DNA of 64,000 nt, taken from the NCBI RefSeq assembly GCF_900111745.1, contig NZ_FOIJ01000001.1, forward strand, positions 558,001-622,000, written 5' to 3'. The translations under genes and the position numbers were made by a program. Below, piece by piece: positions 1 through 64,000 of this stretch (the stretch's first letter is position 1; the number at the start of each line of letters is the position of its first letter). The notes beneath the pieces were generated by a model. The model was not told where the DNA came from. It saw only the letters and a program-made list of their open reading frames with translations, and did no database searches. The DNA is from Stigmatella erecta (GTDB lineage: Bacteria > Myxococcota > Myxococcia > Myxococcales > Myxococcaceae).

Positions 1-1060
1 CCAGCACGTGCCAGCCCAGCTCCACGTTCTGCAGCGTGGGCACCCACGTGCGCGCCAGCATCACGAACGGCACGTTGCTGAACAGGTTCGAGGCCACCAG
101 CGTCAGCGCCGCGAACCCCAGCGTCTCGCGCCACGGCGGGCCCGCCATCAGCGGGGCGAACAGCTCGCGGATCTCCCCGGCCCAGCCGTGCTTGTTCACC
201 CCGTAGACGACGACGAACAGGCTGGCGAAGAACACCAGCAGCACGTAGTCCACCCGCTCCAGCGCCGCGCGCGGCTCGCGGCGCGCCAGCGCCATCACCA
301 GCACCGCCCCCGCAAGGGCGCTCCAGCTCATGGGGAACCCCGCGAAGAAGGCCACCACCACCCCCGCAAGCACCCCCAGCGTCACCCCCATCAGCGGCCG
401 GTCCACCGCGGGGGGCGGAGGTTGAGGGTCAAAGCGTTGGGAGGGCAGCTCCTTGCGGAACAGGTACAGCAGCGCCGCGATGACGATGGCGGTGGAGAGC
501 AGCGCCGGCAGGGCCATGTACGCGGCGAAGCTCGCGTAGGAGAGTCCCGAGGCGCCCTGGATGAGCATGTTCTGGGGGTTGCCGGTGAAGGTGGCCACCG
601 AGCCGCTGTTGGAGCCCATGCACACCGCCAGCAGGTAGGGCACCGGCGGCAGCCGGGCGTCGTCCACCACCGCCAGCACCAGGGGCGTGAGCATCAAGCA
701 CACGGTGTCGTTGACGAGGAAGGCGGACAGGAAGGCGCTGATGGCCGTCACCGCCACCAGGAGCAACCGGGGCGTGTGCGCCAGCCGCACCGTGTACGCG
801 CCGCACGCGCGGAAGAAGGCCGCCTGGGCCAGGTACTCCGCCAGCAGCATCATCCCCAGGAGCAGGATGAGGGTGTCGAAGTCCACCGCGTGACGGGACG
901 GGTCGTCACTGTGGTTGAAGACCTCCGCGGGGGTGACGGCGCCCAGCACCACCATGAGCACCGCGCCGAGCAGCGCGCCCCCGGGGCGATCCAGCTTGAG
1001 CCCAGGCAGGCGTGCCCCGGCGATGAAGACATAGGTGAAAAGGAAGATCGCGAGCGCCAC
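1..1060 (-). CDS. ArsB/NhaD/SLC13-superfamily ion permease, partial (C-terminus outside window)
   Basis: Inner-membrane ion transporter, probably an anion or Na+/H+ carrier of the ArsB/NhaD/CitM group; the substrate cannot be told. The 353 visible codons are a chain of hydrophobic segments. The family hallmark is visible in the middle: a conserved loop reading NSGSVATFTGNPQNM (the GNPQN signature) following LVNDTVCLML. A TAG lies in frame 13 codons upstream and the first usable start is GTG at 1058-1060; no clear Shine-Dalgarno precedes it. It is divergent from rtcA, 67 bp away. The family assignment is good; the transported ion is unknown. Confidence 0.75.
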   Translation of the reverse strand, partial: MALAIFLFTYVFIAGARLPGLKLDRPGGALLGAVLMVVLGAVTPAEVFNHSDDPSRHAVDFDTLILLLGMMLLAEYLAQAAFFRACGAYTVRLAHTPRLLLVAVTAISAFLSAFLVNDTVCLMLTPLVLAVVDDARLPPVPYLLAVCMGSNSGSVATFTGNPQNMLIQGASGLSYASFAAYMALPALLSTAIVIAALLYLFRKELPSQRFDPQPPPPAVDRPLMGVTLGVLAGVVVAFFAGFPMSWSALAGAVLVMALARREPRAALERVDYVLLVFFASLFVVVYGVNKHGWAGEIRELFAPLMAGPPWRETLGFAALTLVASNLFSNVPFVMLARTWVPTLQNVELGWHVL

Positions 1061-1127
1061 GAAGCCGGACGGTAGCCCAGAGGCTTCTGCTACGCTCTAA
1101 ATCCCACGTGGTGTCACAGGGAGCGTC

Positions 1128-2204
1128 ATGACCGGCCCCGGCAGGTCCGGAGAAGACTGGGTGCTGCTGGACGGGAGCGGGGGAGAGGCGGGAGGTCAGC
1201 TCCTGCGCTCGGCCCTGTCCTTGTCGCTCATCACCGGCCGTCCGTTCCACCTCACCGGCCTGCGGGAGCAGCAGGACCCCCGGGGCCTGCGCCCCCACCA
1301 CCTCGCGTGCGTGCGCGGGGCCGAGGCCATCAGCGAGAGCACCAGCGAGGGGGCCGCCGTGGGCGCCTCGGAGCTGCGCTTCACCCCGGGGCCCGTGCGG
1401 CCCGGGGACTACATCCTGGAGGTGGGCACCGCCGGGGGCACGCCCCTCGTCTTCCAGTGCCTCTTCTTCCCGCTGGCGCTCGCGGGGGGCGGGCGGCTCA
1501 CCTTGAGAGGGGGCACGCACGTGGCGCATGGGCCCAGCTACCCCTACCTGAGCAGCGTGTGGCTGCCAGCGATGCACGCCTACGGGCTGGGCGCCTCGCT
1601 GAGCCTCACCCATGCTGGCTTCTACCCGGAAGGCGGCGGCGAGTTTCAGGCGGAGGTGCTCTCACCCGAGCCGCCCCCGGTGCTCGTGGAGCTGCCCTCG
1701 CGGGGCACGCTGCACGACATCGCCGTGAGCACGTACGTGGGGGGGCAGCCCTTCGCCCTCGCCGACCGGCAGTCCCGCGCCGCCGAGGCCGCCTTGAGGG
1801 AGCGGGGGCTCTACTGCCACACGAAGAACCGGCCCTTGCCCGTCACGCGCTCGGCCGGCAGCGTCACCTTCATCCTGGCGCAGTTCGAGAACACCTTCGC
1901 TGGCTTCGAGGCCCTGGGCGAGCGGGGCCAGTCCCCGGAAGAGGTGGGGCGCGAGGCCGCCGGGCGGATGACGCGCTTCATGGAGTCCGGCGGCGCCATC
2001 GACGAGCACCTGGGCGATCAGCTCCTCCTGCCCGCGGCGCTGCTGGCGGCGGGCCGGCTCGGGCCCGTCACGCCGGGCACCACCCGCTTCACCACCGCGC
2101 GCGTCACCGAGCACCTCCAGGCCCAGGTGCGCGCCGTGGAGCACTTCCTGCCCGTGCGCGTGGAGGTGGAGGCGAGCGGCGAGGTGCGCATCCGGCCCGC
2201 CTGA
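1128..2204 (+). CDS. rtcA: RNA 3'-terminal phosphate cyclase
   Basis: Converts RNA 3'-phosphate ends to 2',3'-cyclic phosphates using ATP through an enzyme-AMP intermediate. The 358 residues are full length for the family. Seen: the N-terminal signature LDGSGGEAGGQLLRSAL (residues 14-30), HVAHGPSYPY near 131-140, FYPEGGGEF near 165-173, and DEHLGDQLLLPAAL where His294 matches the adenylated histidine of Escherichia coli RtcA. The start ATG is preceded by GGGAG. No rtcB or rtcR gene lies nearby, so the repair partner is either elsewhere or absent, and no sigma-54 promoter of the usual rtc type is visible upstream. Confidence 0.95.
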   Translation: MTGPGRSGEDWVLLDGSGGEAGGQLLRSALSLSLITGRPFHLTGLREQQDPRGLRPHHLACVRGAEAISESTSEGAAVGASELRFTPGPVRPGDYILEVGTAGGTPLVFQCLFFPLALAGGGRLTLRGGTHVAHGPSYPYLSSVWLPAMHAYGLGASLSLTHAGFYPEGGGEFQAEVLSPEPPPVLVELPSRGTLHDIAVSTYVGGQPFALADRQSRAAEAALRERGLYCHTKNRPLPVTRSAGSVTFILAQFENTFAGFEALGERGQSPEEVGREAAGRMTRFMESGGAIDEHLGDQLLLPAALLAAGRLGPVTPGTTRFTTARVTEHLQAQVRAVEHFLPVRVEVEASGEVRIRPA

Positions 2205-2219
2205 GCGGCCCACCGGGCC

Positions 2220-2558
2220 TCAGGACTCGTCTTCGGCCCGGCGCCCGGAGTTGCCGAAGGTGTTCGCCTCGGCGATCTCCTGGGAGGTGTTGCGGTAGGC
2301 CCGCCACCCGAAGGGGACCGCGGCCAGCAGCACCAGCGCCCCCAGTCCCAGGGCCGCCCAGGGGATGGGCGTCTCCTCGATCTGGATGTCGCGGTTGTAG
2401 GAGTTGATGTTGCCGCCGAGCTCCCGGGCCTTGTTGGCATCCCGCTGCTCCTTCGTCATCTCGGGCGGGGGCTGGAACTCGTTCACGGGACGGCCCGCGA
2501 GCGCGGCCCCGCCAAAGAGCAGGGCGGACACAATCATGAGCTGGGAAAGCGGACGCAT
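2220..2558 (-). CDS. small exported membrane protein of unknown function
   Basis: I do not recognise a family. The 112-residue product starts with a clear signal sequence (MRPLSQLMIVSALLFGGAALAG) that probably ends near residue 22. A charged, Glu/Lys/Arg-rich stretch rich in Asn follows, then one transmembrane segment (about 68-87, WAALGLGALVLLAAVPFGWRA) and a short polar tail. The open frame continues 20 codons upstream of this ATG, but the extension is Gly/Arg-rich and would hide the signal peptide, so the internal ATG at 2556-2558 is chosen. It ends 16 bp from the rtcA stop and is convergent with it. Confidence 0.6.
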   Translation of the reverse strand: MRPLSQLMIVSALLFGGAALAGRPVNEFQPPPEMTKEQRDANKARELGGNINSYNRDIQIEETPIPWAALGLGALVLLAAVPFGWRAYRNTSQEIAEANTFGNSGRRAEDES

Positions 2559-2678
2559 GGGAGCCAGCCTACCACGTCCGCGTCCCCGAAAAGTTCCAGG
2601 CAGCCCGCCAAGGGCCACGCCCCCTGCTCAAACCCTGCTTGCGTCCCCGCCAGCCGTCCATTACGCGCCAGCATACTT

Positions 2679-4397
2679 ATGGTGCGACTTGTCTTCGTGG
2701 CCCTCGCCAACCTGCTCTTGCTCGCACGGACCCTGCTCGGGCTGCCGTTCCGCCTGCTGGCGTCCCGGCACCGCCCCGCCTATGTGCGCTTCCGCCTCTC
2801 GGGGGACTTGCCCTACCGCGAGCGGCGCCGCCCCCGGTGGCGCTGGGGCCTGAGGAGCCCGCCGCCCGAGCCCGCCACGGTCTCCTCGCTGGAGGCCTTC
2901 CGGGAAGCCCTGGGCTTGCTGGCCAAGGATCCCCGGGTGAAGGGCATCCTGCTGGAGCTGGAGGGGCTCGCCGTGCCGTCCGCCAAGAAGGACGCGCTGG
3001 TGGCGCAGCTCCAGGCCTTCCGCGCCGCGGGCAAGCGGGTGGTGGGCTGGGCCGTCAGCGTGGACAACCTGGGCTTCCAGGTGCTGTGCGCGGCGGACGA
3101 GGTGCTGCTGGCGCCCGCGGGCCGGGTGGACCTGGTGGGCTACGCGGCGGAGGCCACGGCGCTGGGCGAGGGGCTGGCGCGCGTGGGCATCCAGGCGCAC
3201 TTCATCCGGCGCGGGGCCTACAAGACGGCGCCGGAGCTCTTCACCCATGGGGAGATCTCCGACATCCAGCGGCAGACGCTGGAGACGTTCCTGGACGAGC
3301 GGTACGCGGAGCTGGTGCAGGCGGTGGCCACCGGACGCAAGCGCTCCCCCGAGGAGGCCCGGGCGCTGATCGACGGGGGGCCCTACAGCGCCCAGCGCGC
3401 GGTGGCCGCGGGGCTGGTGGACGCGCTGTGCACCGAGGCGGAGCTGCCGGCGCGGCTGGAGCCCAAGCCCCCCGGCAAGAAGGGCCCGGACGAGGACGAG
3501 GAGCCCCTGGAGTCGATGGAGCGCTGGCTGGGGGCGGTGCCGTTCCCGCCGGTGAAGTGGCGGCCGGTGCGGCGGCGGCCGCGGCTGGGCCTCATCTCGC
3601 TGTCGGGGATGATCGTCCCCGGCCGGGGCTCCAGCAACCCGCTGGGCCCCAAGACGGCGGGCTCGGACGCGGTGGTGAAGGCGGTGCGCGCCGCGGGGCG
3701 GGACAAGCGCGCCAAGGCGGTGGTGCTCTACATCAACAGCCCCGGGGGCTCGGCGCTGGCCTCGGAGCTCATCCTGGAGGCCATCCAGCGCGTGGCGCGC
3801 AAGAAGCCGGTGATTGCCTACGTGGATCAGGTGGCCGCCAGCGGCGGGTACATGGCGGCGCTGGGGGCCCAGGAGATCTGGTCCTCGCCCCACGCGGTGG
3901 TGGGCTCCATCGGCGTCTTCGCGGGCAAGTTCGAGGCCTCCGGGCTGCTGGAGCACCTGGGCATCCACCGCACGCTGCTCACGCGGGGGCAGAACGCGGG
4001 CATCTTCTCCATCTCGCGCGGCTTCACCCCCCAAGAGCGGGCCTCGATGGAGGCGGAGGTGGAGGAGACGTACCAGGCGTTCCTGGGCCACGTGGCCAAG
4101 GCCCGCGGCCGGACGAAGGAGGAGATCCACGAGCGCGGCGAGGGGCGGGTCTACTCGGGCACGCGCGGGCTGGCCGCGGGACTGGTGGACCGCCTGGGCA
4201 GCTTCGAGGACGCCTGCCGGCACGCGCTGGAGCGGGCCGGAGTGAAGACGGAGCACTTCGAGCTGGCCTTCTATGGAGGCGCCGAGCGGCGGGCGTCGCT
4301 CCTGCAGCTGCTCCTGAGCGGGGCGCGCACCCAGCTCTATGCCTTCTGCCCGGCGGCCTGGTCGCTCACTGGGGAGACGGAGCGGGGAGCGCCTTAG
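2679..4397 (+). CDS. sppA: signal peptide peptidase SppA, 67-kDa type
   Basis: Membrane-bound serine protease that digests cleaved signal peptides. The 572-residue protein has the long two-domain form: a hydrophobic anchor at residues 3-28, an N-terminal S49-like half with the general base Lys182 (RRGAYKTAPELF), and a C-terminal half with the nucleophile Ser388 (DQVAASGGYMAA). The Ser and Lys come from different halves, as in E. coli SppA. A proline/acid-rich linker (about 258-296) joins them. The stop codon overlaps the end of the convergent menF gene by 4 bp. The length and both catalytic residues are as expected. Confidence 0.93.
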   Translation: MVRLVFVALANLLLLARTLLGLPFRLLASRHRPAYVRFRLSGDLPYRERRRPRWRWGLRSPPPEPATVSSLEAFREALGLLAKDPRVKGILLELEGLAVPSAKKDALVAQLQAFRAAGKRVVGWAVSVDNLGFQVLCAADEVLLAPAGRVDLVGYAAEATALGEGLARVGIQAHFIRRGAYKTAPELFTHGEISDIQRQTLETFLDERYAELVQAVATGRKRSPEEARALIDGGPYSAQRAVAAGLVDALCTEAELPARLEPKPPGKKGPDEDEEPLESMERWLGAVPFPPVKWRPVRRRPRLGLISLSGMIVPGRGSSNPLGPKTAGSDAVVKAVRAAGRDKRAKAVVLYINSPGGSALASELILEAIQRVARKKPVIAYVDQVAASGGYMAALGAQEIWSSPHAVVGSIGVFAGKFEASGLLEHLGIHRTLLTRGQNAGIFSISRGFTPQERASMEAEVEETYQAFLGHVAKARGRTKEEIHERGEGRVYSGTRGLAAGLVDRLGSFEDACRHALERAGVKTEHFELAFYGGAERRASLLQLLLSGARTQLYAFCPAAWSLTGETERGAP

Positions 4398-5725
4398 CCC
4401 TCCGAGCCCCCGAGGGCCCGCACCATCGTGAGGCTCTTCAGCTCGGTCTCCCGCCACTCCGCCTCGGCCTTGGAGCCCGCGACGATGCCCGCGCCGACAT
4501 AGAGCCGGGCGTGGGTGCCCTTCACGCGCGCCGAGCGCAGCGCCACCATCTGGTGGGCCCGGCCCGGACCCACCCAGCCCACGGGCGCGGCGTACCAGCC
4601 CCGGTCCAGCCCCTCGTGCTCGAGCAGGAAGGACATCGCCACGGCGCTGGGGGTGCCGCCCACGGCGGGGGTGGGGTGCAGCGCGGCCACCAGCTCGGCC
4701 ACCCCCACGCCCTCGCGCAGCGAGGCCCGGATGCCGGTGCGCAGGTGCACCATGTTGCGCAGGGTCAGCAGCAGGGGCGCCGCATCCGCGTCGAGGTGCC
4801 CGGCCAGGGGCCTGAGCACCTCCAGGATGTAGCGCACCACCGCCTCGTGCTCGCGCCGCTCCTTGTCCCGCCCCACCAGCTCCACGGCCTGCGCCGCCGG
4901 CGCCGTTCCCGCGAGCGCCTCCGTGCGCAGCTCCCGGCCCTCCACCCGGCACAGCGTCTCCGGCGTGGCGCCCAGGAAGGCGGTGTCATCCGGGGCGCGG
5001 AACAGGAAGGTGGCGCACCGGGGGTTCTGCTCGCGCAGCCGGGCCAGCACGTCCACCCGGTCGAAGGGGCGTTCGCCCTCGATTTCCACCGCCCGCGCCA
5101 GCACCACCTTCTGGAAATGCCCGCTGGCGATGGCCTCCGTGGCCCGCTCCACGCCCTGCTCGAAGGCGGGGCGGGCGGCGGACACGCGCAGCGCCTGGGG
5201 CTGGCTCCGCCAGGAGAGAGGGCCTGCCGGGAACTTCGACCCGAGGCCCACCAGCATCGAGCGGACCTTGTCCTCCGCGCCGGGCCCCGCGGGGACGAAG
5301 ACGGCCGCGGCCAGCCGGTCCCCCTCGCGCCACACCAGCCGCTCCGGCAAGGTCCAGCGCCCGAAGCCAAACGCCCCCCAGCCCGCATCCGTGGCCTCCA
5401 CCGCGAAGCGTCTGCCCCCGAACCAGGGACCGGGCAGGCAAGCGGGCGCCTCGCCCAACCAGCGCACCGTGCTGGCGGAGGACAGCCGCTGGAGAATCTC
5501 CTGGGCCTCCTGGGGGCTGTGGGCCTCCAGGGCCCCGGCCTCGCCCCAGCCCGCCACCACCTCTTGCGCGGGGGGGTAGTCCCAGTAGACCGACGGCTCG
5601 CCCAGCAGCTCCGCCCCGGCCAGTGGGTCCTCCGCGGCCAGGTAGCGCATGCCGCCAACCCATGCTTCCTGCCCAACCCGTAAGGGGGGTGCCGCGAATG
5701 CGCTTCCAGGAGATGCTCCGGCCAC
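4394..5725 (-). CDS. menF: isochorismate synthase (menaquinone pathway)
   Basis: Chorismate-utilising enzyme that makes isochorismate, the first step toward menaquinone (or a catechol siderophore). The C-terminal half carries the chorismate-binding fold: SGHFQKVVLAR, FLGATPETL, LHPTPAVGGTP and GWYAAPVGWVG. Placement opposite menG/ubiE favours the menaquinone role. The GTG start at 5725 is supported by AGGAG seven bases upstream; a later ATG at 5650 has no such site. The 443 residues match the family. Anthranilate and aminodeoxychorismate synthases share this fold but are usually found beside a glutamine amidotransferase gene, which is absent here. Confidence 0.88.
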   Translation of the reverse strand: MAGASPGSAFAAPPLRVGQEAWVGGMRYLAAEDPLAGAELLGEPSVYWDYPPAQEVVAGWGEAGALEAHSPQEAQEILQRLSSASTVRWLGEAPACLPGPWFGGRRFAVEATDAGWGAFGFGRWTLPERLVWREGDRLAAAVFVPAGPGAEDKVRSMLVGLGSKFPAGPLSWRSQPQALRVSAARPAFEQGVERATEAIASGHFQKVVLARAVEIEGERPFDRVDVLARLREQNPRCATFLFRAPDDTAFLGATPETLCRVEGRELRTEALAGTAPAAQAVELVGRDKERREHEAVVRYILEVLRPLAGHLDADAAPLLLTLRNMVHLRTGIRASLREGVGVAELVAALHPTPAVGGTPSAVAMSFLLEHEGLDRGWYAAPVGWVGPGRAHQMVALRSARVKGTHARLYVGAGIVAGSKAEAEWRETELKSLTMVRALGGSEG

Positions 5726-5784
5726 TGCGGCTCCTAGCCTCGCCTGGGGACTGGACCCCGCTGAGCGGCGAGATGCGATGTATA

Positions 5785-5805
5785 AGCCTTGTTTGTTTCA
5801 AGGCT
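5785..5805. promoter_or_regulatory. inverted repeat between menF and menG
   Basis: A perfect 7-bp inverted repeat, AGCCTTG and CAAGGCT around a TTTGTTT loop, sits in the 188-bp divergent region between menF and menG, in one of its few AT-rich stretches. It could be a regulator site for one or both genes or an RNA hairpin in the menG leader. The repeat is seen; the function is inferred. Confidence 0.35.
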
Positions 5806-5913
5806 GTGTACACCCCCCGCCGAGGGGGCGCGGGGAGGCATCAGCTTCGCCTGGGCCGGGCGCCGAGTAAAGACTCCCCGCTCCCGGCCACCGGGGTGAT
5901 ACCGTCCCCGCCG

Positions 5914-6651
5914 ATGAACTCCCCAACCCGCCCTGTGACGCCGCAGCCGTCCGACATCAACGGTTCCGGGAGGATGTTCGACCAGATCGCCCCCCGCTAC
6001 GACTTGCTCAACCGGATGATGTCCCTGGGCATCGACCAGCGCTGGCGCCGCAAGACGGTGCAGGCCCTGGCGCTGAAGCCGGGCTACCGGGTGCTGGACC
6101 TGGCCACCGGGACGGGCGACCTGGCGCTGAAGGTGCTGAAGTACCACCCGGACGGGACGGTGGTGGGCCTGGACCCCTCCGAGGGCATGATGGAGATCGG
6201 CCGCAAGAAGGTGGCCGAGCAGGGGCTGTCCGCCCAGTGCGAGCTGAAGCGGGGCGATGCCCAGGCGCTGCCCTTCGAGGACAACAGCTTCGACGGCATC
6301 TGCATGGCGTTCGGCATCCGCAACGTTCCCGACCGGCCCAAGGCCCTGCGGGAGATGGCGCGCGTGACGCGCCCGGGCGGCCGCATCGCCATCCTGGAGC
6401 TGTCCGAGCCCCAGGGCGGGCTGCTGGGCCCCCTGCTGCGCTTCCAGATTCGCAAGGTCGTCCCCTGGCTGGGCGCCAAGCTCTCCGGCTCCGGCGAGTA
6501 CCGCTACCTCCAGGAGTCCATCGCCGCCTTCCCCCAGCCGGAGGCCTTCGCGGACATCATGCGCGAAGCGGGCCTGGAGGTGCTCCAGGTGCACAAGCTG
6601 ACCCTGGGCGTGTGCTGCCTGTTCGTGGCCCAGCCGCGCGCGACGCCGTGA
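5914..6651 (+). CDS. menG: demethylmenaquinone methyltransferase (MenG/UbiE family)
   Basis: S-adenosylmethionine-dependent C-methyltransferase of the last step of menaquinone synthesis; myxobacteria use menaquinone, so the ubiquinone role of UbiE is unlikely. The 245-residue protein shows the UbiE signature YDLLNRMMSLGIDQRWRRK (about 29-47), the SAM motif VLDLATGTGDLAL and the post-motif AFGIRNVPDRPKALREM. The open frame extends 97 codons upstream, but that part is the low-complexity intergenic region; ATG 5914 fits the family start. It is divergent from menF, and the next gene begins at or just after its stop. Confidence 0.93.
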   Translation: MNSPTRPVTPQPSDINGSGRMFDQIAPRYDLLNRMMSLGIDQRWRRKTVQALALKPGYRVLDLATGTGDLALKVLKYHPDGTVVGLDPSEGMMEIGRKKVAEQGLSAQCELKRGDAQALPFEDNSFDGICMAFGIRNVPDRPKALREMARVTRPGGRIAILELSEPQGGLLGPLLRFQIRKVVPWLGAKLSGSGEYRYLQESIAAFPQPEAFADIMREAGLEVLQVHKLTLGVCCLFVAQPRATP

Positions 6652-6671
6652 AGACGACCCCGGGGGGCCCC

Positions 6672-7280
6672 ATGACGTTCCAGCACTGTCTGCTCGGGTT
6701 CCTGGCCCTGGCCTTCACCGGCTGCGTCACCGCGCCCCGGGGCCCCGAGCGCACCGCGGAGGCCTACGCGAAGGCGCTGGAGGACAACCGCCTGCCCCAG
6801 GCCTACGCCCTCACCACCGGCCTGCCCGAGGGGGAGGCGGCCTTCCGCGGCCGCTACACCGACCCGGCCGCGCGCCGGGAGCGGGCCGCCGCGGTGCGCG
6901 CGGGCCTTCCGCTGCTGGAGGGCCATGCGCCAGCGCTGCGGCTGGAGCGCCGGGAGTCCACCTGGCGCGTGGTGGAGACGCTGCCCACGGACGAGGTGAA
7001 GGCCACCCTGGCGCGCTTCCTCAACGCGGCCGAGTCCACGGACTGGGAGAAGGCCTGGAGCCTGCTGAGCGCGCCGCTGCGCGCGCGCTACACCCCGGAC
7101 CGCCTGCGCGAGGACTACCAGCGCGAGCCCCTGGCCCGCGAGCGCCTGCGCCGCGCCCGGCTGGCGCTCAAGGGCGAGGTGAAGGTGCAGGGCACCGAGG
7201 CCACGCTGCCGCTGGGCGCGGAGCGCGCGGTGCGGCTGGTCTTGGAAGGCGAGGAGTACCGGGTCGCCGCCATCGAGTAA
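6672..7280 (+). CDS. lipoprotein of unknown function
   Basis: No known family was recognised. From ATG 6672 the 202-residue product has a short hydrophobic signal with the lipobox FTGC (Cys18). The mature part is rich in Ala, Arg, Leu and Glu with alternating helical stretches and looks like two similar helical units (AEAYAKALEDNRLPQAYAL and AESTDWEKAWSLLSAPLRA), as in DUF4878/SnoaL-like folds; this likeness is weak. An in-frame GTG at 6648 overlaps the menG stop (GTGA) and would add a Lys to the n-region, so translational coupling from there is a real alternative. Confidence 0.6.
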   Translation: MTFQHCLLGFLALAFTGCVTAPRGPERTAEAYAKALEDNRLPQAYALTTGLPEGEAAFRGRYTDPAARRERAAAVRAGLPLLEGHAPALRLERRESTWRVVETLPTDEVKATLARFLNAAESTDWEKAWSLLSAPLRARYTPDRLREDYQREPLARERLRRARLALKGEVKVQGTEATLPLGAERAVRLVLEGEEYRVAAIE

Positions 7281-7358
7281 CCGGGGAAACCCGGGCAAGG
7301 CGTGCGGACGAGCGGCGGCCCGGCCCGTGCGCGGGGAGAGGGGCGGCGTTAAACGTCG

Positions 7359-7364
7359 TTGACA
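7359..7364 (+). promoter_or_regulatory. possible -35 element upstream of mrp
   Basis: TTGACA occurs 80 bp before the mrp start in the 163-bp gap after the lipoprotein gene. No good -10 element follows at 16-18 bp, and CCCCGAGGGGG lies in the spacer, so this is only a candidate. Confidence 0.25.
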
Positions 7365-7443
7365 GTCCCCGAGGGGGCTGACCATCCTCCGCGCCCCTTC
7401 CGTCACGCAACTGCGCGATTTCCAAAAGGTTTCAGGTGTACCG

Positions 7444-8532
7444 ATGAGCGTTTCCGAGCGCGATGTCCTCGCGGCGATGTCCAAGGTGATCGATCCCGAG
7501 CTGCACGTGGATCTGGTGAAGGCGGGGATGGTGAAGGACATCCGCATCAGCGGCGACGCGGTGAAGCTGAAGATCGAGCTGACGACGCCCGCCTGTCCCA
7601 TGAAGGGGAAGATTCAGGCGGACACGGAGGCGGCGCTCAAGGCGGTGCCGGGGCTGAAGTCCTTCGAGCTGGAGTGGGGCGCCCAGGTGCGCGCCACGGG
7701 CGGCGCGGGGCAGGGCCCAGGCCAGGCGCTGCTGCCGGGCGTGAAGAACATCATCCTGGTGGGCGCCGGCAAGGGCGGGGTGGGCAAGAGCACCGTGGCG
7801 GTGAACCTGGCGGTGGGCCTGGCCAAGCACGGCGCCAAGGTGGGCCTGCTGGACGCGGACTTCTACGGCCCGTCCGTGCCGATGATGACGGGCATCACCG
7901 AGAAGCCGGTGAGCCCGGATGGCAAGACGCTCACCCCCATGAGCAAGCATGGGCTGAAGGTCATGTCCATTGGCTTCCTGGTGGAGCCGGACCAGGCGCT
8001 CATCTGGCGCGGCCCCATGCTGCACGGGGCGCTGATGCAGCTCGTGCGGGACGTGAACTGGGGCGAGCTGGACTACCTGGTGCTGGACTTGCCGCCGGGC
8101 ACGGGCGACGTGGCGCTGTCGCTCTCCCAGTCGGTGCGGGCCGCCGGGGCGGTGCTGGTGACGACGCCGCAGGACGTGGCGCTGGCCGACGTGGTGCGCG
8201 CCAAGAGCATGTTCGACAAGGTGCACATCCCGGTGCTCGGCATTGTCGAGAACATGAGCCAGTTCATCTGCCCGAACTGCTCCCACGCGACGAACATCTT
8301 CCACCGGGGCGGGGGCCGCAAGGCGGCGGAGATGTTCCAGATCCCCTTCCTGGGCGAGGTGCCGCTGGAGCTGAAGGTGCGCGAGGCCGGGGACGCGGGG
8401 CTGCCCGTGGTGGCCGGGGCCCCGGACAGCCGCGAGGCCCAGGCCTTCCTGGAGATTGCCCGCAACGTGGCCGGCCGCGTCTCCACGCAGAGCGTGCGTT
8501 CGATTCCACTGCCGGTGATGCAGGCGCGCTAA
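7444..8532 (+). CDS. mrp: Mrp/ApbC/NBP35-type P-loop Fe-S carrier protein
   Basis: Cytosolic scaffold or carrier that transfers iron-sulfur clusters to apoproteins. The N-terminal 80 residues form a MIP18/DUF59 domain (IDPELHVDLVKAGMV). The P-loop ATPase domain has the deviant Walker A GKGGVGKST (109-117), LLDADFYGPS and LDLPPGTGD. The cluster-binding CPNC is at residues 276-279 (Cys276 and Cys279). The 362 residues are the usual length. Initiation is at ATG 7444 after a purine-poor leader. Confidence 0.93.
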   Translation: MSVSERDVLAAMSKVIDPELHVDLVKAGMVKDIRISGDAVKLKIELTTPACPMKGKIQADTEAALKAVPGLKSFELEWGAQVRATGGAGQGPGQALLPGVKNIILVGAGKGGVGKSTVAVNLAVGLAKHGAKVGLLDADFYGPSVPMMTGITEKPVSPDGKTLTPMSKHGLKVMSIGFLVEPDQALIWRGPMLHGALMQLVRDVNWGELDYLVLDLPPGTGDVALSLSQSVRAAGAVLVTTPQDVALADVVRAKSMFDKVHIPVLGIVENMSQFICPNCSHATNIFHRGGGRKAAEMFQIPFLGEVPLELKVREAGDAGLPVVAGAPDSREAQAFLEIARNVAGRVSTQSVRSIPLPVMQAR

Positions 8533-8556
8533 TGTCCTGAGCAACCGAGGTGCCCC

Positions 8557-9054
8557 ATGCCGGGTGACAGAGATGAGTTTCCGCCGGATCCGCTGGATGA
8601 CATGCACCACCCCGATCGCGAGGGCCGGCCCGGCTTCGTGCCGGAGTTCGTGCGCAAGGCCGCCGTCGCCGGGCTGGGTGCCATCTTCATGACGGAGGAG
8701 GGCATCCGGGGCCTCGCCGGGCAGCTCAAGCTGCCCAAGGAAATGCTCGGCCACATCGTCAACCAGGCCGAGAAGACCAAGGACGAGATCGGCCGCGTCG
8801 TCAGCGAGGAGGTCCGCCGCTTCCTCCAGTCGGAGAAGCTGCGCGAGGAGTTCATCAAGCTCCTCTCCGGGATGACCCTGGAGGTGAAGGCGCAGATCCG
8901 CCTTCTGCCCCCGGACGAGAAGCCCCTGGAGACGAAGGACGCCTCCGGCGAGCCCGCCGCCCCGGCGCAGGCGGCCCCCGCCCCGGCGCCCAAGGTGGTC
9001 GTCGCGGAGATCAACACGCGGCGCGGCGGCAAGCGGTCCTCCAAGAAGGAGTGA
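8557..9054 (+). CDS. conserved-looking hypothetical protein, helical with Ala/Pro tail
   Basis: I do not recognise the family. The 165-residue product is acidic at the start, then strongly helical (about 28-120, heptad-like Leu/Ile/Val with many Lys/Glu), and ends in an Ala/Pro linker and a basic tail (RRGGKRSSKKE). The helical part (AEKTKDEIGRVVSEEVRRFL) recalls phasin-like proteins, but this is not enough for a call. It starts 24 bp after mrp and its stop overlaps the next gene (GTGA), so the two small genes probably form one unit with mrp. Confidence 0.65.
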   Translation: MPGDRDEFPPDPLDDMHHPDREGRPGFVPEFVRKAAVAGLGAIFMTEEGIRGLAGQLKLPKEMLGHIVNQAEKTKDEIGRVVSEEVRRFLQSEKLREEFIKLLSGMTLEVKAQIRLLPPDEKPLETKDASGEPAAPAQAAPAPAPKVVVAEINTRRGGKRSSKKE

Positions 9055-9458
9055 GGGTGGAACCCGAAGCCAAGCCCACCCGGGGCCGCCACCCGCTGCT
9101 GCGGCGCCTGCCGCTGCTGGCGCTCGTGGGCGTGGGCCTGTGGCTGTGGCGGGCCACCGAGACGCCCGAGCACTCCCTGGTCTGGCGGCTTGACGGGGCC
9201 GGCTGGAGCGCGGTGCGGGGGCTGGAGTTCCAGGTCACCGGGCCGGACGGGCAGACCCTCAAGCGCGAGGAGCACTTCTTCCCGGCGGCCCCGCCCTCGG
9301 AGGTGACGGTGAAGGTGGACTTGCCCGAGGGCTCCTACCGGGCGCTCATCTTCGTGAAGGAGCCGGGACAGCCCTCCCGGCCCCCGCTTGTAGAGGGGCT
9401 GACGATTGGCGAGGAGCCCTACATCCTGAAGACGCTGCGCCTGCCCGCGAGCCGTTGA
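9051..9458 (+). CDS. small single-pass membrane protein of unknown function
   Basis: The product is about 135 residues with a basic N-terminus, one membrane segment (about 20-34, LPLLALVGVGLWLW) and a C-terminal domain of beta-strand character (EFQVTGPDGQTLKREEHFF, VKVDLPEGSYRALIFV) that probably faces the periplasm. GTG 9051 overlaps the preceding stop; GTG 9057, five bases after GGAG, is an equally good start. No family was recognised. Confidence 0.6.
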   Translation: MRVEPEAKPTRGRHPLLRRLPLLALVGVGLWLWRATETPEHSLVWRLDGAGWSAVRGLEFQVTGPDGQTLKREEHFFPAAPPSEVTVKVDLPEGSYRALIFVKEPGQPSRPPLVEGLTIGEEPYILKTLRLPASR

Positions 9459-9519
9459 CCGGCCGGGGGGTGGGGGCTATAGGCGCCAGACCTCTCTTTT
9501 GACCGGGAAATCGAACGCC

Positions 9520-10371
<852 letters not shown>

Positions 10372-10408
10372 GAGACTTCCTTTCCCCCCCTCTTCGAGGA
10401 GCTTTCCC

Positions 10409-11185
10409 ATGGCCTACGACAACATCCGGCTGGAGAAGCAGGGCGCCATCGCGACCCTCACGATTGACCGGCCCAAGGCGCTCAACGCGCTCAACACCCA
10501 GACGTTCCACGAGATCGAGGCCGCGCTGCTGTCGCTGGGCACGGACACCCGCGTCCTCATCGTCACCGGCGGGGGCGAGAAGGCCTTCGTGGCGGGCGCC
10601 GACATCGCCGAGATGGCCACCATCTCCGCGGACAAGGCCCGCGAGTTCTCCGCCTTGGGACAGCGCGTCATGGGCCTGCTGGAGCAGCGGCCCTTTCCCA
10701 CCATCGCGGCGGTGAACGGCTTCGCGCTGGGCGGCGGCTGCGAGCTGGCCATGGCGTGCGACCTCATCTACGCCTCGGAGAAGGCGAAGCTGGGCGTGCC
10801 CGAATCGACGCTGGGCGTCATCCCCGGCTTCGGCGGCACACAGCGGCTCACCCGGCTGGTGGGGAAGATGCGCGCCAAGGAGCTCATCTTCACCGGCGGC
10901 CACGTGACGGCGGCCCAGGCCAAGGAGTACGGGCTGGTGCTGGAGGTGCTGCCCCCCGAGAAGCTGATGGAGCACTGCCTGGCGGTGGCGGGCAAGCTCC
11001 TGAAGAACGGCCCCCTGGCGCTCGCCCAGGCCAAGCGCGTCGTCGAGTTCGGCGCGGACCAGGACCTGCGGGCCGCCAACGAGCTGGAGAGCCAGGGCTT
11101 CGGCGTCCTCTTCGGCACCGAGGACCAGCGAGAGGGCATGAAGGCCTTCCTGGAGAAGCGCCCTGCGGCCTTCGCGGGCAAATAA
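10409..11185 (+). CDS. enoyl-CoA hydratase (crotonase)
   Basis: Hydrates trans-2-enoyl-CoA to 3-hydroxyacyl-CoA. The 258-residue protein has the oxyanion-hole segment KAFVAGADIAEM and both catalytic glutamates, in GGGCELAMACD and GVPESTLGVIPGFGGTQRL. The start ATG follows AGGAG with 7-base spacing, 37 bp after the hbd stop. Together with hbd and the next acyl-CoA dehydrogenase it makes a short-chain set; a role as crt of a butyryl-CoA pathway is inferred from position. Confidence 0.93.
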   Translation: MAYDNIRLEKQGAIATLTIDRPKALNALNTQTFHEIEAALLSLGTDTRVLIVTGGGEKAFVAGADIAEMATISADKAREFSALGQRVMGLLEQRPFPTIAAVNGFALGGGCELAMACDLIYASEKAKLGVPESTLGVIPGFGGTQRLTRLVGKMRAKELIFTGGHVTAAQAKEYGLVLEVLPPEKLMEHCLAVAGKLLKNGPLALAQAKRVVEFGADQDLRAANELESQGFGVLFGTEDQREGMKAFLEKRPAAFAGK

Positions 11186-11221
11186 CACCGTTTCCGTTCT
11201 CTAATAGGCACGGCAACTCCT

Positions 11222-11244
11222 CCTCCAGGGCAGGCTCCTGGAGG
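11222..11244 (+). terminator. stem-loop between crotonase and acyl-CoA dehydrogenase genes
   Basis: A perfect 8-bp stem (CCTCCAGG / CCTGGAGG) with a 7-base loop lies in the 120-bp gap. There is no T-run, so it is not a classical intrinsic terminator; it could attenuate readthrough or stabilise the upstream mRNA. Confidence 0.35.
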
Positions 11245-11305
11245 GGCCGCCGTGTCCCCCCGGGCGCCGCGTAGACTGCGGCCGCGCCTTGCCCCCAGGA
11301 GTGCC

Positions 11306-12448
11306 ATGAACTTCGAGCTGACCGACATCCAGCGGGAAACCCAGCGGATGTGCCGCGAGTTCGCCGCGCGCGAGCTCATCCCCAACGCCCGGAAGTGGGA
11401 CGAGACCCACGCGTGGCCCACCGAGGCGGTGAAGAAGCTCGCCGAGCTGTCGCTCCTGGGCGTGGCGGTGCCCGAGCGGCACGGCGGCGCCGGGCTGGAC
11501 AACGTCTGCTACGCCATCGCCATGGAGGAGATCAGCCGCGGCTGCGCCTCCACCGGCGTCATCATGAGCGTGAACAACTCGCTCTACTGCGATCCGGTGT
11601 CGAAGTACGGCACCGAGGAGCAGAAGAAGGAGTTCCTCACCCCGTACGCCAGCGGCGAGAAGCTCGGCTGCTTCGGCCTCACCGAGCCCGAGGCGGGCAG
11701 CGACGCGGCGGCCCAGCAGACGGTGGCCGTACGCCGGGGCGACGAGTACGTCATCAACGGCTCGAAGAACTGGATCACCAACGGCCCCAAGGCGGACGCC
11801 ATCGTGCTGTTCACGATGACGAACAAGGAGGCGGGCAACAAGGGCATCACCGCCTTCATCGTGCCCACGAACACCCCGGGCTTCATCCGGGCCGAGCCCG
11901 ACAAGAAGATGGGCATCAGCGCGGCGCACTCCTGCTCCATGTTCTTCGAGGACATGCGCGTGCCGGCCAAGTACCTCCTGGGCAAGGAGGGCGAGGGCTT
12001 CAAGGTCGCCATGAGCACGCTGGACGGGGGCCGCATCGGCATCGCCGCGCAGGCGCTGGGCATCGCCCGGGCGGCCTTCGAGGAGGCGGTGCGCTACTCG
12101 GGCGAGCGCAAGACGTTCGGCAAGCCCATCCGCGAGCACCAGGCCATCCAGTTCATGCTGGCGGACATGGCCACGGAGATCGACGCGGCGCGCCTGCTGG
12201 TGCACCAGGCCGCGGTGCTCAAGGACAAGGGCGTGCGCCACTCGATGGAGAGCGCCATGGCGAAGCTGTACGCCAGCGAGATGGCCAGCCGCGTGGCCAA
12301 CAAGGCCCTCCAGGTGCACGGCGGCATGGGCTACAGCAAGGAGATGGACGCCGAGCGCCACGTGCGCGATGCGCGCATCACCGAAATCTACGAGGGGACG
12401 AGCGAGATCCAGCGCATCGTCATCTCGGCCAACCTGCTGAAGGAGTAG
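11306..12448 (+). CDS. acyl-CoA dehydrogenase (short-chain type)
   Basis: FAD enzyme that forms the 2,3 double bond of acyl-CoA and passes electrons to ETF. Signatures: GLTEPEAGSDAAAQQT, ALQVHGGMGYSKEMDAERH and the catalytic base Glu363 in IYEGTSEIQRIVI. ATG 11306 follows GGAG and gives 380 residues, as usual. It is close to the crotonase and hbd genes, so a butyryl-CoA-type substrate is likely but not proven; isovaleryl and other short branched substrates cannot be excluded. Confidence 0.92.
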   Translation: MNFELTDIQRETQRMCREFAARELIPNARKWDETHAWPTEAVKKLAELSLLGVAVPERHGGAGLDNVCYAIAMEEISRGCASTGVIMSVNNSLYCDPVSKYGTEEQKKEFLTPYASGEKLGCFGLTEPEAGSDAAAQQTVAVRRGDEYVINGSKNWITNGPKADAIVLFTMTNKEAGNKGITAFIVPTNTPGFIRAEPDKKMGISAAHSCSMFFEDMRVPAKYLLGKEGEGFKVAMSTLDGGRIGIAAQALGIARAAFEEAVRYSGERKTFGKPIREHQAIQFMLADMATEIDAARLLVHQAAVLKDKGVRHSMESAMAKLYASEMASRVANKALQVHGGMGYSKEMDAERHVRDARITEIYEGTSEIQRIVISANLLKE

Positions 12449-12450
12449 CC

Positions 12451-12885
12451 ATGAGGGGCATTTTCGCCGCGGCGCTGTTGCTGGCCTCCACCGGGGCGCT
12501 CGGGCAGGACGAGCCCGGGTCCAGGCCCGCCAAGAAGAAGGCCGCGCCCAAGCCCCGCGAGGTGCTGGATGCGAGCCGGCTGCCGTTCACGCCGGACTCC
12601 ATCCAGCAGGTGATTGCCTACCACCGGGAGAAGATCCAGGCCTGCTACGAGGACACGCTCGTGGAACAGGACAAGAAGGTGGAGGGCAAGATCATGACGT
12701 CCTTCACCATCTCCGCGGTGGGCATGGTGAAGGACGCGCGGGTGCTCAAGAAGGGCACCACGCTGAAGGACGCGGGGCTGCACAACTGCGTGGTGGCGGT
12801 GCTCAGCGCCATGAGCTTCCCCAAGCCGCCGGATGGCCGCGACTACCCCATCGAGTACCCTTTCAACCTCAAGGCCATCGAGTAG
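12451..12885 (+). CDS. periplasmic AgmX/PglI C-terminal-domain (TonB-like) protein
   Basis: The 144-residue product has a signal peptide (about 1-18, ending LGQ), a basic Lys/Pro/Ala linker, and one TonB-like domain of the myxobacterial AgmX/PglI C-terminal type (about 50-144). Markers are the REKIQACYEDTL motif, FTISAVGMVKDARVL, a second Cys in LHNCVVAVLSAMSFPKPP, and the final YPF. The paired cysteines could form a disulfide. AgmX and PglI are linked to gliding motility; this short version lacks their large N-terminal part. It lies two bases after one acyl-CoA dehydrogenase and ten before another, an odd place for such a protein. Confidence 0.8.
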   Translation: MRGIFAAALLLASTGALGQDEPGSRPAKKKAAPKPREVLDASRLPFTPDSIQQVIAYHREKIQACYEDTLVEQDKKVEGKIMTSFTISAVGMVKDARVLKKGTTLKDAGLHNCVVAVLSAMSFPKPPDGRDYPIEYPFNLKAIE

Positions 12886-12894
12886 GACTTCCCC

Positions 12895-14040
12895 GTGAAC
12901 CTCGAGCTGACCGAGACCCAGACGCTCATCCGTGACACCGCGCGCAAGGTGGCCCGCGAGCGCGTGGCCCCCCAGGCCCGCGCCGCCGACCGCGAGGAGC
13001 GCTTCTCGCCGGAGCTCTTCAAGGAGCTGGCGGAGCTGGGGCTGATGGGGGTGAACCTGCCCTCGCGCTTCGGCGGCTCCGAGGCCGGGGTGGTGGCCTA
13101 TTCGCTGGCGGTGATGGAGCTGTCGGCGGCGTGTGCCTCCACCTCTGTGGCCATGGCCGTGACGAACATGTGCGGGGAGCTGATCAACGCCTTCGGCACC
13201 GAGGCCCAGAAGGAGAAGTTCCTGCCCCGGCTCACCTCGGGCGAGGCGGTGGTGGGCGCGTTCGCGCTCTCGGAGCCCCACGCGGGCTCGGACCCGGGCG
13301 CGCTGCACACCACGGCGGTGCGCCAGGGTGACAGCTGGGTGCTCAACGGCAGCAAGCAGTGGATCACCTCCGGGGCGTACGCGGGGGTGATGGTGGTGTG
13401 GGCACGCACCTCGGGCACGGGCAACAAGGGCCTGTCCGCCTTCATTGTCGAGGGCGGGACGAAGGGCCTGCACGTGGGCAAGCACGAGGACAAGATGGGC
13501 CTGCGCGGCTCGAACACGGTGGGCCTCACGTTCGAGGACTGCCGGATTCCGGCTGACCAGCTCCTGGGCAAGGAAGGGGAGGGCTTCAAGCTGGCGATGG
13601 TGGCGCTGGACGGCGGCCGCATCGGCATCGCCTCCCAGGCGTGCGGCGTGGCCCGGGCGGCGCTGGAGGCCTCGGTGCGGTACACGAAGGACCGCAAGGC
13701 CTTCAACCAGCCGGTGAGCGAGTTCCAGGGCCCGCGCTTCATGATGGCGGACATGAAGGTGCAGATCGCCGCGGCGGAGCTGCTGACGTTCCGGGCGGCC
13801 ACGCTGAAGGAGCAGGGCAAGCCGTTCACGCGCGAGGCCTCCATGGCGAAGCTGTTCGCCAGCGAGATGGCCAACCGCGTGTGCGACAAGGCCGTGCAGC
13901 TCCACGGCGGCTACGGCTACATCGACGAGTTCCCGGTGGAGCGCTACTACCGGGACGCGCGCGTGCAGACCATCTACGAGGGCACCAGCGAGGTGCAGCG
14001 CATGGTCATCGCCCGGGAGACGTTCAAGCTCTTCAGCTGA
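12895..14040 (+). CDS. acyl-CoA dehydrogenase
   Basis: A second FAD acyl-CoA dehydrogenase, 381 residues from a GTG start. Seen: ALSEPHAGSDPGALHTT, LGKEGEGFKLAMVALDGGRIGIA, AVQLHGGYGYIDEFPVERYYRDA and the catalytic Glu362 in IYEGTSEVQRMVI. It resembles the first enzyme along its length, which suggests an old duplication with different substrate length or branching. The three genes before it are closely spaced, so transcription is probably shared. The electron acceptor ETF is not in the window. Confidence 0.92.
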   Translation: MNLELTETQTLIRDTARKVARERVAPQARAADREERFSPELFKELAELGLMGVNLPSRFGGSEAGVVAYSLAVMELSAACASTSVAMAVTNMCGELINAFGTEAQKEKFLPRLTSGEAVVGAFALSEPHAGSDPGALHTTAVRQGDSWVLNGSKQWITSGAYAGVMVVWARTSGTGNKGLSAFIVEGGTKGLHVGKHEDKMGLRGSNTVGLTFEDCRIPADQLLGKEGEGFKLAMVALDGGRIGIASQACGVARAALEASVRYTKDRKAFNQPVSEFQGPRFMMADMKVQIAAAELLTFRAATLKEQGKPFTREASMAKLFASEMANRVCDKAVQLHGGYGYIDEFPVERYYRDARVQTIYEGTSEVQRMVIARETFKLFS

Positions 14041-14049
14041 CCGGTTCTC

Positions 14050-14391
14050 ATGCGGCGCTGGGCGATTCCGCTGATGTTCGCCTTCTGGGTGGGGTGCAGT
14101 CCCTCCCTGAAGACCGTCCGCCTGCACACAGGCCAGGGTGAGGCCAGCCTGCACGTCCCACGGCGTGATGTAAGGCCGGTGGAGCTCAGTGAAGGGGCCT
14201 TCAAGAAAGCCGTAGCGGAACACGCGCCCTCCGTGCCGGTCGTGGATCGCCCTCTGGAATACGCAGGGCGGCTGTTCGGTGTGTCCGAGCGCAGCGGCTG
14301 GTTCTGGTACACGCCGGGAAGCTCACGGCTCAGGGCATCGAAGCCCGGCCCCCCCAGAACCTGCGTCTGTTGCCAGAGGACGAGGAGTTGA
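14050..14391 (+). pseudogene. SitA-like lipoprotein toxin, N-terminal part (frame broken at C7 run)
   Basis: This frame encodes a lipoprotein signal (MRRWAIPLMFAFWVGC, lipobox WVGC, Cys16) and about 85 residues of plausible protein, then runs into a TGA at 14389. The real continuation is in the -1 frame. The switch point is a run of seven C at 14349-14355: with one more C the frame would pass from KPGPP directly into QNLRLLPEDEEL of the downstream toxin part. It starts 9 bp after the acyl-CoA dehydrogenase stop. The base composition is visibly less GC-biased at third positions than in the neighbours, a sign of transfer. A programmed shift, true decay and a sequencing error are all possible. 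Confidence 0.65.
14349..14355 (+). repeat. C7 homopolymer at the toxin frame switch
   Basis: Seven C in a row, read in the upstream frame as (GG)C CCC CCC. This is the exact phase of a -1 slippery heptamer (X XXY YYZ with all C). A change from eight to seven C would also explain the broken frame. Either way this is the point that joins the lipoprotein half to the nuclease half. Confidence 0.6.
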
Positions 14392-15431
14392 AGCGCCGTT
14401 ATCAGCAATGGTGCGAGCGGACGTGGGGACCTGGCGATTGCCTGCGCCTGCTGGTGGACAAGCCCTTCCTGGACGGAGATGCCAAGTACGCCTTGGCCAT
14501 GGCCATCGCCCACAACGAGGTGCTGGGGGCCATGAAGGAGGAACTCGCCCGGATGGTGAACCCCCAAGCCGTGATGGCCACGGTCGTCGGGGGCCTGACC
14601 CTGTACGCGATCTTGCTCACGCTGCCCGAGCCGGTGAGCAAAGGCGTGGCGGCGGTGCTGACGCTGGGGGCCCTGGCCTACTTGGGCTGGGACACGGTGT
14701 GGCAGCTGATCGATGGCTGGCGGGTGCTCATGAAGGAAGTGGATCGAGCCACCACCTTCGATGCCATCTCCGCCTCAGGAACGAAGTTCGGAGAGACGGT
14801 GGGAGAGAAGGCAGCCCGGGCCTTTGTCATGCTAGCGATGGTCGCCATGGGCAACACGGCCTCAGGCATGGCGGCGTCGCTGCCCAAGCTGCCTGGGGCG
14901 GCGCAGGCGGCGGTGGTGGCCCGGGCACAGCTGAACATCCGCTTCACGGCACCCGCACTGGCGCAAGTGGATTCAGTCACCCTCGGTGCCCATGGAGTGG
15001 CCGTGGCCATGGCGGCGCACGGCGGCCCAGCCAGCGCCAACGGCCCGGGAGAATGGGTTCAGGAGAACGAGGGCATGCCGGAGCAGGCGCGCCGTTATCA
15101 GGCGCAGGTAACGGGCGCCCCCGAGGGTTACGTCTACCGCGTCCAGGCTGGTGACAAGGACGTGAAGTTCGACGGCTTCAGCCAAGGCGTGCTGATTGAG
15201 ACCAAGGCCACGGGCTACGCGCAGTGGATTGATCAGAAGCTGGAGTTCTCCGGCGTCTTCCAGGGACGTTTCCAGCTGCTGGAGCAAGCGCAACGCCAGA
15301 TCAGGGCTGCGCGTGGAACGCCCATCCAGTGGATCGTCGCGGAGGAGAAGCTCGCGGGTGCGCTCAGGAAGCTCTTCAAGGCAAACGGTCTCGACGAGAT
15401 CGAGGTCCTCCACCTTCCCCCGGCCCCATGA
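14370..15431 (+). CDS. Tox-REase-5 nuclease toxin, C-terminal part of SitA-like polymorphic toxin
   Basis: The 353 codons from ATG 14370 hold a helical region, two hydrophobic segments (about 70-91 and 94-113) and a C-terminal restriction-endonuclease-fold toxin domain (about 230-353). The nuclease core is visible as VKFDGFSQGVLIETKATGY, with Asp (codon 15171) and the E-T-K pair (codons 15198-15206) as PD-(D/E)xK residues, followed by the conserved GTPIQWIVAEE. The domain fits Tox-REase-5. In Myxococcus xanthus, SitA lipoprotein toxins move between cells by TraA/B outer-membrane exchange; this likeness rests on lipobox plus toxin domain and is inferred. As drawn it lacks the lipid anchor, so it may be inactive unless frameshifting occurs. 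Confidence 0.8.
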   Translation: MPEDEELKRRYQQWCERTWGPGDCLRLLVDKPFLDGDAKYALAMAIAHNEVLGAMKEELARMVNPQAVMATVVGGLTLYAILLTLPEPVSKGVAAVLTLGALAYLGWDTVWQLIDGWRVLMKEVDRATTFDAISASGTKFGETVGEKAARAFVMLAMVAMGNTASGMAASLPKLPGAAQAAVVARAQLNIRFTAPALAQVDSVTLGAHGVAVAMAAHGGPASANGPGEWVQENEGMPEQARRYQAQVTGAPEGYVYRVQAGDKDVKFDGFSQGVLIETKATGYAQWIDQKLEFSGVFQGRFQLLEQAQRQIRAARGTPIQWIVAEEKLAGALRKLFKANGLDEIEVLHLPPAP

Positions 15432-15444
15432 GGAGGGCCGTTCG

Positions 15445-16164
15445 ATGATCGAAACCTACTACGCGGGTTCCTACTGGCTTGCCCGGCCCGAACCGGCCGA
15501 GGCTTGTGCACACCGCGCGGAGCGTTTCTTCCACCTCCTGGCACAGTGTGACCCGGCGTGGACTCGCTGGTACCGGCCGGTTCAGTCCTTCGAGGAGGCA
15601 CGCAACCTCCAAGTCAACACCGAGGCCGCGAGTTTCCAGCGGTTGTTTGCGGCCAGGGAACATCAGATCGAGGAGGGCTTTTCTTTCGGCCTCTGGGCGG
15701 GCGGCAGTCCTCAGGAGACATCCACTGTCGACGTGCGCTGCGGTTTTGCGGCCCCCTGGCTTTCGTCCGCCTGCGTGCTCAAGCCCTTCCATGAAGGGGC
15801 CGCCCGTGAGCGGGTCCTGACCGCTTCCGGTCTGACCCAGGCGTTGCACGCCATGGTCCTGGCCTGGGATCCGGAGTGGGGAATCGCCACGTCCGAGACA
15901 CACCGGGACAGCGTCACGGAGAGAGCGAAGCCGGGCACCTTCGTGGGCTGGGTGATGTACTTCTCGCGGCTGCGCGGCACCGTCCCTCCACTGCCTGCAC
16001 CCGCACGCATCGAGCCCGTGGAGGACAAGGGCACGCTCATCATCCTCACCCCTGAGCGATTCACCGCCTCCAACCCGGAACACACCGCCCTGGCCGCTCA
16101 CGTTCACGAACTGCTGGACCGGGCTGGCCTGCTGCGTCCGTTACGGCCCTGGCCGGTAGAATGA
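15445..16164 (+). CDS. Imm52-family immunity protein
   Basis: A cytosolic immunity protein that should neutralise the nuclease encoded just upstream; Imm52 proteins are known partners of Tox-REase-5 toxins. The 239-residue product starts with the typical YYAGSYWLARPEPAEACAHR, continues with FFHLLAQCDPAWTRWY, and has a C-terminal Pro/Glu-rich region. ATG 15445 has a strong AGGAGG about 10 bases upstream, overlapping the region just after the toxin stop, so the two genes are one unit. The immunity frame is intact although the toxin frame is broken. Its codon use is less GC-biased than the core genes. Confidence 0.8.
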   Translation: MIETYYAGSYWLARPEPAEACAHRAERFFHLLAQCDPAWTRWYRPVQSFEEARNLQVNTEAASFQRLFAAREHQIEEGFSFGLWAGGSPQETSTVDVRCGFAAPWLSSACVLKPFHEGAARERVLTASGLTQALHAMVLAWDPEWGIATSETHRDSVTERAKPGTFVGWVMYFSRLRGTVPPLPAPARIEPVEDKGTLIILTPERFTASNPEHTALAAHVHELLDRAGLLRPLRPWPVE

Positions 16165-16541
16165 TGACCATGACGCCGATGCTGCGCGAACACTTCAGCC
16201 GGGAACTGCGAGCGGCTGCGGAGGCCGAGGCGCGCGGGGAGCTGGCCGCCGCGTGGCGGTTCCTGGAGCGGGCCCACATCCTGAGTCAGGCCCATGCCGG
16301 GCCGCACCTCCGGGTGCACGGGGCCATGTTCGCGTTCGCCTGGCGGCGGCGGGACTGGCGCGAGTGGCGGGGGCAATGGCCCCGGCTGCTGCTCGCGGCC
16401 CCCGGCTCGTGGACCGGGAGGGCGCCCCGGGGGAACACCGGGGGGGCCAACGTGGGCATCTTCACCCCCATGTCCATTCCCGAGGACCTCCAGGAATGGC
16501 TCCGGGAGGCGGCGGCTAGCCCTTCACGGCGCCCGCGGTGA
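16161..16541 (+). CDS. DUF3703 family protein
   Basis: The protein has up to 126 residues (starts at 16161, 16170 and 16182 are all possible; the first overlaps the immunity stop as ATGA). The family pattern is clear: AWRFLERAHILSQAHAGPHLRVHGAMFAFAWRRRDWREW, split here by the repeated Trp/Arg motif, then APGSWTGRAPRGNTGGANV and a final MSIPEDLQEWL. The function of DUF3703 is unknown. Its 3' end overlaps the convergent permease gene by 26 bp. It is coupled to the immunity gene by position, but its composition is closer to core genes. Confidence 0.8.
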   Translation: MMTMTPMLREHFSRELRAAAEAEARGELAAAWRFLERAHILSQAHAGPHLRVHGAMFAFAWRRRDWREWRGQWPRLLLAAPGSWTGRAPRGNTGGANVGIFTPMSIPEDLQEWLREAAASPSRRPR

Positions 16542-17340
16542 GGCCGGAGATGATCTTCCGCTGGAAGATCAGCACCAGCACCACGAGCGGCACGGTGACG
16601 ATGACGGAGGCGGCCATGATGATGCCCCAGGGCGTCTCGAACGCGCTGCCGCCGCTGAACAGGGCGATGGCCACCGGCACCGTGCGGACATCATCCGACA
16701 GGGTGAAGGTGAGCGCGAAGAGGAACTCGTTCCACGCGGAGATGAACGCCAGGAGGCCCGTGGTCGCCATGGCGGGCCCCAAGAGCGGCAGGAACACCTT
16801 CGTGACGACCATCCACGGCGTGGCGCCGTCCACGATGGCCGCTTCCTCCAGATCCTTCGGCAGCTCCCGCATGAACGTGGTGAGCACCCAGATGGTGAAG
16901 GGCAGGGTGAGGATGAGGTTCGAGAGGATGAGCGACGGCAGCTTGTTGTAGATGCCCAGCCACCGCACCAGCTCGAACATGCCCGACAGCACGGCGATCT
17001 GCGGGAACATGGACACGCCCAGCACCGTGAGCAGCAGCATGCTGCGGCCCCGGAACTGGATGCGCGCCAGCGCGAACGAGGCCGTGAGCCCCAGCAGCAG
17101 CGACACCAGCACCACCGCGGTGGCGACGATGACCGAGTTGAGGATGTTCTGCCCGAAGGGCTGGGCGGTGAACACCGCCGTGTAGTTGCCCCACGCGGGC
17201 TCCTTCGGCCACGGGGAGACCTCGAACAGCTCGCTGCCCGTCTTCAGGGACGAGACGATCGCCCAGTAGAAGGGAAAGAGCGTGTAGACGGTGATGACCA
17301 GCAGCAGCAGCCCAAAGGCGATCTTCTTCAGCCAGCCCAT
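16516..17340 (-). CDS. carbohydrate ABC transporter permease (MalG type)
   Basis: Inner-membrane permease of a CUT1-type sugar importer. The 274 residues have six predicted membrane segments and the EAA loop EEAAIVDGATPWMVVTKVFLPLLGP that contacts the ATPase. It follows the MalF-type gene with a 3-bp gap. The C-terminal tail ends GLTAGAVKG, as is usual for MalG proteins. No ATPase gene lies at either end, so a shared MsiK/UgpC-type ATPase encoded elsewhere is likely. Confidence 0.92.
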   Translation of the reverse strand: MGWLKKIAFGLLLLVITVYTLFPFYWAIVSSLKTGSELFEVSPWPKEPAWGNYTAVFTAQPFGQNILNSVIVATAVVLVSLLLGLTASFALARIQFRGRSMLLLTVLGVSMFPQIAVLSGMFELVRWLGIYNKLPSLILSNLILTLPFTIWVLTTFMRELPKDLEEAAIVDGATPWMVVTKVFLPLLGPAMATTGLLAFISAWNEFLFALTFTLSDDVRTVPVAIALFSGGSAFETPWGIIMAASVIVTVPLVVLVLIFQRKIISGLTAGAVKG

Positions 17341-17343
17341 GCC

Positions 17344-18288
17344 CTAGTCTCCCAGCTTCACCCGGCCCACCACCATGTAGAGCGCGGTGAACACGGCGAT
17401 GATCGCGAACAGCAACGAGGCCGCGGCCGAGCCGACCCCGATCTCCTGGTACTCGAACATGCGCTGCCGCGCGTAGCCCGCCATGGGCATCGTGTCCGTG
17501 CCACCGCCGGTGAGCACGAAGAAGATGTCGAAGACGCGCAGCGCATCCAGGATGCGGAAGATGATGGCCACCATCAGCGGCCCCTTGAGCATGGGCAGCG
17601 TCACCTGGAAGAAGGCCCGGATGGGCCCCGCCCCGTCGATGCGGGCCGCCTCGTAGACATCCCCGGGCAGCATCTGCAGCGCCGCCAGGATGAGCAGCGT
17701 CATGAAGGGCGTCGTCTTCCACACGTCCACGGCCACCACCGCCCCGAAGGCCAGCGAGGGCTCGGCCGTCCACGCCATGGGCTCGGAGATGAGCCCCACG
17801 GCCATGAAGATGGCGTTCACCACCCCGTAGATGTCGTTGAACATCCAAGCCCACATCCGCGCCGAGACGACGGTGGGGATGGCCCAGGGCACGAGGACCG
17901 CGGCGCGCAGCAGGCCGCGGCCCCCGAACTTCGCGTTCAGCGCCAGGGCGATGACCATCCCCAGCACCGTCTCCAGAAAGACCGACACCCCCGCGAACTT
18001 GAAGGTGGTGACCACCGTGGTCCACCAGTCCGGATCGTCCAGGACCTGGCGGATGCTGTCCAACCCCACGAACTGCGAGGCGGCCAGGTCCGTGAGGTTC
18101 GCGTCCGTGAACGAGAACCAGAAGGTCCGCGCCAACGGCCAGCCCGCCACCAGCAACATCACCACCAGGGTGGGGGCCAGGAACAGCCAGGCAGCGCGGG
18201 TGCGCTCGCGCAGCAGGGCGGAGGCGCCTTCCGGCGGTCCGGAAGTGCCCCCTTCGCCAGGAACGATCGGGGTCGCGGGGTGGGCCAT
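17344..18288 (-). CDS. carbohydrate ABC transporter permease (MalF type)
   Basis: The partner permease, 314 residues, has a long N-terminal cytoplasmic stretch rich in Pro/Gly, six membrane segments and the EAA loop YEAARIDGAGPIRAFFQVTLP. It sits between the MalG-type gene (3 bp) and the binding-protein gene (10 bp), so the three are one operon read leftward. The substrate is inferred from the divergent LamB-type porin and binding-protein resemblance: maltose, maltodextrin or trehalose. Confidence 0.92.
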   Translation of the reverse strand: MAHPATPIVPGEGGTSGPPEGASALLRERTRAAWLFLAPTLVVMLLVAGWPLARTFWFSFTDANLTDLAASQFVGLDSIRQVLDDPDWWTTVVTTFKFAGVSVFLETVLGMVIALALNAKFGGRGLLRAAVLVPWAIPTVVSARMWAWMFNDIYGVVNAIFMAVGLISEPMAWTAEPSLAFGAVVAVDVWKTTPFMTLLILAALQMLPGDVYEAARIDGAGPIRAFFQVTLPMLKGPLMVAIIFRILDALRVFDIFFVLTGGGTDTMPMAGYARQRMFEYQEIGVGSAAASLLFAIIAVFTALYMVVGRVKLGD

Positions 18289-18298
18289 TACCGCCTCC

Positions 18299-19564
18299 TT
18301 ACCACTTCCCGTTCTTGCCCAGGCTCTTGAGCTTCGTCTCCACGCGCTTCAGGTTGTCCGCCGCCTTACCTTTGCCCGACAGCGTGGCGTACACGGCGTT
18401 ACGGAACTCGGTGCTCACCTGGTTGTACTTGGTGCCGGTGATGGTGGGCCGCGGCACCGCGTTCACGAACGTGTCGTAGAGGCTGCCGAAGAAGGGGTTG
18501 GCCTTGAGCAGCTCCTCGTCCTTGTAGAGGCTCATGATGGTGGGGTTGAAGGCGCCCACCAGCGCGCGGCGCTTCTGCTCCTCGGGGCCCGTCAGGTACT
18601 TCACCAGGTCCACGGCGATCTCCGGGTTCTTGGAGTACTTGGACACCCCGAGCTGCCAGCCGCCCAGCGCGCCCGTGGCCTTGCCCTCCGGGCCGCCCTT
18701 GGGCAGCGCCATCACTTCCACCTTGCCCTTGATCTGGCTGTCCTTGGAGTTCGCCAGCGCCCAGGCGTACGGCCAGTTGCGCATGAACACCGCGTTGCCG
18801 GACTGGAACGCGCCGCGCGCGCCCTCCTCCTCGTAGGAGAGCACGCCCTTGGGCACCACGTTGCCCACCAGCGAGGCGATGAAGTCGATGGCCTCCGCGG
18901 CCTTCGGGTTGTTGACGGTGACCTGGCCGTTGGCGTCCACAATGGTGCCGCCGCCGAACGCGTCCAGCCACTCCACCGCGTTGCACGTCAGGCCCTCGTA
19001 CGACTTGCCCTGGAACACGTAGCCCACGAGCTTGTCGTTGCCCCCCTTCTTCTCCGCGTCCACGACGGTCTTCGCCGTCTGCGCCAGCTCCTGCCACGTG
19101 GTGGGCGGCTTCTGCCCGTGCTTCTCCAGCAGGTCCTTGCGGTAGTAGAGCAGGCCCGCCTCGGTGAACCAGGGCATCGCCACCAGCTTGCCGTTCACCG
19201 TGTTGTTCTTCACGATGGGCTGGAAGTGCTGCTTGAGCACGTCCTCGGGGAAGTGCGGCTTCAGGTCGATGAAGTGGTTGGCCACGATGCCCGGCCAGAT
19301 GATGTCGATGCGCACCACGTCCAGGTCCGTGGAGCCCGCCGCCAAGAGCTGCTGGAACTGCGCGAGCTGCTGCCCGGCGTCCGTCGGCACGCTCATGATC
19401 TGCACCGTGTGCCCGCTCTTCTTCGCCCAGGCCTGAGCCCCCTGGGTGCAGAGCTCCTGCTCCTGGCCCACGCTGCCACAGGCAATGACGATCTTCTCCG
19501 CCTGCGCCAGCTCCGGGGTGATGAGTGCCGCCGCGGCCACAAGCCCTGCCAGTACCTTTTTCAT
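18299..19564 (-). CDS. extracellular sugar-binding protein of the ABC importer (MalE/ThuE type)
   Basis: Periplasmic solute-binding protein, 421 residues with a cleavable signal (MKKVLAGLVAAAALITPELAQA). The mature part shows the CUT1 pattern: LLAAGSTDLDVVRIDIIWPG, GKLVAMPWFTEAGLLYYRKDLLEKHG, WQELAQTAKTV, and AVFMRNWPYAWAL. It most resembles maltose/trehalose binding proteins; the exact sugar is not known. ATG 19564 is preceded by AGGAAG; the frame is open 56 codons further upstream, but that part is the regulatory region. The first gene of the operon, it is divergent from lamB with 324 bp between them. Confidence 0.9.
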   Translation of the reverse strand: MKKVLAGLVAAAALITPELAQAEKIVIACGSVGQEQELCTQGAQAWAKKSGHTVQIMSVPTDAGQQLAQFQQLLAAGSTDLDVVRIDIIWPGIVANHFIDLKPHFPEDVLKQHFQPIVKNNTVNGKLVAMPWFTEAGLLYYRKDLLEKHGQKPPTTWQELAQTAKTVVDAEKKGGNDKLVGYVFQGKSYEGLTCNAVEWLDAFGGGTIVDANGQVTVNNPKAAEAIDFIASLVGNVVPKGVLSYEEEGARGAFQSGNAVFMRNWPYAWALANSKDSQIKGKVEVMALPKGGPEGKATGALGGWQLGVSKYSKNPEIAVDLVKYLTGPEEQKRRALVGAFNPTIMSLYKDEELLKANPFFGSLYDTFVNAVPRPTITGTKYNQVSTEFRNAVYATLSGKGKAADNLKRVETKLKSLGKNGKW

Positions 19565-19606
19565 ACGTGCTTCCTCCAAGGAAACGCTCCGCCCCTGGAG
19601 CGTCGA

Positions 19607-19616
19607 GAACGCGTTC
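19607..19616. promoter_or_regulatory. LacI-type operator candidate upstream of the sugar-binding gene
   Basis: A perfect 10-bp palindrome GAACGCGTTC with a central CG lies 42 bp before the binding-protein ATG. LacI/GalR-family operators for sugar operons commonly have such a central CpG palindrome. No lacI-type gene is in the window. The palindrome is seen; regulation is inferred. Confidence 0.45.
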
Positions 19617-19634
19617 ACACGGGCTGGGCAAACC

Positions 19635-19677
19635 TTGACGCGGAAGGTCAATGTTTTGCTGAGCAATCTTTGACGCG
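19635..19677. repeat. direct repeat TTGACGCG in the malE/lamB intergenic region
   Basis: TTGACGCG occurs at 19635-19642 and 19670-19677, 35 bp apart. The first copy also forms a TTGAC/GTCAA inverted pair with 19647-19651. These could be -35 elements or regulator half-sites in the divergent control region. Confidence 0.35.
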
Positions 19678-19727
19678 AGAGGCCAAGAGTGCTCGCAGCG
19701 GCCCACCCCATGGGGCGTGCAACCCGT

Positions 19728-19784
19728 ATCACGATTTATCCGTGATCAAGAGACTTGAATAGAACAACTATCAAGTTCTATGAG
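19728..19784 (+). promoter_or_regulatory. inverted repeats and promoter candidate upstream of lamB
   Basis: Two inverted repeats lie here: ATCACG and CGTGAT with a 7-base spacer (19728-19746), and ACTTGAATAG with CTATCAAGT around AACAA (19753-19776, one bulged base). The second overlaps a possible promoter, TTGAAT at 19755-19760 and TATGAG at 19779-19784 with an 18-base spacer. The stretch is AT-rich against the genome. A regulator binding the second repeat would cover the promoter. Confidence 0.4.
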
Positions 19785-19888
19785 GAGGCCCGCTTTGGCC
19801 GGCCCACCGAGGAAGGGAGAGGTCTCCCTCCGGTCTCACTCCTCACATCCCGACTTTTGTTGCCTGCAACACGTTTGGGGGCTGCATC

Positions 19889-21304
19889 GTGCTTTCTTCC
19901 CGAAGACTGCGTTCTTGCGTCACCTCGTTCCTCTCCGCCGCGACCCTCCTGGCAGTGCCCACCACCGCTTCGGCGTGGATTGGCTCTGAGAACCTGGAGA
20001 TCGGCATGTACGGCCGCATCGGCGCCTCCTGGAATCCCCAGACGGGCCGGTACGTGCATGGCAAGTCCCTGAACCTCCTCGGCAACCCCCTGGGTGGCCG
20101 CTTCGAGGAAGGCGACTACATGGAGCCGACGATCAAGCTGCACATCGTCAAGCCCGTGGTGGAGGAGCCCACCAAGCCCTGGTACCAGGTGGTGGTCACC
20201 CCCGCCTTCTACTCGAGCACGGGCTCGTTCCTGGGCGCCTCGCCCCCGGGCTTCTCCATCTCGCAGGCGTACCTGGAGGCGGGCAACGTGCTCACCCCGG
20301 ACCTGACGATGTGGGTGGGCCAGCGCTTCTACCGCAGCACCGACGTGCACATCGCCGATATCTTCTTCTTCAACCAGCTGGTCTCCCAGGGCGCGGGCGT
20401 GAAGTACAAGGGCCTGGACCTGGCGGTGCTGCTGCAGACCTCCCAGGCGCCCGGCCTCTACAGCGTGCCGGCGGGCCCGGAGACGGGCAACATGCGCATC
20501 GACCGTCAGCGCACGGTGTTCGTCGGCCAGTACGTGCTGCCGGTGGCCGAGAAGCACTCGCTGAACTTCCTGGCCGAGTTCCACCTGCTGCCCTCCAGCA
20601 AGAGCCTGCTCACCGATGAGGGCACCACGGTGCAGGAGGCCGACATCGGCTACGTGGGCGGCGTGAAGGGCCGCCTGGACCTGGGCAACGGCAGCTTCAA
20701 CGAGCTGTCGGTGCGCGTCGGCGGCGGCATCGCCAACGGCGCCTTCAGCGCCTCGCCCACCTTCGCCACCTTCGGCCGGGCCAACGAGGACGGCAAGTAC
20801 AGCGGCGCGCTGGGCATCGAGGCGGTGGAGCACCTGCTCATCAACGTGAGCCCGCTGCTCACCCTGAACGCCTACGGCATCCTCGAGTACAGCAAGGGCG
20901 CCGATGACGGCGAGCGGACCTCGGCCGCCACCGCCATCAACAACGGCACGAACTTCGCGGTGGGCGTGCGCAGCTTCCTGTACCTGACCGACAACTTCCA
21001 CCTCATCAACGAGGCGACGTTCCAGGGCTTCAAGGCGGAGCTGCCCGAGGGCGTGGAAGACCCGGGCATGCCCACGGCCTTCCGCTTCTCCATCGTCCCC
21101 ACGCTCGTGCCCTCCGGCCTGCGCTCGGCCTGGGCCCGCCCGCAGATCCGCCTCATCTACTCGCTGGCCGTCTACAACCAGGCCGAGGTGGACCTCTACA
21201 CGGACCGCGGCACCATCGGCCTGCCCGTGTCGCCGTACCTCAACGACTTCGGCGCCAAGAAGTTCGGCCACTTCGTGGGCACCCGCGCCGAGTGGTGGTT
21301 CTAG
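19889..21304 (+). CDS. maltoporin-like carbohydrate porin (LamB family)
   Basis: Outer-membrane beta-barrel for sugar entry. From GTG 19889 the 471-residue product has a signal peptide (about 1-29, ending TTASA), repeated amphipathic strands with aromatic girdles, and the family-like GVRSFLYLTDNFHLINEATFQ and RPQIRLIYSLAVYN. It ends in the C-terminal aromatic WWF signature needed for BAM-dependent insertion. It is divergent from the sugar-binding/permease operon, so outer- and inner-membrane steps are probably controlled together. The protein is somewhat longer than E. coli LamB; the sugar is inferred. Confidence 0.85.
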   Translation: MLSSRRLRSCVTSFLSAATLLAVPTTASAWIGSENLEIGMYGRIGASWNPQTGRYVHGKSLNLLGNPLGGRFEEGDYMEPTIKLHIVKPVVEEPTKPWYQVVVTPAFYSSTGSFLGASPPGFSISQAYLEAGNVLTPDLTMWVGQRFYRSTDVHIADIFFFNQLVSQGAGVKYKGLDLAVLLQTSQAPGLYSVPAGPETGNMRIDRQRTVFVGQYVLPVAEKHSLNFLAEFHLLPSSKSLLTDEGTTVQEADIGYVGGVKGRLDLGNGSFNELSVRVGGGIANGAFSASPTFATFGRANEDGKYSGALGIEAVEHLLINVSPLLTLNAYGILEYSKGADDGERTSAATAINNGTNFAVGVRSFLYLTDNFHLINEATFQGFKAELPEGVEDPGMPTAFRFSIVPTLVPSGLRSAWARPQIRLIYSLAVYNQAEVDLYTDRGTIGLPVSPYLNDFGAKKFGHFVGTRAEWWF

Positions 21305-21535
21305 CCACTCGCCTCGCTTCCGGCAGGGCAAGCAGCCGTCCTGTCTGGAAAGTTCCGCCCCCCGGGCAGCTTGCACCGGGGAGCAGGCGTTCCTAGAACT
21401 CAAGGGGGCTTGTGAAGTGTGAGCCGGGAAACGCGTCCGGCTCGCCAGGCAACGGCCCCCGGCAGTACTTCAGCGCCCCCCAGACGGCCCCGGGCGGGTG
21501 TTTTCCGCAGGTCCGCAGGACTTTCGCGTGCTCGC
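21305..21535. other. intergenic stretch between lamB and the rpsA promoter
   Basis: The 380-bp lamB-rpsA gap shows no convincing gene in its first 230 bp. No terminator with a T-run was seen after lamB. The rest of the gap holds the rpsA promoter and leader. Confidence 0.4.
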
Positions 21536-21563
21536 TTGACTGCCGGAATCACCGGCGTCTAGG
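21536..21563 (+). promoter_or_regulatory. rpsA promoter (sigma-70/sigma-A type)
   Basis: TTGACT at 21536-21541 and TCTAGG at 21558-21563 with 16-bp spacing form a good housekeeping promoter about 120 bp before rpsA (TAGGGT at 18 bp is the alternative -10). The spacer holds a short inverted repeat GCCGG-aatca-CCGGC (21542-21556). The leader of roughly 115 nt contains a T-run (21572-21580) and could carry S1 autoregulation, which is known in E. coli but not shown here. Confidence 0.6.
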
Positions 21564-21684
21564 GTGCGCGGCTTCTTTTTTTCAGTCCCCGAGGTGGGGA
21601 CACACGTGGCCTCCGTCGCGCCCCGCGGCTGGCCCACGTGAATCAACAGGGGCTGCTGTACCCGTTTCAAAGGACTTCCCATTC

Positions 21685-23400
<1,716 letters not shown>

Positions 23401-23418
23401 GCAGCCTGCTTCCCCGAG

Positions 23419-23482
23419 CCTCTCCCTCGCGGGAGAGGCCCTGGCGGCCGGGTCCCCCTTCGGGGCCCGGCCGTTTGCTTTT
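23419..23482 (+). terminator. rpsA terminator with tandem hairpins
   Basis: Two stem-loops follow the rpsA stop: CCTCTCCC-tcgc-GGGAGAGG (23419-23438) and a larger one (GGCCGGG with CCCC, CTTC loop, GGGG with CCCGGCC, 23446-23472). The second leads into TTTGCTTTT, a Rho-independent terminator in the + direction. It also separates rpsA from the convergent cytochrome genes. Confidence 0.8.
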
Positions 23483-24535
23483 CTACTTCATGCCGTCGAT
23501 CCAGGCCTGGATGAGCGCCTTGCCCTCCAGGTCCACGGCGCGCGAGGCCGTGGGGGGCATCTGCTCCACCGTGCCGCGGATGGTCATCCGGTGGTGCACG
23601 CAGCTCTGCTCCGCGTTGCCCGGATCGATGCGCAGGTTGACCCCCGGCGTGACGAACTTCTCCACCGGCACGTTGACCGCCGTGCGGTAGGTGCCCGTGT
23701 CCGCCACGGTCTTGTCCTTCACGGACAGCCGCAGGTCGAACACGTTGTTGAACTCGATGCCCTGGGGGTGGTGGCAGTTGCCGCAGTTGGAGTGGAGGTA
23801 GCCGAGCGCCGCGGCCTCCACGCTGTTGCCCGGCACGGTGAAGCGCTCCGTGGGGGGCACGGTGAGCCGTCCTTCCGCGGCGAGCGTGCCCAGCGTCACC
23901 CCCGTGCCGTCATGGTCGAGCTGGAGCGCGCTGAAGCCCAGCGCCTGCTCGGGCAGGTACGAGTGGCAGCTCTTGCAGTCCTTGGCGGCGGGGATGGAGT
24001 GCTGCGTGCCCAGGGGGTTCACGGCCCCGTAGCGCACGTAGTCCGCGTCCGAGCCGTCCGCGCGCCAGGCATAGGCGCCCAGGATGAAGTCCTCGGGGCC
24101 GGCGCCGTGGCGGGCGATGAAGCGCGTCTCCACGAGCTTGCCGTCGACGGCGAACTCCTTCCACAGGCGCGCGCCCACCGGGAGCACCCAGTGGTCCATG
24201 TCGCTCGTGTCGATGTGGCACCCGTCCGGCAGCTGCACGAAGCGGCGCTTCTGCGCCGAGTCGGACCAGAGCGGGTAGCGCGGGGTGAACTCGCGCACGC
24301 CCGGCGCGAGCGTCCGGGCGGCGAAGTCCTGGTACAGCCCCGTGTCCGACAGGGTGGCCGGCACCCCCGCCTCCAGCCCCGTCTTCAGGCCCGCGCAGGG
24401 GACCTTCGACTCCGCGGGCGGTTCGGGGGGCTTCTGCTCATCCGAGGAGCAGGCCGTGAAGGGGAGCGCTGCCAGCAGGCCGGTGAGGCACAGCGCCCGG
24501 GAGGGCTTGGGGGAGGAAGGGATGCCGGTTTTCAT
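23483..24535 (-). CDS. dihaem c-type cytochrome lipoprotein (SO_2930-like)
   Basis: Exported lipoprotein of 350 residues (lipobox FTAC near residue 29) with two haem-attachment motifs, CKSCH and CGNCH. The segment with YPLWSDSAQKRRFVQLPDG resembles the SO_2930-type dihaem cytochrome family; that likeness is from memory and moderate. It should work in the periplasm, anchored to a membrane, in electron transfer to an unknown partner. It is the second gene of a two-gene unit, 10 bp after the other cytochrome gene. The family's usual SO_2929-like parallel beta-helix partner is not present; the partner here is another dihaem protein. Confidence 0.72.
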   Translation of the reverse strand: MKTGIPSSPKPSRALCLTGLLAALPFTACSSDEQKPPEPPAESKVPCAGLKTGLEAGVPATLSDTGLYQDFAARTLAPGVREFTPRYPLWSDSAQKRRFVQLPDGCHIDTSDMDHWVLPVGARLWKEFAVDGKLVETRFIARHGAGPEDFILGAYAWRADGSDADYVRYGAVNPLGTQHSIPAAKDCKSCHSYLPEQALGFSALQLDHDGTGVTLGTLAAEGRLTVPPTERFTVPGNSVEAAALGYLHSNCGNCHHPQGIEFNNVFDLRLSVKDKTVADTGTYRTAVNVPVEKFVTPGVNLRIDPGNAEQSCVHHRMTIRGTVEQMPPTASRAVDLEGKALIQAWIDGMK

Positions 24536-24545
24536 CGCTGTTCCT

Positions 24546-25973
24546 TTAGATGCCGCTCACCGGGCAGGTGGACGAGGCCGGGGGGGCCTCACACTTGCCG
24601 GCCGTGCAGACCTGGCAGGCCCCACATTCGGTGTCCTGCGTGCAGGCGCTGCCCACACACTGGTTGATGCCCTGGCCCGGGGTGGTGCTCATGTTGCACG
24701 TCCCGCCGTGGTTGGCGCAGTCCGCGTCCCCCGTGCAGAAGTACGTGGGCGTCTGCGGCTGCTTGTCGGCGGCCCCCGTGAGGCGCGTCTGGGACTTCAG
24801 GTAGAAGTAGACGGCCTGCAGGTCGCTATCGAGCATCTTCGCGTAGGCCTCGGCCGCGGAGTACATCGGGAAGGCCAGGTCACGCCGGGGCTCGGGGCCC
24901 GCCACCTTCTTGGTGGTCATGATGTCGCGGAAGGCCTCGTAGGTGTCCGGCAGGCGGCTGTGGGTGGCCCCCAGCAGGTTGGCGCCCAGCGTGCGCGAGT
25001 AGCCCGTCATGGCGTTGAGCCCGGGGGGCACGTCGAACACGCGGCCCCCGGTGAGGTAGCTCGCCGTGGTGATCTTCCCGAAGTCCGGGTTCGGGCCCGG
25101 GGCGTAGTTGCGGTCCGGGTTGGTGTGGCAGCTGTTGCACTCGGCCACCATGACCAGGTAGCTGCCGCGCCCGTACTTCTCGCGGTCCGCGGCGCTGAAG
25201 CCCGCCAGGGCGGGGGGATCCGCCAGCGGCTGCACGGCGAGCCCGCGCGTGGCGTGGCCCGGGTAATCCCCCTCTTCGGACGGCAGCGGCCGGGAGACGG
25301 CCCCGTCGACGAAGTTGGTGGGGAAGGGGATGGGGCGCGCGGCGCCGGCGGGGCCCTTGATGTCCGCGGGCACCGCGTTCTTCACGGCCGGCACCTTGGT
25401 GAAGAAGGCGTACATGGCCTTCAGGTCCTCGGTGGACATCCAGCGGTAGCCCACCCAGGGCATGACGATCAGCGCCTCGGCGTCATCGTCGCTGAGGTAG
25501 TCGCGGCCCGTGCGCATGGTGTCGATGAACTGTTCCTCGGTCAGCCGCATGCCGACGTCCGGGTCCGAGGTCAGGTTGCGCGCGTAGACGACCGCGCCCG
25601 GCCCGATGGGGTAGGGCGTGCCGCCGCCCATGTACTGCGGGGGGCCGTTGGCGGAGTTGTAGTTGTGGCATCCGCTGCACTCGCCCACCGCGTTGACCAG
25701 GTAGCTGCCGCGGCCAATGCGCTCCTTCTCGGCCACGGACATGCCGCTCACGTCGAGCGGGAACCCCAGGATTTCCAGGCCTTTCTTCGCGGACTCCGAG
25801 AGCGTCTGCTCCGGGGGCGGCGGGGGGGGCATCACCTCATCCTCATCATCACAGGCCGCGGAGCCCAGCAGCGCTCCGGCCAGGGACAGGGTAGCGCCCA
25901 GGCGCCTCCACCCGCCCCAGGACCCAGGGACCGGCATCGCGGTCCGGTGGTTCTTCGGCTTCATCACAGTCAC
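24546..25973 (-). CDS. dihaem cytochrome c lipoprotein with Cys-rich tail
   Basis: Lipoprotein of 475 residues (lipobox SAAC). Two cytochrome c domains carry CSGCH and CNSCH. The first, with VYARNLTSDPDVGMRLTEEQF and MPWVGYRWMSTEDLKAMYAFF, resembles the haem domains of alcohol-dehydrogenase cytochrome subunits. The C-terminal 70 residues hold ten Cys (TYFCTGDADCANHGGTC, CTQDTECGACQVC) in a pattern common in secreted myxobacterial proteins, probably disulfide-linked. The GTG start at 25973 follows GGAG at 8-base spacing; the ATG at codon 4 is an alternative. A good promoter lies upstream at 26016-26044. Confidence 0.75.
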   Translation of the reverse strand: MTVMKPKNHRTAMPVPGSWGGWRRLGATLSLAGALLGSAACDDEDEVMPPPPPPEQTLSESAKKGLEILGFPLDVSGMSVAEKERIGRGSYLVNAVGECSGCHNYNSANGPPQYMGGGTPYPIGPGAVVYARNLTSDPDVGMRLTEEQFIDTMRTGRDYLSDDDAEALIVMPWVGYRWMSTEDLKAMYAFFTKVPAVKNAVPADIKGPAGAARPIPFPTNFVDGAVSRPLPSEEGDYPGHATRGLAVQPLADPPALAGFSAADREKYGRGSYLVMVAECNSCHTNPDRNYAPGPNPDFGKITTASYLTGGRVFDVPPGLNAMTGYSRTLGANLLGATHSRLPDTYEAFRDIMTTKKVAGPEPRRDLAFPMYSAAEAYAKMLDSDLQAVYFYLKSQTRLTGAADKQPQTPTYFCTGDADCANHGGTCNMSTTPGQGINQCVGSACTQDTECGACQVCTAGKCEAPPASSTCPVSGI

Positions 25974-26015
25974 AGTGCTTTCTCCTCAGGGGGGACAGGA
26001 ACATCCCCACCCGGG

Positions 26016-26044
26016 ACGATAGACGTGCCCTCTGTCCCACTCAA
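26016..26044 (-). promoter_or_regulatory. promoter of the cytochrome operon
   Basis: On the minus strand, TTGAGT (26044-26039) and TATCGT (26021-26016) are spaced by exactly 17 bp, about 45 bp before the first cytochrome start. This is one of the best sigma-70-like matches in the window. Confidence 0.55.
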
Positions 26045-26193
26045 TGAACCCCGTGGAAAAGGGGAGAGACGGGGAGAGTCCGCGCGCAGGCGGCCAGGCG
26101 GGGGGGGGCGGTGGATTGACACATGTGACGCAGGGCGCCGGCCGTTATCCAACAGGAAATCCCGCCGGCGCGGCGGGGCCCACGTGTGCTCGC

Positions 26194-26222
26194 TTGACCC
26201 TCCCCGGAGGGGCGGGGATAAG
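26194..26222 (+). promoter_or_regulatory. thiolase promoter
   Basis: TTGACC at 26194-26199 and GATAAG at 26217-26222 with 17-bp spacing, 43 bp before the thiolase ATG. It shares the 13-mer GTGCTCGCTTGAC (26186-26198) with the rpsA promoter. A second TTGACA at 26116 has no -10 partner. Confidence 0.55.
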
Positions 26223-26264
26223 GGCCCAGCCATTCATTCCGCCGGTACCCAAGGAGGCTTTTCC

Positions 26265-27446
26265 ATGGCTCGTACAGTCGTCATCGTGGGCGCGGCCCGT
26301 ACCCCCATCGGGGCTTTCCAGGGCTCTCTGTCCAAGCTCACGGCGCCGCAGCTCGGCGCGGTGGCCATCAAGGCCGCGCTGGAGCGCGCCGGGGTCAAGC
26401 CGGACGCCGTCCAGGAGGTCCTCATGGGCTGTGTGCTGCAGGCGGGCGTGGGCCAGGCCCCCGCGCGCCAGGCCCTGCGGCTCGCGGGCATCCCGGACAG
26501 CGTGCCGGCCACCACCGTCAACAAGGTCTGCGGCTCGGGGCTCAAGGCCGTCATCGCCGGGGCCCAGTCCATCGCCCTGGGCGACGCGGACGTCGTCGTC
26601 GTGGGCGGCATGGAGTCCATGAGCAACGCGCCCTACATCAGCCACTCGCTGCGCGGCGGGGCCCGCATGGGCAACGTGGAGTTCAAGGACGCCATGATTC
26701 ATGACGGCCTGTGGGACCCCTACGACAACGTCCACATGGGCAGCTGCGCCGAGGAGTGCGCGGTGACCCAGGACGTCAGCCGCGCCCAGCAGGACGCGTA
26801 CGCGCTGGAGTCCACGAACCGGGCCATCCGGGCGCAGAAGGAGGGGCTGTTCACCTCGGAGATCGTCCCGGTGGCCGTGCCCGGCAAGAAGCCCGAGGAC
26901 ACCGTCATCGTCGCCGAGGACGAGGGCCCCCGCAACGCCAAGCCAGAGAAGATCGCCACCCTCAAGCCCGTCTTCAAGAAGGACGGCACGGTGACGGCCG
27001 CCAACGCCTCGTCCATCAATGACGGCGCCGCGGCGCTGGTGCTCATGAGCGAGGAGCGCGCCAAGGCCGAGGGGCGCACCATCCTGGGCCGCATCAGCGG
27101 CTATGCCGAGGCGGCGCGCAAGCCGGTGGAGTTCACCATCGCCCCGGCGGATGCCATCCACAAGCTGCTCACCAAGAAGGGCGTGAAGGCCGAGGCGGTG
27201 GACCTCTGGGAGATCAACGAGGCGTTCGCCGTGGTGGCCATCGCCAACAACCGGCTGCTCAAGCTGGACCCGGCCAAGGTGAACGTGCGCGGCGGCGCGG
27301 TGGTGCTGGGCCACCCCATCGGGGCCTCGGGCGCGCGCGTGCTGGTGACGCTCCTGCACACCCTGAAGGACCAGGACAAGAAGCGGGGCGTGGCCTCGTT
27401 GTGCATCGGCGGTGGAGAAGGCATTGCCCTGATGGTCGAGCGGTGA
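26265..27446 (+). CDS. atoB: acetyl-CoA C-acetyltransferase (thiolase)
   Basis: Condenses or cleaves acetoacetyl-CoA and longer 3-ketoacyl-CoAs. The 393-residue protein has the nucleophile Cys89 (NKVCGSGLKAV), NEAFAV, the GHPIGASGAR active-site His and the second Cys in CIGGGEGIAL. ATG 26265 follows AAGGAGG with 7-base spacing. The frame is open far upstream across the divergent cytochrome gene; that is an artefact of GC bias. It is followed by both CoA-transferase subunits, forming a ketone-body/acetoacetate module. The symbol reflects closest function; PhaA is an alternative name. Confidence 0.94.
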   Translation: MARTVVIVGAARTPIGAFQGSLSKLTAPQLGAVAIKAALERAGVKPDAVQEVLMGCVLQAGVGQAPARQALRLAGIPDSVPATTVNKVCGSGLKAVIAGAQSIALGDADVVVVGGMESMSNAPYISHSLRGGARMGNVEFKDAMIHDGLWDPYDNVHMGSCAEECAVTQDVSRAQQDAYALESTNRAIRAQKEGLFTSEIVPVAVPGKKPEDTVIVAEDEGPRNAKPEKIATLKPVFKKDGTVTAANASSINDGAAALVLMSEERAKAEGRTILGRISGYAEAARKPVEFTIAPADAIHKLLTKKGVKAEAVDLWEINEAFAVVAIANNRLLKLDPAKVNVRGGAVVLGHPIGASGARVLVTLLHTLKDQDKKRGVASLCIGGGEGIALMVER

Positions 27447-27477
27447 TTCTCTCCCCTCCGGGAGAACGAGGAGACGG

Positions 27478-28176
27478 ATGAACAAGGTCATCGCGAGCGC
27501 GGACGAAGCGGTCGCCGACATGCCCGACGGCTGTACGCTCATGAGCGGCGGCTTCGGGCTGTGCGGCAACCCGGAGAATTTGATCGAGGCGATTCACCGC
27601 AAGAACGTGAAGCGCCTCACCATCATCTCCAACAACTGTGGCACCACCGACCTGGGGCTGGGGATTCTCCTCCAGAACAAGCAGGTGAAGCGGATGGTGT
27701 CCAGCTACGTGGGGGAGAACAAGGAGTTCGAGCGCCAGTTCCTCTCCGGGGAGCTGGAGGTGGAGCTCAACCCCCAGGGCACGCTCGCCGAGCGCATCCG
27801 CGCGGGCGGCTGCGGCATTGGCGGCTTCTTCACCCCCACGGGCGCCGGCACCCAGGTCTCCGAGGGCAAGGAGACGCGGATGATCGACGGGCGGCTGCAC
27901 GTGCTGGAGACGCCGCTCAAGGCCGACTTCGCCATCGTCCGGGCCTGGAAGGCGGACCGCTGGGGCAACCTGGTGTTCCGCAAGACGGCGCGCAACTTCT
28001 CGCCGATGATGTGCATGGCCGCCAAGGTCACCATCGTGGAGGCCGAGCACATCGTGGAGCCCGGAGAGCTGGAGGGGGACCTGATTCACATCCCCAACAT
28101 CTTCGTGCAGCGCATCATCCAGGCGAAGAACCTGAAGAAGTGGATCGAGCGGCGCACCGTCCGCAAGCAGGCGTGA
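27478..28176 (+). CDS. scoA: 3-oxoacid CoA-transferase subunit A
   Basis: Alpha subunit of the succinyl-CoA:3-ketoacid (or acetate:acetoacetate) CoA-transferase, which activates acetoacetate. The 232 residues show [30 protein letters not shown], and [11 protein letters not shown], the usual A-subunit signature. It starts 31 bp after thiolase with GAGGAGA upstream and is followed by the B subunit after 10 bp. The donor (succinyl-CoA, acetyl-CoA or other) cannot be told from sequence alone. Confidence 0.93.
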
Positions 28177-28186
28177 GGACCTTCCG

Positions 28187-28843
<657 letters not shown>

Positions 28844-28855
28844 GGGACCAGCGCA

Positions 28856-29224
28856 TTGGCTCCCTCCGAGAAGCTTCCCCCCCGGCCGCCGCGGCTCGAG
28901 TACGAGCTGCCGGTGGCCTACCAGTCCGTGTCCGGCTTCATCACCGACTGGGCCGTCAACATCTCCCGCGGCGGCCTCTTCATCAACACGAAGAAGCCGC
29001 TGTCGGTGGGCTCGCCCGTGCGGCTCATCGTCTCGCTGCCCGGCACGAAGTTCCCGTTCGATCTCACCGGCCGGGTGACGCGCATCAACACCGCCCACGA
29101 GGGCGCCAACCACGTGCCCGGCATGGCCATCGAGTTCGTGAACGTGGATGACGAGAAGCGGGCCCTCCTCGAGCAGTTCGTCGACCGGCTGCGCGCGGAG
29201 TTGCCCTCGGACGAGGCGGGCTAG
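28856..29224 (+). CDS. PilZ domain protein (myxobacterial TIGR02266 type)
   Basis: Single-domain protein of 122 residues from a TTG start (no ATG or GTG fits better). The PilZ fold is marked by NISRGGLFINTKKPL (the D/N-x-S-x-x-G motif), LSVGSPVRLIVSLPG, and VPGMAIEFVNVD. The upstream RxxxR box that binds cyclic di-GMP in classical PilZ domains is not complete (PRLEYELPVAY), so ligand binding is doubtful. Such paralogues are many in myxobacteria and often act in motility or development; no specific role can be given. Confidence 0.8.
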   Translation: MAPSEKLPPRPPRLEYELPVAYQSVSGFITDWAVNISRGGLFINTKKPLSVGSPVRLIVSLPGTKFPFDLTGRVTRINTAHEGANHVPGMAIEFVNVDDEKRALLEQFVDRLRAELPSDEAG

Positions 29225-29250
29225 GCCCCACCCCCGGAGCGTTCTCCTCC

Positions 29251-30537
29251 ATGCAGCCCCTGCCCGACACCCCCATCGAGCTGACCATCGAGCGCCTCGG
29301 GCAGCTCGGTGAGGGCGTGGCCTCCTGGGACGGCCGCACCGTCTTCATCCCCGGCGCCTTCCCGGGCGATGTGGTGCGCGTGCACCTGGAGCAGCAGGGC
29401 CGGGTGCTCCGGGGGCACCTGCGCCAGGTGCTCACGGACGGCGCGGACCGGCGCCCCTCGCCGTGTGCCCTCAGCTCCGACTGCGGCGGGTGTGACTGGC
29501 TGGAGCTGGCCGAGCCCGCCCAGCGCGCCGCGAAGCAGGAGATCGTCCTCTCCACCCTGGAGCACCTGGGCCGCCTGCCGAGGAACACCTACACGGTGCG
29601 CCCGCTGCTCGTGGCCCCCCGGGACTTCGGGTACCGGCGGCGCTCGGTGCTGCACTTCGCCAAGGGCGCCCTGGGCTTCTTCGGGCGGCGGAGCCACGAG
29701 CGGGTGCCCATCTCCGTGTGCGGCGCCCTCACCCCGGTGCTGACGGCGCTCCCGGGCCAGCTCGCCCCCCTGCTCAAGCCCCTGGCCAAGGACGCCGAGG
29801 AGGTGCACCTGCTGGCCGAAGGGCAGAAGGCCTCCTTCGCGGTGATGATGACCGGGCCGGTGTCCGCCCGGCACCTGGAGGCCGCGGAGGCCGCCCTCCG
29901 GGCGCTCCGGCTGGAGGGGGCGGTGCTGGTACCGAAGGAGGGCTCGCCCCGGCTCCTGGGCAAGCCCGCGCTGCGCTCGCTGTCCCCGCTGCGGCCCGAG
30001 GTGCCCCTGTACCTGCGGCCGGATGCCTTCGCCCAGGCGCACGCGGAGGCCAACGTGGGCCTGGTCACCTCGGCCATCTACGAGCTGGGCGCCCGCGAGA
30101 CGGACAGCGTGCTGGAGCTGTACTCGGGCAACGGCAACTTCACCTTCCCGCTCGCCGCCACCGCCGCCTCGGTGCTGGGGGTGGAGTCCTCCCCCGTGGG
30201 CGTGGAGCTGGCCCAGCGCAGCGCCCGGGAGGGCGGGGTGGCCAACGTCCGCTTCATCCAGGGCGATGCCCGCAGGGTGGTCCAGGGCCTCATCGGCGAG
30301 AAGCGCACGTTCGAGCTCTGCCTGGCGGACCCGCCCCGCACCGGCGCCCCTGGACTCGCACTCCAAGTATCATCACTGGGAGTGAAACGGGTGGTCTACG
30401 TGGCCTGCGATCCGGCGTCCCTGGCGCGGGATGCGGCGGACCTGGTGAAGGCGGGGTACCGGCCCCTGGCGTTGCAGGTGGTGGACATGTTCCCGCAGAC
30501 GCACCACGTGGAAGCGGTCATGTCGTTCGAGCGTTAG
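29251..30537 (+). CDS. TrmA/RlmD-type class I SAM RNA (uracil-5-)methyltransferase
   Basis: Methylates a uridine in rRNA or tRNA. The 428-residue protein has an N-terminal TRAM domain (about 5-60), a four-Cys iron-sulfur site (Cys72, Cys78, Cys81, Cys157), and a C-terminal SAM domain with LELYSGNGNFTFPLA, DPPR, and the nucleophile Cys386 in VACDPASLARD. The order and the Fe-S cluster point to RlmD/RumA rather than TrmA, but the exact target is not certain. It starts 27 bp after the PilZ gene, preceded by GGAGCG. Confidence 0.9.
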   Translation: MQPLPDTPIELTIERLGQLGEGVASWDGRTVFIPGAFPGDVVRVHLEQQGRVLRGHLRQVLTDGADRRPSPCALSSDCGGCDWLELAEPAQRAAKQEIVLSTLEHLGRLPRNTYTVRPLLVAPRDFGYRRRSVLHFAKGALGFFGRRSHERVPISVCGALTPVLTALPGQLAPLLKPLAKDAEEVHLLAEGQKASFAVMMTGPVSARHLEAAEAALRALRLEGAVLVPKEGSPRLLGKPALRSLSPLRPEVPLYLRPDAFAQAHAEANVGLVTSAIYELGARETDSVLELYSGNGNFTFPLAATAASVLGVESSPVGVELAQRSAREGGVANVRFIQGDARRVVQGLIGEKRTFELCLADPPRTGAPGLALQVSSLGVKRVVYVACDPASLARDAADLVKAGYRPLALQVVDMFPQTHHVEAVMSFER

Positions 30538-30548
30538 GGGGAAGTCCC

Positions 30549-31946
30549 ATGGACGCCCGTATCGTCGAGTTCGCCGAGGTGCTGCGCCAGAACGGCGTGC
30601 GTGTGAGCACCTCCGAGGTGCAGGACGCGCTGCGCGCCGCCTCGGAGGTGGGGCTGAAGGAGCGCGCCGTCTTCCGCGCCGTGCTGCGCACCACGCTCAT
30701 CAAGCGCGAGCTGGACGTGGACGTGTTCAACCGGGCCTTCGACTTCTACTTCTCGGGCGCGGCGAAGACGTTCGAGGCGCTCGACAAGTCCCTCTTCCAG
30801 CAGCTCGAGGAGGAGGGCTACCTGAAGGGCGACGAGCTGACGATGGTGCTCTATCAGATGCACCTGCTCTTCCCGGAGATGTCGCCCCTGGCCCAGGCCC
30901 TCCTGGAAGGGGACCGGGCGAAGCTGGCGCGCATCTTCCGCTCCGCCACGCTCCAGCTGGACTTGTCCCGCATGGAGAGCGGCCTCCAGACGGGCTTCTT
31001 TTCCCGGCGCCTGCTGGCCGCGGCCGGCATGGAGAAGGCCCGCACGGACCTGAGCGCCATGGAGGGCGAGCTGGCCGCGCGGGGCCTGTCCACCGAGGGC
31101 CTGGAGATCGTCTCGCGCTACGTGGCGGACGCGATGCGGAAGATCGAAGACGCCGCGCGCCAGGAGGTGAAGCGCCAGGGCGAGGCGCGGATCCGCATGC
31201 GGGGGGACTCGGCGGAGGACAAGCCGCTGCACCTGCTCACCCAGGCGGAGGTGGACCAGATGCAGTCCGCCGTGCGCACCCTGGCCGAGAAGCTCAAGAG
31301 CCGGCTCATCCGCAAGCAGCGCTCGCACCGCAAGGGCACCCTCAATGTGCGCCGGACGCTGCGCCGCAACCTGCCCTGGGGCGGGGTGCCCATGGTGCCC
31401 CTGTTCCGCTCCCGCCGCCCCGAGCGCCCCGAGGTGGTGGTGCTCTGCGACGTGTCGGACTCGGTGCGCACCGCGGCCAGGATGATGCTGCTGTTCACCT
31501 ACACGCTGCAGGAGCTGTTCGTGCGCGTGCGCTCCTTCGTCTTCGTCTCGGACGTGGGCGAGGTGACGCGCTACTTCCAGGACCTGGAGGTGGACCAGGC
31601 CATCGACCTGGCCACCGCGGGCAAGGCCGTCTCCCTGAGCGGCAACTCCAACTATGGCCGGGCGCTCGCGGAGTTCACGAGGGACCATCTGGGCAGCATC
31701 ACCCGGCGCACCACGGTGATGGTCATCGGGGATGGCCGCAACAACTACAACCCCGCCAACGTCTGGGCGCTGAAGGACTTGAAGCGCAAGGCCAAGCGGC
31801 TGCTGTGGATCTGCCCTGAGCCCCGGGGCAACTGGGGCATCGGCGACAGCGAGATGCTCACCTATGAGAAGCACTGCCACCAGGCGGTGGTGGTCAATTC
31901 CGTGACCGAGCTGGCGCGCATCGCCGACCAGCTCGTCCCTTCCTAG
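30549..31946 (+). CDS. VWA (CoxE-like) domain protein
   Basis: Cytosolic protein of 465 residues with a C-terminal von Willebrand A domain; the MIDAS metal site is DVSDSVR (Asp301, Ser303, Ser305). The N-terminal half is helical and charged. Its closest class is CoxE-like VWA proteins, which work with MoxR AAA+ ATPases as metal or cofactor insertion chaperones. No moxR gene lies near, so the ATPase partner must be elsewhere. ATG 30549 is 11 bp after the methyltransferase stop. Its upstream neighbour gives no hint of the client. Confidence 0.85.
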   Translation: MDARIVEFAEVLRQNGVRVSTSEVQDALRAASEVGLKERAVFRAVLRTTLIKRELDVDVFNRAFDFYFSGAAKTFEALDKSLFQQLEEEGYLKGDELTMVLYQMHLLFPEMSPLAQALLEGDRAKLARIFRSATLQLDLSRMESGLQTGFFSRRLLAAAGMEKARTDLSAMEGELAARGLSTEGLEIVSRYVADAMRKIEDAARQEVKRQGEARIRMRGDSAEDKPLHLLTQAEVDQMQSAVRTLAEKLKSRLIRKQRSHRKGTLNVRRTLRRNLPWGGVPMVPLFRSRRPERPEVVVLCDVSDSVRTAARMMLLFTYTLQELFVRVRSFVFVSDVGEVTRYFQDLEVDQAIDLATAGKAVSLSGNSNYGRALAEFTRDHLGSITRRTTVMVIGDGRNNYNPANVWALKDLKRKAKRLLWICPEPRGNWGIGDSEMLTYEKHCHQAVVVNSVTELARIADQLVPS

Positions 31947-31957
31947 AGGATTCCCCC

Positions 31958-32464
31958 ATGGCCCCGTCCTACTTCGACGAACTCAATGCCTCCGTCACCA
32001 GCGAGGTGCTCGCCGCGGACGACCGGACGCTGCGGCTGGCCGCCTCCCCCCTGACCGGGGAGGAAGTCGCCGGGCTGCTGCGCTACCAGGAGACCTTCCT
32101 GGGCATCGCCGAGGCGGACCGGAGCTCCGAGGGGCTCGCCCGGGCCCACACGGAGGCGATCCAGGCCTCGGGGCTGCCGGAGGCCCGGCGGGTGGACCAG
32201 GGCAACGCCATCATCCGCACCTTCGCGGGCCAGCGCTGGGCCGCGGGCCAGCTCCGGGACAAGCTCAAGCTGCTGGAATCCCAGGGGGGCGCCGAGGCCC
32301 AGGAGCGCATCCAGCGCATCCAGGGGGACCTGGCCAAGCTGGAAAAGCGCACCGCGCTGCTCGCCCGGCGGTACGGGGACGAGACGCTCGCGCTGCTGCG
32401 CCAGCACGAGGCGCGGCTCCTGGCGCTCCACGTCCGGCTGAGTCAGGTGCTCGGCCTGGGGTGA
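31958..32464 (+). CDS. helical protein of unknown function
   Basis: No family recognised. The 168 residues are rich in Ala, Leu, Glu and Arg, with no membrane segment or signal. The last 80 residues look like a two-helix hairpin or coiled coil (DKLKLLESQGGAEAQERIQRI, then LAKLEKRTALLARRYGDETL). It follows the VWA gene by 11 bp with AGAGGA upstream of the ATG, so it is probably co-translated with it. It could be a regulatory partner; this is only from position. Confidence 0.6.
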   Translation: MAPSYFDELNASVTSEVLAADDRTLRLAASPLTGEEVAGLLRYQETFLGIAEADRSSEGLARAHTEAIQASGLPEARRVDQGNAIIRTFAGQRWAAGQLRDKLKLLESQGGAEAQERIQRIQGDLAKLEKRTALLARRYGDETLALLRQHEARLLALHVRLSQVLGLG

Positions 32465-32537
32465 GCCGGGCGCCCTTCGGCGGTTGCATTCCCACTCCAG
32501 GCGGCGCATAAAGGTCCGTTTTTCAACGGAAAAAGCC

Positions 32538-33941
32538 ATGAAGCGATACTTCATCCATACCTTCGGCTGTCAGATGAACGTCAACGACTCGCTTCGAATG
32601 AGCGAGGCGCTGGCGCAGATCGCCTACACGCCGACGCCGACGCCGGACAACGCGGACCTCATCATCCTCAACACCTGCTCCATCCGGGAGAAGGCCGAGG
32701 ACAAGATGCTCTCGGCGCTGGGCCGCTACCGGCCGGTGAAGGTCAGCCGCGGGGCGCTCATTGGCGTGGGCGGCTGCGTGGCCCAGCAGGAGAAGGACAA
32801 GCTGCTGAAGAAAGTGCCCTACGTGGACTTCGTCTTCGGGCCGGACAACATCGGCAAGCTGCCGGAGATCATCTCCCGCGTGACGCAGGACCGCGAGCGG
32901 GTGGTGGAGACGGCCTTCGTGGACTCCGAGGAGTACGTCTTCCCGCGCGCCGACGCGGAGACCTCGCGCGGCAAGGTGACCGAGTTCGTCACGGTGATGA
33001 AGGGCTGCGACAACGTCTGCTCCTTCTGCGTGGTGCCGCACACGCGCGGCCGCGAGGTCAGCCGGGCCTTCCCGGACGTGCTCACCGAGGTGGCGGACCT
33101 GGCGCGCGTGGGCGTGCGCGAGGTGACGCTCATCGGGCAGAACGTCAACTCGTACCGGGGCGGCATCAGCTTCGCCCAGCTGCTCCTGCGCACCGCGGAG
33201 GTGCCCGGCATCGAGCGCGTGCGCTTCACCACCAGCCACCCGCATGACCTGTCCGACGAGCTGATCGACGCGTTCCGCACCCAGCCCAAGATTGCCCCGC
33301 ACTTCCACCTGCCGGTGCAGTGCGGCTCGGACCGCATCCTGAAGATGATGCGCCGGGACTACACGGTGGAGCAGTACCTGGAGCGGCTGGCGAAGCTGCG
33401 CGCCGCGCGGCCTGGCATCGCCGTCACCACCGACATCATCGTGGGCTTCCCCGGGGAGACCGAGGAGGACTTCGAGATGACGATGAAGCTCACCGAGCAG
33501 GTGCGCTACGAGAGCCAGTTCTCCTTCATCTACAGCCCCCGGCCCAAGACGGGCGCCGCCCTGCGCGAGAAGGACTGGGGCCCCGTGCCGCACGAGGTGA
33601 AGATCGCCCGGCTGGAGCGGCTCCAGAAGGTGCAGCGGAAGATCTGCGGCGACATCGCCGCCAGCCAGGTGGGGCTCGAGGTGGAGGTGCTGGTGGAGGG
33701 CCACTCCAAGTACGACGCCGGCAAGCGCTTCGGGCGCACCCCGGAGAACCGCACGGTGAACTTCGACGGAGATGCCCCCGCGGGCGCCTTCGTGAGGGTG
33801 CTCGTGGAGAAGGCCACCCCCAACCACCTGATGGGCAAGCAGGTGGCCCTGCTGATGTCACCCACGGTGATACCTCCTGCCACCGAGACCTTGTCCCCTG
33901 GAATCGTGCCGCCCGTCCGCCTTCCCCTCGTCGAGGCGTAG
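32538..33941 (+). CDS. miaB: tRNA-2-methylthio-N6-dimethylallyladenosine synthase
   Basis: Radical-SAM methylthiotransferase acting at A37 of tRNAs reading UNN codons. The 467-residue protein has the UPF0004 domain with Cys11, Cys47 and Cys80 for the auxiliary cluster, the radical-SAM CxxxCxxC at Cys157, Cys161, Cys164, and a C-terminal TRAM domain (about 370-435). ATG 32538 is chosen because the family starts at KRYFIHTFGCQMN. A C-terminal extension of about 25 residues, rich in Pro, is unusual. MtaB and RimO have different spacing, so MiaB is favoured. Confidence 0.93.
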   Translation: MKRYFIHTFGCQMNVNDSLRMSEALAQIAYTPTPTPDNADLIILNTCSIREKAEDKMLSALGRYRPVKVSRGALIGVGGCVAQQEKDKLLKKVPYVDFVFGPDNIGKLPEIISRVTQDRERVVETAFVDSEEYVFPRADAETSRGKVTEFVTVMKGCDNVCSFCVVPHTRGREVSRAFPDVLTEVADLARVGVREVTLIGQNVNSYRGGISFAQLLLRTAEVPGIERVRFTTSHPHDLSDELIDAFRTQPKIAPHFHLPVQCGSDRILKMMRRDYTVEQYLERLAKLRAARPGIAVTTDIIVGFPGETEEDFEMTMKLTEQVRYESQFSFIYSPRPKTGAALREKDWGPVPHEVKIARLERLQKVQRKICGDIAASQVGLEVEVLVEGHSKYDAGKRFGRTPENRTVNFDGDAPAGAFVRVLVEKATPNHLMGKQVALLMSPTVIPPATETLSPGIVPPVRLPLVEA

Positions 33942-34012
33942 GAGAACCCCGTTTCCCCGGGGATCCCGCGCCAAACGCTGACGTGGGAAGAGGGACGTGG
34001 TAGGACCTACCC

Positions 34013-34486
34013 ATGGCCCTTGTGGTGCCCGAGACCGTGCTGAAGGCGTGCCCCATCTTCAAGGGGTTCACCGATACTGGCATCGCGATCTTCGCCAGCA
34101 TCGCCGTTCCGCGCGCCTTCCCGAAGGGCTCCCAGCTCTTCACGGAAGGGAAGATGGGGGAGTCGCTCCTCATCGTGGGCGAGGGCACCGTCCGCCTCAG
34201 CGCCAAGAGCCCCACCGGCGAGGAGATCTCCCTGGGGGATGTGGGCGCCGGTGAGCCCCTGGGGGAGCTGACGCTCGTGCAGAAGGGCGAGCGGCTGTGC
34301 AGCGCCACCGCCATGACGGATGTCGCCGCGCTGGAGATCCGCCACGCGGACTTCCAGAAGCTCCTCATCCAGAAGCCCCAGGCGTGCGTGAAGCTGCTCA
34401 TGGGCATCGTCGCCTTCTTCGGCCAGAAGGCCCGCGACAACCGGGACATGCTCCGCACGCTCGTGGGAAAGGCGCCTGCGGCCTGA
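34013..34486 (+). CDS. stand-alone cyclic-nucleotide-binding (CRP-like) domain protein
   Basis: The 157-residue product is one cNMP-binding beta-roll (about 10-135). Seen: IFKGFTDTGIAIFASIA, FTEGKMGESLLIVGEGTV and the phosphate-binding cassette-like GEPLGELTLVQKGERLCSATAMT. The canonical Arg of cAMP pockets is not clearly in place. There is no HTH or other output domain, so it likely acts by protein contact. GGACC lies before the ATG. Such short CRP-like proteins are common in myxobacteria; the ligand is unknown. Confidence 0.75.
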   Translation: MALVVPETVLKACPIFKGFTDTGIAIFASIAVPRAFPKGSQLFTEGKMGESLLIVGEGTVRLSAKSPTGEEISLGDVGAGEPLGELTLVQKGERLCSATAMTDVAALEIRHADFQKLLIQKPQACVKLLMGIVAFFGQKARDNRDMLRTLVGKAPAA

Positions 34487-34505
34487 GTGCGCCGTGCTAG
34501 CCTGC

Positions 34506-35504
34506 ATGCCCCTCATGCGTGCGTGCGCTTCGCTGCTCGGCATCCTTCTGCTCCTCGGAGCGCCCTCGGCCCGCGCCCAGGAGGACTGGTTCGCCAGCCT
34601 GTACACCCCGGCGGGCATCGAGCTGCGCGCTGACACCCGGGTCTTCTCGCTCTATGCCCTGCTCAATCGCACCGGGTACGACACGGGCACGCCGCGGCGC
34701 GAGCACCCGGTGCCTGCGTGGCGGTACACACCCGCCCGGGCCCGGGTGCGCGAGGCACTGAGCGGCGCGGACCCCTCGGTGGCCCAGCGGGCCCAGGCCT
34801 TCTTCGACGCCCACCCGGTGCCCCTGGAGCGCTACCTCGCCGTCACCGTCCGCATGCAGGACGAGGAGGCCCCGGCCGAGCCCCGTGAGCTGGCCGGCCT
34901 GGAGGTGCTGCTCGACCGGGTGGAGGCCCACTGGCCCGTGTCCGCCCTGCGCGCGGAGACCTTCGCGGACCATCGGGCGGCGATGCGCGCCTACCTTCCC
35001 CTACTGGATGAGCCGTGGCGGCGGACGCACCAGCTGCTGCACCTGCCGGAAGGGCAGCCCGCGCTGAGGGTCGTGGTTAACCTGCTGGACGCCGAGGGAC
35101 AGGCCCACGGCTTCCGGACCGGCCAGGGGGCCGTGGTGGTGGTAGGCCCCAGCCCGACACCTGCATTGGAGAGGGTGATGTGGGAGTACGCCCGAGCGTT
35201 GATGCCTCCTCGGATCGCCGAGCAGGCCCAGGCGCGCTGGGCCGCCGGGCCCGCGCTCCTCCGGGAGGCCCAGGCCCTGGGGGCGAAGGAGACGACGGTG
35301 GGCGCGTATGCCACCGCGCTGCTCAGCCGGGCCCTGGCGCTCGCGGCCCTCGGGGCGCCCCCTTCCGCCTATGACAATGCAGGGAGAGAGGGCTATTTTG
35401 GCCTCCAAGCGCTGGCTGGGAGTTTTGATAACCCGCGCCCGGTTGATGGCTGGGCACTGGAAGGGCTGGCTCGTGTAGGTTCTGAGCGCCCCTCCCGGAA
35501 GTGA
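34506..35504 (+). CDS. exported protein of unknown function
   Basis: Product of about 330 residues with a signal peptide (MRACASLLGILLLLGAPSARA, cleavage near QE). GTG 34494, ATG 34506 and ATG 34515 are all possible starts; none has a good ribosome site. The mature part is rich in Ala, Arg, Leu and Pro and helical, with LYALLNRTGYDTGTPR near the front and a middle segment of strands (RVVVNLLDAEGQAHGF, GAVVVVGPSP). It is suggestive of a DUF4932-like or gluzincin-like fold without a visible HExxH. I do not assign a function. Confidence 0.65.
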   Translation: MPLMRACASLLGILLLLGAPSARAQEDWFASLYTPAGIELRADTRVFSLYALLNRTGYDTGTPRREHPVPAWRYTPARARVREALSGADPSVAQRAQAFFDAHPVPLERYLAVTVRMQDEEAPAEPRELAGLEVLLDRVEAHWPVSALRAETFADHRAAMRAYLPLLDEPWRRTHQLLHLPEGQPALRVVVNLLDAEGQAHGFRTGQGAVVVVGPSPTPALERVMWEYARALMPPRIAEQAQARWAAGPALLREAQALGAKETTVGAYATALLSRALALAALGAPPSAYDNAGREGYFGLQALAGSFDNPRPVDGWALEGLARVGSERPSRK

Positions 35505-35523
35505 ACGAGAGCGAAGGACAAGC

Positions 35524-36291
35524 GTGCAAGAGCTCCTCACCAATCTGCTGGGCAACACTCAGGGTTTCCTCGCCTACGCGGCCGTGTTCGGCATCCTCGT
35601 GGCCTGCGGGCTGGGGGTACCGCTGCCGGAGGACATCTCCCTGATTTTTGGTGGGTTCCTGGCCCACAAGGGCGCCGCGAGCCTCCCGGTGATGATGGCC
35701 GTGGGCTTTGCCGGCATCCTCGTGGGCGACAGCCTCATCTTCTACGCGGGGCGCCGGCTGGGCACCAACGTGGGGAAGACGCAGAAAAACGGCTTCTTCG
35801 CCCGCCTCATCACCCCCGAGAAACGGGCCAAGGTGGAGGGGCTGTTCGGCATCCACGGGCAGAAGATCGTCATGATCGCCCGCTTCATGCCGGGCGTGCG
35901 CGCGGTGACGTACTTCACCGCGGGCTCGGTGGGCATGCCCTACTGGCGCTTCATCTTCTGGGACGGGCTGGCGGCGCTCCTGTCCGCGCCGGTCTTCGTG
36001 TGGCTGGGCTTCCACTTCGGCAGCGAGCTGGACTTCCTCATCAGCAAGTTCAAGGAAGGCCAGTACATGGTGATGGCCGCCCTGGCGGTGGGCGGCGTGG
36101 GCTTCTTCCTCTGGCGGCGGCGCAAGGCGAAGGCCGCGTTAGCCGCCACGGTCCAGGCCGTCCAGCAGGCGCCCGCGGCGCGCGTCCCGGTGGAGGGCGC
36201 CGTGGCCTCCGCCCCCCGCGCCACCCCGTTCCTGGATGCCGCCGAGAAGCAGGCCGCGGCCCTGTCGCGGGCCCCCGAGCTGCAGAAGTAG
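35524..36291 (+). CDS. DedA/SNARE-associated family membrane protein
   Basis: Inner-membrane protein of 255 residues from GTG 35524 (AAGGA seven bases upstream). The DedA pattern is LGVPLPEDISLIFGGFLAHKG, then GDSLIFYAGRRLG, and ARFMPGVRAVTYFTAGSVGMPYW (the conserved RF.PG.R motif), and a final membrane span (about 175-194). DedA members scramble or flip lipids such as undecaprenyl phosphate or phosphatidylethanolamine. The Ala/Pro-rich tail of about 60 residues is longer than usual. It ends 18 bp from the convergent Hsp70 gene. Confidence 0.88.
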   Translation: MQELLTNLLGNTQGFLAYAAVFGILVACGLGVPLPEDISLIFGGFLAHKGAASLPVMMAVGFAGILVGDSLIFYAGRRLGTNVGKTQKNGFFARLITPEKRAKVEGLFGIHGQKIVMIARFMPGVRAVTYFTAGSVGMPYWRFIFWDGLAALLSAPVFVWLGFHFGSELDFLISKFKEGQYMVMAALAVGGVGFFLWRRRKAKAALAATVQAVQQAPAARVPVEGAVASAPRATPFLDAAEKQAAALSRAPELQK

Positions 36292-40062
<3,771 letters not shown>

Positions 40063-40094
40063 GGCGCCTCACCCGGGGCGAGGCCGGGGACGGG

Positions 40095-40718
40095 CTACTT
40101 GCCGCCCCGGCGCTTGGTCCCGCCCGGGGTGCCCGCCGGCTCCTCCTCGGGGGCCTTGGCCGGGGAGACCTTCTTCTCCGCGGTGCTCACGCGGTTGAGC
40201 AGCTGCTCCTTGTCGTCCGGGGCGAGCGTCTCGATGGCCTGGCGGAGGGTGTCGAAGTCCAGGCGCGCGATGGTGACGGCGTTGCCTCCCTTGATTTCCT
40301 GCACGGTGGGCACGTCCACCAGCTCGCGCATGTAGGTCTCGAACTCCACCTTCACGTCCTCGGTCTGCTGGATGCAGGTGTCCTTGGCGGCGACGATGGC
40401 GCCGGCCCCCTCGCGGTACTGGAGGTCCGGGTTGCGCAGCATGGCCTCCTCGAAGGTCTGGGTGCGCTTGCGCAGGGAGCTGTAGAGGGTGATGTAGTCC
40501 ATGAGCCGGTCCGTCTCGGGCCGGTTCACGTTGCGCGCCTTGAGCAGGTCCTCGTCCGTGTTCAGGCAGGACACCTTCTCCAAGTCGCTGGCCTCGGGGG
40601 TGTCCTTCACCGCCATGTTGGCCGTCTCGCGGTCGAGCCGGTCCTCCGAGGAAATCTCCCGCGTCAGACAGCCGGCAGAGAGAAGAAAGAGTGAGGCAGC
40701 GGCGGACAGGCGGCGCAT
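40095..40718 (-). CDS. lipoprotein of unknown function
   Basis: Product of 207 residues with a signal of lipoprotein type (RLSAAASLFLLSAGC, Cys17). The mature part is charged and helical (SSLRKRTQTFEEAMLRN, AIETLAPDDKEQLLNRVS) and ends in Ala/Pro/Glu and a basic tail (TPGGTKRRGGK). Two more Cys (SCLNTDEDL and DTCIQQTEDV) may pair. No family was recognised. It lies between guaB and guaA on the opposite strand. The frame opens 47 codons upstream, but only the internal ATG 40718 gives the lipoprotein signal. Confidence 0.65.
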   Translation of the reverse strand: MRRLSAAASLFLLSAGCLTREISSEDRLDRETANMAVKDTPEASDLEKVSCLNTDEDLLKARNVNRPETDRLMDYITLYSSLRKRTQTFEEAMLRNPDLQYREGAGAIVAAKDTCIQQTEDVKVEFETYMRELVDVPTVQEIKGGNAVTIARLDFDTLRQAIETLAPDDKEQLLNRVSTAEKKVSPAKAPEEEPAGTPGGTKRRGGK

Positions 40719-40830
40719 CCAGGACCTCGAATAAGAACAGGAACCGGCAGGTGAAGTGCTAAACGGTTGATCCGCGAAAGTTTGTAGCGGTATGGGCCGC
40801 CCTCCGTCAACGACGCCCCGGGAGAACCTC

Positions 40831-42384
40831 GTGGACATCCACGCCGAGAAAATTCTCATTCTCGACTTTGGCAGTCAGTACACCCAGCTCATCGCCCGGC
40901 GGGTCCGGGAGTTGGGCGTCTACTGTGAGATTCACCGGCCGGACCTCCCCGCCGGGGAGATTCGCCGGTTCGCCCCCCGCGGCATCATCCTGTCCGGGGG
41001 CCCCGCCTCCGTGGAGACCGAGGGCTCCCCCCGGTGCGACCCGTTCGTCTTCGACGCGGGCGTGCCGGTGCTGGGCATCTGCTATGGCCTGCAACTGCTG
41101 GCCAAGCTGCTCGGGGGCAAGCTGGACCGCTCGGCGCACCGGGAGTACGGCAACGCCGAGGTGGAGGTGCTGACGGCCCGGGGGCCCTTCGCGGCGTTCC
41201 ACCCAGGCGAGCGGCTGAAGGTGTGGATGAGCCACGGGGACCGGGTGGACGCGCTGCCGCCGGGGTTCGAGGCCATTGGCCGCAGCGGCAACTCGCCCTT
41301 CGCGGCGGCCGCGCACACCAGCAAGCCCTTCTATGGGCTCCAGTTCCACCCCGAGGTGGTCCACACCGCCCAGGGCAAGGCCATGCTGCGGGCGTTCCTG
41401 TTCACCGACTGCCAGGTGAGCGGCACCTGGACGATGAAGGGCTTCATCCAGGAGGCGGAGGAGGCCATCCGGCGGCAGGTGGGCGCGGAGGGGCGGGTCA
41501 TCTGCGGCCTGTCCGGCGGGGTGGACAGCTCCGTGGCGGCGCTGCTCCTGCACCGGGCGATTGGCCCCCGGCTGCAGTGCATCTTCGTGGACAACGGGCT
41601 CTTGCGGCAGGACGAGCGGGCGCAGGTGGAGGCGCTCTTCGTGGACCGCTTCCACGTGCCGCTGAAGACGGTGGATGCGCGGGAGCGCTTCCTGGAGAAG
41701 CTCGCCGGGGTGACGGACCCGGAGAAGAAGCGCAAGACCATCGGCCGCGAGTTCATCGCGGTGTTCGAGGAGGCCGCGCGCGAGGTGCAGGACGCGGGCT
41801 TCCTGGCGCAGGGCACGCTCTACCCGGACGTGATTGAGTCCGTCTCGTACAAGGGCCCCTCGGTCACCATCAAGAGCCACCACAACGTGGGCGGGCTGCC
41901 CGAGCAGATGAAGCTCAAGCTGGTGGAGCCGCTGCGCGAGCTGTTCAAGGACGAGGTGCGGGTGCTGGGCCGGGAGCTGGGGCTGCCCGAGGAGATGGTG
42001 AACCGGCAGCCGTTCCCGGGGCCGGGCCTGGCCATCCGCGTGCTGGGAGAGGTGACGGAGCCACGGCTGGCGCTGGTGCGCCGCGCGGACGCCATCGTCC
42101 AGGAGGAGATCCGCACGGCGGGGCTCTACACGGAGCTGTGGCAGGCGTTCGCGGTGCTGCTGCCGGTGCAGAGCGTGGGGGTGATGGGGGATGAGCGCAC
42201 CTACGAGTCCACCTGCGTGCTGCGCGCGGTGACGAGCGTGGACGGGATGACAGCGGACTGGGCGCGGCTGCCGTACCCGGTACTGGAGCGCATCTCCACG
42301 CGCATCACCAACGAGGTGCGCGGCATCAACCGCGTGGTGCTCGACATCTCGTCGAAGCCGCCGGCCACCATCGAGTGGGAGTAG
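40831..42384 (+). CDS. guaA: GMP synthase (glutamine-hydrolysing)
   Basis: Aminates XMP to GMP. The 517-residue protein joins a class I glutamine amidotransferase (nucleophile Cys84 in [15 protein letters not shown] triad part) with an ATP pyrophosphatase domain ([13 protein letters not shown]) and a C-terminal dimer domain ending [15 protein letters not shown] 40831 is chosen: it follows GGGAG and puts the active Cys at 84 against 86 in E. coli. An ATG at 40792 would add 13 residues and cannot be excluded. Confidence 0.95.
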
Positions 42385-42387
42385 CCC

Positions 42388-43473
42388 TCAGGGGCGGGCA
42401 GGGGAGGGAACGAACTCATCCTCTGCCCGGGGAGCGAAGCACGCCTCCACGTCCGCGTCGCGGACCTCGGCCAGGGTGGCGGGGCTCCAGCGCGGACGCT
42501 GGTCCTTGTCCACGAGCACGGCGCGGATGCCCTCCCGGAAGTCCGGCAACACGGTGAGCGTCTGGCTGAGCCGGTACTCGAGGCGGACCACCTCGTCATA
42601 GGGCAGCGGGCGGCACAGCCGGAGCTGGCGCAGCGTCACCTTCAGGCTGGTGGGCGACATCCGGGCGAGGGTGGCCCGGGTGGCCTCGGCCCACTCGGTG
42701 CCCTCGGCGGCGAGCGCGGCGAGGATGTCCTCCACCCGGTCCGCCGCGAAGCAGCGATCCACCACCGCCTGGTGCGCGCGAAGCGGCGCGGGCCCCGCGT
42801 CCGTGGCGAAGGAGGCCAGGAGCCGGGTGGCGGTGCCGTGGGCCTGGCCCGTGCTCCAGTCCGCGGAGACCAGGGCCTCCAGCAGCGCCTCGAGCCGGGA
42901 GTGCTCCACGTGGTGGGTGCCGTAGCCGAGCCACATCGCATCCGCGGCGTTGGCGCGGGTGCCGGTGAGCCCCAGGTACGTGCCCATGGCGCCCGGAAAG
43001 CGCGGGAGGAACCAGCCGCCGCCCACGTCCGGGAAGAAGCCGATGGCCGTCTCGGGCATGGCGAACATGAGCCGCTCGGTGACGACGCGGTGGGAGCCGT
43101 GCATGGACAGCCCGAGCCCGCCGCCCATGCTGATGCCATCCACGAGCGCGATGAAGGGCTTCTCGAAGTGATGGATGCGGTGGTTGAGCGCGTACTCGCC
43201 CCGGAAGTACTCGCGGGCCAGGGGGGACTGGCCCTCGGGAACGGGCGCATCGAGGGACGCGGCCACGGCGCGCACGTCTCCGCCCGCACAGAAGGCCTTT
43301 CCGCCCGCGCCGCGGATCACCACGGCCTTCACCGAGGGCTCGCGGGCCCAGGCGTCCAGCTGCGGGTGAATGGCTCGAATCATCCCCAGGTCGAGCGCGT
43401 TGAGCGCCCGGGGGCGCTCCAGCGTCACCAGTCCGAGGGGGCCTCGCGTCTCCAGCACAACGTCATGGCTCAT
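42388..43473 (-). CDS. enoyl-CoA hydratase family; 3-hydroxyisobutyryl-CoA hydrolase type
   Basis: The 361-residue length and the motifs point to HIBCH of valine catabolism rather than a normal crotonase: GKAFCAGGDVRA, SMGGGLGLSMHGSHR, MPETAIGFFPDVGGGWFLPR, and the C-terminal RAVLVDKDQRPRWSP. HIBCH releases 3-hydroxyisobutyrate from its CoA ester, avoiding toxic methacrylyl-CoA. Its 3' end is 3 bp from guaA (convergent). No other valine-pathway gene adjoins it, but acyl-CoA genes are common in the window. A 2-enoyl-CoA hydratase role is less likely. Confidence 0.88.
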   Translation of the reverse strand: MSHDVVLETRGPLGLVTLERPRALNALDLGMIRAIHPQLDAWAREPSVKAVVIRGAGGKAFCAGGDVRAVAASLDAPVPEGQSPLAREYFRGEYALNHRIHHFEKPFIALVDGISMGGGLGLSMHGSHRVVTERLMFAMPETAIGFFPDVGGGWFLPRFPGAMGTYLGLTGTRANAADAMWLGYGTHHVEHSRLEALLEALVSADWSTGQAHGTATRLLASFATDAGPAPLRAHQAVVDRCFAADRVEDILAALAAEGTEWAEATRATLARMSPTSLKVTLRQLRLCRPLPYDEVVRLEYRLSQTLTVLPDFREGIRAVLVDKDQRPRWSPATLAEVRDADVEACFAPRAEDEFVPSPARP

Positions 43474-43486
43474 AGGGACATGGACC

Positions 43487-44596
43487 TCACGGAGGGGGAG
43501 CGTTCACATCGATGAGAATGCGGTGCCGGTAGAGCTCCAGCAGGATGTCCTCGTGGAGGTCCGCCTGCTTCTCGTCCCGGAGGCGCTGGCGCACGGTCTC
43601 CACGGGCTGCTTGCCGTTGAACTCCACGAGCAGGCCGTAGGCCTCGCCCGGCAGGGCGACGGCGTCGAACTCGCTGTAGGAGGCCAGGGCGATGCTCCCA
43701 TCCGGCAGCCACTGCACGGTGGCCCCGGGGTTGAGCTTGAGCACCGGGGGAAGCCGGGGAGCCACGGCCGCCTCGTGGCGCTGCTTCAGGATGGACAGCT
43801 CGATGGTCCCATCGATGCCCAGGAGGTTCTCGAAGTCCTTCACGGAGAGCGCACGAACGCTCTCGTAGCAGGCCTGGTAGAACTCGGCCTCGCGTCCGGC
43901 CCAGCCGCCCCACAGCGCGGCATACTCCTTCTCGGGCGGGGGCTGATCATCGAGGTCCTCCACCGTGAGCGGCACCGGGGCGGCGTCGGCCTTGTCGCGG
44001 CCGGTGAGCACATAGTCCGGCAGGTGCTGGAGCAGCGCGTAGCGCGACAGCTGGATCTCCGCCAGGGTGAGCCACGTCTTGAGCGTCATCCAGAACTTCC
44101 GGCCGTCGGCGCCCGCCACGTACTTGCAGAAGTACGTGGAGCACACCGCCTCGCGGTAGCGCCAGATGGTGCACAGGCCGCCCTGGCCCTCGTAGTACGG
44201 GCAGCGCAGGGACTGGGTCCGCCCGAAGGCCTGCCGGGCATTGTTATAGAGGAGGGTGTAGCGGGGAGGGGCCTTGAGCCACTGGGGGTTCACGGCCACG
44301 CGCCGGTCCAGCTTCGCCTGGATGCGCCGGCGGCCCTCGGCCATGGCGGCGTCCCCGTCCGACAGGATGGCACCCACCAGGTAATTGGGCAGCCGGGGGT
44401 GGTAGGTGCAGCACTTGGTGTCCGGCCGGAAGAACCGGGTCACCCCGTCCACGGACTCGATGGGGTTCGGGTTCGAGGCCTCGCACATGGCGCACGAGGA
44501 GCACGTGGCCTTGGTCTCCTCGGGGACAGGTCCCTGAAAGAACGAGGGAAAAAGGGACCGGTAGAGCTCCGGCAGGCTGTCCAGCAACTGGGGCAT
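43487..44596 (-). CDS. Cys-rich protein of unknown function, YkgJ-like
   Basis: A 369-residue protein whose first half has nine Cys: CSSCAMC (32-38), CC (62-63), and Cys132, 142, 152 and 157 in a pattern with CTIWRYREAVC. This recalls the zinc/iron-chelating CxxCxxxCC (YkgJ-like) domain, where such sites bind Zn or an Fe-S cluster; the match is imperfect. The C-terminal part has strands (VQWLPDGSIALASY, EAYGLLVEFNGKQPV) and helices and no Cys. No signal or membrane segment is visible. It follows the zinc-ribbon gene by 11 bp in one unit. The function is unknown. Confidence 0.65.
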   Translation of the reverse strand: MPQLLDSLPELYRSLFPSFFQGPVPEETKATCSSCAMCEASNPNPIESVDGVTRFFRPDTKCCTYHPRLPNYLVGAILSDGDAAMAEGRRRIQAKLDRRVAVNPQWLKAPPRYTLLYNNARQAFGRTQSLRCPYYEGQGGLCTIWRYREAVCSTYFCKYVAGADGRKFWMTLKTWLTLAEIQLSRYALLQHLPDYVLTGRDKADAAPVPLTVEDLDDQPPPEKEYAALWGGWAGREAEFYQACYESVRALSVKDFENLLGIDGTIELSILKQRHEAAVAPRLPPVLKLNPGATVQWLPDGSIALASYSEFDAVALPGEAYGLLVEFNGKQPVETVRQRLRDEKQADLHEDILLELYRHRILIDVNAPPP

Positions 44597-44607
44597 GGAA
44601 GAGGGTC

Positions 44608-45411
44608 CTAGAAGAGATCGCCGATACCGCCAACGACGCTGAAGAGTGCGTCCATCCCGAGATCGATGAGGTCCACCCCATCGCTCACGGTCTCCACGAT
44701 GTCCACCCCATGGGAGTTCTCGGAAGGCGCGGGAGGAGGGGGATTTCCCGCGGCCCGGGATGCCTGCTGCGCCTGGGCATCGAGCGCCCGGAAGAATCCG
44801 TCCATCTGGAGCGTGTCCATGAGGAGCTGCGCGGCCACGGCGGGGGCCAGGACGGCGCCCGTGACGGCCGCGGCCTTCTTGGCGTCATCGAGCGTCACCC
44901 CCACGGCCTTCGGGTCCAGGATGCAGAGCGGCGCATGGCAGGCCGGACACGCGGTGTCCTGGGCCAGCGAGATGGGCCCGCCACAGTCGGAGCACTGCAG
45001 GAGCTGCGCGTGCTTCTTCAGCTCCTTGAGCTCCCGGGCGGAGAGGCTGCGGACGATTCCCTTCTCCCGGAGGAACTGGAAGAAGGTGATGAAGCGGCCG
45101 TGCGCGGAGGGGCAGCGGAAATACTGGAAGCGGTTGTCCCGCGCCATGTCGTGCGTGCGCGACAGCACCTCCCGGCAACGGGGGCACTTCATCGCGTGGA
45201 GGAGCTGCGTGCGCGCGCTCCGCTTGCCGTGCATCTCGCGGAACAGCTGGAGCACCCCCGCGGCGGACAGCTGGGGGCTCTCCTGGGCGTCGAACCACAC
45301 GCCGTGGCAGGCATGGCAGACATCCAGGAGCACCTGTCCGCCAAGGCGTTTGTCGAAGGCCTGCTCGGCCGCGGGAGATTGGCAACCTGGACAGTTCATG
45401 AAACCCGCCAT
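44608..45411 (-). CDS. zinc-ribbon protein with TFIIB-like finger
   Basis: The 267-residue product shows three Cys-pair sets: Cys7/Cys10 with Cys32/Cys35 (CPGC ... CHACHGVWFDAQE, typical of zf-TFIIB bacterial ribbons), Cys76/Cys79 with Cys100, and Cys140/Cys143 with Cys155/Cys158. A hydrophobic stretch follows (about 175-197), then a Pro linker, and a helical end with LIDLGMDALFSVVGGIG. It probably binds two or three zinc ions and may be membrane-associated. It forms a two-gene unit with the Cys-rich gene. Role unknown. Confidence 0.68.
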   Translation of the reverse strand: MAGFMNCPGCQSPAAEQAFDKRLGGQVLLDVCHACHGVWFDAQESPQLSAAGVLQLFREMHGKRSARTQLLHAMKCPRCREVLSRTHDMARDNRFQYFRCPSAHGRFITFFQFLREKGIVRSLSARELKELKKHAQLLQCSDCGGPISLAQDTACPACHAPLCILDPKAVGVTLDDAKKAAAVTGAVLAPAVAAQLLMDTLQMDGFFRALDAQAQQASRAAGNPPPPAPSENSHGVDIVETVSDGVDLIDLGMDALFSVVGGIGDLF

Positions 45412-45482
45412 CCTACAAAGAGAAGGGCTGTCCAGGGCATCCTGGACAGCCCTCGAACGTCATGGCCTCGAAAGGCCGGGGC

Positions 45483-47567
45483 TCACCCCGCCGGAGGGGC
45501 CTTCACGGTGGGGGCCTTGGTGGGACGCAGCTCCTCGAGCAGGCGCGTGGCGCCGTAGACCGTCTTCAGCGACTCGGAGATGGCCTCGCTGTGCACGGAG
45601 ACGGCCCGGTTGACGCTCTCGTCGAAGCCGAACTCGCCGCCCAGGGACTGGATATTGCCGTCGAAGACCAGGCCGACGATCTCCGCGTCCTTGTTGATGA
45701 CGGGCGAGCCGGAGTTACCGCCGATGATGTCGTTGGTGCTGGCGAAGTTCATGGGGGTGTTGGCCTTGATCTTGTTCTTCGCATCCAGCCAGGTCTTCGG
45801 CAGCGCGAAGGGGTCCTCGCCGGTGTGCCGGTCGAAGGTGCCGCCCATGACGGTGACGGGGGCGACCTTCTTGCCGTCCTCCGTGTAGCCCTTCACCGCG
45901 CCGTAGGACAGGCGCAGGCTGAAGGTGGCGTCCGGGTAGACGTTGGTGCCGTACACGTCGAACTTCGCCTTGGCCACCAGCTCGCTGTTCTTGCGGATGA
46001 CCGAGTCGATGTTCTCGTCGTAGTTCTTCCGGATGGCGCGGGCATCGGGCTCCACGAGCCGGGCCAGGGCAATCATCGGATCCTTGGACTCGGTGATGGC
46101 CTTCTTGCCGCCCTCGAAGAGCTGCTGGCGGACCTTGACGTCGCGCAGCTGGCTGCCGTTCACCACGCGGGTGGCCAGCGTCAGGGGCGACTCCTTGCCC
46201 AGCACCTTCTTCACGAACGGGTGGTCCGAGCCCAGCTCCTCGCGCAGCTTGGTGAGGCTGAACTCCAACCGGGCAATCTCCAGCTCCGGGTAGATGGGCG
46301 CCGGGCTGAAGAGCTGGGCCTTGAGGGCCGGCAGGTTCGAGTCCGCGAACTCGCGCAGCCGCTGGCCGTTCTCCTTGGGAAGCTCCTCGGCGCCGCGCAC
46401 CAGCGACATGGCGAGGGAGTACAGCTGCGAGCTGAAGCCCGCGTTCTTCTCGATGAAGGTGTAGTCCTTGCGGATGTTCTTGAGCTGCTCCTGCGCCTTG
46501 GCGATCTCATCCCACGCCGCGCCGTATTTCTGCTTCAGCTCCGGGGAGGCGTTGACCTTCTGGCGCAGCTCCTGCTCGGCGGCCACTTTCTGCGCGAAGA
46601 ACGCCTTGTCCAGCAGGGCCTCGTGACGGCCTTTCTGCGCCTTGACGCCGTTCTCCACGCCAAAAAGCATGTTGTTGGAGATGCGCTTCTGCTCGGGGCC
46701 GCGCTTCTGGAACTCGGTGATCATTCCGCGCATCTCGGACATGAACATCAGGGTCTTCGGCAGCACCACGTCCCGGTGGTACTCCAGCTCCGCGATGGTC
46801 AGCCCGCGGGAGGTGCGGCCCGGGTGCCCGGAGATGAACGTCAGATCGCCTTCCTTCACGCCCGCCTTGGACCACTTGAAGTAGTTCGTCTGGGGGGCCG
46901 GCTTTCCGTCCTGGTAGACGCGCACGAAGCTGACGTCCAGGTCGTACCGGGGGAACTCGAAGTTGTCCGGATCGCCGCCAAAGAAGGCGATGGCGTGCTC
47001 CGGGGCGAACACCAGGCGCACGTCCTGGAAGCGGCGGTACTTGTAGAGGTTGTACTTGCCGCCCTGGTAGAGCGTCACCACGTCACAGCGGACCTGGTCG
47101 CTGGTGGCGCATTCCTTCTCGATCTTCGACATCTCGGCCTTGAGCGTGTCGCTGTACTCCTTGCCGGTGCGGCCCTGGGTGGCCGTGTTGAGCCGGTCGG
47201 TGACGTCGGTGATCTCCGCCAGCTGGTTGATCTCCATGGCGGGGCACTGGATCTCATCGGCGAGCGTCTTCGCGTAGAACCCGTTGGCGATGTAGTCCTT
47301 CTGGGCGGTGGAGAGCTGCTCGATGCAGCCCCGGGCGCAGTGGTGATTGGTCATCACCAGGCCGTTGGCGGAAACGAAGCTCGCCGAGCAGCCGCCGGCC
47401 AGGCGGGCCGAGGACAAGCGCACCTTGTCGAGCCACTGGGGCGTGGGCTCGAAGCCGTACTTGGACTTCACCGTGGCGGACGGGAAGTTGTTGTAGGTCC
47501 ACATGCCCTCGTCGGCGAGCGCGGGGAGCGCTCCCACCAGGGCGGCTACGACGACCAGATGCCTCAT
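45483..47567 (-). CDS. S46 family peptidase (dipeptidyl-peptidase 7/11 type)
   Basis: Exported serine peptidase of 694 residues with a signal peptide (about 1-18, ending ALA). It removes dipeptides from protein N-termini, mainly in the periplasm or outside the cell. The triad is seen: His in GLVMTNHHCARGC (75-76), Asp in FPRYDLDVSFVRVY, and Ser619 in IIGGNSGSPVINKD. The central helical cap domain of S46 enzymes is present. DPP7 and DPP11 differ in a residue I cannot place with certainty, so the specificity is open. ATG 47567 follows AAGGA. It fits the predatory, protein-feeding life of myxobacteria. Confidence 0.9.
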   Translation of the reverse strand: MRHLVVVAALVGALPALADEGMWTYNNFPSATVKSKYGFEPTPQWLDKVRLSSARLAGGCSASFVSANGLVMTNHHCARGCIEQLSTAQKDYIANGFYAKTLADEIQCPAMEINQLAEITDVTDRLNTATQGRTGKEYSDTLKAEMSKIEKECATSDQVRCDVVTLYQGGKYNLYKYRRFQDVRLVFAPEHAIAFFGGDPDNFEFPRYDLDVSFVRVYQDGKPAPQTNYFKWSKAGVKEGDLTFISGHPGRTSRGLTIAELEYHRDVVLPKTLMFMSEMRGMITEFQKRGPEQKRISNNMLFGVENGVKAQKGRHEALLDKAFFAQKVAAEQELRQKVNASPELKQKYGAAWDEIAKAQEQLKNIRKDYTFIEKNAGFSSQLYSLAMSLVRGAEELPKENGQRLREFADSNLPALKAQLFSPAPIYPELEIARLEFSLTKLREELGSDHPFVKKVLGKESPLTLATRVVNGSQLRDVKVRQQLFEGGKKAITESKDPMIALARLVEPDARAIRKNYDENIDSVIRKNSELVAKAKFDVYGTNVYPDATFSLRLSYGAVKGYTEDGKKVAPVTVMGGTFDRHTGEDPFALPKTWLDAKNKIKANTPMNFASTNDIIGGNSGSPVINKDAEIVGLVFDGNIQSLGGEFGFDESVNRAVSVHSEAISESLKTVYGATRLLEELRPTKAPTVKAPPAG

Positions 47568-47883
47568 TTTGAAGGTCCTTTCCGGCAACGACGGGTGCCG
47601 GGCGTTCTGCGGGAACCCATCTAGCGGGTCAAGCGGGGAAAAATTCCCAGACCTACCCAACGGCCCAGCCGACCGCTGATTGCCAGGGGCAGTGGGGGCC
47701 GCGAACAGGAACCCCGGGACCCTCCAGTCCGCGAACGCTTAGTTTACATAACGCATCTTATCAGACTCCACGTATGGGCCGTTTCCCGAGGGGAAATCCC
47801 TGGGCCTCTGGGCCACCGGCGGCCCCCGGGGCCCGTTCTTAGGGCTTCTCGGTTCCGGCCCTGGGACGTAGCTTGTCCTGCCT
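47568..47883. other. intergenic region between the S46 peptidase and a lipoprotein gene
   Basis: The 316 bp hold no convincing gene. On the minus strand, TTGACC (47632-47627) and a weak -10 (CAGAAC, 47609-47604) with a 17-bp spacer may drive the peptidase. An AT-rich patch at about 47737-47765 (TTTACATAACGCATC) stands out and may be the control region of one of the divergent genes. Confidence 0.35.
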
Positions 47884-48420
47884 ATGCGCCTGGCCCGGTT
47901 TGGTTCCCTCGTTCTGTGCACCTCGGTGCTTCTGACTGGCTGTCCGGACAAGCAGCCTGCGGGTCCGCAGGATTCCGGTCTCGCCCCTGCCGCCGCCCCG
48001 GACGCGAACCTGCCGCCCGAGGCCACCGCGTTCACGCTCCGGTACCAGCTCAACGGCGCGGGCCTGGAGCCCATCGCGATGACCGTCGATGAACGGCCCA
48101 GCATCGAGCCCACCTCGGTGCTGGAGCTGCGCAGCTCGCGCCCGCTTCGCAATTACCGCATCCGGCTGTTCGATGAGGCCGACCGCGCCATGATTTCCGA
48201 TGACTCCGTCGAGGAATCCGCGGACGGCATCGTTTATCGAATCACCCTGCCGAATCCGCTCAAGACCGGCCACCGGTACACCTTGGTCGCCGATGCCCAG
48301 ACCGGAGCCTCGTTCACGGACGATTTGGGACGCGAGCTCGAGGATCTCCGCTTCGAATTCCAGGTGGCCGGTGAAAAGGAAAAACCGGCCCCGCCGCCCG
48401 CGAAGAAAAAGCGCCGGTAA
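47884..48420 (+). CDS. lipoprotein of unknown function
   Basis: A 178-residue product with a lipobox LLTGC (Cys20). The mature part has a Pro/Ala linker (about 25-45), then a domain of beta-strand character (TAFTLRYQLNGAGLEPIAMT, RPLRNYRIRLFDEADRAMI, GHRYTLVADAQTG) that resembles an Ig-like fold such as Big_5 or CopC, and a Lys/Pro-rich tail. The basic tail is unusual for a lipoprotein. No function is assigned. Convergent with the DUF3014 gene, 6 bp apart. Confidence 0.62.
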   Translation: MRLARFGSLVLCTSVLLTGCPDKQPAGPQDSGLAPAAAPDANLPPEATAFTLRYQLNGAGLEPIAMTVDERPSIEPTSVLELRSSRPLRNYRIRLFDEADRAMISDDSVEESADGIVYRITLPNPLKTGHRYTLVADAQTGASFTDDLGRELEDLRFEFQVAGEKEKPAPPPAKKKRR

Positions 48421-48426
48421 TCCGGC

Positions 48427-49260
48427 TCAGTGCCCGCCCAGGGGCAATTCCAGGGCGCTCTGGAGCTCCCGGAGCCGGTTCTGGATGAGCTGCATGTTCC
48501 GGGGGCCCATCCGCAGCAAATGCTTCTGGGCCCGGCTCAGCCCCTCCAGCTGCGGATCCGCGTACACGTAAATGGCCCCCCGTTCCGTGACTTCCACGTC
48601 GTCCGGAGGCACCGGCACATCCAACAGGTGCTGAATCGCCTGGGCCAGGGTCTGCTCGAAGGACCGGCCCGGGGGCGCGATCTCCACGTACACCCGGTCC
48701 GCCAGCGGTTTGACTTCCTTCCAGGCGGCCACCGAGTTCTGGACGTCCAGCGAGCCAATCACCCGGGCCACCGGATCATACCGCTCGTAGCTGCTCGGGT
48801 TGATGGTCGTCTTTCCCTCGTCCTCCACGACCTGGAAACCCTCCGTGGGCCCCATGAAGGACAGCACCATGCGCGGGCTTTCGCCGTCCGAGATGTTGCT
48901 CACCGCCGTCGTGAACCGCTGCAGCAGTCCTTCCACGCCCAGCCACTTCGCGAATTCGGGATCCGAGGACAGCGCCTTCATGTTCTGGCGGACCCGGGAA
49001 TCGCCTTCCTGGACCGACGGCGGCGGCGCCAAGGCAGCCGCCCCCGCGTCCGCCAGGCCGGCCGCCGGTCCGGGAGCCGCGGGTGCCTCGGGAGACACCG
49101 CGGGCGCCTGCCGCAGCACGTGCCACGCACCGGCGCCAATGCCCACCAAGGCCCCGAACGCCAGCAAGGCCCCCACGATGCGGGCCCGGGCGGAACCCGG
49201 CCGGGGGGACTCGCCACCCGGAGTTCCAGGCGGACCTCCGGAAAAGGACTGCTCGCTCAT
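48427..49260 (-). CDS. DUF3014 family membrane protein
   Basis: The 277-residue protein has a short cytoplasmic start, one membrane segment (about 28-47, RIVGALLAFGALVGIGAGAW), an Ala/Pro linker, and the DUF3014 domain (about 85-270). Domain marks: SDPEFAKWLGVEGLLQRFTTA, ISDGESPRMVLSF, SYERYDPVARVIGSLD, VPVPPDDVEVTERGAIYVY and LSRAQKHLLRMGPRNMQLIQ. The domain is periplasmic by topology. The function of DUF3014 is unknown. A 101-bp gap separates it from the RNase-H-like gene downstream. Confidence 0.85.
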   Translation of the reverse strand: MSEQSFSGGPPGTPGGESPRPGSARARIVGALLAFGALVGIGAGAWHVLRQAPAVSPEAPAAPGPAAGLADAGAAALAPPPSVQEGDSRVRQNMKALSSDPEFAKWLGVEGLLQRFTTAVSNISDGESPRMVLSFMGPTEGFQVVEDEGKTTINPSSYERYDPVARVIGSLDVQNSVAAWKEVKPLADRVYVEIAPPGRSFEQTLAQAIQHLLDVPVPPDDVEVTERGAIYVYADPQLEGLSRAQKHLLRMGPRNMQLIQNRLRELQSALELPLGGH

Positions 49261-49361
49261 GGGACCTCCCGCACTGCGTTTCCCGATGGTGAATCCTCGC
49301 TGAGTGCCGGAACCCCCGGCTCCTGGTGGGATTCCCAGGACCCGAAAGTGAACAGCCCCGG

Positions 49362-50255
49362 TCAGCCGTCGCGCAAGTCGCGGTCCTGGCGGCGCACCCG
49401 CTCGAGCGTCTGCAGATCCCGCTCGGACGGCCCCAGCTCCAGGATGATCTTGCTGACGTCGTACAGCACGTCCCCCCGGTGGAACACCGGCAGCCGGGGC
49501 ACGTCCTGGTTCAGCTCGTCCGCGCCCCGGTTGTAGGCCATGTCCATCAGCGTGCGGAGCTGGAACGCGTCATAGAGGTTGTACTCCACGAGGTACCGCA
49601 GGGCCTCCACGTCCGCCCGGGCCTTGTACGCGCGCCACAGCAGCACCGCGTCCCAGCCGTTCACGCCCTTGAGGTGCGGCGGCCGGCCGAAGCCCAGCTT
49701 GTCCTCGATGTCCTTCAGCCCGCCGCCCATGCCCAGGCGCCGCGTCACGAAGCGCAAGTCGATGTGCGCCTCGGGGCTCGGAAAATGCTCGGCGCCGAAG
49801 TAGTTCCGCAGCACGGGCGCATCGAACACGGTGCCGTTGAACGTCACCCACAGCCGCCGCGCCGCGAGTGCCTCGGGCAGCGCGTCCATGTTCCGGCCCT
49901 GGATGAAGACGTGCAGGCCCACGCTGTCGAACAGGCAGACCACCGTGGGCACCTGCGTCTGGCTGCCGTCCGTCTCGATGTCGAAGTAGACCGCGTCCCC
50001 GGCGAACTCCGGGTACAGCCGCCAGTGCTCCCGGGACGGCAGGAGCTGCGCCAGCGTCCGCAGGTCACGCCGCTCCAGCGCCTCGCGGGCCCGGCGGAGG
50101 TACTCGCGCGCCAGCTCGTCCGTCTTCTTGCTGATGGCCACCCCGGTGCCCGGCGCCGGGAAGTCGTCCCAGGTCCGGATGCCGTTGGCCCACAGTTCCT
50201 TCTCGCGGAACGGCCCGACCCCCGGAATGAGCTGGAACGTCCGAGCGAGCATCAC
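49362..50255 (-). CDS. YprB-like RNase H-fold DEDD exonuclease domain protein
   Basis: Predicted 3'-5' exonuclease of 297 residues. A helix-hairpin-helix-like turn (LIPGVGPFREKELWANG) opens the protein. The RNase H-fold follows with YFDIETDGSQ (Asp92, Glu94), TFNGTVFDAPVLRNYFG and VEYNLYDAFQLRTLM, the DEDD acid residues. GTG 50255 overlaps the NUDIX stop. It is the last gene of an operon with BamB-like and NUDIX genes. The substrate, DNA or RNA, is not known; homologues are often found fused to helicase-like proteins. Confidence 0.83.
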   Translation of the reverse strand: MMLARTFQLIPGVGPFREKELWANGIRTWDDFPAPGTGVAISKKTDELAREYLRRAREALERRDLRTLAQLLPSREHWRLYPEFAGDAVYFDIETDGSQTQVPTVVCLFDSVGLHVFIQGRNMDALPEALAARRLWVTFNGTVFDAPVLRNYFGAEHFPSPEAHIDLRFVTRRLGMGGGLKDIEDKLGFGRPPHLKGVNGWDAVLLWRAYKARADVEALRYLVEYNLYDAFQLRTLMDMAYNRGADELNQDVPRLPVFHRGDVLYDVSKIILELGPSERDLQTLERVRRQDRDLRDG

Positions 50256-50668
50256 CCCAGGGTCCCCATCCTCCCGGCCACCAGGTCCGCCAGCAGCGGG
50301 AGATCCGCCTCGCAGAACGGCAGCGCCCCCATCTCCGCGGGCGTCAGGAACCTCAGCGCGTGGGCGCCGAGCGGCTTGGGCTCACCCGACACGAGCCGGG
50401 TGGCGTACAGCACCAGCTCCACCGTCAGATCCGGGTACGTGTGCTGGCCCTCCCACAGCCGCCGGCCCACCTCCAGCGCCACGTCCAGCTCCTCGCGGCA
50501 CTCGCGGGCCAGGGCCGCCTCGTCCGTCTCCCCGGGCTCGACCTTGCCCCCGGGAAACTCCCAGAGCAGGGCCCGGCTGCCGCCCGGGAGCCGCTGCTGC
50601 ACGAGGAACCGGGAGCCGTCCTCCGGGTGCGGCAGCAGCGCCGCCACCACCCGCACCGTGCGAGCCAC
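50252..50668 (-). CDS. NUDIX hydrolase (MutT-like)
   Basis: Hydrolyses a nucleoside diphosphate linked to another group, possibly oxidised dGTP. The Nudix box is complete: GGKVEPGETDEAALARECREELDV, here residues 40-63 (split reading G-x5-E-x7-REUxEE). The 138-residue size and the FPGG before the box fit MutT. The start may be GTG 50668, 50656 or 50650; GGGGAGG abuts the first. It follows the BamB-like stop by 8 bp and overlaps the next gene. The substrate is inferred only from the family. Confidence 0.86.
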   Translation of the reverse strand: MARTVRVVAALLPHPEDGSRFLVQQRLPGGSRALLWEFPGGKVEPGETDEAALARECREELDVALEVGRRLWEGQHTYPDLTVELVLYATRLVSGEPKPLGAHALRFLTPAEMGALPFCEADLPLLADLVAGRMGTLG

Positions 50669-50676
50669 CCTCCCCG

Positions 50677-51834
50677 TCAACCGCCGCCCCCGCGCAGGTG
50701 CAGCGCATACAGGTAGCCGTTGTTCGACAGGATGTAGGCCTTGGAGCCCAGCACCCGGGGCGGCGCGCTGATGCCATCGCCCGGGTTCCACTCCATGCGG
50801 GACTTGCCCGTGCGCGGATCCACGAACAGCAGCGCCCGCTGGTTGGCCAGGAGAATCATCCCGTGCGTCAGCACCGGCGCGCGTCCCGCCCGGTCCCCCA
50901 GGCTCATGGACCAGAGCAGCCGGCCATTGTCGCTCAGGTACGCATCCAGCCGGCCATCCCCGCTGGCGATGACCACCTCGCCGGCCGCCATCACCGACGT
51001 CAGGCCGCTCACCGCGTAGTTCCACTCCACATCGCCCGTCTCGGCGTCCAGGGCGTACAGCCCGCCCGCGTACGACGCCACATAGAGCCGGCCCGCGTCA
51101 TTGATGACGGGCGTGGAGTCCACATCGAGAAACTGGGTGGCGCCCGAGGCCAGCGCCTTCTCCCACTTGCCGGTGCCGGCTTCCGCGTCCAGCGCCACGA
51201 GGTACCCGTCCGAGAAGCCCAGGTACACGGTGCCGTCCTTCACCAGCGGGGAGCCCGCGCCGTGAATGGTGAAGCCGGTGGGCGTGTCCCGCCGGTACTG
51301 CCAGGCCCAGGCGCCCGTGTCCGCCTTCACCGCGAACAGCGTGTCGCTCTCGGAGGCCACCAGCACCAGGGACCCGGCGACCACCGGGGTCGTCGCGAGC
51401 GCCTCACCGGCCTCGTACTTCCACTGGAGCTTCCCGGTGCGCACGTTCAGCGCGTACAGGAAGCCGTCCCCCGCGGGGACATAGGCGATGCCCTCGTGCA
51501 CCGCCGCGCCCGCCGCGAAGCGGTTGCCCGTCTTGTAGCTCCACGCCAGCGTCCCGCCGGGGGCCACGCACCGGATGACGCCGTCCCGGGTCAGGGTAAT
51601 CACGCGCCCGGAGTCCGGATCCACCGCCGGGCTGGCCAGCTCGCGCGGGCCATACTCCAGGGCGACCGGCTCGACGAGCGGGGTCCACCAGGCCACCTCG
51701 AAGAACTTCGAGGGCGCCTGGCGGGGGCTGGACGTCACCGGGTTGCCATACAGCGGAACGGAGCTGCAGGCGCTCAGCCAACCCACGGCCGCCGCGGCCC
51801 CGATCCAACGCTTCCACGCACGCCGCTTCATCAT
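50677..51834 (-). CDS. bamB: BamB-like PQQ-propeller lipoprotein
   Basis: Outer-membrane lipoprotein of 385 residues that supports beta-barrel assembly with BamA. Signal and lipobox are clear (AAAAVGWLSAC, Cys23). Eight repeats of the WD/PQQ-type (LYALNVRTGKLQWKYEAGE, LVALDAEAGTGKWEKA, LYALDAETGDVEWNYAV) form a propeller. The order after der and the YfgM-like gene matches the conserved yfgM-bamB-der region of gammaproteobacteria, which supports the name. The MM start at 51834 is used, followed by a basic n-region. Confidence 0.85.
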   Translation of the reverse strand: MMKRRAWKRWIGAAAAVGWLSACSSVPLYGNPVTSSPRQAPSKFFEVAWWTPLVEPVALEYGPRELASPAVDPDSGRVITLTRDGVIRCVAPGGTLAWSYKTGNRFAAGAAVHEGIAYVPAGDGFLYALNVRTGKLQWKYEAGEALATTPVVAGSLVLVASESDTLFAVKADTGAWAWQYRRDTPTGFTIHGAGSPLVKDGTVYLGFSDGYLVALDAEAGTGKWEKALASGATQFLDVDSTPVINDAGRLYVASYAGGLYALDAETGDVEWNYAVSGLTSVMAAGEVVIASGDGRLDAYLSDNGRLLWSMSLGDRAGRAPVLTHGMILLANQRALLFVDPRTGKSRMEWNPGDGISAPPRVLGSKAYILSNNGYLYALHLRGGGG

Positions 51835-51843
51835 GCCGAGGGT

Positions 51844-52662
51844 CTATCCCGCATCCTGCGCGGAGTCAGCGGGCGCCGCCGGCGTGGGCACCTTGACGCC
51901 CTCGGCCGCCAACAGGGCCAGCCGCTCGGTGGACAGCCGCGCCGCGGACGAGGCCGCATGCTCGGTGGGGATCTTCGCCAGCACCGCCGCCGCCTCGTCC
52001 TTCTTGCCCTGGAGGATGAGGATGCGCGCGCGGTGGTACTGGCCCATGCCGGCCAGGAACCCGCCCGCGTTCAGCTTGGCCATCTCGTCGAACGCCGCGA
52101 GCGCCGGATCGTACTTCTGCTGCGCCTCGTAGGCGTAGCCCTGGCCCTCGAACGCCGAGGCGCGCAGCGGATCATTCTGCGCCGCGCCCTTGAGGAACTC
52201 GCCGAAGGCGGCGACCGCCCCGTCGTTGTTGCCCAGGCGGTACTCGGCCTTGCCCAGCGGCAGGGCCGCGGCCACCGCGGCGCGGGTGCCCGAGTGCTCG
52301 GCGCGGAACGCCGTCAGGGCCTTCACCAGCGCCTCATCCTGCTCCTTGGCCGTCTTGAAAGGGGCGGGCTCTCCGGGGGCCACGGGCGGCGGAGCACCCT
52401 CGGACGCGGGGGCCACCGGCCGGTCGAGCACCTCGAGCGCCGCGCCCAGCGCCTGGGCCGCCTTCGCCTCGCCGCGCGCGGAAGTGTAGCTGAACAGGGC
52501 CGCGCCCAGGCCGCCGACCAGCAGCACGCCCACGGCGATGATGACGAGCCGCTGACGCTGGACCAGCCAGTCCTCGGCTTCGGCCCCCGCTCGCTGGAAA
52601 GCGTCCGGCTGCTTGAGCTCCTGCTTGGGCTCCTCTGGAGCCATCTTCTCGGGCTTGGCCAC
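51844..52662 (-). CDS. YfgM-like TPR membrane protein
   Basis: The 272-residue protein has a cytoplasmic front (Pro/Glu/Lys), one membrane span (about 38-57, LVIIAVGVLLVGGLGAALF) and a periplasmic helical part with tetratricopeptide-like repeats (GKAEYRLGNNDGAVAAFGEFL, GYAYEAQQKYDPALAAFDEM). In E. coli, YfgM works with PpiD at the Sec translocon. Its place between der and bamB is the same neighbourhood as in E. coli. It ends 9 bp before the BamB start. The name is by synteny and architecture. Confidence 0.78.
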   Translation of the reverse strand: MAKPEKMAPEEPKQELKQPDAFQRAGAEAEDWLVQRQRLVIIAVGVLLVGGLGAALFSYTSARGEAKAAQALGAALEVLDRPVAPASEGAPPPVAPGEPAPFKTAKEQDEALVKALTAFRAEHSGTRAAVAAALPLGKAEYRLGNNDGAVAAFGEFLKGAAQNDPLRASAFEGQGYAYEAQQKYDPALAAFDEMAKLNAGGFLAGMGQYHRARILILQGKKDEAAAVLAKIPTEHAASSAARLSTERLALLAAEGVKVPTPAAPADSAQDAG

Positions 52663-52740
52663 GTCGCTGAACCTCTTCTTCTCTGGGGCGAAAGGCGGCG
52701 CAATCTACGGAGCGCCCGCCGGGGGTGTCAACGCGAACAC

Positions 52741-54129
52741 TCAGCTCTTCTTGCCCTTGCCCTTCAGGTGGGGCTTCTTGCGGGCCTCGCGCTTGGCCTG
52801 GCCCGGCCGCGCCCGGAAGAGCAGCCGCAGGGGCACCCGCAAGTCGAACGTCTTGCGCAGCTGGTTGGTGATGTACCGCTTGTACATGTCCGGCACGCGC
52901 TCGGGGTTGTTGCACGTGAGGGCAAAGGTGGGCGGCGCCGTGCCCACCTGGGCGATGTAGTACAGGCGCAGGGGCTTGCCGGCGACGATGGGGGCCGGGT
53001 TCGAGTCCACCATGTGCTCCAGCAGCCGGTTGAGCTGCGGGGTGGGCGCCCGGTACCGGAACTGCTCGGCCAGCTCCACGGCGATGTCCACCACCTTCTC
53101 CACCTTGGAGCCCGTCAGCGCCGAGGTGAAGATGATGGGCGCGTAGCCCACGAACTTCAGCGAGTGCTTGAGCGCCTCGCGGTAGGCCTCCTGCCGGCGC
53201 TGGTCCGTGCCGATGAGGTCCCACTTGTTCACCACGATGACGAGCGCCCGGCCCTTGTCCTCGGCCAGGCCCGCCAGCTTCGCGTCCTGGTCCACCGCGG
53301 GCTCGGTGGCATCCATGATGAGCACCGCCACGTCGCTGCGGTCCATCACCTTGAGCGCCGACACCACGGAGAACTGCTCCACCCGGTGCGCGATGGAGCG
53401 CTTGCGCCGGATGCCCGCCGTGTCCGTGAGGATGAGCTTGTGGCCCTTGTAGGTGAGCGCCGAGTCGATGGGGTCTCTCGTGGTGCCCGGCACCTCGCTG
53501 GCCACCACCCGCTTCTCCTTGAGGATGGCGTTCACCATGGTGCTCTTGCCCACGTTGGGCCGGCCAATGATGGCCACCCGGAGGGTGCCGTCATCGGGGA
53601 GCACCTCGGCGTCCTCGCCCTCCTGCTTCGGCGGGAGCCGGTCCAGCACCGCCTCCACGAGCTGGGGCACGCCCAGGGCGTGCTCGGCCGACAGGGGCAT
53701 CACCTCGCCCAGCCCCATCCGGAAGAACTCCCCGGAGAGCGCCTGCATGGCATCCGAGCCGCTGTCGAGCTTGTTGGCGGCCACCAGCACGGGCTTGCCG
53801 CTCTTGCGCAACAGCTCCGCCACCGCCTCGTCCGCGGCGGTGAGCCCCGCGCGCCCGTCGGTGACGAAGAGGATGACGTCACACTCCTCCACGGCCAGCT
53901 GCGCCTGCTCGCGCACCTGCTTGAGCAGCGAGTCCTTCTCGCCCGGGACGAAGCCGCCCGTGTCGATGAGGGTGAAGGTGCGATCCCCCCACTGCGCGTC
54001 CGCGTAGTGGCGATCCCGCGTCACGCCGGGCTCGTCCTCGACGAGCGCGAGCCTCCGCCCGGCGAGCCGGTTGAACAGCGTGGACTTGCCCACGTTGGGG
54101 CGACCGACGATGGCGACCAGCGGTTTCAT
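52741..54129 (-). CDS. der: ribosome-biogenesis GTPase Der
   Basis: Double GTPase needed for 50S assembly. The 462 residues hold two G domains, each with GRPNVGKST (8-16 and about 195-203), DTGG and DTAG switch motifs and NKxD (ANKLDSG and VNKWDL), then the KH-like C-terminal domain with LNRLLEHMVDSNPAP and a basic tail rich in Lys. Its ATG shares the last base of the era stop (TAATG), so translation is coupled. Downstream are the YfgM-like and BamB-like genes. Confidence 0.96.
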   Translation of the reverse strand: MKPLVAIVGRPNVGKSTLFNRLAGRRLALVEDEPGVTRDRHYADAQWGDRTFTLIDTGGFVPGEKDSLLKQVREQAQLAVEECDVILFVTDGRAGLTAADEAVAELLRKSGKPVLVAANKLDSGSDAMQALSGEFFRMGLGEVMPLSAEHALGVPQLVEAVLDRLPPKQEGEDAEVLPDDGTLRVAIIGRPNVGKSTMVNAILKEKRVVASEVPGTTRDPIDSALTYKGHKLILTDTAGIRRKRSIAHRVEQFSVVSALKVMDRSDVAVLIMDATEPAVDQDAKLAGLAEDKGRALVIVVNKWDLIGTDQRRQEAYREALKHSLKFVGYAPIIFTSALTGSKVEKVVDIAVELAEQFRYRAPTPQLNRLLEHMVDSNPAPIVAGKPLRLYYIAQVGTAPPTFALTCNNPERVPDMYKRYITNQLRKTFDLRVPLRLLFRARPGQAKREARKKPHLKGKGKKS

Positions 54130-55070
54130 TACTCGTAACCCAGCTTCTTGAGCCCTTCGGGGCGCTCGCTCCAGCGAGGCTCCACCCGGACCCGGAGCGA
54201 GAGATAGACGTGCGCACCCAGCAGCCGCTGGATGGCCTTGCGCGCATCGGTGCCGATGGTCTTCAGCATCTGGCCCTGCTTGCCGATGATGATGGCCTTC
54301 TGGCTGTCGCGCTCCACGTAGATGGAGGCGGCGATGCGGATGAGCCCCGCGAGCGGCCCCGGCGGCGCATCCGGCCGCGGCTCGCGCTCGGACTCGTCGA
54401 ACACCTCCACCAGTACCGCGGTGGAGTACGGGATTTCCTGCCGGCAGTGCCGGAGCACCTGCTCGCGGATGTACTCGGAGACCAGCGTGCGCTCCTGCTG
54501 GTCGGTGAGCATGTCCTCGTCGAAGATGCGCTCGCCCTCGGGCAGGTGCTGCAGCACCACCTGGAAGAGCCGGTCCACCCCGTCCCCCTCCCGCGCGGAG
54601 ATGGGCACCACCTCCGCGAAGGGGAACTCGGTGCGGTACATGTCGATGAGCGGCAAGATGAGCGACTTGGGCAGCGTGTCGATCTTGTTGATGACCAGGA
54701 AGGTCGGCTTGCCCATCTTCTGCAGCCGCTCGAGGATGGTCCGGTTGCCGGGGCCCACCTCCAGCTTCTCCCCGCCCGGGATTTCCACGACGAAGAGGAC
54801 CAGGTCCACTTCCTCGGCCGCCTGGAGGGCCGTCTCCACCATGTAGCGGTTGAGCTCTCCCTTGGCCTGGTGGATGCCCGGCGTGTCGATGAAGGCCACC
54901 TGGCCCTCCGGGCGCGTCACCACGCCCAGGATGCGGTTGCGGGTGGTCTGCGGCTTGGGGGAGACAATGGCGATCTTCTCGCCCGTCAATTGATTGAGCA
55001 GCGTGCTCTTGCCCACGTTGGGGCGCCCAATGAGCGCGGCAAAGCCACTGCGGTAGGTCTTCGAGGCCAT
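54129..55070 (-). CDS. era: GTPase Era
   Basis: Binds 16S rRNA near its 3' end and aids 30S maturation. The 313-residue protein has the G1 GRPNVGKST (15-23), TTRNRILGV switch I, DTPGIHQAKGEL, NKIDTL and a KH domain with GKQGQMLK (GxxG). ATG 55070 matches the family start; the frame upstream to 55214 is occupied by a decayed cyclophilin copy and is not part of Era. It is coupled to der by overlap. Confidence 0.96.
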   Translation of the reverse strand: MASKTYRSGFAALIGRPNVGKSTLLNQLTGEKIAIVSPKPQTTRNRILGVVTRPEGQVAFIDTPGIHQAKGELNRYMVETALQAAEEVDLVLFVVEIPGGEKLEVGPGNRTILERLQKMGKPTFLVINKIDTLPKSLILPLIDMYRTEFPFAEVVPISAREGDGVDRLFQVVLQHLPEGERIFDEDMLTDQQERTLVSEYIREQVLRHCRQEIPYSTAVLVEVFDESEREPRPDAPPGPLAGLIRIAASIYVERDSQKAIIIGKQGQMLKTIGTDARKAIQRLLGAHVYLSLRVRVEPRWSERPEGLKKLGYE

Positions 55071-55164
55071 CGGTCTGGAGATGATCTGGGGACCGCCCTC
55101 TCGGAAGGCCCCGTGGGACTGCGGCGACTGAGGCTCCCCTGCCCGCCTTCCCGGCGGGCGAGTG

Positions 55165-55287
55165 ACTGCGGAGCCGTGGAGATGGCGATCCACCCCCTCA
55201 GAGCCCTTTACCACCTCGCCGAAGATGGTGTGCCGATTGTTGAGGGGGGTGGGCGCCCCAGGGATGAAGAACTGCGGTGGCGCACAA
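55165..55287 (-). pseudogene. decayed partial copy of the cyclophilin gene
   Basis: Bases 55202-55274 align closely with 55475-55550 of the intact cyclophilin gene: 41 of the first 45 bases are identical, with one codon missing later. The encoded peptide reads QFFIPGAPTPLNNRHTIFGEVVKG against QFFITTSTPAHLNNRHTIFGE in the gene. Past this point homology continues (GAGGxGGTGGA, GCCATCTCCA) but with a one-base insertion near 55188. It has no start and lies 12 bp after the cyclophilin stop, so it is a remnant of a partial tandem duplication. Confidence 0.65.
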
Positions 55288-55298
55288 ATCCTTACCCG

Positions 55299-55985
<687 letters not shown>

Positions 55986-56028
55986 GGGTTCCGAACCTAC
56001 TCGCCCCCCTCCCCCCGTCCAAGGGGTT

Positions 56029-56748
56029 TCACTTGGGGTCGTCCTTGCGAAGCATGTCCAGGGTGGCCCGGGCGGCTGCCTGCTCGGCCTCCTTCTTGTT
56101 GCGGCCAGTGGCGCGCGCGTACAGCTCCGAGCCGATGGAGACCTCCACCTCGAAGGTCTTCTCGTGGTCCGGCCCCACCTCGGCCACCACCCGGTAGCGC
56201 GGGGGCACCTTCAGCCGCACCTGCGCGTCCTCCTGGAGCTTCGTCTTGTAATCCAGGCCGCTGCGCCCCTGGGCCACCCCGTCCAGGGCCTCGGCGAAGT
56301 GCTGGTCCACCAGCGTCATGACGGGCTCCATGCCCCCGCCCAGGAACACCGCGCCAATCACGGCCTCCAGTGCGTCGGCGAGCAGGGAGTTCTTCTCCCG
56401 CCCCCCGGTCATCTCCTCGCCCCGGCCCAGCAGGAGCATGGCCCCCAGGCCCAGCCGCCGGGCGATGCGCGCCAGCCCCTCCTCGTTGACGATGAGGGCG
56501 CGCAGCTTGGACAGCTCGCCTTCGGCCGCCAGGGGGAAGCGCTCCATCAACCGGTGGCTGATGGCCAGGTCCACCACCGCGTCCCCCAGGAACTCCAGCC
56601 GCTCGTTGTCCTGGAGCCCCGCGTCCCGGTGCTCGTTGAAGTAGCTCTTGTGGGTGAGCGCCGCGAGCCCCAGCTCCTTGCGGCCAAACGGCACCCCGAG
56701 CCGGAGCTCCAGCGACTGGACGCGCTCTTGGAGGCTCTGCTTGTCCAC
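56029..56748 (-). CDS. rnc: ribonuclease III
   Basis: Cuts double-stranded RNA in rRNA and mRNA processing. The 239-residue enzyme has the signature NERLEFLGDAVVD (48-60) with catalytic Glu and Asp, ADALEAVIGAVFLGGG for the second acid pair, and a C-terminal dsRNA-binding domain (about 165-235, KTKLQEDAQVRLKVPPRYRVV, GRNKKEAEQAAARATL). GTG 56748 is the start. It follows meaB by 3 bp and precedes the cyclophilin and era genes. Confidence 0.95.
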   Translation of the reverse strand: MDKQSLQERVQSLELRLGVPFGRKELGLAALTHKSYFNEHRDAGLQDNERLEFLGDAVVDLAISHRLMERFPLAAEGELSKLRALIVNEEGLARIARRLGLGAMLLLGRGEEMTGGREKNSLLADALEAVIGAVFLGGGMEPVMTLVDQHFAEALDGVAQGRSGLDYKTKLQEDAQVRLKVPPRYRVVAEVGPDHEKTFEVEVSIGSELYARATGRNKKEAEQAAARATLDMLRKDDPK

Positions 56749-56751
56749 GCG

Positions 56752-57794
<1,043 letters not shown>

Positions 57795-57798
<4 letters not shown>

Positions 57799-58664
57799 TC
57801 CTGTGGCGTGTCCGGGCCGATGAGCTTCACGGCCTCGGGGGGGACCTTCAGGAGGTCCGCCACCAGCGGGACAATGCCGGGGAAGTCATCCAGTTCGAAC
57901 CGCTCCGCCCACACCTTGCCCCGCGAGCCCGCGAGCAGCCCCCGGAAGGTGCGCCCCACCAGCCGCGCCGCGGCGAAGCGGTAGGACTCGCCGTTGACGG
58001 TCATCTGCACGAGCAGCTCCAGGTGGCTGCGGGGCGGCACGATGGCCTGGGGCCCGAAGTGCTCCGCCAGCTCCGCGAAGCGCACCAGGCCCCGCGAGGC
58101 CAGGGGGGCCGGCGCGGGCCGGGCGGGCGGCTCGTCGAAGAGCGCCACCAGGTAGCCGGCGAGCACCTCGCGCTCGCGGAACTCGGACAGCTCGAAGCGG
58201 TGCACGGCGCTGGTCTCCAGCGGCGTGCCCTGGCGCAGCACCTGGCCCACCCGGAAGCCGCCCTGCCGGTCCGCCGCCAGGGTGAAGGTGAACACGCCGG
58301 ACACCAGCTCGGCGGACAGCTCCAGCGTCTCCGGGTTCACCAGCGGGTGAAGCCCCAAGGCGTTGAGCTGCGCGGAGCGGCGCTCGACGTGGAACAGGTG
58401 CTCCTCGAAGACTTCCCGCACCAGCAGGCCCAGCTCCCCGGCGCTGGCCACCGAGCGCCAGGGCAACGAGGGCAGGCCCGCCACCGCCGGCGGCGCGATA
58501 GGCGTCAGCCGGTCCGGCCCCACCTGGAAGGTGACGTGGGAGAGGCGCTGGTGGGTGACCGGGTTCTCGGGAGCTACCTGCGGCTCCAGCGCGAGCGTCG
58601 CACGGGCGCCGCCCTCGCCGGTCTCCACCGTCAGTCCGAGCTGCTCGAGCTGGGCTGTGTCCAT
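57795..58664 (-). CDS. protein of unknown function between meaB and an acyl-CoA dehydrogenase
   Basis: No family recognised. The 289 residues have no signal or membrane segment. The protein is rich in Leu, Val, Glu and Pro with alternating strand-like pieces (ALEPQVAPENPVTHQRLSHV, GVFTFTLAADRQGGFRVGQV) and a helical middle (LGLLVREVFEEHLFHVERRS). A linker of Pro/Ala lies near 178-187. It overlaps meaB by four bases and follows the acyl-CoA dehydrogenase by 6 bp, so it is in the operon; a link to acyl-CoA metabolism is only from context. Confidence 0.62.
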
Positions 58665-58670
58665 CCTGAG

Positions 58671-59813
58671 TTAACCCTTGAAGAGCTCGCGGGCGATAAC
58701 GCTGCGCTGGACCTCACTGGTCCCTTCGCCAATCTCGCACAACTTCGCGTCGCGGAGGTAGCGCTCGACGGGGAACTCGCGGGTGTAGCCGTAGCCGCCG
58801 TGGATCTGCACCGCCTTGTTGCAGGCGCGCGTGGCCGCCTCGGAGGCGAACAGCTTGGCCATGGAGGCCGCCTGGGTGTACGGCTGGCCCTGGTCGGCCA
58901 TGACGGCCGCGCGGTGCACGAGCAGCCGCGCCGCGTCCAGCTCCGTCTTCATGTCCGCGAACATCCAGCGCAGCCCCTGGAACTCGGCGATGGGCTGGCC
59001 AAAGGCGGTCCGCTCGCGGGCATAGCGCAGGGATTCCTCCAGCGCGCCCCGGCCCAGCCCCACCGCCAGCGCGCCGATGGTGATGCGGCCCTTGTCGAGA
59101 ATCTTCAGCGTGTCGATGAAGCCCCGGTCCACCTCGCCCAACCGGGCCGAGTCGGGCACCTCCACGCCCTCCAGGATGAGCTCCGCCGTGTCCGAGGAGC
59201 GCATGCCCAGCTTGCCGTGGATGGGGCGCTGGCTGAAGCCCTTCAGCCCCTTCTCCAGGATGAAGGCGGTGATGCCCTTCTGGCGCTTCTCGGGGCTGGT
59301 GAGCGCCAGCACCACGAAGACATCGCCCACGGTGCCCTGGGTGATGAACATCTTGGCGCCGTTGAGCACCCACGTGTCCCCGTGGCGCACCGCGGTGGCC
59401 TTCAGGCCCGAGGCGTCCGAGCCGGAGCCCGGCTCGGTCAGACCCCAGGCGCCCAGCCACTCGCCGGTGGCCAGCTTGGGCAGGTACTTGCGCTTCTGCG
59501 CCTCGTTGCCGAAGACGCGGATGTGGCTTGTCCCCAGGCCGTTGTGCGAGGCCACCGTGAGCGCCAGCGAGCCGTCGTAGCGGGCGATCTCCTCGACGGC
59601 GACCGCCACGGCCAGGCTGTCCATCGCGGCCCCGCCGTACTCCTCGGCGACCAGCATGCCCAGGACGCCGAGCTGGCCCAGCTCCCGGACCACCTCCATG
59701 GGGAACGTCTCGTTCTTGTCCCACTCGCGGGACGGAGCCTTCACCTGGCGCTCGCAGAAGTCCTTGAGGGAAGCCCGGAGGGCGCGGTGGCTTTCAGGAA
59801 GTTCGAAGTCCAT
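58671..59813 (-). CDS. acyl-CoA dehydrogenase
   Basis: FAD acyl-CoA dehydrogenase of 380 residues. Signatures: GLTEPGSGSDASGLKATAV, AVQIHGGYGYTREFPVERY and GEGTSEVQRSVIA with the catalytic Glu (Gly replaces the usual Tyr before it). It is the first of a leftward operon with the unknown gene and meaB. The substrate could be a branched acyl-CoA on the way to propionyl-CoA, which would suit the neighbours. Start ATG 59813. Confidence 0.92.
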   Translation of the reverse strand: MDFELPESHRALRASLKDFCERQVKAPSREWDKNETFPMEVVRELGQLGVLGMLVAEEYGGAAMDSLAVAVAVEEIARYDGSLALTVASHNGLGTSHIRVFGNEAQKRKYLPKLATGEWLGAWGLTEPGSGSDASGLKATAVRHGDTWVLNGAKMFITQGTVGDVFVVLALTSPEKRQKGITAFILEKGLKGFSQRPIHGKLGMRSSDTAELILEGVEVPDSARLGEVDRGFIDTLKILDKGRITIGALAVGLGRGALEESLRYARERTAFGQPIAEFQGLRWMFADMKTELDAARLLVHRAAVMADQGQPYTQAASMAKLFASEAATRACNKAVQIHGGYGYTREFPVERYLRDAKLCEIGEGTSEVQRSVIARELFKG

Positions 59814-59955
59814 GGTTTTGAGAGGGATCTCATAGCAGGAGAGCCCCCGGTGAGGGGGTTCCTAACGGTCCCCCTCCCCTTTTCACACCCCGGAGTGTCC
59901 GAGCCTTCCTGATGGCAGGAAGCAGAAGCGTCAACAGCCGGACGCTCGCCAGGCC

Positions 59956-61485
59956 TCAGACCGGGTGGACGCCGTGCTTCTTTTCCTGCCGCGGTGCGTT
60001 GCTCCGGGCGTACAGCTCGAAGCGCCGGTCCAGCTCCTGGCGCAGGCGCTCGCCGGGAATCACCTCGTCCACCACCAGCTCGCTGGCCAGCTTGGCGATG
60101 TCCACGTCCGCCCGGTACTCGTCCCGGAGCTGCTGCACGTAGGCGGCGCGCTCGGCCTCGGGCTTCTCCTGGATCTTGTTGAAGTACACGGCGTTGACGG
60201 CCGCCTCCGGGCCCATGACGGCGATCATCGCCTGGGGCAGCGCCAGGGTGGCACTGGGAGCGAACCCCGGGCCGGACATGGCGTAGAGCCCCGCGCCGTA
60301 TGCCTTGCGCACCACCACGCAGATGCGCGGCACGCTGGCCTCGGACACCGCGGAGATCATCTTCGCCCCGGAGCGGATGATGCCCGCGCGCTCCACCTTG
60401 GTGCCGATCATGAACCCCGGCACGTCCGCCAGGTAGAGCAGCGGGATGTTGAAGGCATCGCACAGCCAGATGAAGCGCGCGGCCTTGTCCGCCGAGTCCA
60501 CGAAGAGCACCCCACCCTTGTACTTGGGCTGGTTGGCGACGATGCCCACGGGCCGGCCGCCGATGCGCGCCAGGCCGGTGATCAATTCCTGGGCGAAGAG
60601 CTTCTTCACCTCGAACCAGCTCCCCTCGTCGATGAGCTCCTGGATGAGGGCGTGCATGTCGAAGGGCTTGTTCTGGTCCGCGGGGATGATCTCCTCCACC
60701 CGCTTGCCGCTCGCCTTGGGGGCCTTGGGCGCCACCTGGGGCGCAGGCTGGCTGAAGTTCTCCGGGAAGAACGAGAGGTACTGCTTGGCCGCCTCGATGG
60801 CCTCCGGCTCCGTCTTCACCAGCACGTCGCCGCACCCCGACACGGAGCAGTGCATCTTCGCCCCGCCCATCTCCTCCAGCGTCACCTTCTCGCCGATGAC
60901 CATCTCCGCCATGCGCGGGCTGCCCAGGTACATGGAGGCGTTGCCGTCCACCATGATGACCAGGTCACAGAAGGCGGGGATGTAGGCCCCCCCAGCCGCC
61001 GAGGGGCCGAAGAGCAGGCACACCTGGGGCACGAACCCGGACAGGTGCACCTCATTATAGAAGATGCGCCCGGCGCCCCGGCGGCCCGGGAACATCTCGA
61101 TCTGGTCGGTGATGCGCGCCCCGGCGGAGTCCACCAGGTAGAACAGCGGGCAGCGCATGGCGCGCGCCGTCTCCTGGATGCGGAGGATCTTCTCCACGGT
61201 GCGGGCGCCCCAGCTGCCCGCCTTCACGGTGGAGTCGTTGGCCATGATGGCCACGGGGCGGCCGGCCACCTTGCCCAGGCCGGTCATCACCCCGTCGGAG
61301 GGCAGCTCCGGATCCTCGTTGTTGGCGAGCTTCGCATCCTCGACGAAGGAGTCCGCGTCCACGAGCAGCCGGATGCGCTCGCGCGCGAACAGCTTGCCCG
61401 TCTCGCGGTTCTTCGCGTGGTACTTCTCCGCGCCGCCCTTCTCTACTGCGGCGATCTTCTCGAGAAGCTTCTGGTCGTAGGACAT
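59956..61485 (-). CDS. acyl-CoA carboxylase beta (carboxyltransferase) subunit, propionyl-CoA type
   Basis: Transfers CO2 from biotin to an acyl-CoA. The 509-residue protein shows two crotonase-like halves: LVDSAGARITDQIEMFPGRRG, LFGPSAAGGAYIPAFCD, MEEMGGAKMHCS-like segment (LEEMGGAKMH), and in the second half LADVPGFMIGTKVE and ALPQAMIAVMGPEAAVNAVY. These fit the PccB/AccD5 class rather than methylcrotonyl-CoA carboxylase. The alpha (biotin) subunit is not in the window. ATG 61485 fits family length; the open frame 50 codons upstream is intergenic. Acetyl-CoA carboxylation is also possible. Confidence 0.9.
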   Translation of the reverse strand: MSYDQKLLEKIAAVEKGGAEKYHAKNRETGKLFARERIRLLVDADSFVEDAKLANNEDPELPSDGVMTGLGKVAGRPVAIMANDSTVKAGSWGARTVEKILRIQETARAMRCPLFYLVDSAGARITDQIEMFPGRRGAGRIFYNEVHLSGFVPQVCLLFGPSAAGGAYIPAFCDLVIMVDGNASMYLGSPRMAEMVIGEKVTLEEMGGAKMHCSVSGCGDVLVKTEPEAIEAAKQYLSFFPENFSQPAPQVAPKAPKASGKRVEEIIPADQNKPFDMHALIQELIDEGSWFEVKKLFAQELITGLARIGGRPVGIVANQPKYKGGVLFVDSADKAARFIWLCDAFNIPLLYLADVPGFMIGTKVERAGIIRSGAKMISAVSEASVPRICVVVRKAYGAGLYAMSGPGFAPSATLALPQAMIAVMGPEAAVNAVYFNKIQEKPEAERAAYVQQLRDEYRADVDIAKLASELVVDEVIPGERLRQELDRRFELYARSNAPRQEKKHGVHPV

Positions 61486-61704
61486 GGCTGGGGGCACATA
61501 GCAGAAAGGGGCTCGGCTGGCTGCCCCCTCCCCGGAATGTCGCCAGGAAGCCAACGCCCCAGGGCCCGGCTGCCTGCCTGGACAGAAAGACGGTGCGAGG
61601 GGATGGCGCGCCCGGCCCCCCTCCCTATTTTCCAAAGGTAACGGAGAGCCTGACCGATGGGGCGCGGTGCTCTCGACATGTGTCAGGCCCTGGAGGGATC
61701 ACCC

Positions 61705-62052
61705 ATGTTCACGACGAAGAAGGCCAAGCTGGTGGCGAAGAGCGGGCTGTACCGCAAGTGGCTGGCGCAGAAGCTGATCAACGACGTGCCGCGTGTCGCC
61801 AAGAACAAGTGGGACGACTTCGATCCGGATGACCTGCTGCACATGGTGGGGCTCACCACCTACAAGCCCGCCTCGACGGGCATCGGTGGCCTGGGCGCGT
61901 TCGTGATTGGCGCGGCGCTGGGCAGCGTGGTGGCGCTCCTGCTGGCCCCCACCCCGGGCGTGGACCTGCGCACCACGGTCAAGGACAAGGCCATCGGCTA
62001 CCTGAACAAGCAAAACATCAACCTGGGCCAGGAGAAGACCGCCCACGCGTAG
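61705..62052 (+). CDS. small YtxH-like membrane protein
   Basis: The 115-residue product has a polar basic front, one glycine-rich hydrophobic segment (about 72-93, GGLGAFVIGAALGSVVALLLAP) ending in the Ala-Pro of the YtxH motif, then a short amphipathic helix. ATG 61705 follows GGAGGG at 8-base spacing; two upstream in-frame ATGs are weaker. YtxH proteins are often linked to stress, but none has a known action. It is divergent from the carboxylase gene (219 bp) with no clear promoter. Confidence 0.72.
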   Translation: MFTTKKAKLVAKSGLYRKWLAQKLINDVPRVAKNKWDDFDPDDLLHMVGLTTYKPASTGIGGLGAFVIGAALGSVVALLLAPTPGVDLRTTVKDKAIGYLNKQNINLGQEKTAHA

Positions 62053-62129
62053 GCGGCTTCCCGACAGTTCAAGGTTGACGCGCGAGGGCGGGGGGAAACT
62101 CCCGCCCTTCGCCGTGGGGGGCTGGCATC

Positions 62130-63425
62130 ATGCGCGGCATGACGGCCCTTGCGATGCCCGGGGTGCGCCAGCGGCTGCGCTCCATCTTCGGCGGCTCGGT
62201 GGGCAACCTCATCGAGTGGTACGACTTCTACATCTACTCGGCGTTCTCGCTGTACTTCGCCAAGGCGTTCTTTCCGAGCGGCAACCCCATCGTCGAGCAG
62301 CTCAACACCGCGGGGGTGTTCGCCCTGGGCTTCCTGGTGCGCCCCGTGGGCGGCTGGGTCATGGGGCTCTACGCGGACCTCCGGGGACGGCGCGCCGCGT
62401 TGACGCTGTCCGTCACGCTGATGTGCCTGGGCTCGCTCGTCATCGCGCTCTGCCCGACATATGAGCAGGTGGGCGTGGCGGCGCCGATGGTGCTCGTGCT
62501 GGCGCGGCTGCTACAGGGGCTGTCGCTGGGCGGGGAGTATGGCACCAGCGCGACGTACCTGAGCGAGGTGGCCACCTCGCGCCACCGCGGCTTCTACAGC
62601 TCCTTCCAGTACGTCACGCTCATCATGGGCCAGCTGCTGGCCACGCTGACGTTGCTGCTGCTGCAGCGCCTGGTGCTCACCCATGGGCAACTCGAGGCCT
62701 GGGGGTGGCGCATCCCGTTCGTGTGCGGGGCGGCCCTGGCGGTCTTCGGCTTCTACATGCGCAGGAACATGGTGGAGACGGAGGCATTCCAGGCGGAGGC
62801 GGCGAAGCACCCGGTGCGCCACCCCATGCGGGAGCTGCTGAGCCACCCCCGGGAGATCGCCCTCGTGGTGGGGCTGACCCTGGGCGGCACCCTCGCCTTC
62901 TACACATACACCGTCTACATGCAGAAGTTCCTGGTGAACTCGGTGGGGCTCACGCGGGATCAGGCCACGCTCATCTCGGTGGCGTCGCTGTTCTTCTACA
63001 TGCTGTTGCAGCCGGTGTTCGGCCTGCTGTCCGACAAGGTGGGGCGCAAGCCGGTGCTGCTGTGGTTCGGGGTGATGGGCACGCTGTGCACGGTGCCCCT
63101 GCTGACGGCGCTGACACGCACGCGGGATGCGTTCACGGCGTTCCTGCTGGTGATGGCGGCGCTGGTCATCGTCTCGGGCTACACGTCCATCAACGCCGTG
63201 GTGAAGGCGGAGCTGTTCCCGGCGAACATCCGCGCCCTGGGCGTGGGGCTGCCCTACGCGCTGACGGTCTCCCTGTTCGGAGGAACGGCCGAGTACCTGG
63301 GCACGTGGCTGAAGCTGGCGGGCCATGAGGCGTGGTTCTTCTGGTACGTCACCACCTGCATCCTGTGCTCGCTGTTCGTCTATCTGTTCATGCGCGACAC
63401 GCAGCGGGAGCACCGGTTCGGCTGA
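62130..63425 (+). CDS. MHS-family MFS transporter (alpha-ketoglutarate/proline permease type)
   Basis: Twelve-span symporter of the metabolite:H+ group. The 431-residue protein opens with GGSVGNLIEWYDFYIYS, then LVRPVGGWVMGLYADLRGRRA (the loop 2-3 MFS motif), LARLLQGLSLGGEYGTSATYL, SSFQYVTLIMGQLLAT and, after the middle loop, LSDKVGRKPVL. It resembles KgtP. The actual organic acid or amino acid cannot be told. Of the start candidates at 62130 and 62139, the first is used; no strong ribosome site is seen. Confidence 0.9.
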   Translation: MRGMTALAMPGVRQRLRSIFGGSVGNLIEWYDFYIYSAFSLYFAKAFFPSGNPIVEQLNTAGVFALGFLVRPVGGWVMGLYADLRGRRAALTLSVTLMCLGSLVIALCPTYEQVGVAAPMVLVLARLLQGLSLGGEYGTSATYLSEVATSRHRGFYSSFQYVTLIMGQLLATLTLLLLQRLVLTHGQLEAWGWRIPFVCGAALAVFGFYMRRNMVETEAFQAEAAKHPVRHPMRELLSHPREIALVVGLTLGGTLAFYTYTVYMQKFLVNSVGLTRDQATLISVASLFFYMLLQPVFGLLSDKVGRKPVLLWFGVMGTLCTVPLLTALTRTRDAFTAFLLVMAALVIVSGYTSINAVVKAELFPANIRALGVGLPYALTVSLFGGTAEYLGTWLKLAGHEAWFFWYVTTCILCSLFVYLFMRDTQREHRFG

Positions 63426-63447
63426 CGCCCCCGAAAAGTCCGTGGGC

Positions 63448-63879
63448 TCATTCGATGTCCACGATCTTGTAGAAGGTCTCCCGGTACTCCACCTGGCTGT
63501 TCGGGGAATCCTCCGCCCAGCGCTCCCCCTTCCTGCGCTTCGCGAGCCGGAACTCATCCACCAGGAGGAGCCCCTCCGGAAACCCGTACCGGGTCCAGAG
63601 CTCGCGCCCGGCGAAGTTCTCGTAGCCCACGAACCACACCTCGCGCCGCGTCTGGAGCCGTTGAATATCCAGCGTCACCAGCGCCCCCGCGCTCACGGCC
63701 TCTTTCGGACCGAACTTCCGGGGCTGGAGCGCGTGATACTGGCGGCAGGCCCTCTCCACGCTCTTCACCATCCGCCGGTCCACCTCCGGATGCCGGTTCA
63801 GCTCCGCCAGCAGCTCGTCGTGTGCCAGCCGCAGGGCCTGAATCAACGGCTCCTTGCCACCCACCTTGAGGTTCACCAT
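63448..63879 (-). CDS. protein of unknown function
   Basis: From ATG 63879 the product is 143 residues, mixed helix and strand, charged, without signal or membrane segment (KEPLIQALRLAHDELLAEL, AGALVTLDIQRLQTRREVWFV, GYENFAGRELWTRYGFPEG). I do not recognise the family. The frame is open to 63960, and GTG 63894 is an alternative start, but the longer forms overlap the divergent gene that starts at 63878. It is convergent with the MHS transporter, 22 bp apart. Confidence 0.6.
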   Translation of the reverse strand: MVNLKVGGKEPLIQALRLAHDELLAELNRHPEVDRRMVKSVERACRQYHALQPRKFGPKEAVSAGALVTLDIQRLQTRREVWFVGYENFAGRELWTRYGFPEGLLLVDEFRLAKRRKGERWAEDSPNSQVEYRETFYKIVDIE

Positions 63880-64000
63880 GTCGAAGACGCTCACAGAGAA
63901 GGTTGGACAGGCCCTGGGCCTGGGCGATGCGCACCCTATCACCCCCTTCCAGGCCTCCATCCCCCAGAGCGCCCTGACGGATCTGAAGCAGCGCCTGGAC
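63878..64000 (+). CDS. epoxide hydrolase N-terminal (EHN) domain protein, partial
   Basis: The frame from ATG 63878 runs open to the window edge (41 codons). The part ITPFQASIPQSALTDLKQRLD matches the start of epoxide hydrolases of the EHN type (PF-x-I-x(3)-x-L-x-DL-x-x-RL). GAGG lies six bases before the ATG. The enzyme would open epoxides to diols through an alpha/beta-hydrolase domain, which lies beyond the window. Its ATG and the ATG of the leftward gene overlap in the palindrome CATG. Confidence 0.6.
   Translation, partial: MSKTLTEKVGQALGLGDAHPITPFQASIPQSALTDLKQRLD

Follow-up and report, generated by a model that had tools for sequence, protein, structure and literature searches.

The stretch of DNA between a cyclophilin gene and era to which an earlier note drew attention is, judged from its sequence, almost certainly a decayed pseudogene of cypB, which was the second member of a tandem cyclophilin pair between rnc and era. 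The era leader that follows it probably mimics the binding site of Era on 16S rRNA (helix 45 plus GAUCACCUCC) in the Myxococcales, and we consider it probable that both readings hold together. The window analysed here comprises 64,000 nt (G000:C1:558001-622000) of a draft genome of 9.2 Mb. The cypB remnant shows a small tandem gene array turning over in the ordinary way and accounts for the confusing repeat before era; the leader matters more than the remnant. If the mimicry is true, the leader would sense free 16S 3' ends by direct feedback, and rRNA mimicry would extend from ribosomal proteins to an assembly GTPase.

A repeat search of the window paired 55189-55245 with 55462-55518 (57 nt, 88% identity, spacing 273). 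Aligned locally with the cyclophilin gene next to it, the stretch scored 95, whereas 1000 dinucleotide shuffles averaged 19.6 and reached 33 at most, so that the pairwise alignment proposed in the earlier note is significant and the repeat of cyclophilin DNA beside era is real. The limits that fit the remnant best are 55178-55296 on the minus strand, a slight shift from the 55165-55287 first given. The lost codon that had been described is present, as 3 nt missing directly before CTCAAC in a hand-anchored alignment; no inserted base was found as such, and the frame changes instead at an internal deletion junction near 55275. What had been read as a decayed partial duplication of the cyclophilin gene is indeed decayed cyclophilin DNA, but diagnostic sites trace it to cypB and not to the neighbouring cypA.

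The intact neighbour, cypA (55299..55985, minus strand), is an open reading frame for a cyclophilin-type peptidyl-prolyl isomerase of 228 aa that matches PF00160 with an E value of 2.3e-46. The cypB remnant (55178..55296, minus strand) was delimited by alignment with the cypB of G004 and G005, by diagnostic sites and by a weak PF00160 match. It consists of about 20 nt of the 5' end of the gene (55277-55296), 89 nt of the 3' half (55186-55274) and a third piece of eight coding bases from near the 3' end (55178-55185). Its frame matches PF00160 at an E value of 5.9e-4 and 20.5 bits, below the cut-off of 21.7, over about 33 of the 159 profile positions. The remnant is cyclophilin DNA, from a place where relatives carry intact tandem copies, and it differs from a functional member of the family in having neither start nor stop, a frame changed by internal deletion, and no intact domain.

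A recent partial duplication of the neighbouring cypA would account for the 57-nt identity with that gene, yet it is hard to credit in view of the sites at which the two genes differ. At 12 positions that separate four cypA from three cypB sequences of the genus (with the 3-nt gap placed by hand), the remnant of G000 is cypB-type at 10, cypA-type at one and otherwise at one; that of its sister G003 is cypB-type at 10, never cypA-type, and otherwise at two. An automatic alignment that includes the flank gives 19 cypB-type, 4 cypA-type and 7 other sites of 30 in G000, and 28, 1 and 6 of 35 in G003. The core of the remnant agrees with G005 cypB at 73/81 sites versus 62/81 with its own cypA, and in G003 the corresponding figures are 60/69 and 48/69. 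The surviving 5' piece matches cypB at 19/20 positions and cypA at 15/20, the 3' flank also matches that of cypB, and a whole cypB occupies the same place in relatives. The diagnostic sites refute derivation from cypA, barring gene conversion of all of them.

Descent from cypB, an intact orthologue in the same place in relatives, and disabling lesions (loss of the start, an internal deletion with a change of frame, loss of the stop) together identify a cypB pseudogene. The remnants of G000 and G003, whose cypA proteins are 99.6% identical, have in common a net loss of 14 nt that removes the cypB stop, and thus at least the loss of the stop predates their split. Their internal deletions differ in the alignment, which indicates that deletion continued separately afterwards. 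We infer that cypB became dispensable and then decayed by deletion.

Relatives with a whole cypB have the gene order rnc-cypA-cypB-era. The upstream gene of this block in the window is rnc (RNase III; 56029..56748, minus strand), an open reading frame with orthologues in the family search. The two intact copies that the earlier note suggested looking for stand between rnc and era in four of the seven genomes of the genus (G001, G004, G005 and G006); G002 has cypB only, and G000 and G003 have cypA plus a differently deleted wreck of cypB. The layout was read in 81 of 96 family genomes, in which a single contig carries both rnc and era (G015, with rnc cut by a contig end, was excluded). Among these the slot holds no cyclophilin gene in 5, one in 16, two in 44, three in 14, and one plus a remnant in 2 (G000 and G003). 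As the slot varies from zero to three cyclophilin genes across these genomes, the loss of cypB is unexceptional, one among several. Our literature searches found no paper on this array.

A tree of 148 proteins, from which the two remnant rows were excluded and in which two rows with an in-frame stop were entered with X, places 42 of 58 last copies and 7 of 16 single copies in one group (support 99/90) that includes the cypB of G004, G005 and G002. In genus g38, 16 last copies fall among first copies, of three-gene arrays, and not with cypB. This indicates that the history of gain and loss in the array is longer and that copies in the same place are not always orthologues. Two single genomes bear other marks of turnover. 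G061 (locus L200, one of the 44 with two genes) has a deletion of about 147 nt that removes the last (3') part of cypB as well as some of the era gap but spares the GATCATCTCC before era. G083 (locus L222, one of the 16 with one gene) still has, as a relic in the gap before its single gene, 97 nt (96% identical) from the start of a first cyclophilin; here the other gene of the pair was lost, in another genus.

The gene era (54129..55070, minus strand), recognised by its open reading frame, domain match and open-frame comparison, with PDB relatives 3r9w/3r9x and 3iev, encodes 313 aa from a likely start at the ATG of 55068-55070. Its frame does run into the stretch, as had been noticed: it stays open through the remnant for 389 codons in the window. 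The warning that the stretch could mislead calls of the era start is justified by this open frame. The open frame measures 313-315 codons in six genomes of genus g8, and because these frames permit no extension, the ATG at 55070 is most likely the start. The remnant of G003 is in another frame, one that terminates within era. Era does not include the remnant as a conserved part, and a conserved cyclophilin-Era fusion was rejected from the lengths of the era open frame and the layout of the array across relatives.

Comparison of the two sisters also marks the border between remnant and leader. From CCATCTCC to the start of era, G000 and G003 each have 115 nt, with 2 substitutions and no indel; the remnant before CCATCTCC differs by several indels (116 versus 122 nt). 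Read from this alignment, decay stops at the era leader, with no leader indel between the sisters. The gap between cypB and era has, across the seven genus members plus G020, a consensus fold of three helices, and 5 of its 23 pairs show changes on both sides, all five in the era-proximal stem. The first stem-loop of the gap (CCCGCC...GGCGGG; 55141..55159, minus strand), drawn from the alignment and the consensus fold, is kept in all eight of these genomes.

The leader element itself (55077-55112, minus strand), which lies outside the coordinates first given, consists of a stem-loop and, after it, GATCATCTCC, 6 nt upstream of the era ATG. The stem-loop (55087..55112), defined by consensus fold, arm swap and pair types, is the proposed mimic of 16S helix 45, and GATCATCTCC (55077..55086), defined by motif searches, is the proposed mimic of the 16S 3' tail GAUCACCUCC. 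The consensus of the tail across leaders is GATCAYCTYC (in RNA, GAUCAYCUYC), with the start codon mostly 0-18 nt downstream. The 16S tail was taken from seven of eight other family genomes, because RF00177 detected no 16S gene in the draft genome to which the window belongs; in these seven the 16S rRNA ends in GTAGCCGTAGGGGAACCTGCGGCTGGATCACCTCCTTTCT, that is, helix 45 within what we take to be its limits, and then GGATCACCTCC, with the ten bases of the leader consensus.

The available text of a review on Era (PMC10582724) states that the KH domain of Era reads GAUCA, above all the two adenines, binds the CCUCC that follows and contacts the base of helix 45; a figure legend there identifies structure 3r9x as Era together with h45 of 16S rRNA. 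Both adenines of GAUCA are retained in the GATCATCTCC of the window. Along its length, the Era of the window aligns with structures 3r9w/3r9x and 3iev, and the alignment takes in a loop GKQG that we read as the GxxG loop of the KH domain. The element precedes the gene for the binding protein, resembles its rRNA site in sequence in 77 of 133 leaders, and has an rRNA-like structure with covariation, as seen in arm swaps, pair types and changes on both sides of pairs. A known Rfam element was rejected as an identity for the leader: Rfam 15 gave two matches in 54000-57000 of the window, far under their gathering scores, and none at the leader. A sigma-70 promoter or an intrinsic terminator was likewise rejected, as none was found at the leader.

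Chance, or sequence merely inherited with no function, would be a very unlikely origin of the leader motif given how often it recurs. With at most one mismatch to GATCACCTCC, it lies no more than 78 nt from the Era G1 codon in 77/133 era leaders of the order, and in 30 of these there is no mismatch. None of 1000 permuted 10-mers reaches this count (mean 0.6 genomes), and the best of them are register shifts of the same element. The set of 133 excludes 6 of 58 loci that were not orientable (G033, G119, G135, G030, G029 and G035). A looser pattern, written after the family data had been seen, occurs within 170 nt in 87/133 leaders versus 0.4 expected from shuffles, some of these matches lying in cypB coding DNA. 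Within 78 nt it occurs in 85/133, in 16 genera and three families (74/93 in the family, 11/40 in the rest of the order). In the window this pattern is commoner than chance, with 9 occurrences in 128,000 positions versus 1.6 in shuffles, and that density would predict 0.6 leader matches within 78 nt, versus the 85 found. It has no occurrence in the 201,354 positions of loci L322-L351. The carriers belong to one order, relatives do not count as independent cases, and the hypothesis was derived from the same data, all of which speaks for a motif of chance or mere inheritance; against it stand the spread over genera and families, the permutation result, and retention of the motif while the stems turn over with their pairing kept.

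The pairing was examined by exchange between genera. When the 5' region was taken from other genera, native pairing was stronger on average in 16/16 genera (Wilcoxon 1.5e-5), with up to 32% of swaps reaching the native mean in single genera (g8) and 25% in g1. The sequence of the stem differs between genera and its pairing is retained, and GC, CG, AT and TA pairs are all seen at stem positions. Stems that end 0-3 nt ahead of the motif outperform 200 shuffles (p<0.05) in only 48/85 leaders; the genus medians of this test combine to 1e-9, a value to be read with the genera being related and hence not independent. The fold energy has a z below -2 in only one of four leaders, and the -0.91 of the window is unremarkable. 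Leader stems are poor in several g38 genomes (G083, G086, G087 and G095-G099), and G036 has none. MAFFT did not align the leader stems, and the invariant columns of an alignment whose rows were chosen by motif were excluded as evidence.

How such an element might work follows the known binding of Era to rRNA. We think it probable that Era binds its mRNA leader when free 16S 3' ends are scarce and so shuts off its own translation, and autogenous control by Era is the likeliest mechanism that we infer from the sequences. Era that finds no free 16S 3' end would bind the leader of its own mRNA as it binds 16S rRNA, and Era seated on the initiation region would block translation initiation. Pre-30S particles would supply free 16S ends, upon which Era would leave the leader and era would be translated. 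The CCTCC of the leader resembles an anti-Shine-Dalgarno sequence, stands at the Shine-Dalgarno place and is unable to pair with the 16S tail, which would favour mimicry over an initiation signal.

Alternatively, the leader may be constrained in some other way, as a site for another protein that binds helix 45, as a processing hairpin for RNase III, or as a DNA operator. Such a role seems unlikely to us, although rnc belongs to the same block, a leader hairpin is cleaved by RNase III in E. coli according to the accessible parts of two papers (PMC10582724, PMC8708148), and helix 45 is bound by other proteins too. The element precedes era and not rnc. Its stem varies in sequence and keeps its pairing, which favours RNA over a DNA operator. 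The bases conserved are those that Era reportedly reads, as far as the accessible review text goes (PMC10582724). The products of rsmA and rbfA also act at helix 45, and the motif is missing from the 300 nt read in 16/16 leaders of these genes themselves.

Mimicry of the Era site, our preferred reading, has precedents in the rRNA-mimic leaders of ribosomal protein genes (L20, S15 and S4 in the available portion of PMC7247131), where an mRNA leader likewise looks like the site on rRNA that the product of the downstream gene binds. The difference is that era encodes an assembly GTPase and not a ribosomal protein, and that its binding to the era leader is predicted. The word era is missing from the main text of that paper, which describes 20 new ribosomal leaders. 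In the gamma-proteobacterial rnc-era operon, as presented in the accessible parts of PMC10582724 and PMC8708148, rnc and era also form one block under post-transcriptional control, which is here proposed; there, however, RNase III cuts a site upstream of rnc, whereas the leader described here lies directly before era and copies the target of Era itself. The same portion of PMC10582724 attributes control of gamma-proteobacterial era to RNase III cutting and translational coupling, and mentions autoregulation only for RNase III. Among the titles and beginnings of abstracts covered by our searches, no report of Era controlling its own mRNA was found; subscription papers fell mostly outside these searches, which hence give no proof of novelty.

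Leaders beyond the family and leaders that have no motif outline where the element occurs. Genus g27 of another family (f5), read after the idea had formed, has the motif abutting or overlapping the ATG in 9/9 leaders. Seven of these nine have a stem of 12-15 bp that ends 0-1 nt before the motif, and the other two (G125 and G127) do no better than shuffles. In genus g26 of family f3 the motif is present in two of three genomes, one of these with a stem. The looser pattern is missing from 48/133 leaders of the order, including 13/13 genomes of the other f5 genera and 9/9 of f7; G037, of f5 outside g27, has GAACACCTCC, with one mismatch, near the start. Outside the order it is missing in the 11 leaders read, from 36 genomes with an era match. 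Of the 19 family genomes that have no motif, 17 were measured: in 12 of them no more than about 25 nt separate era from the last cyclophilin gene, and in 5 the gap is wider. G010, G106, G107, G109, G110, G111 and others are of the kind in which era stands close to the last cyclophilin gene and the leader element is missing, and in these it is as if translational coupling had replaced the leader element.
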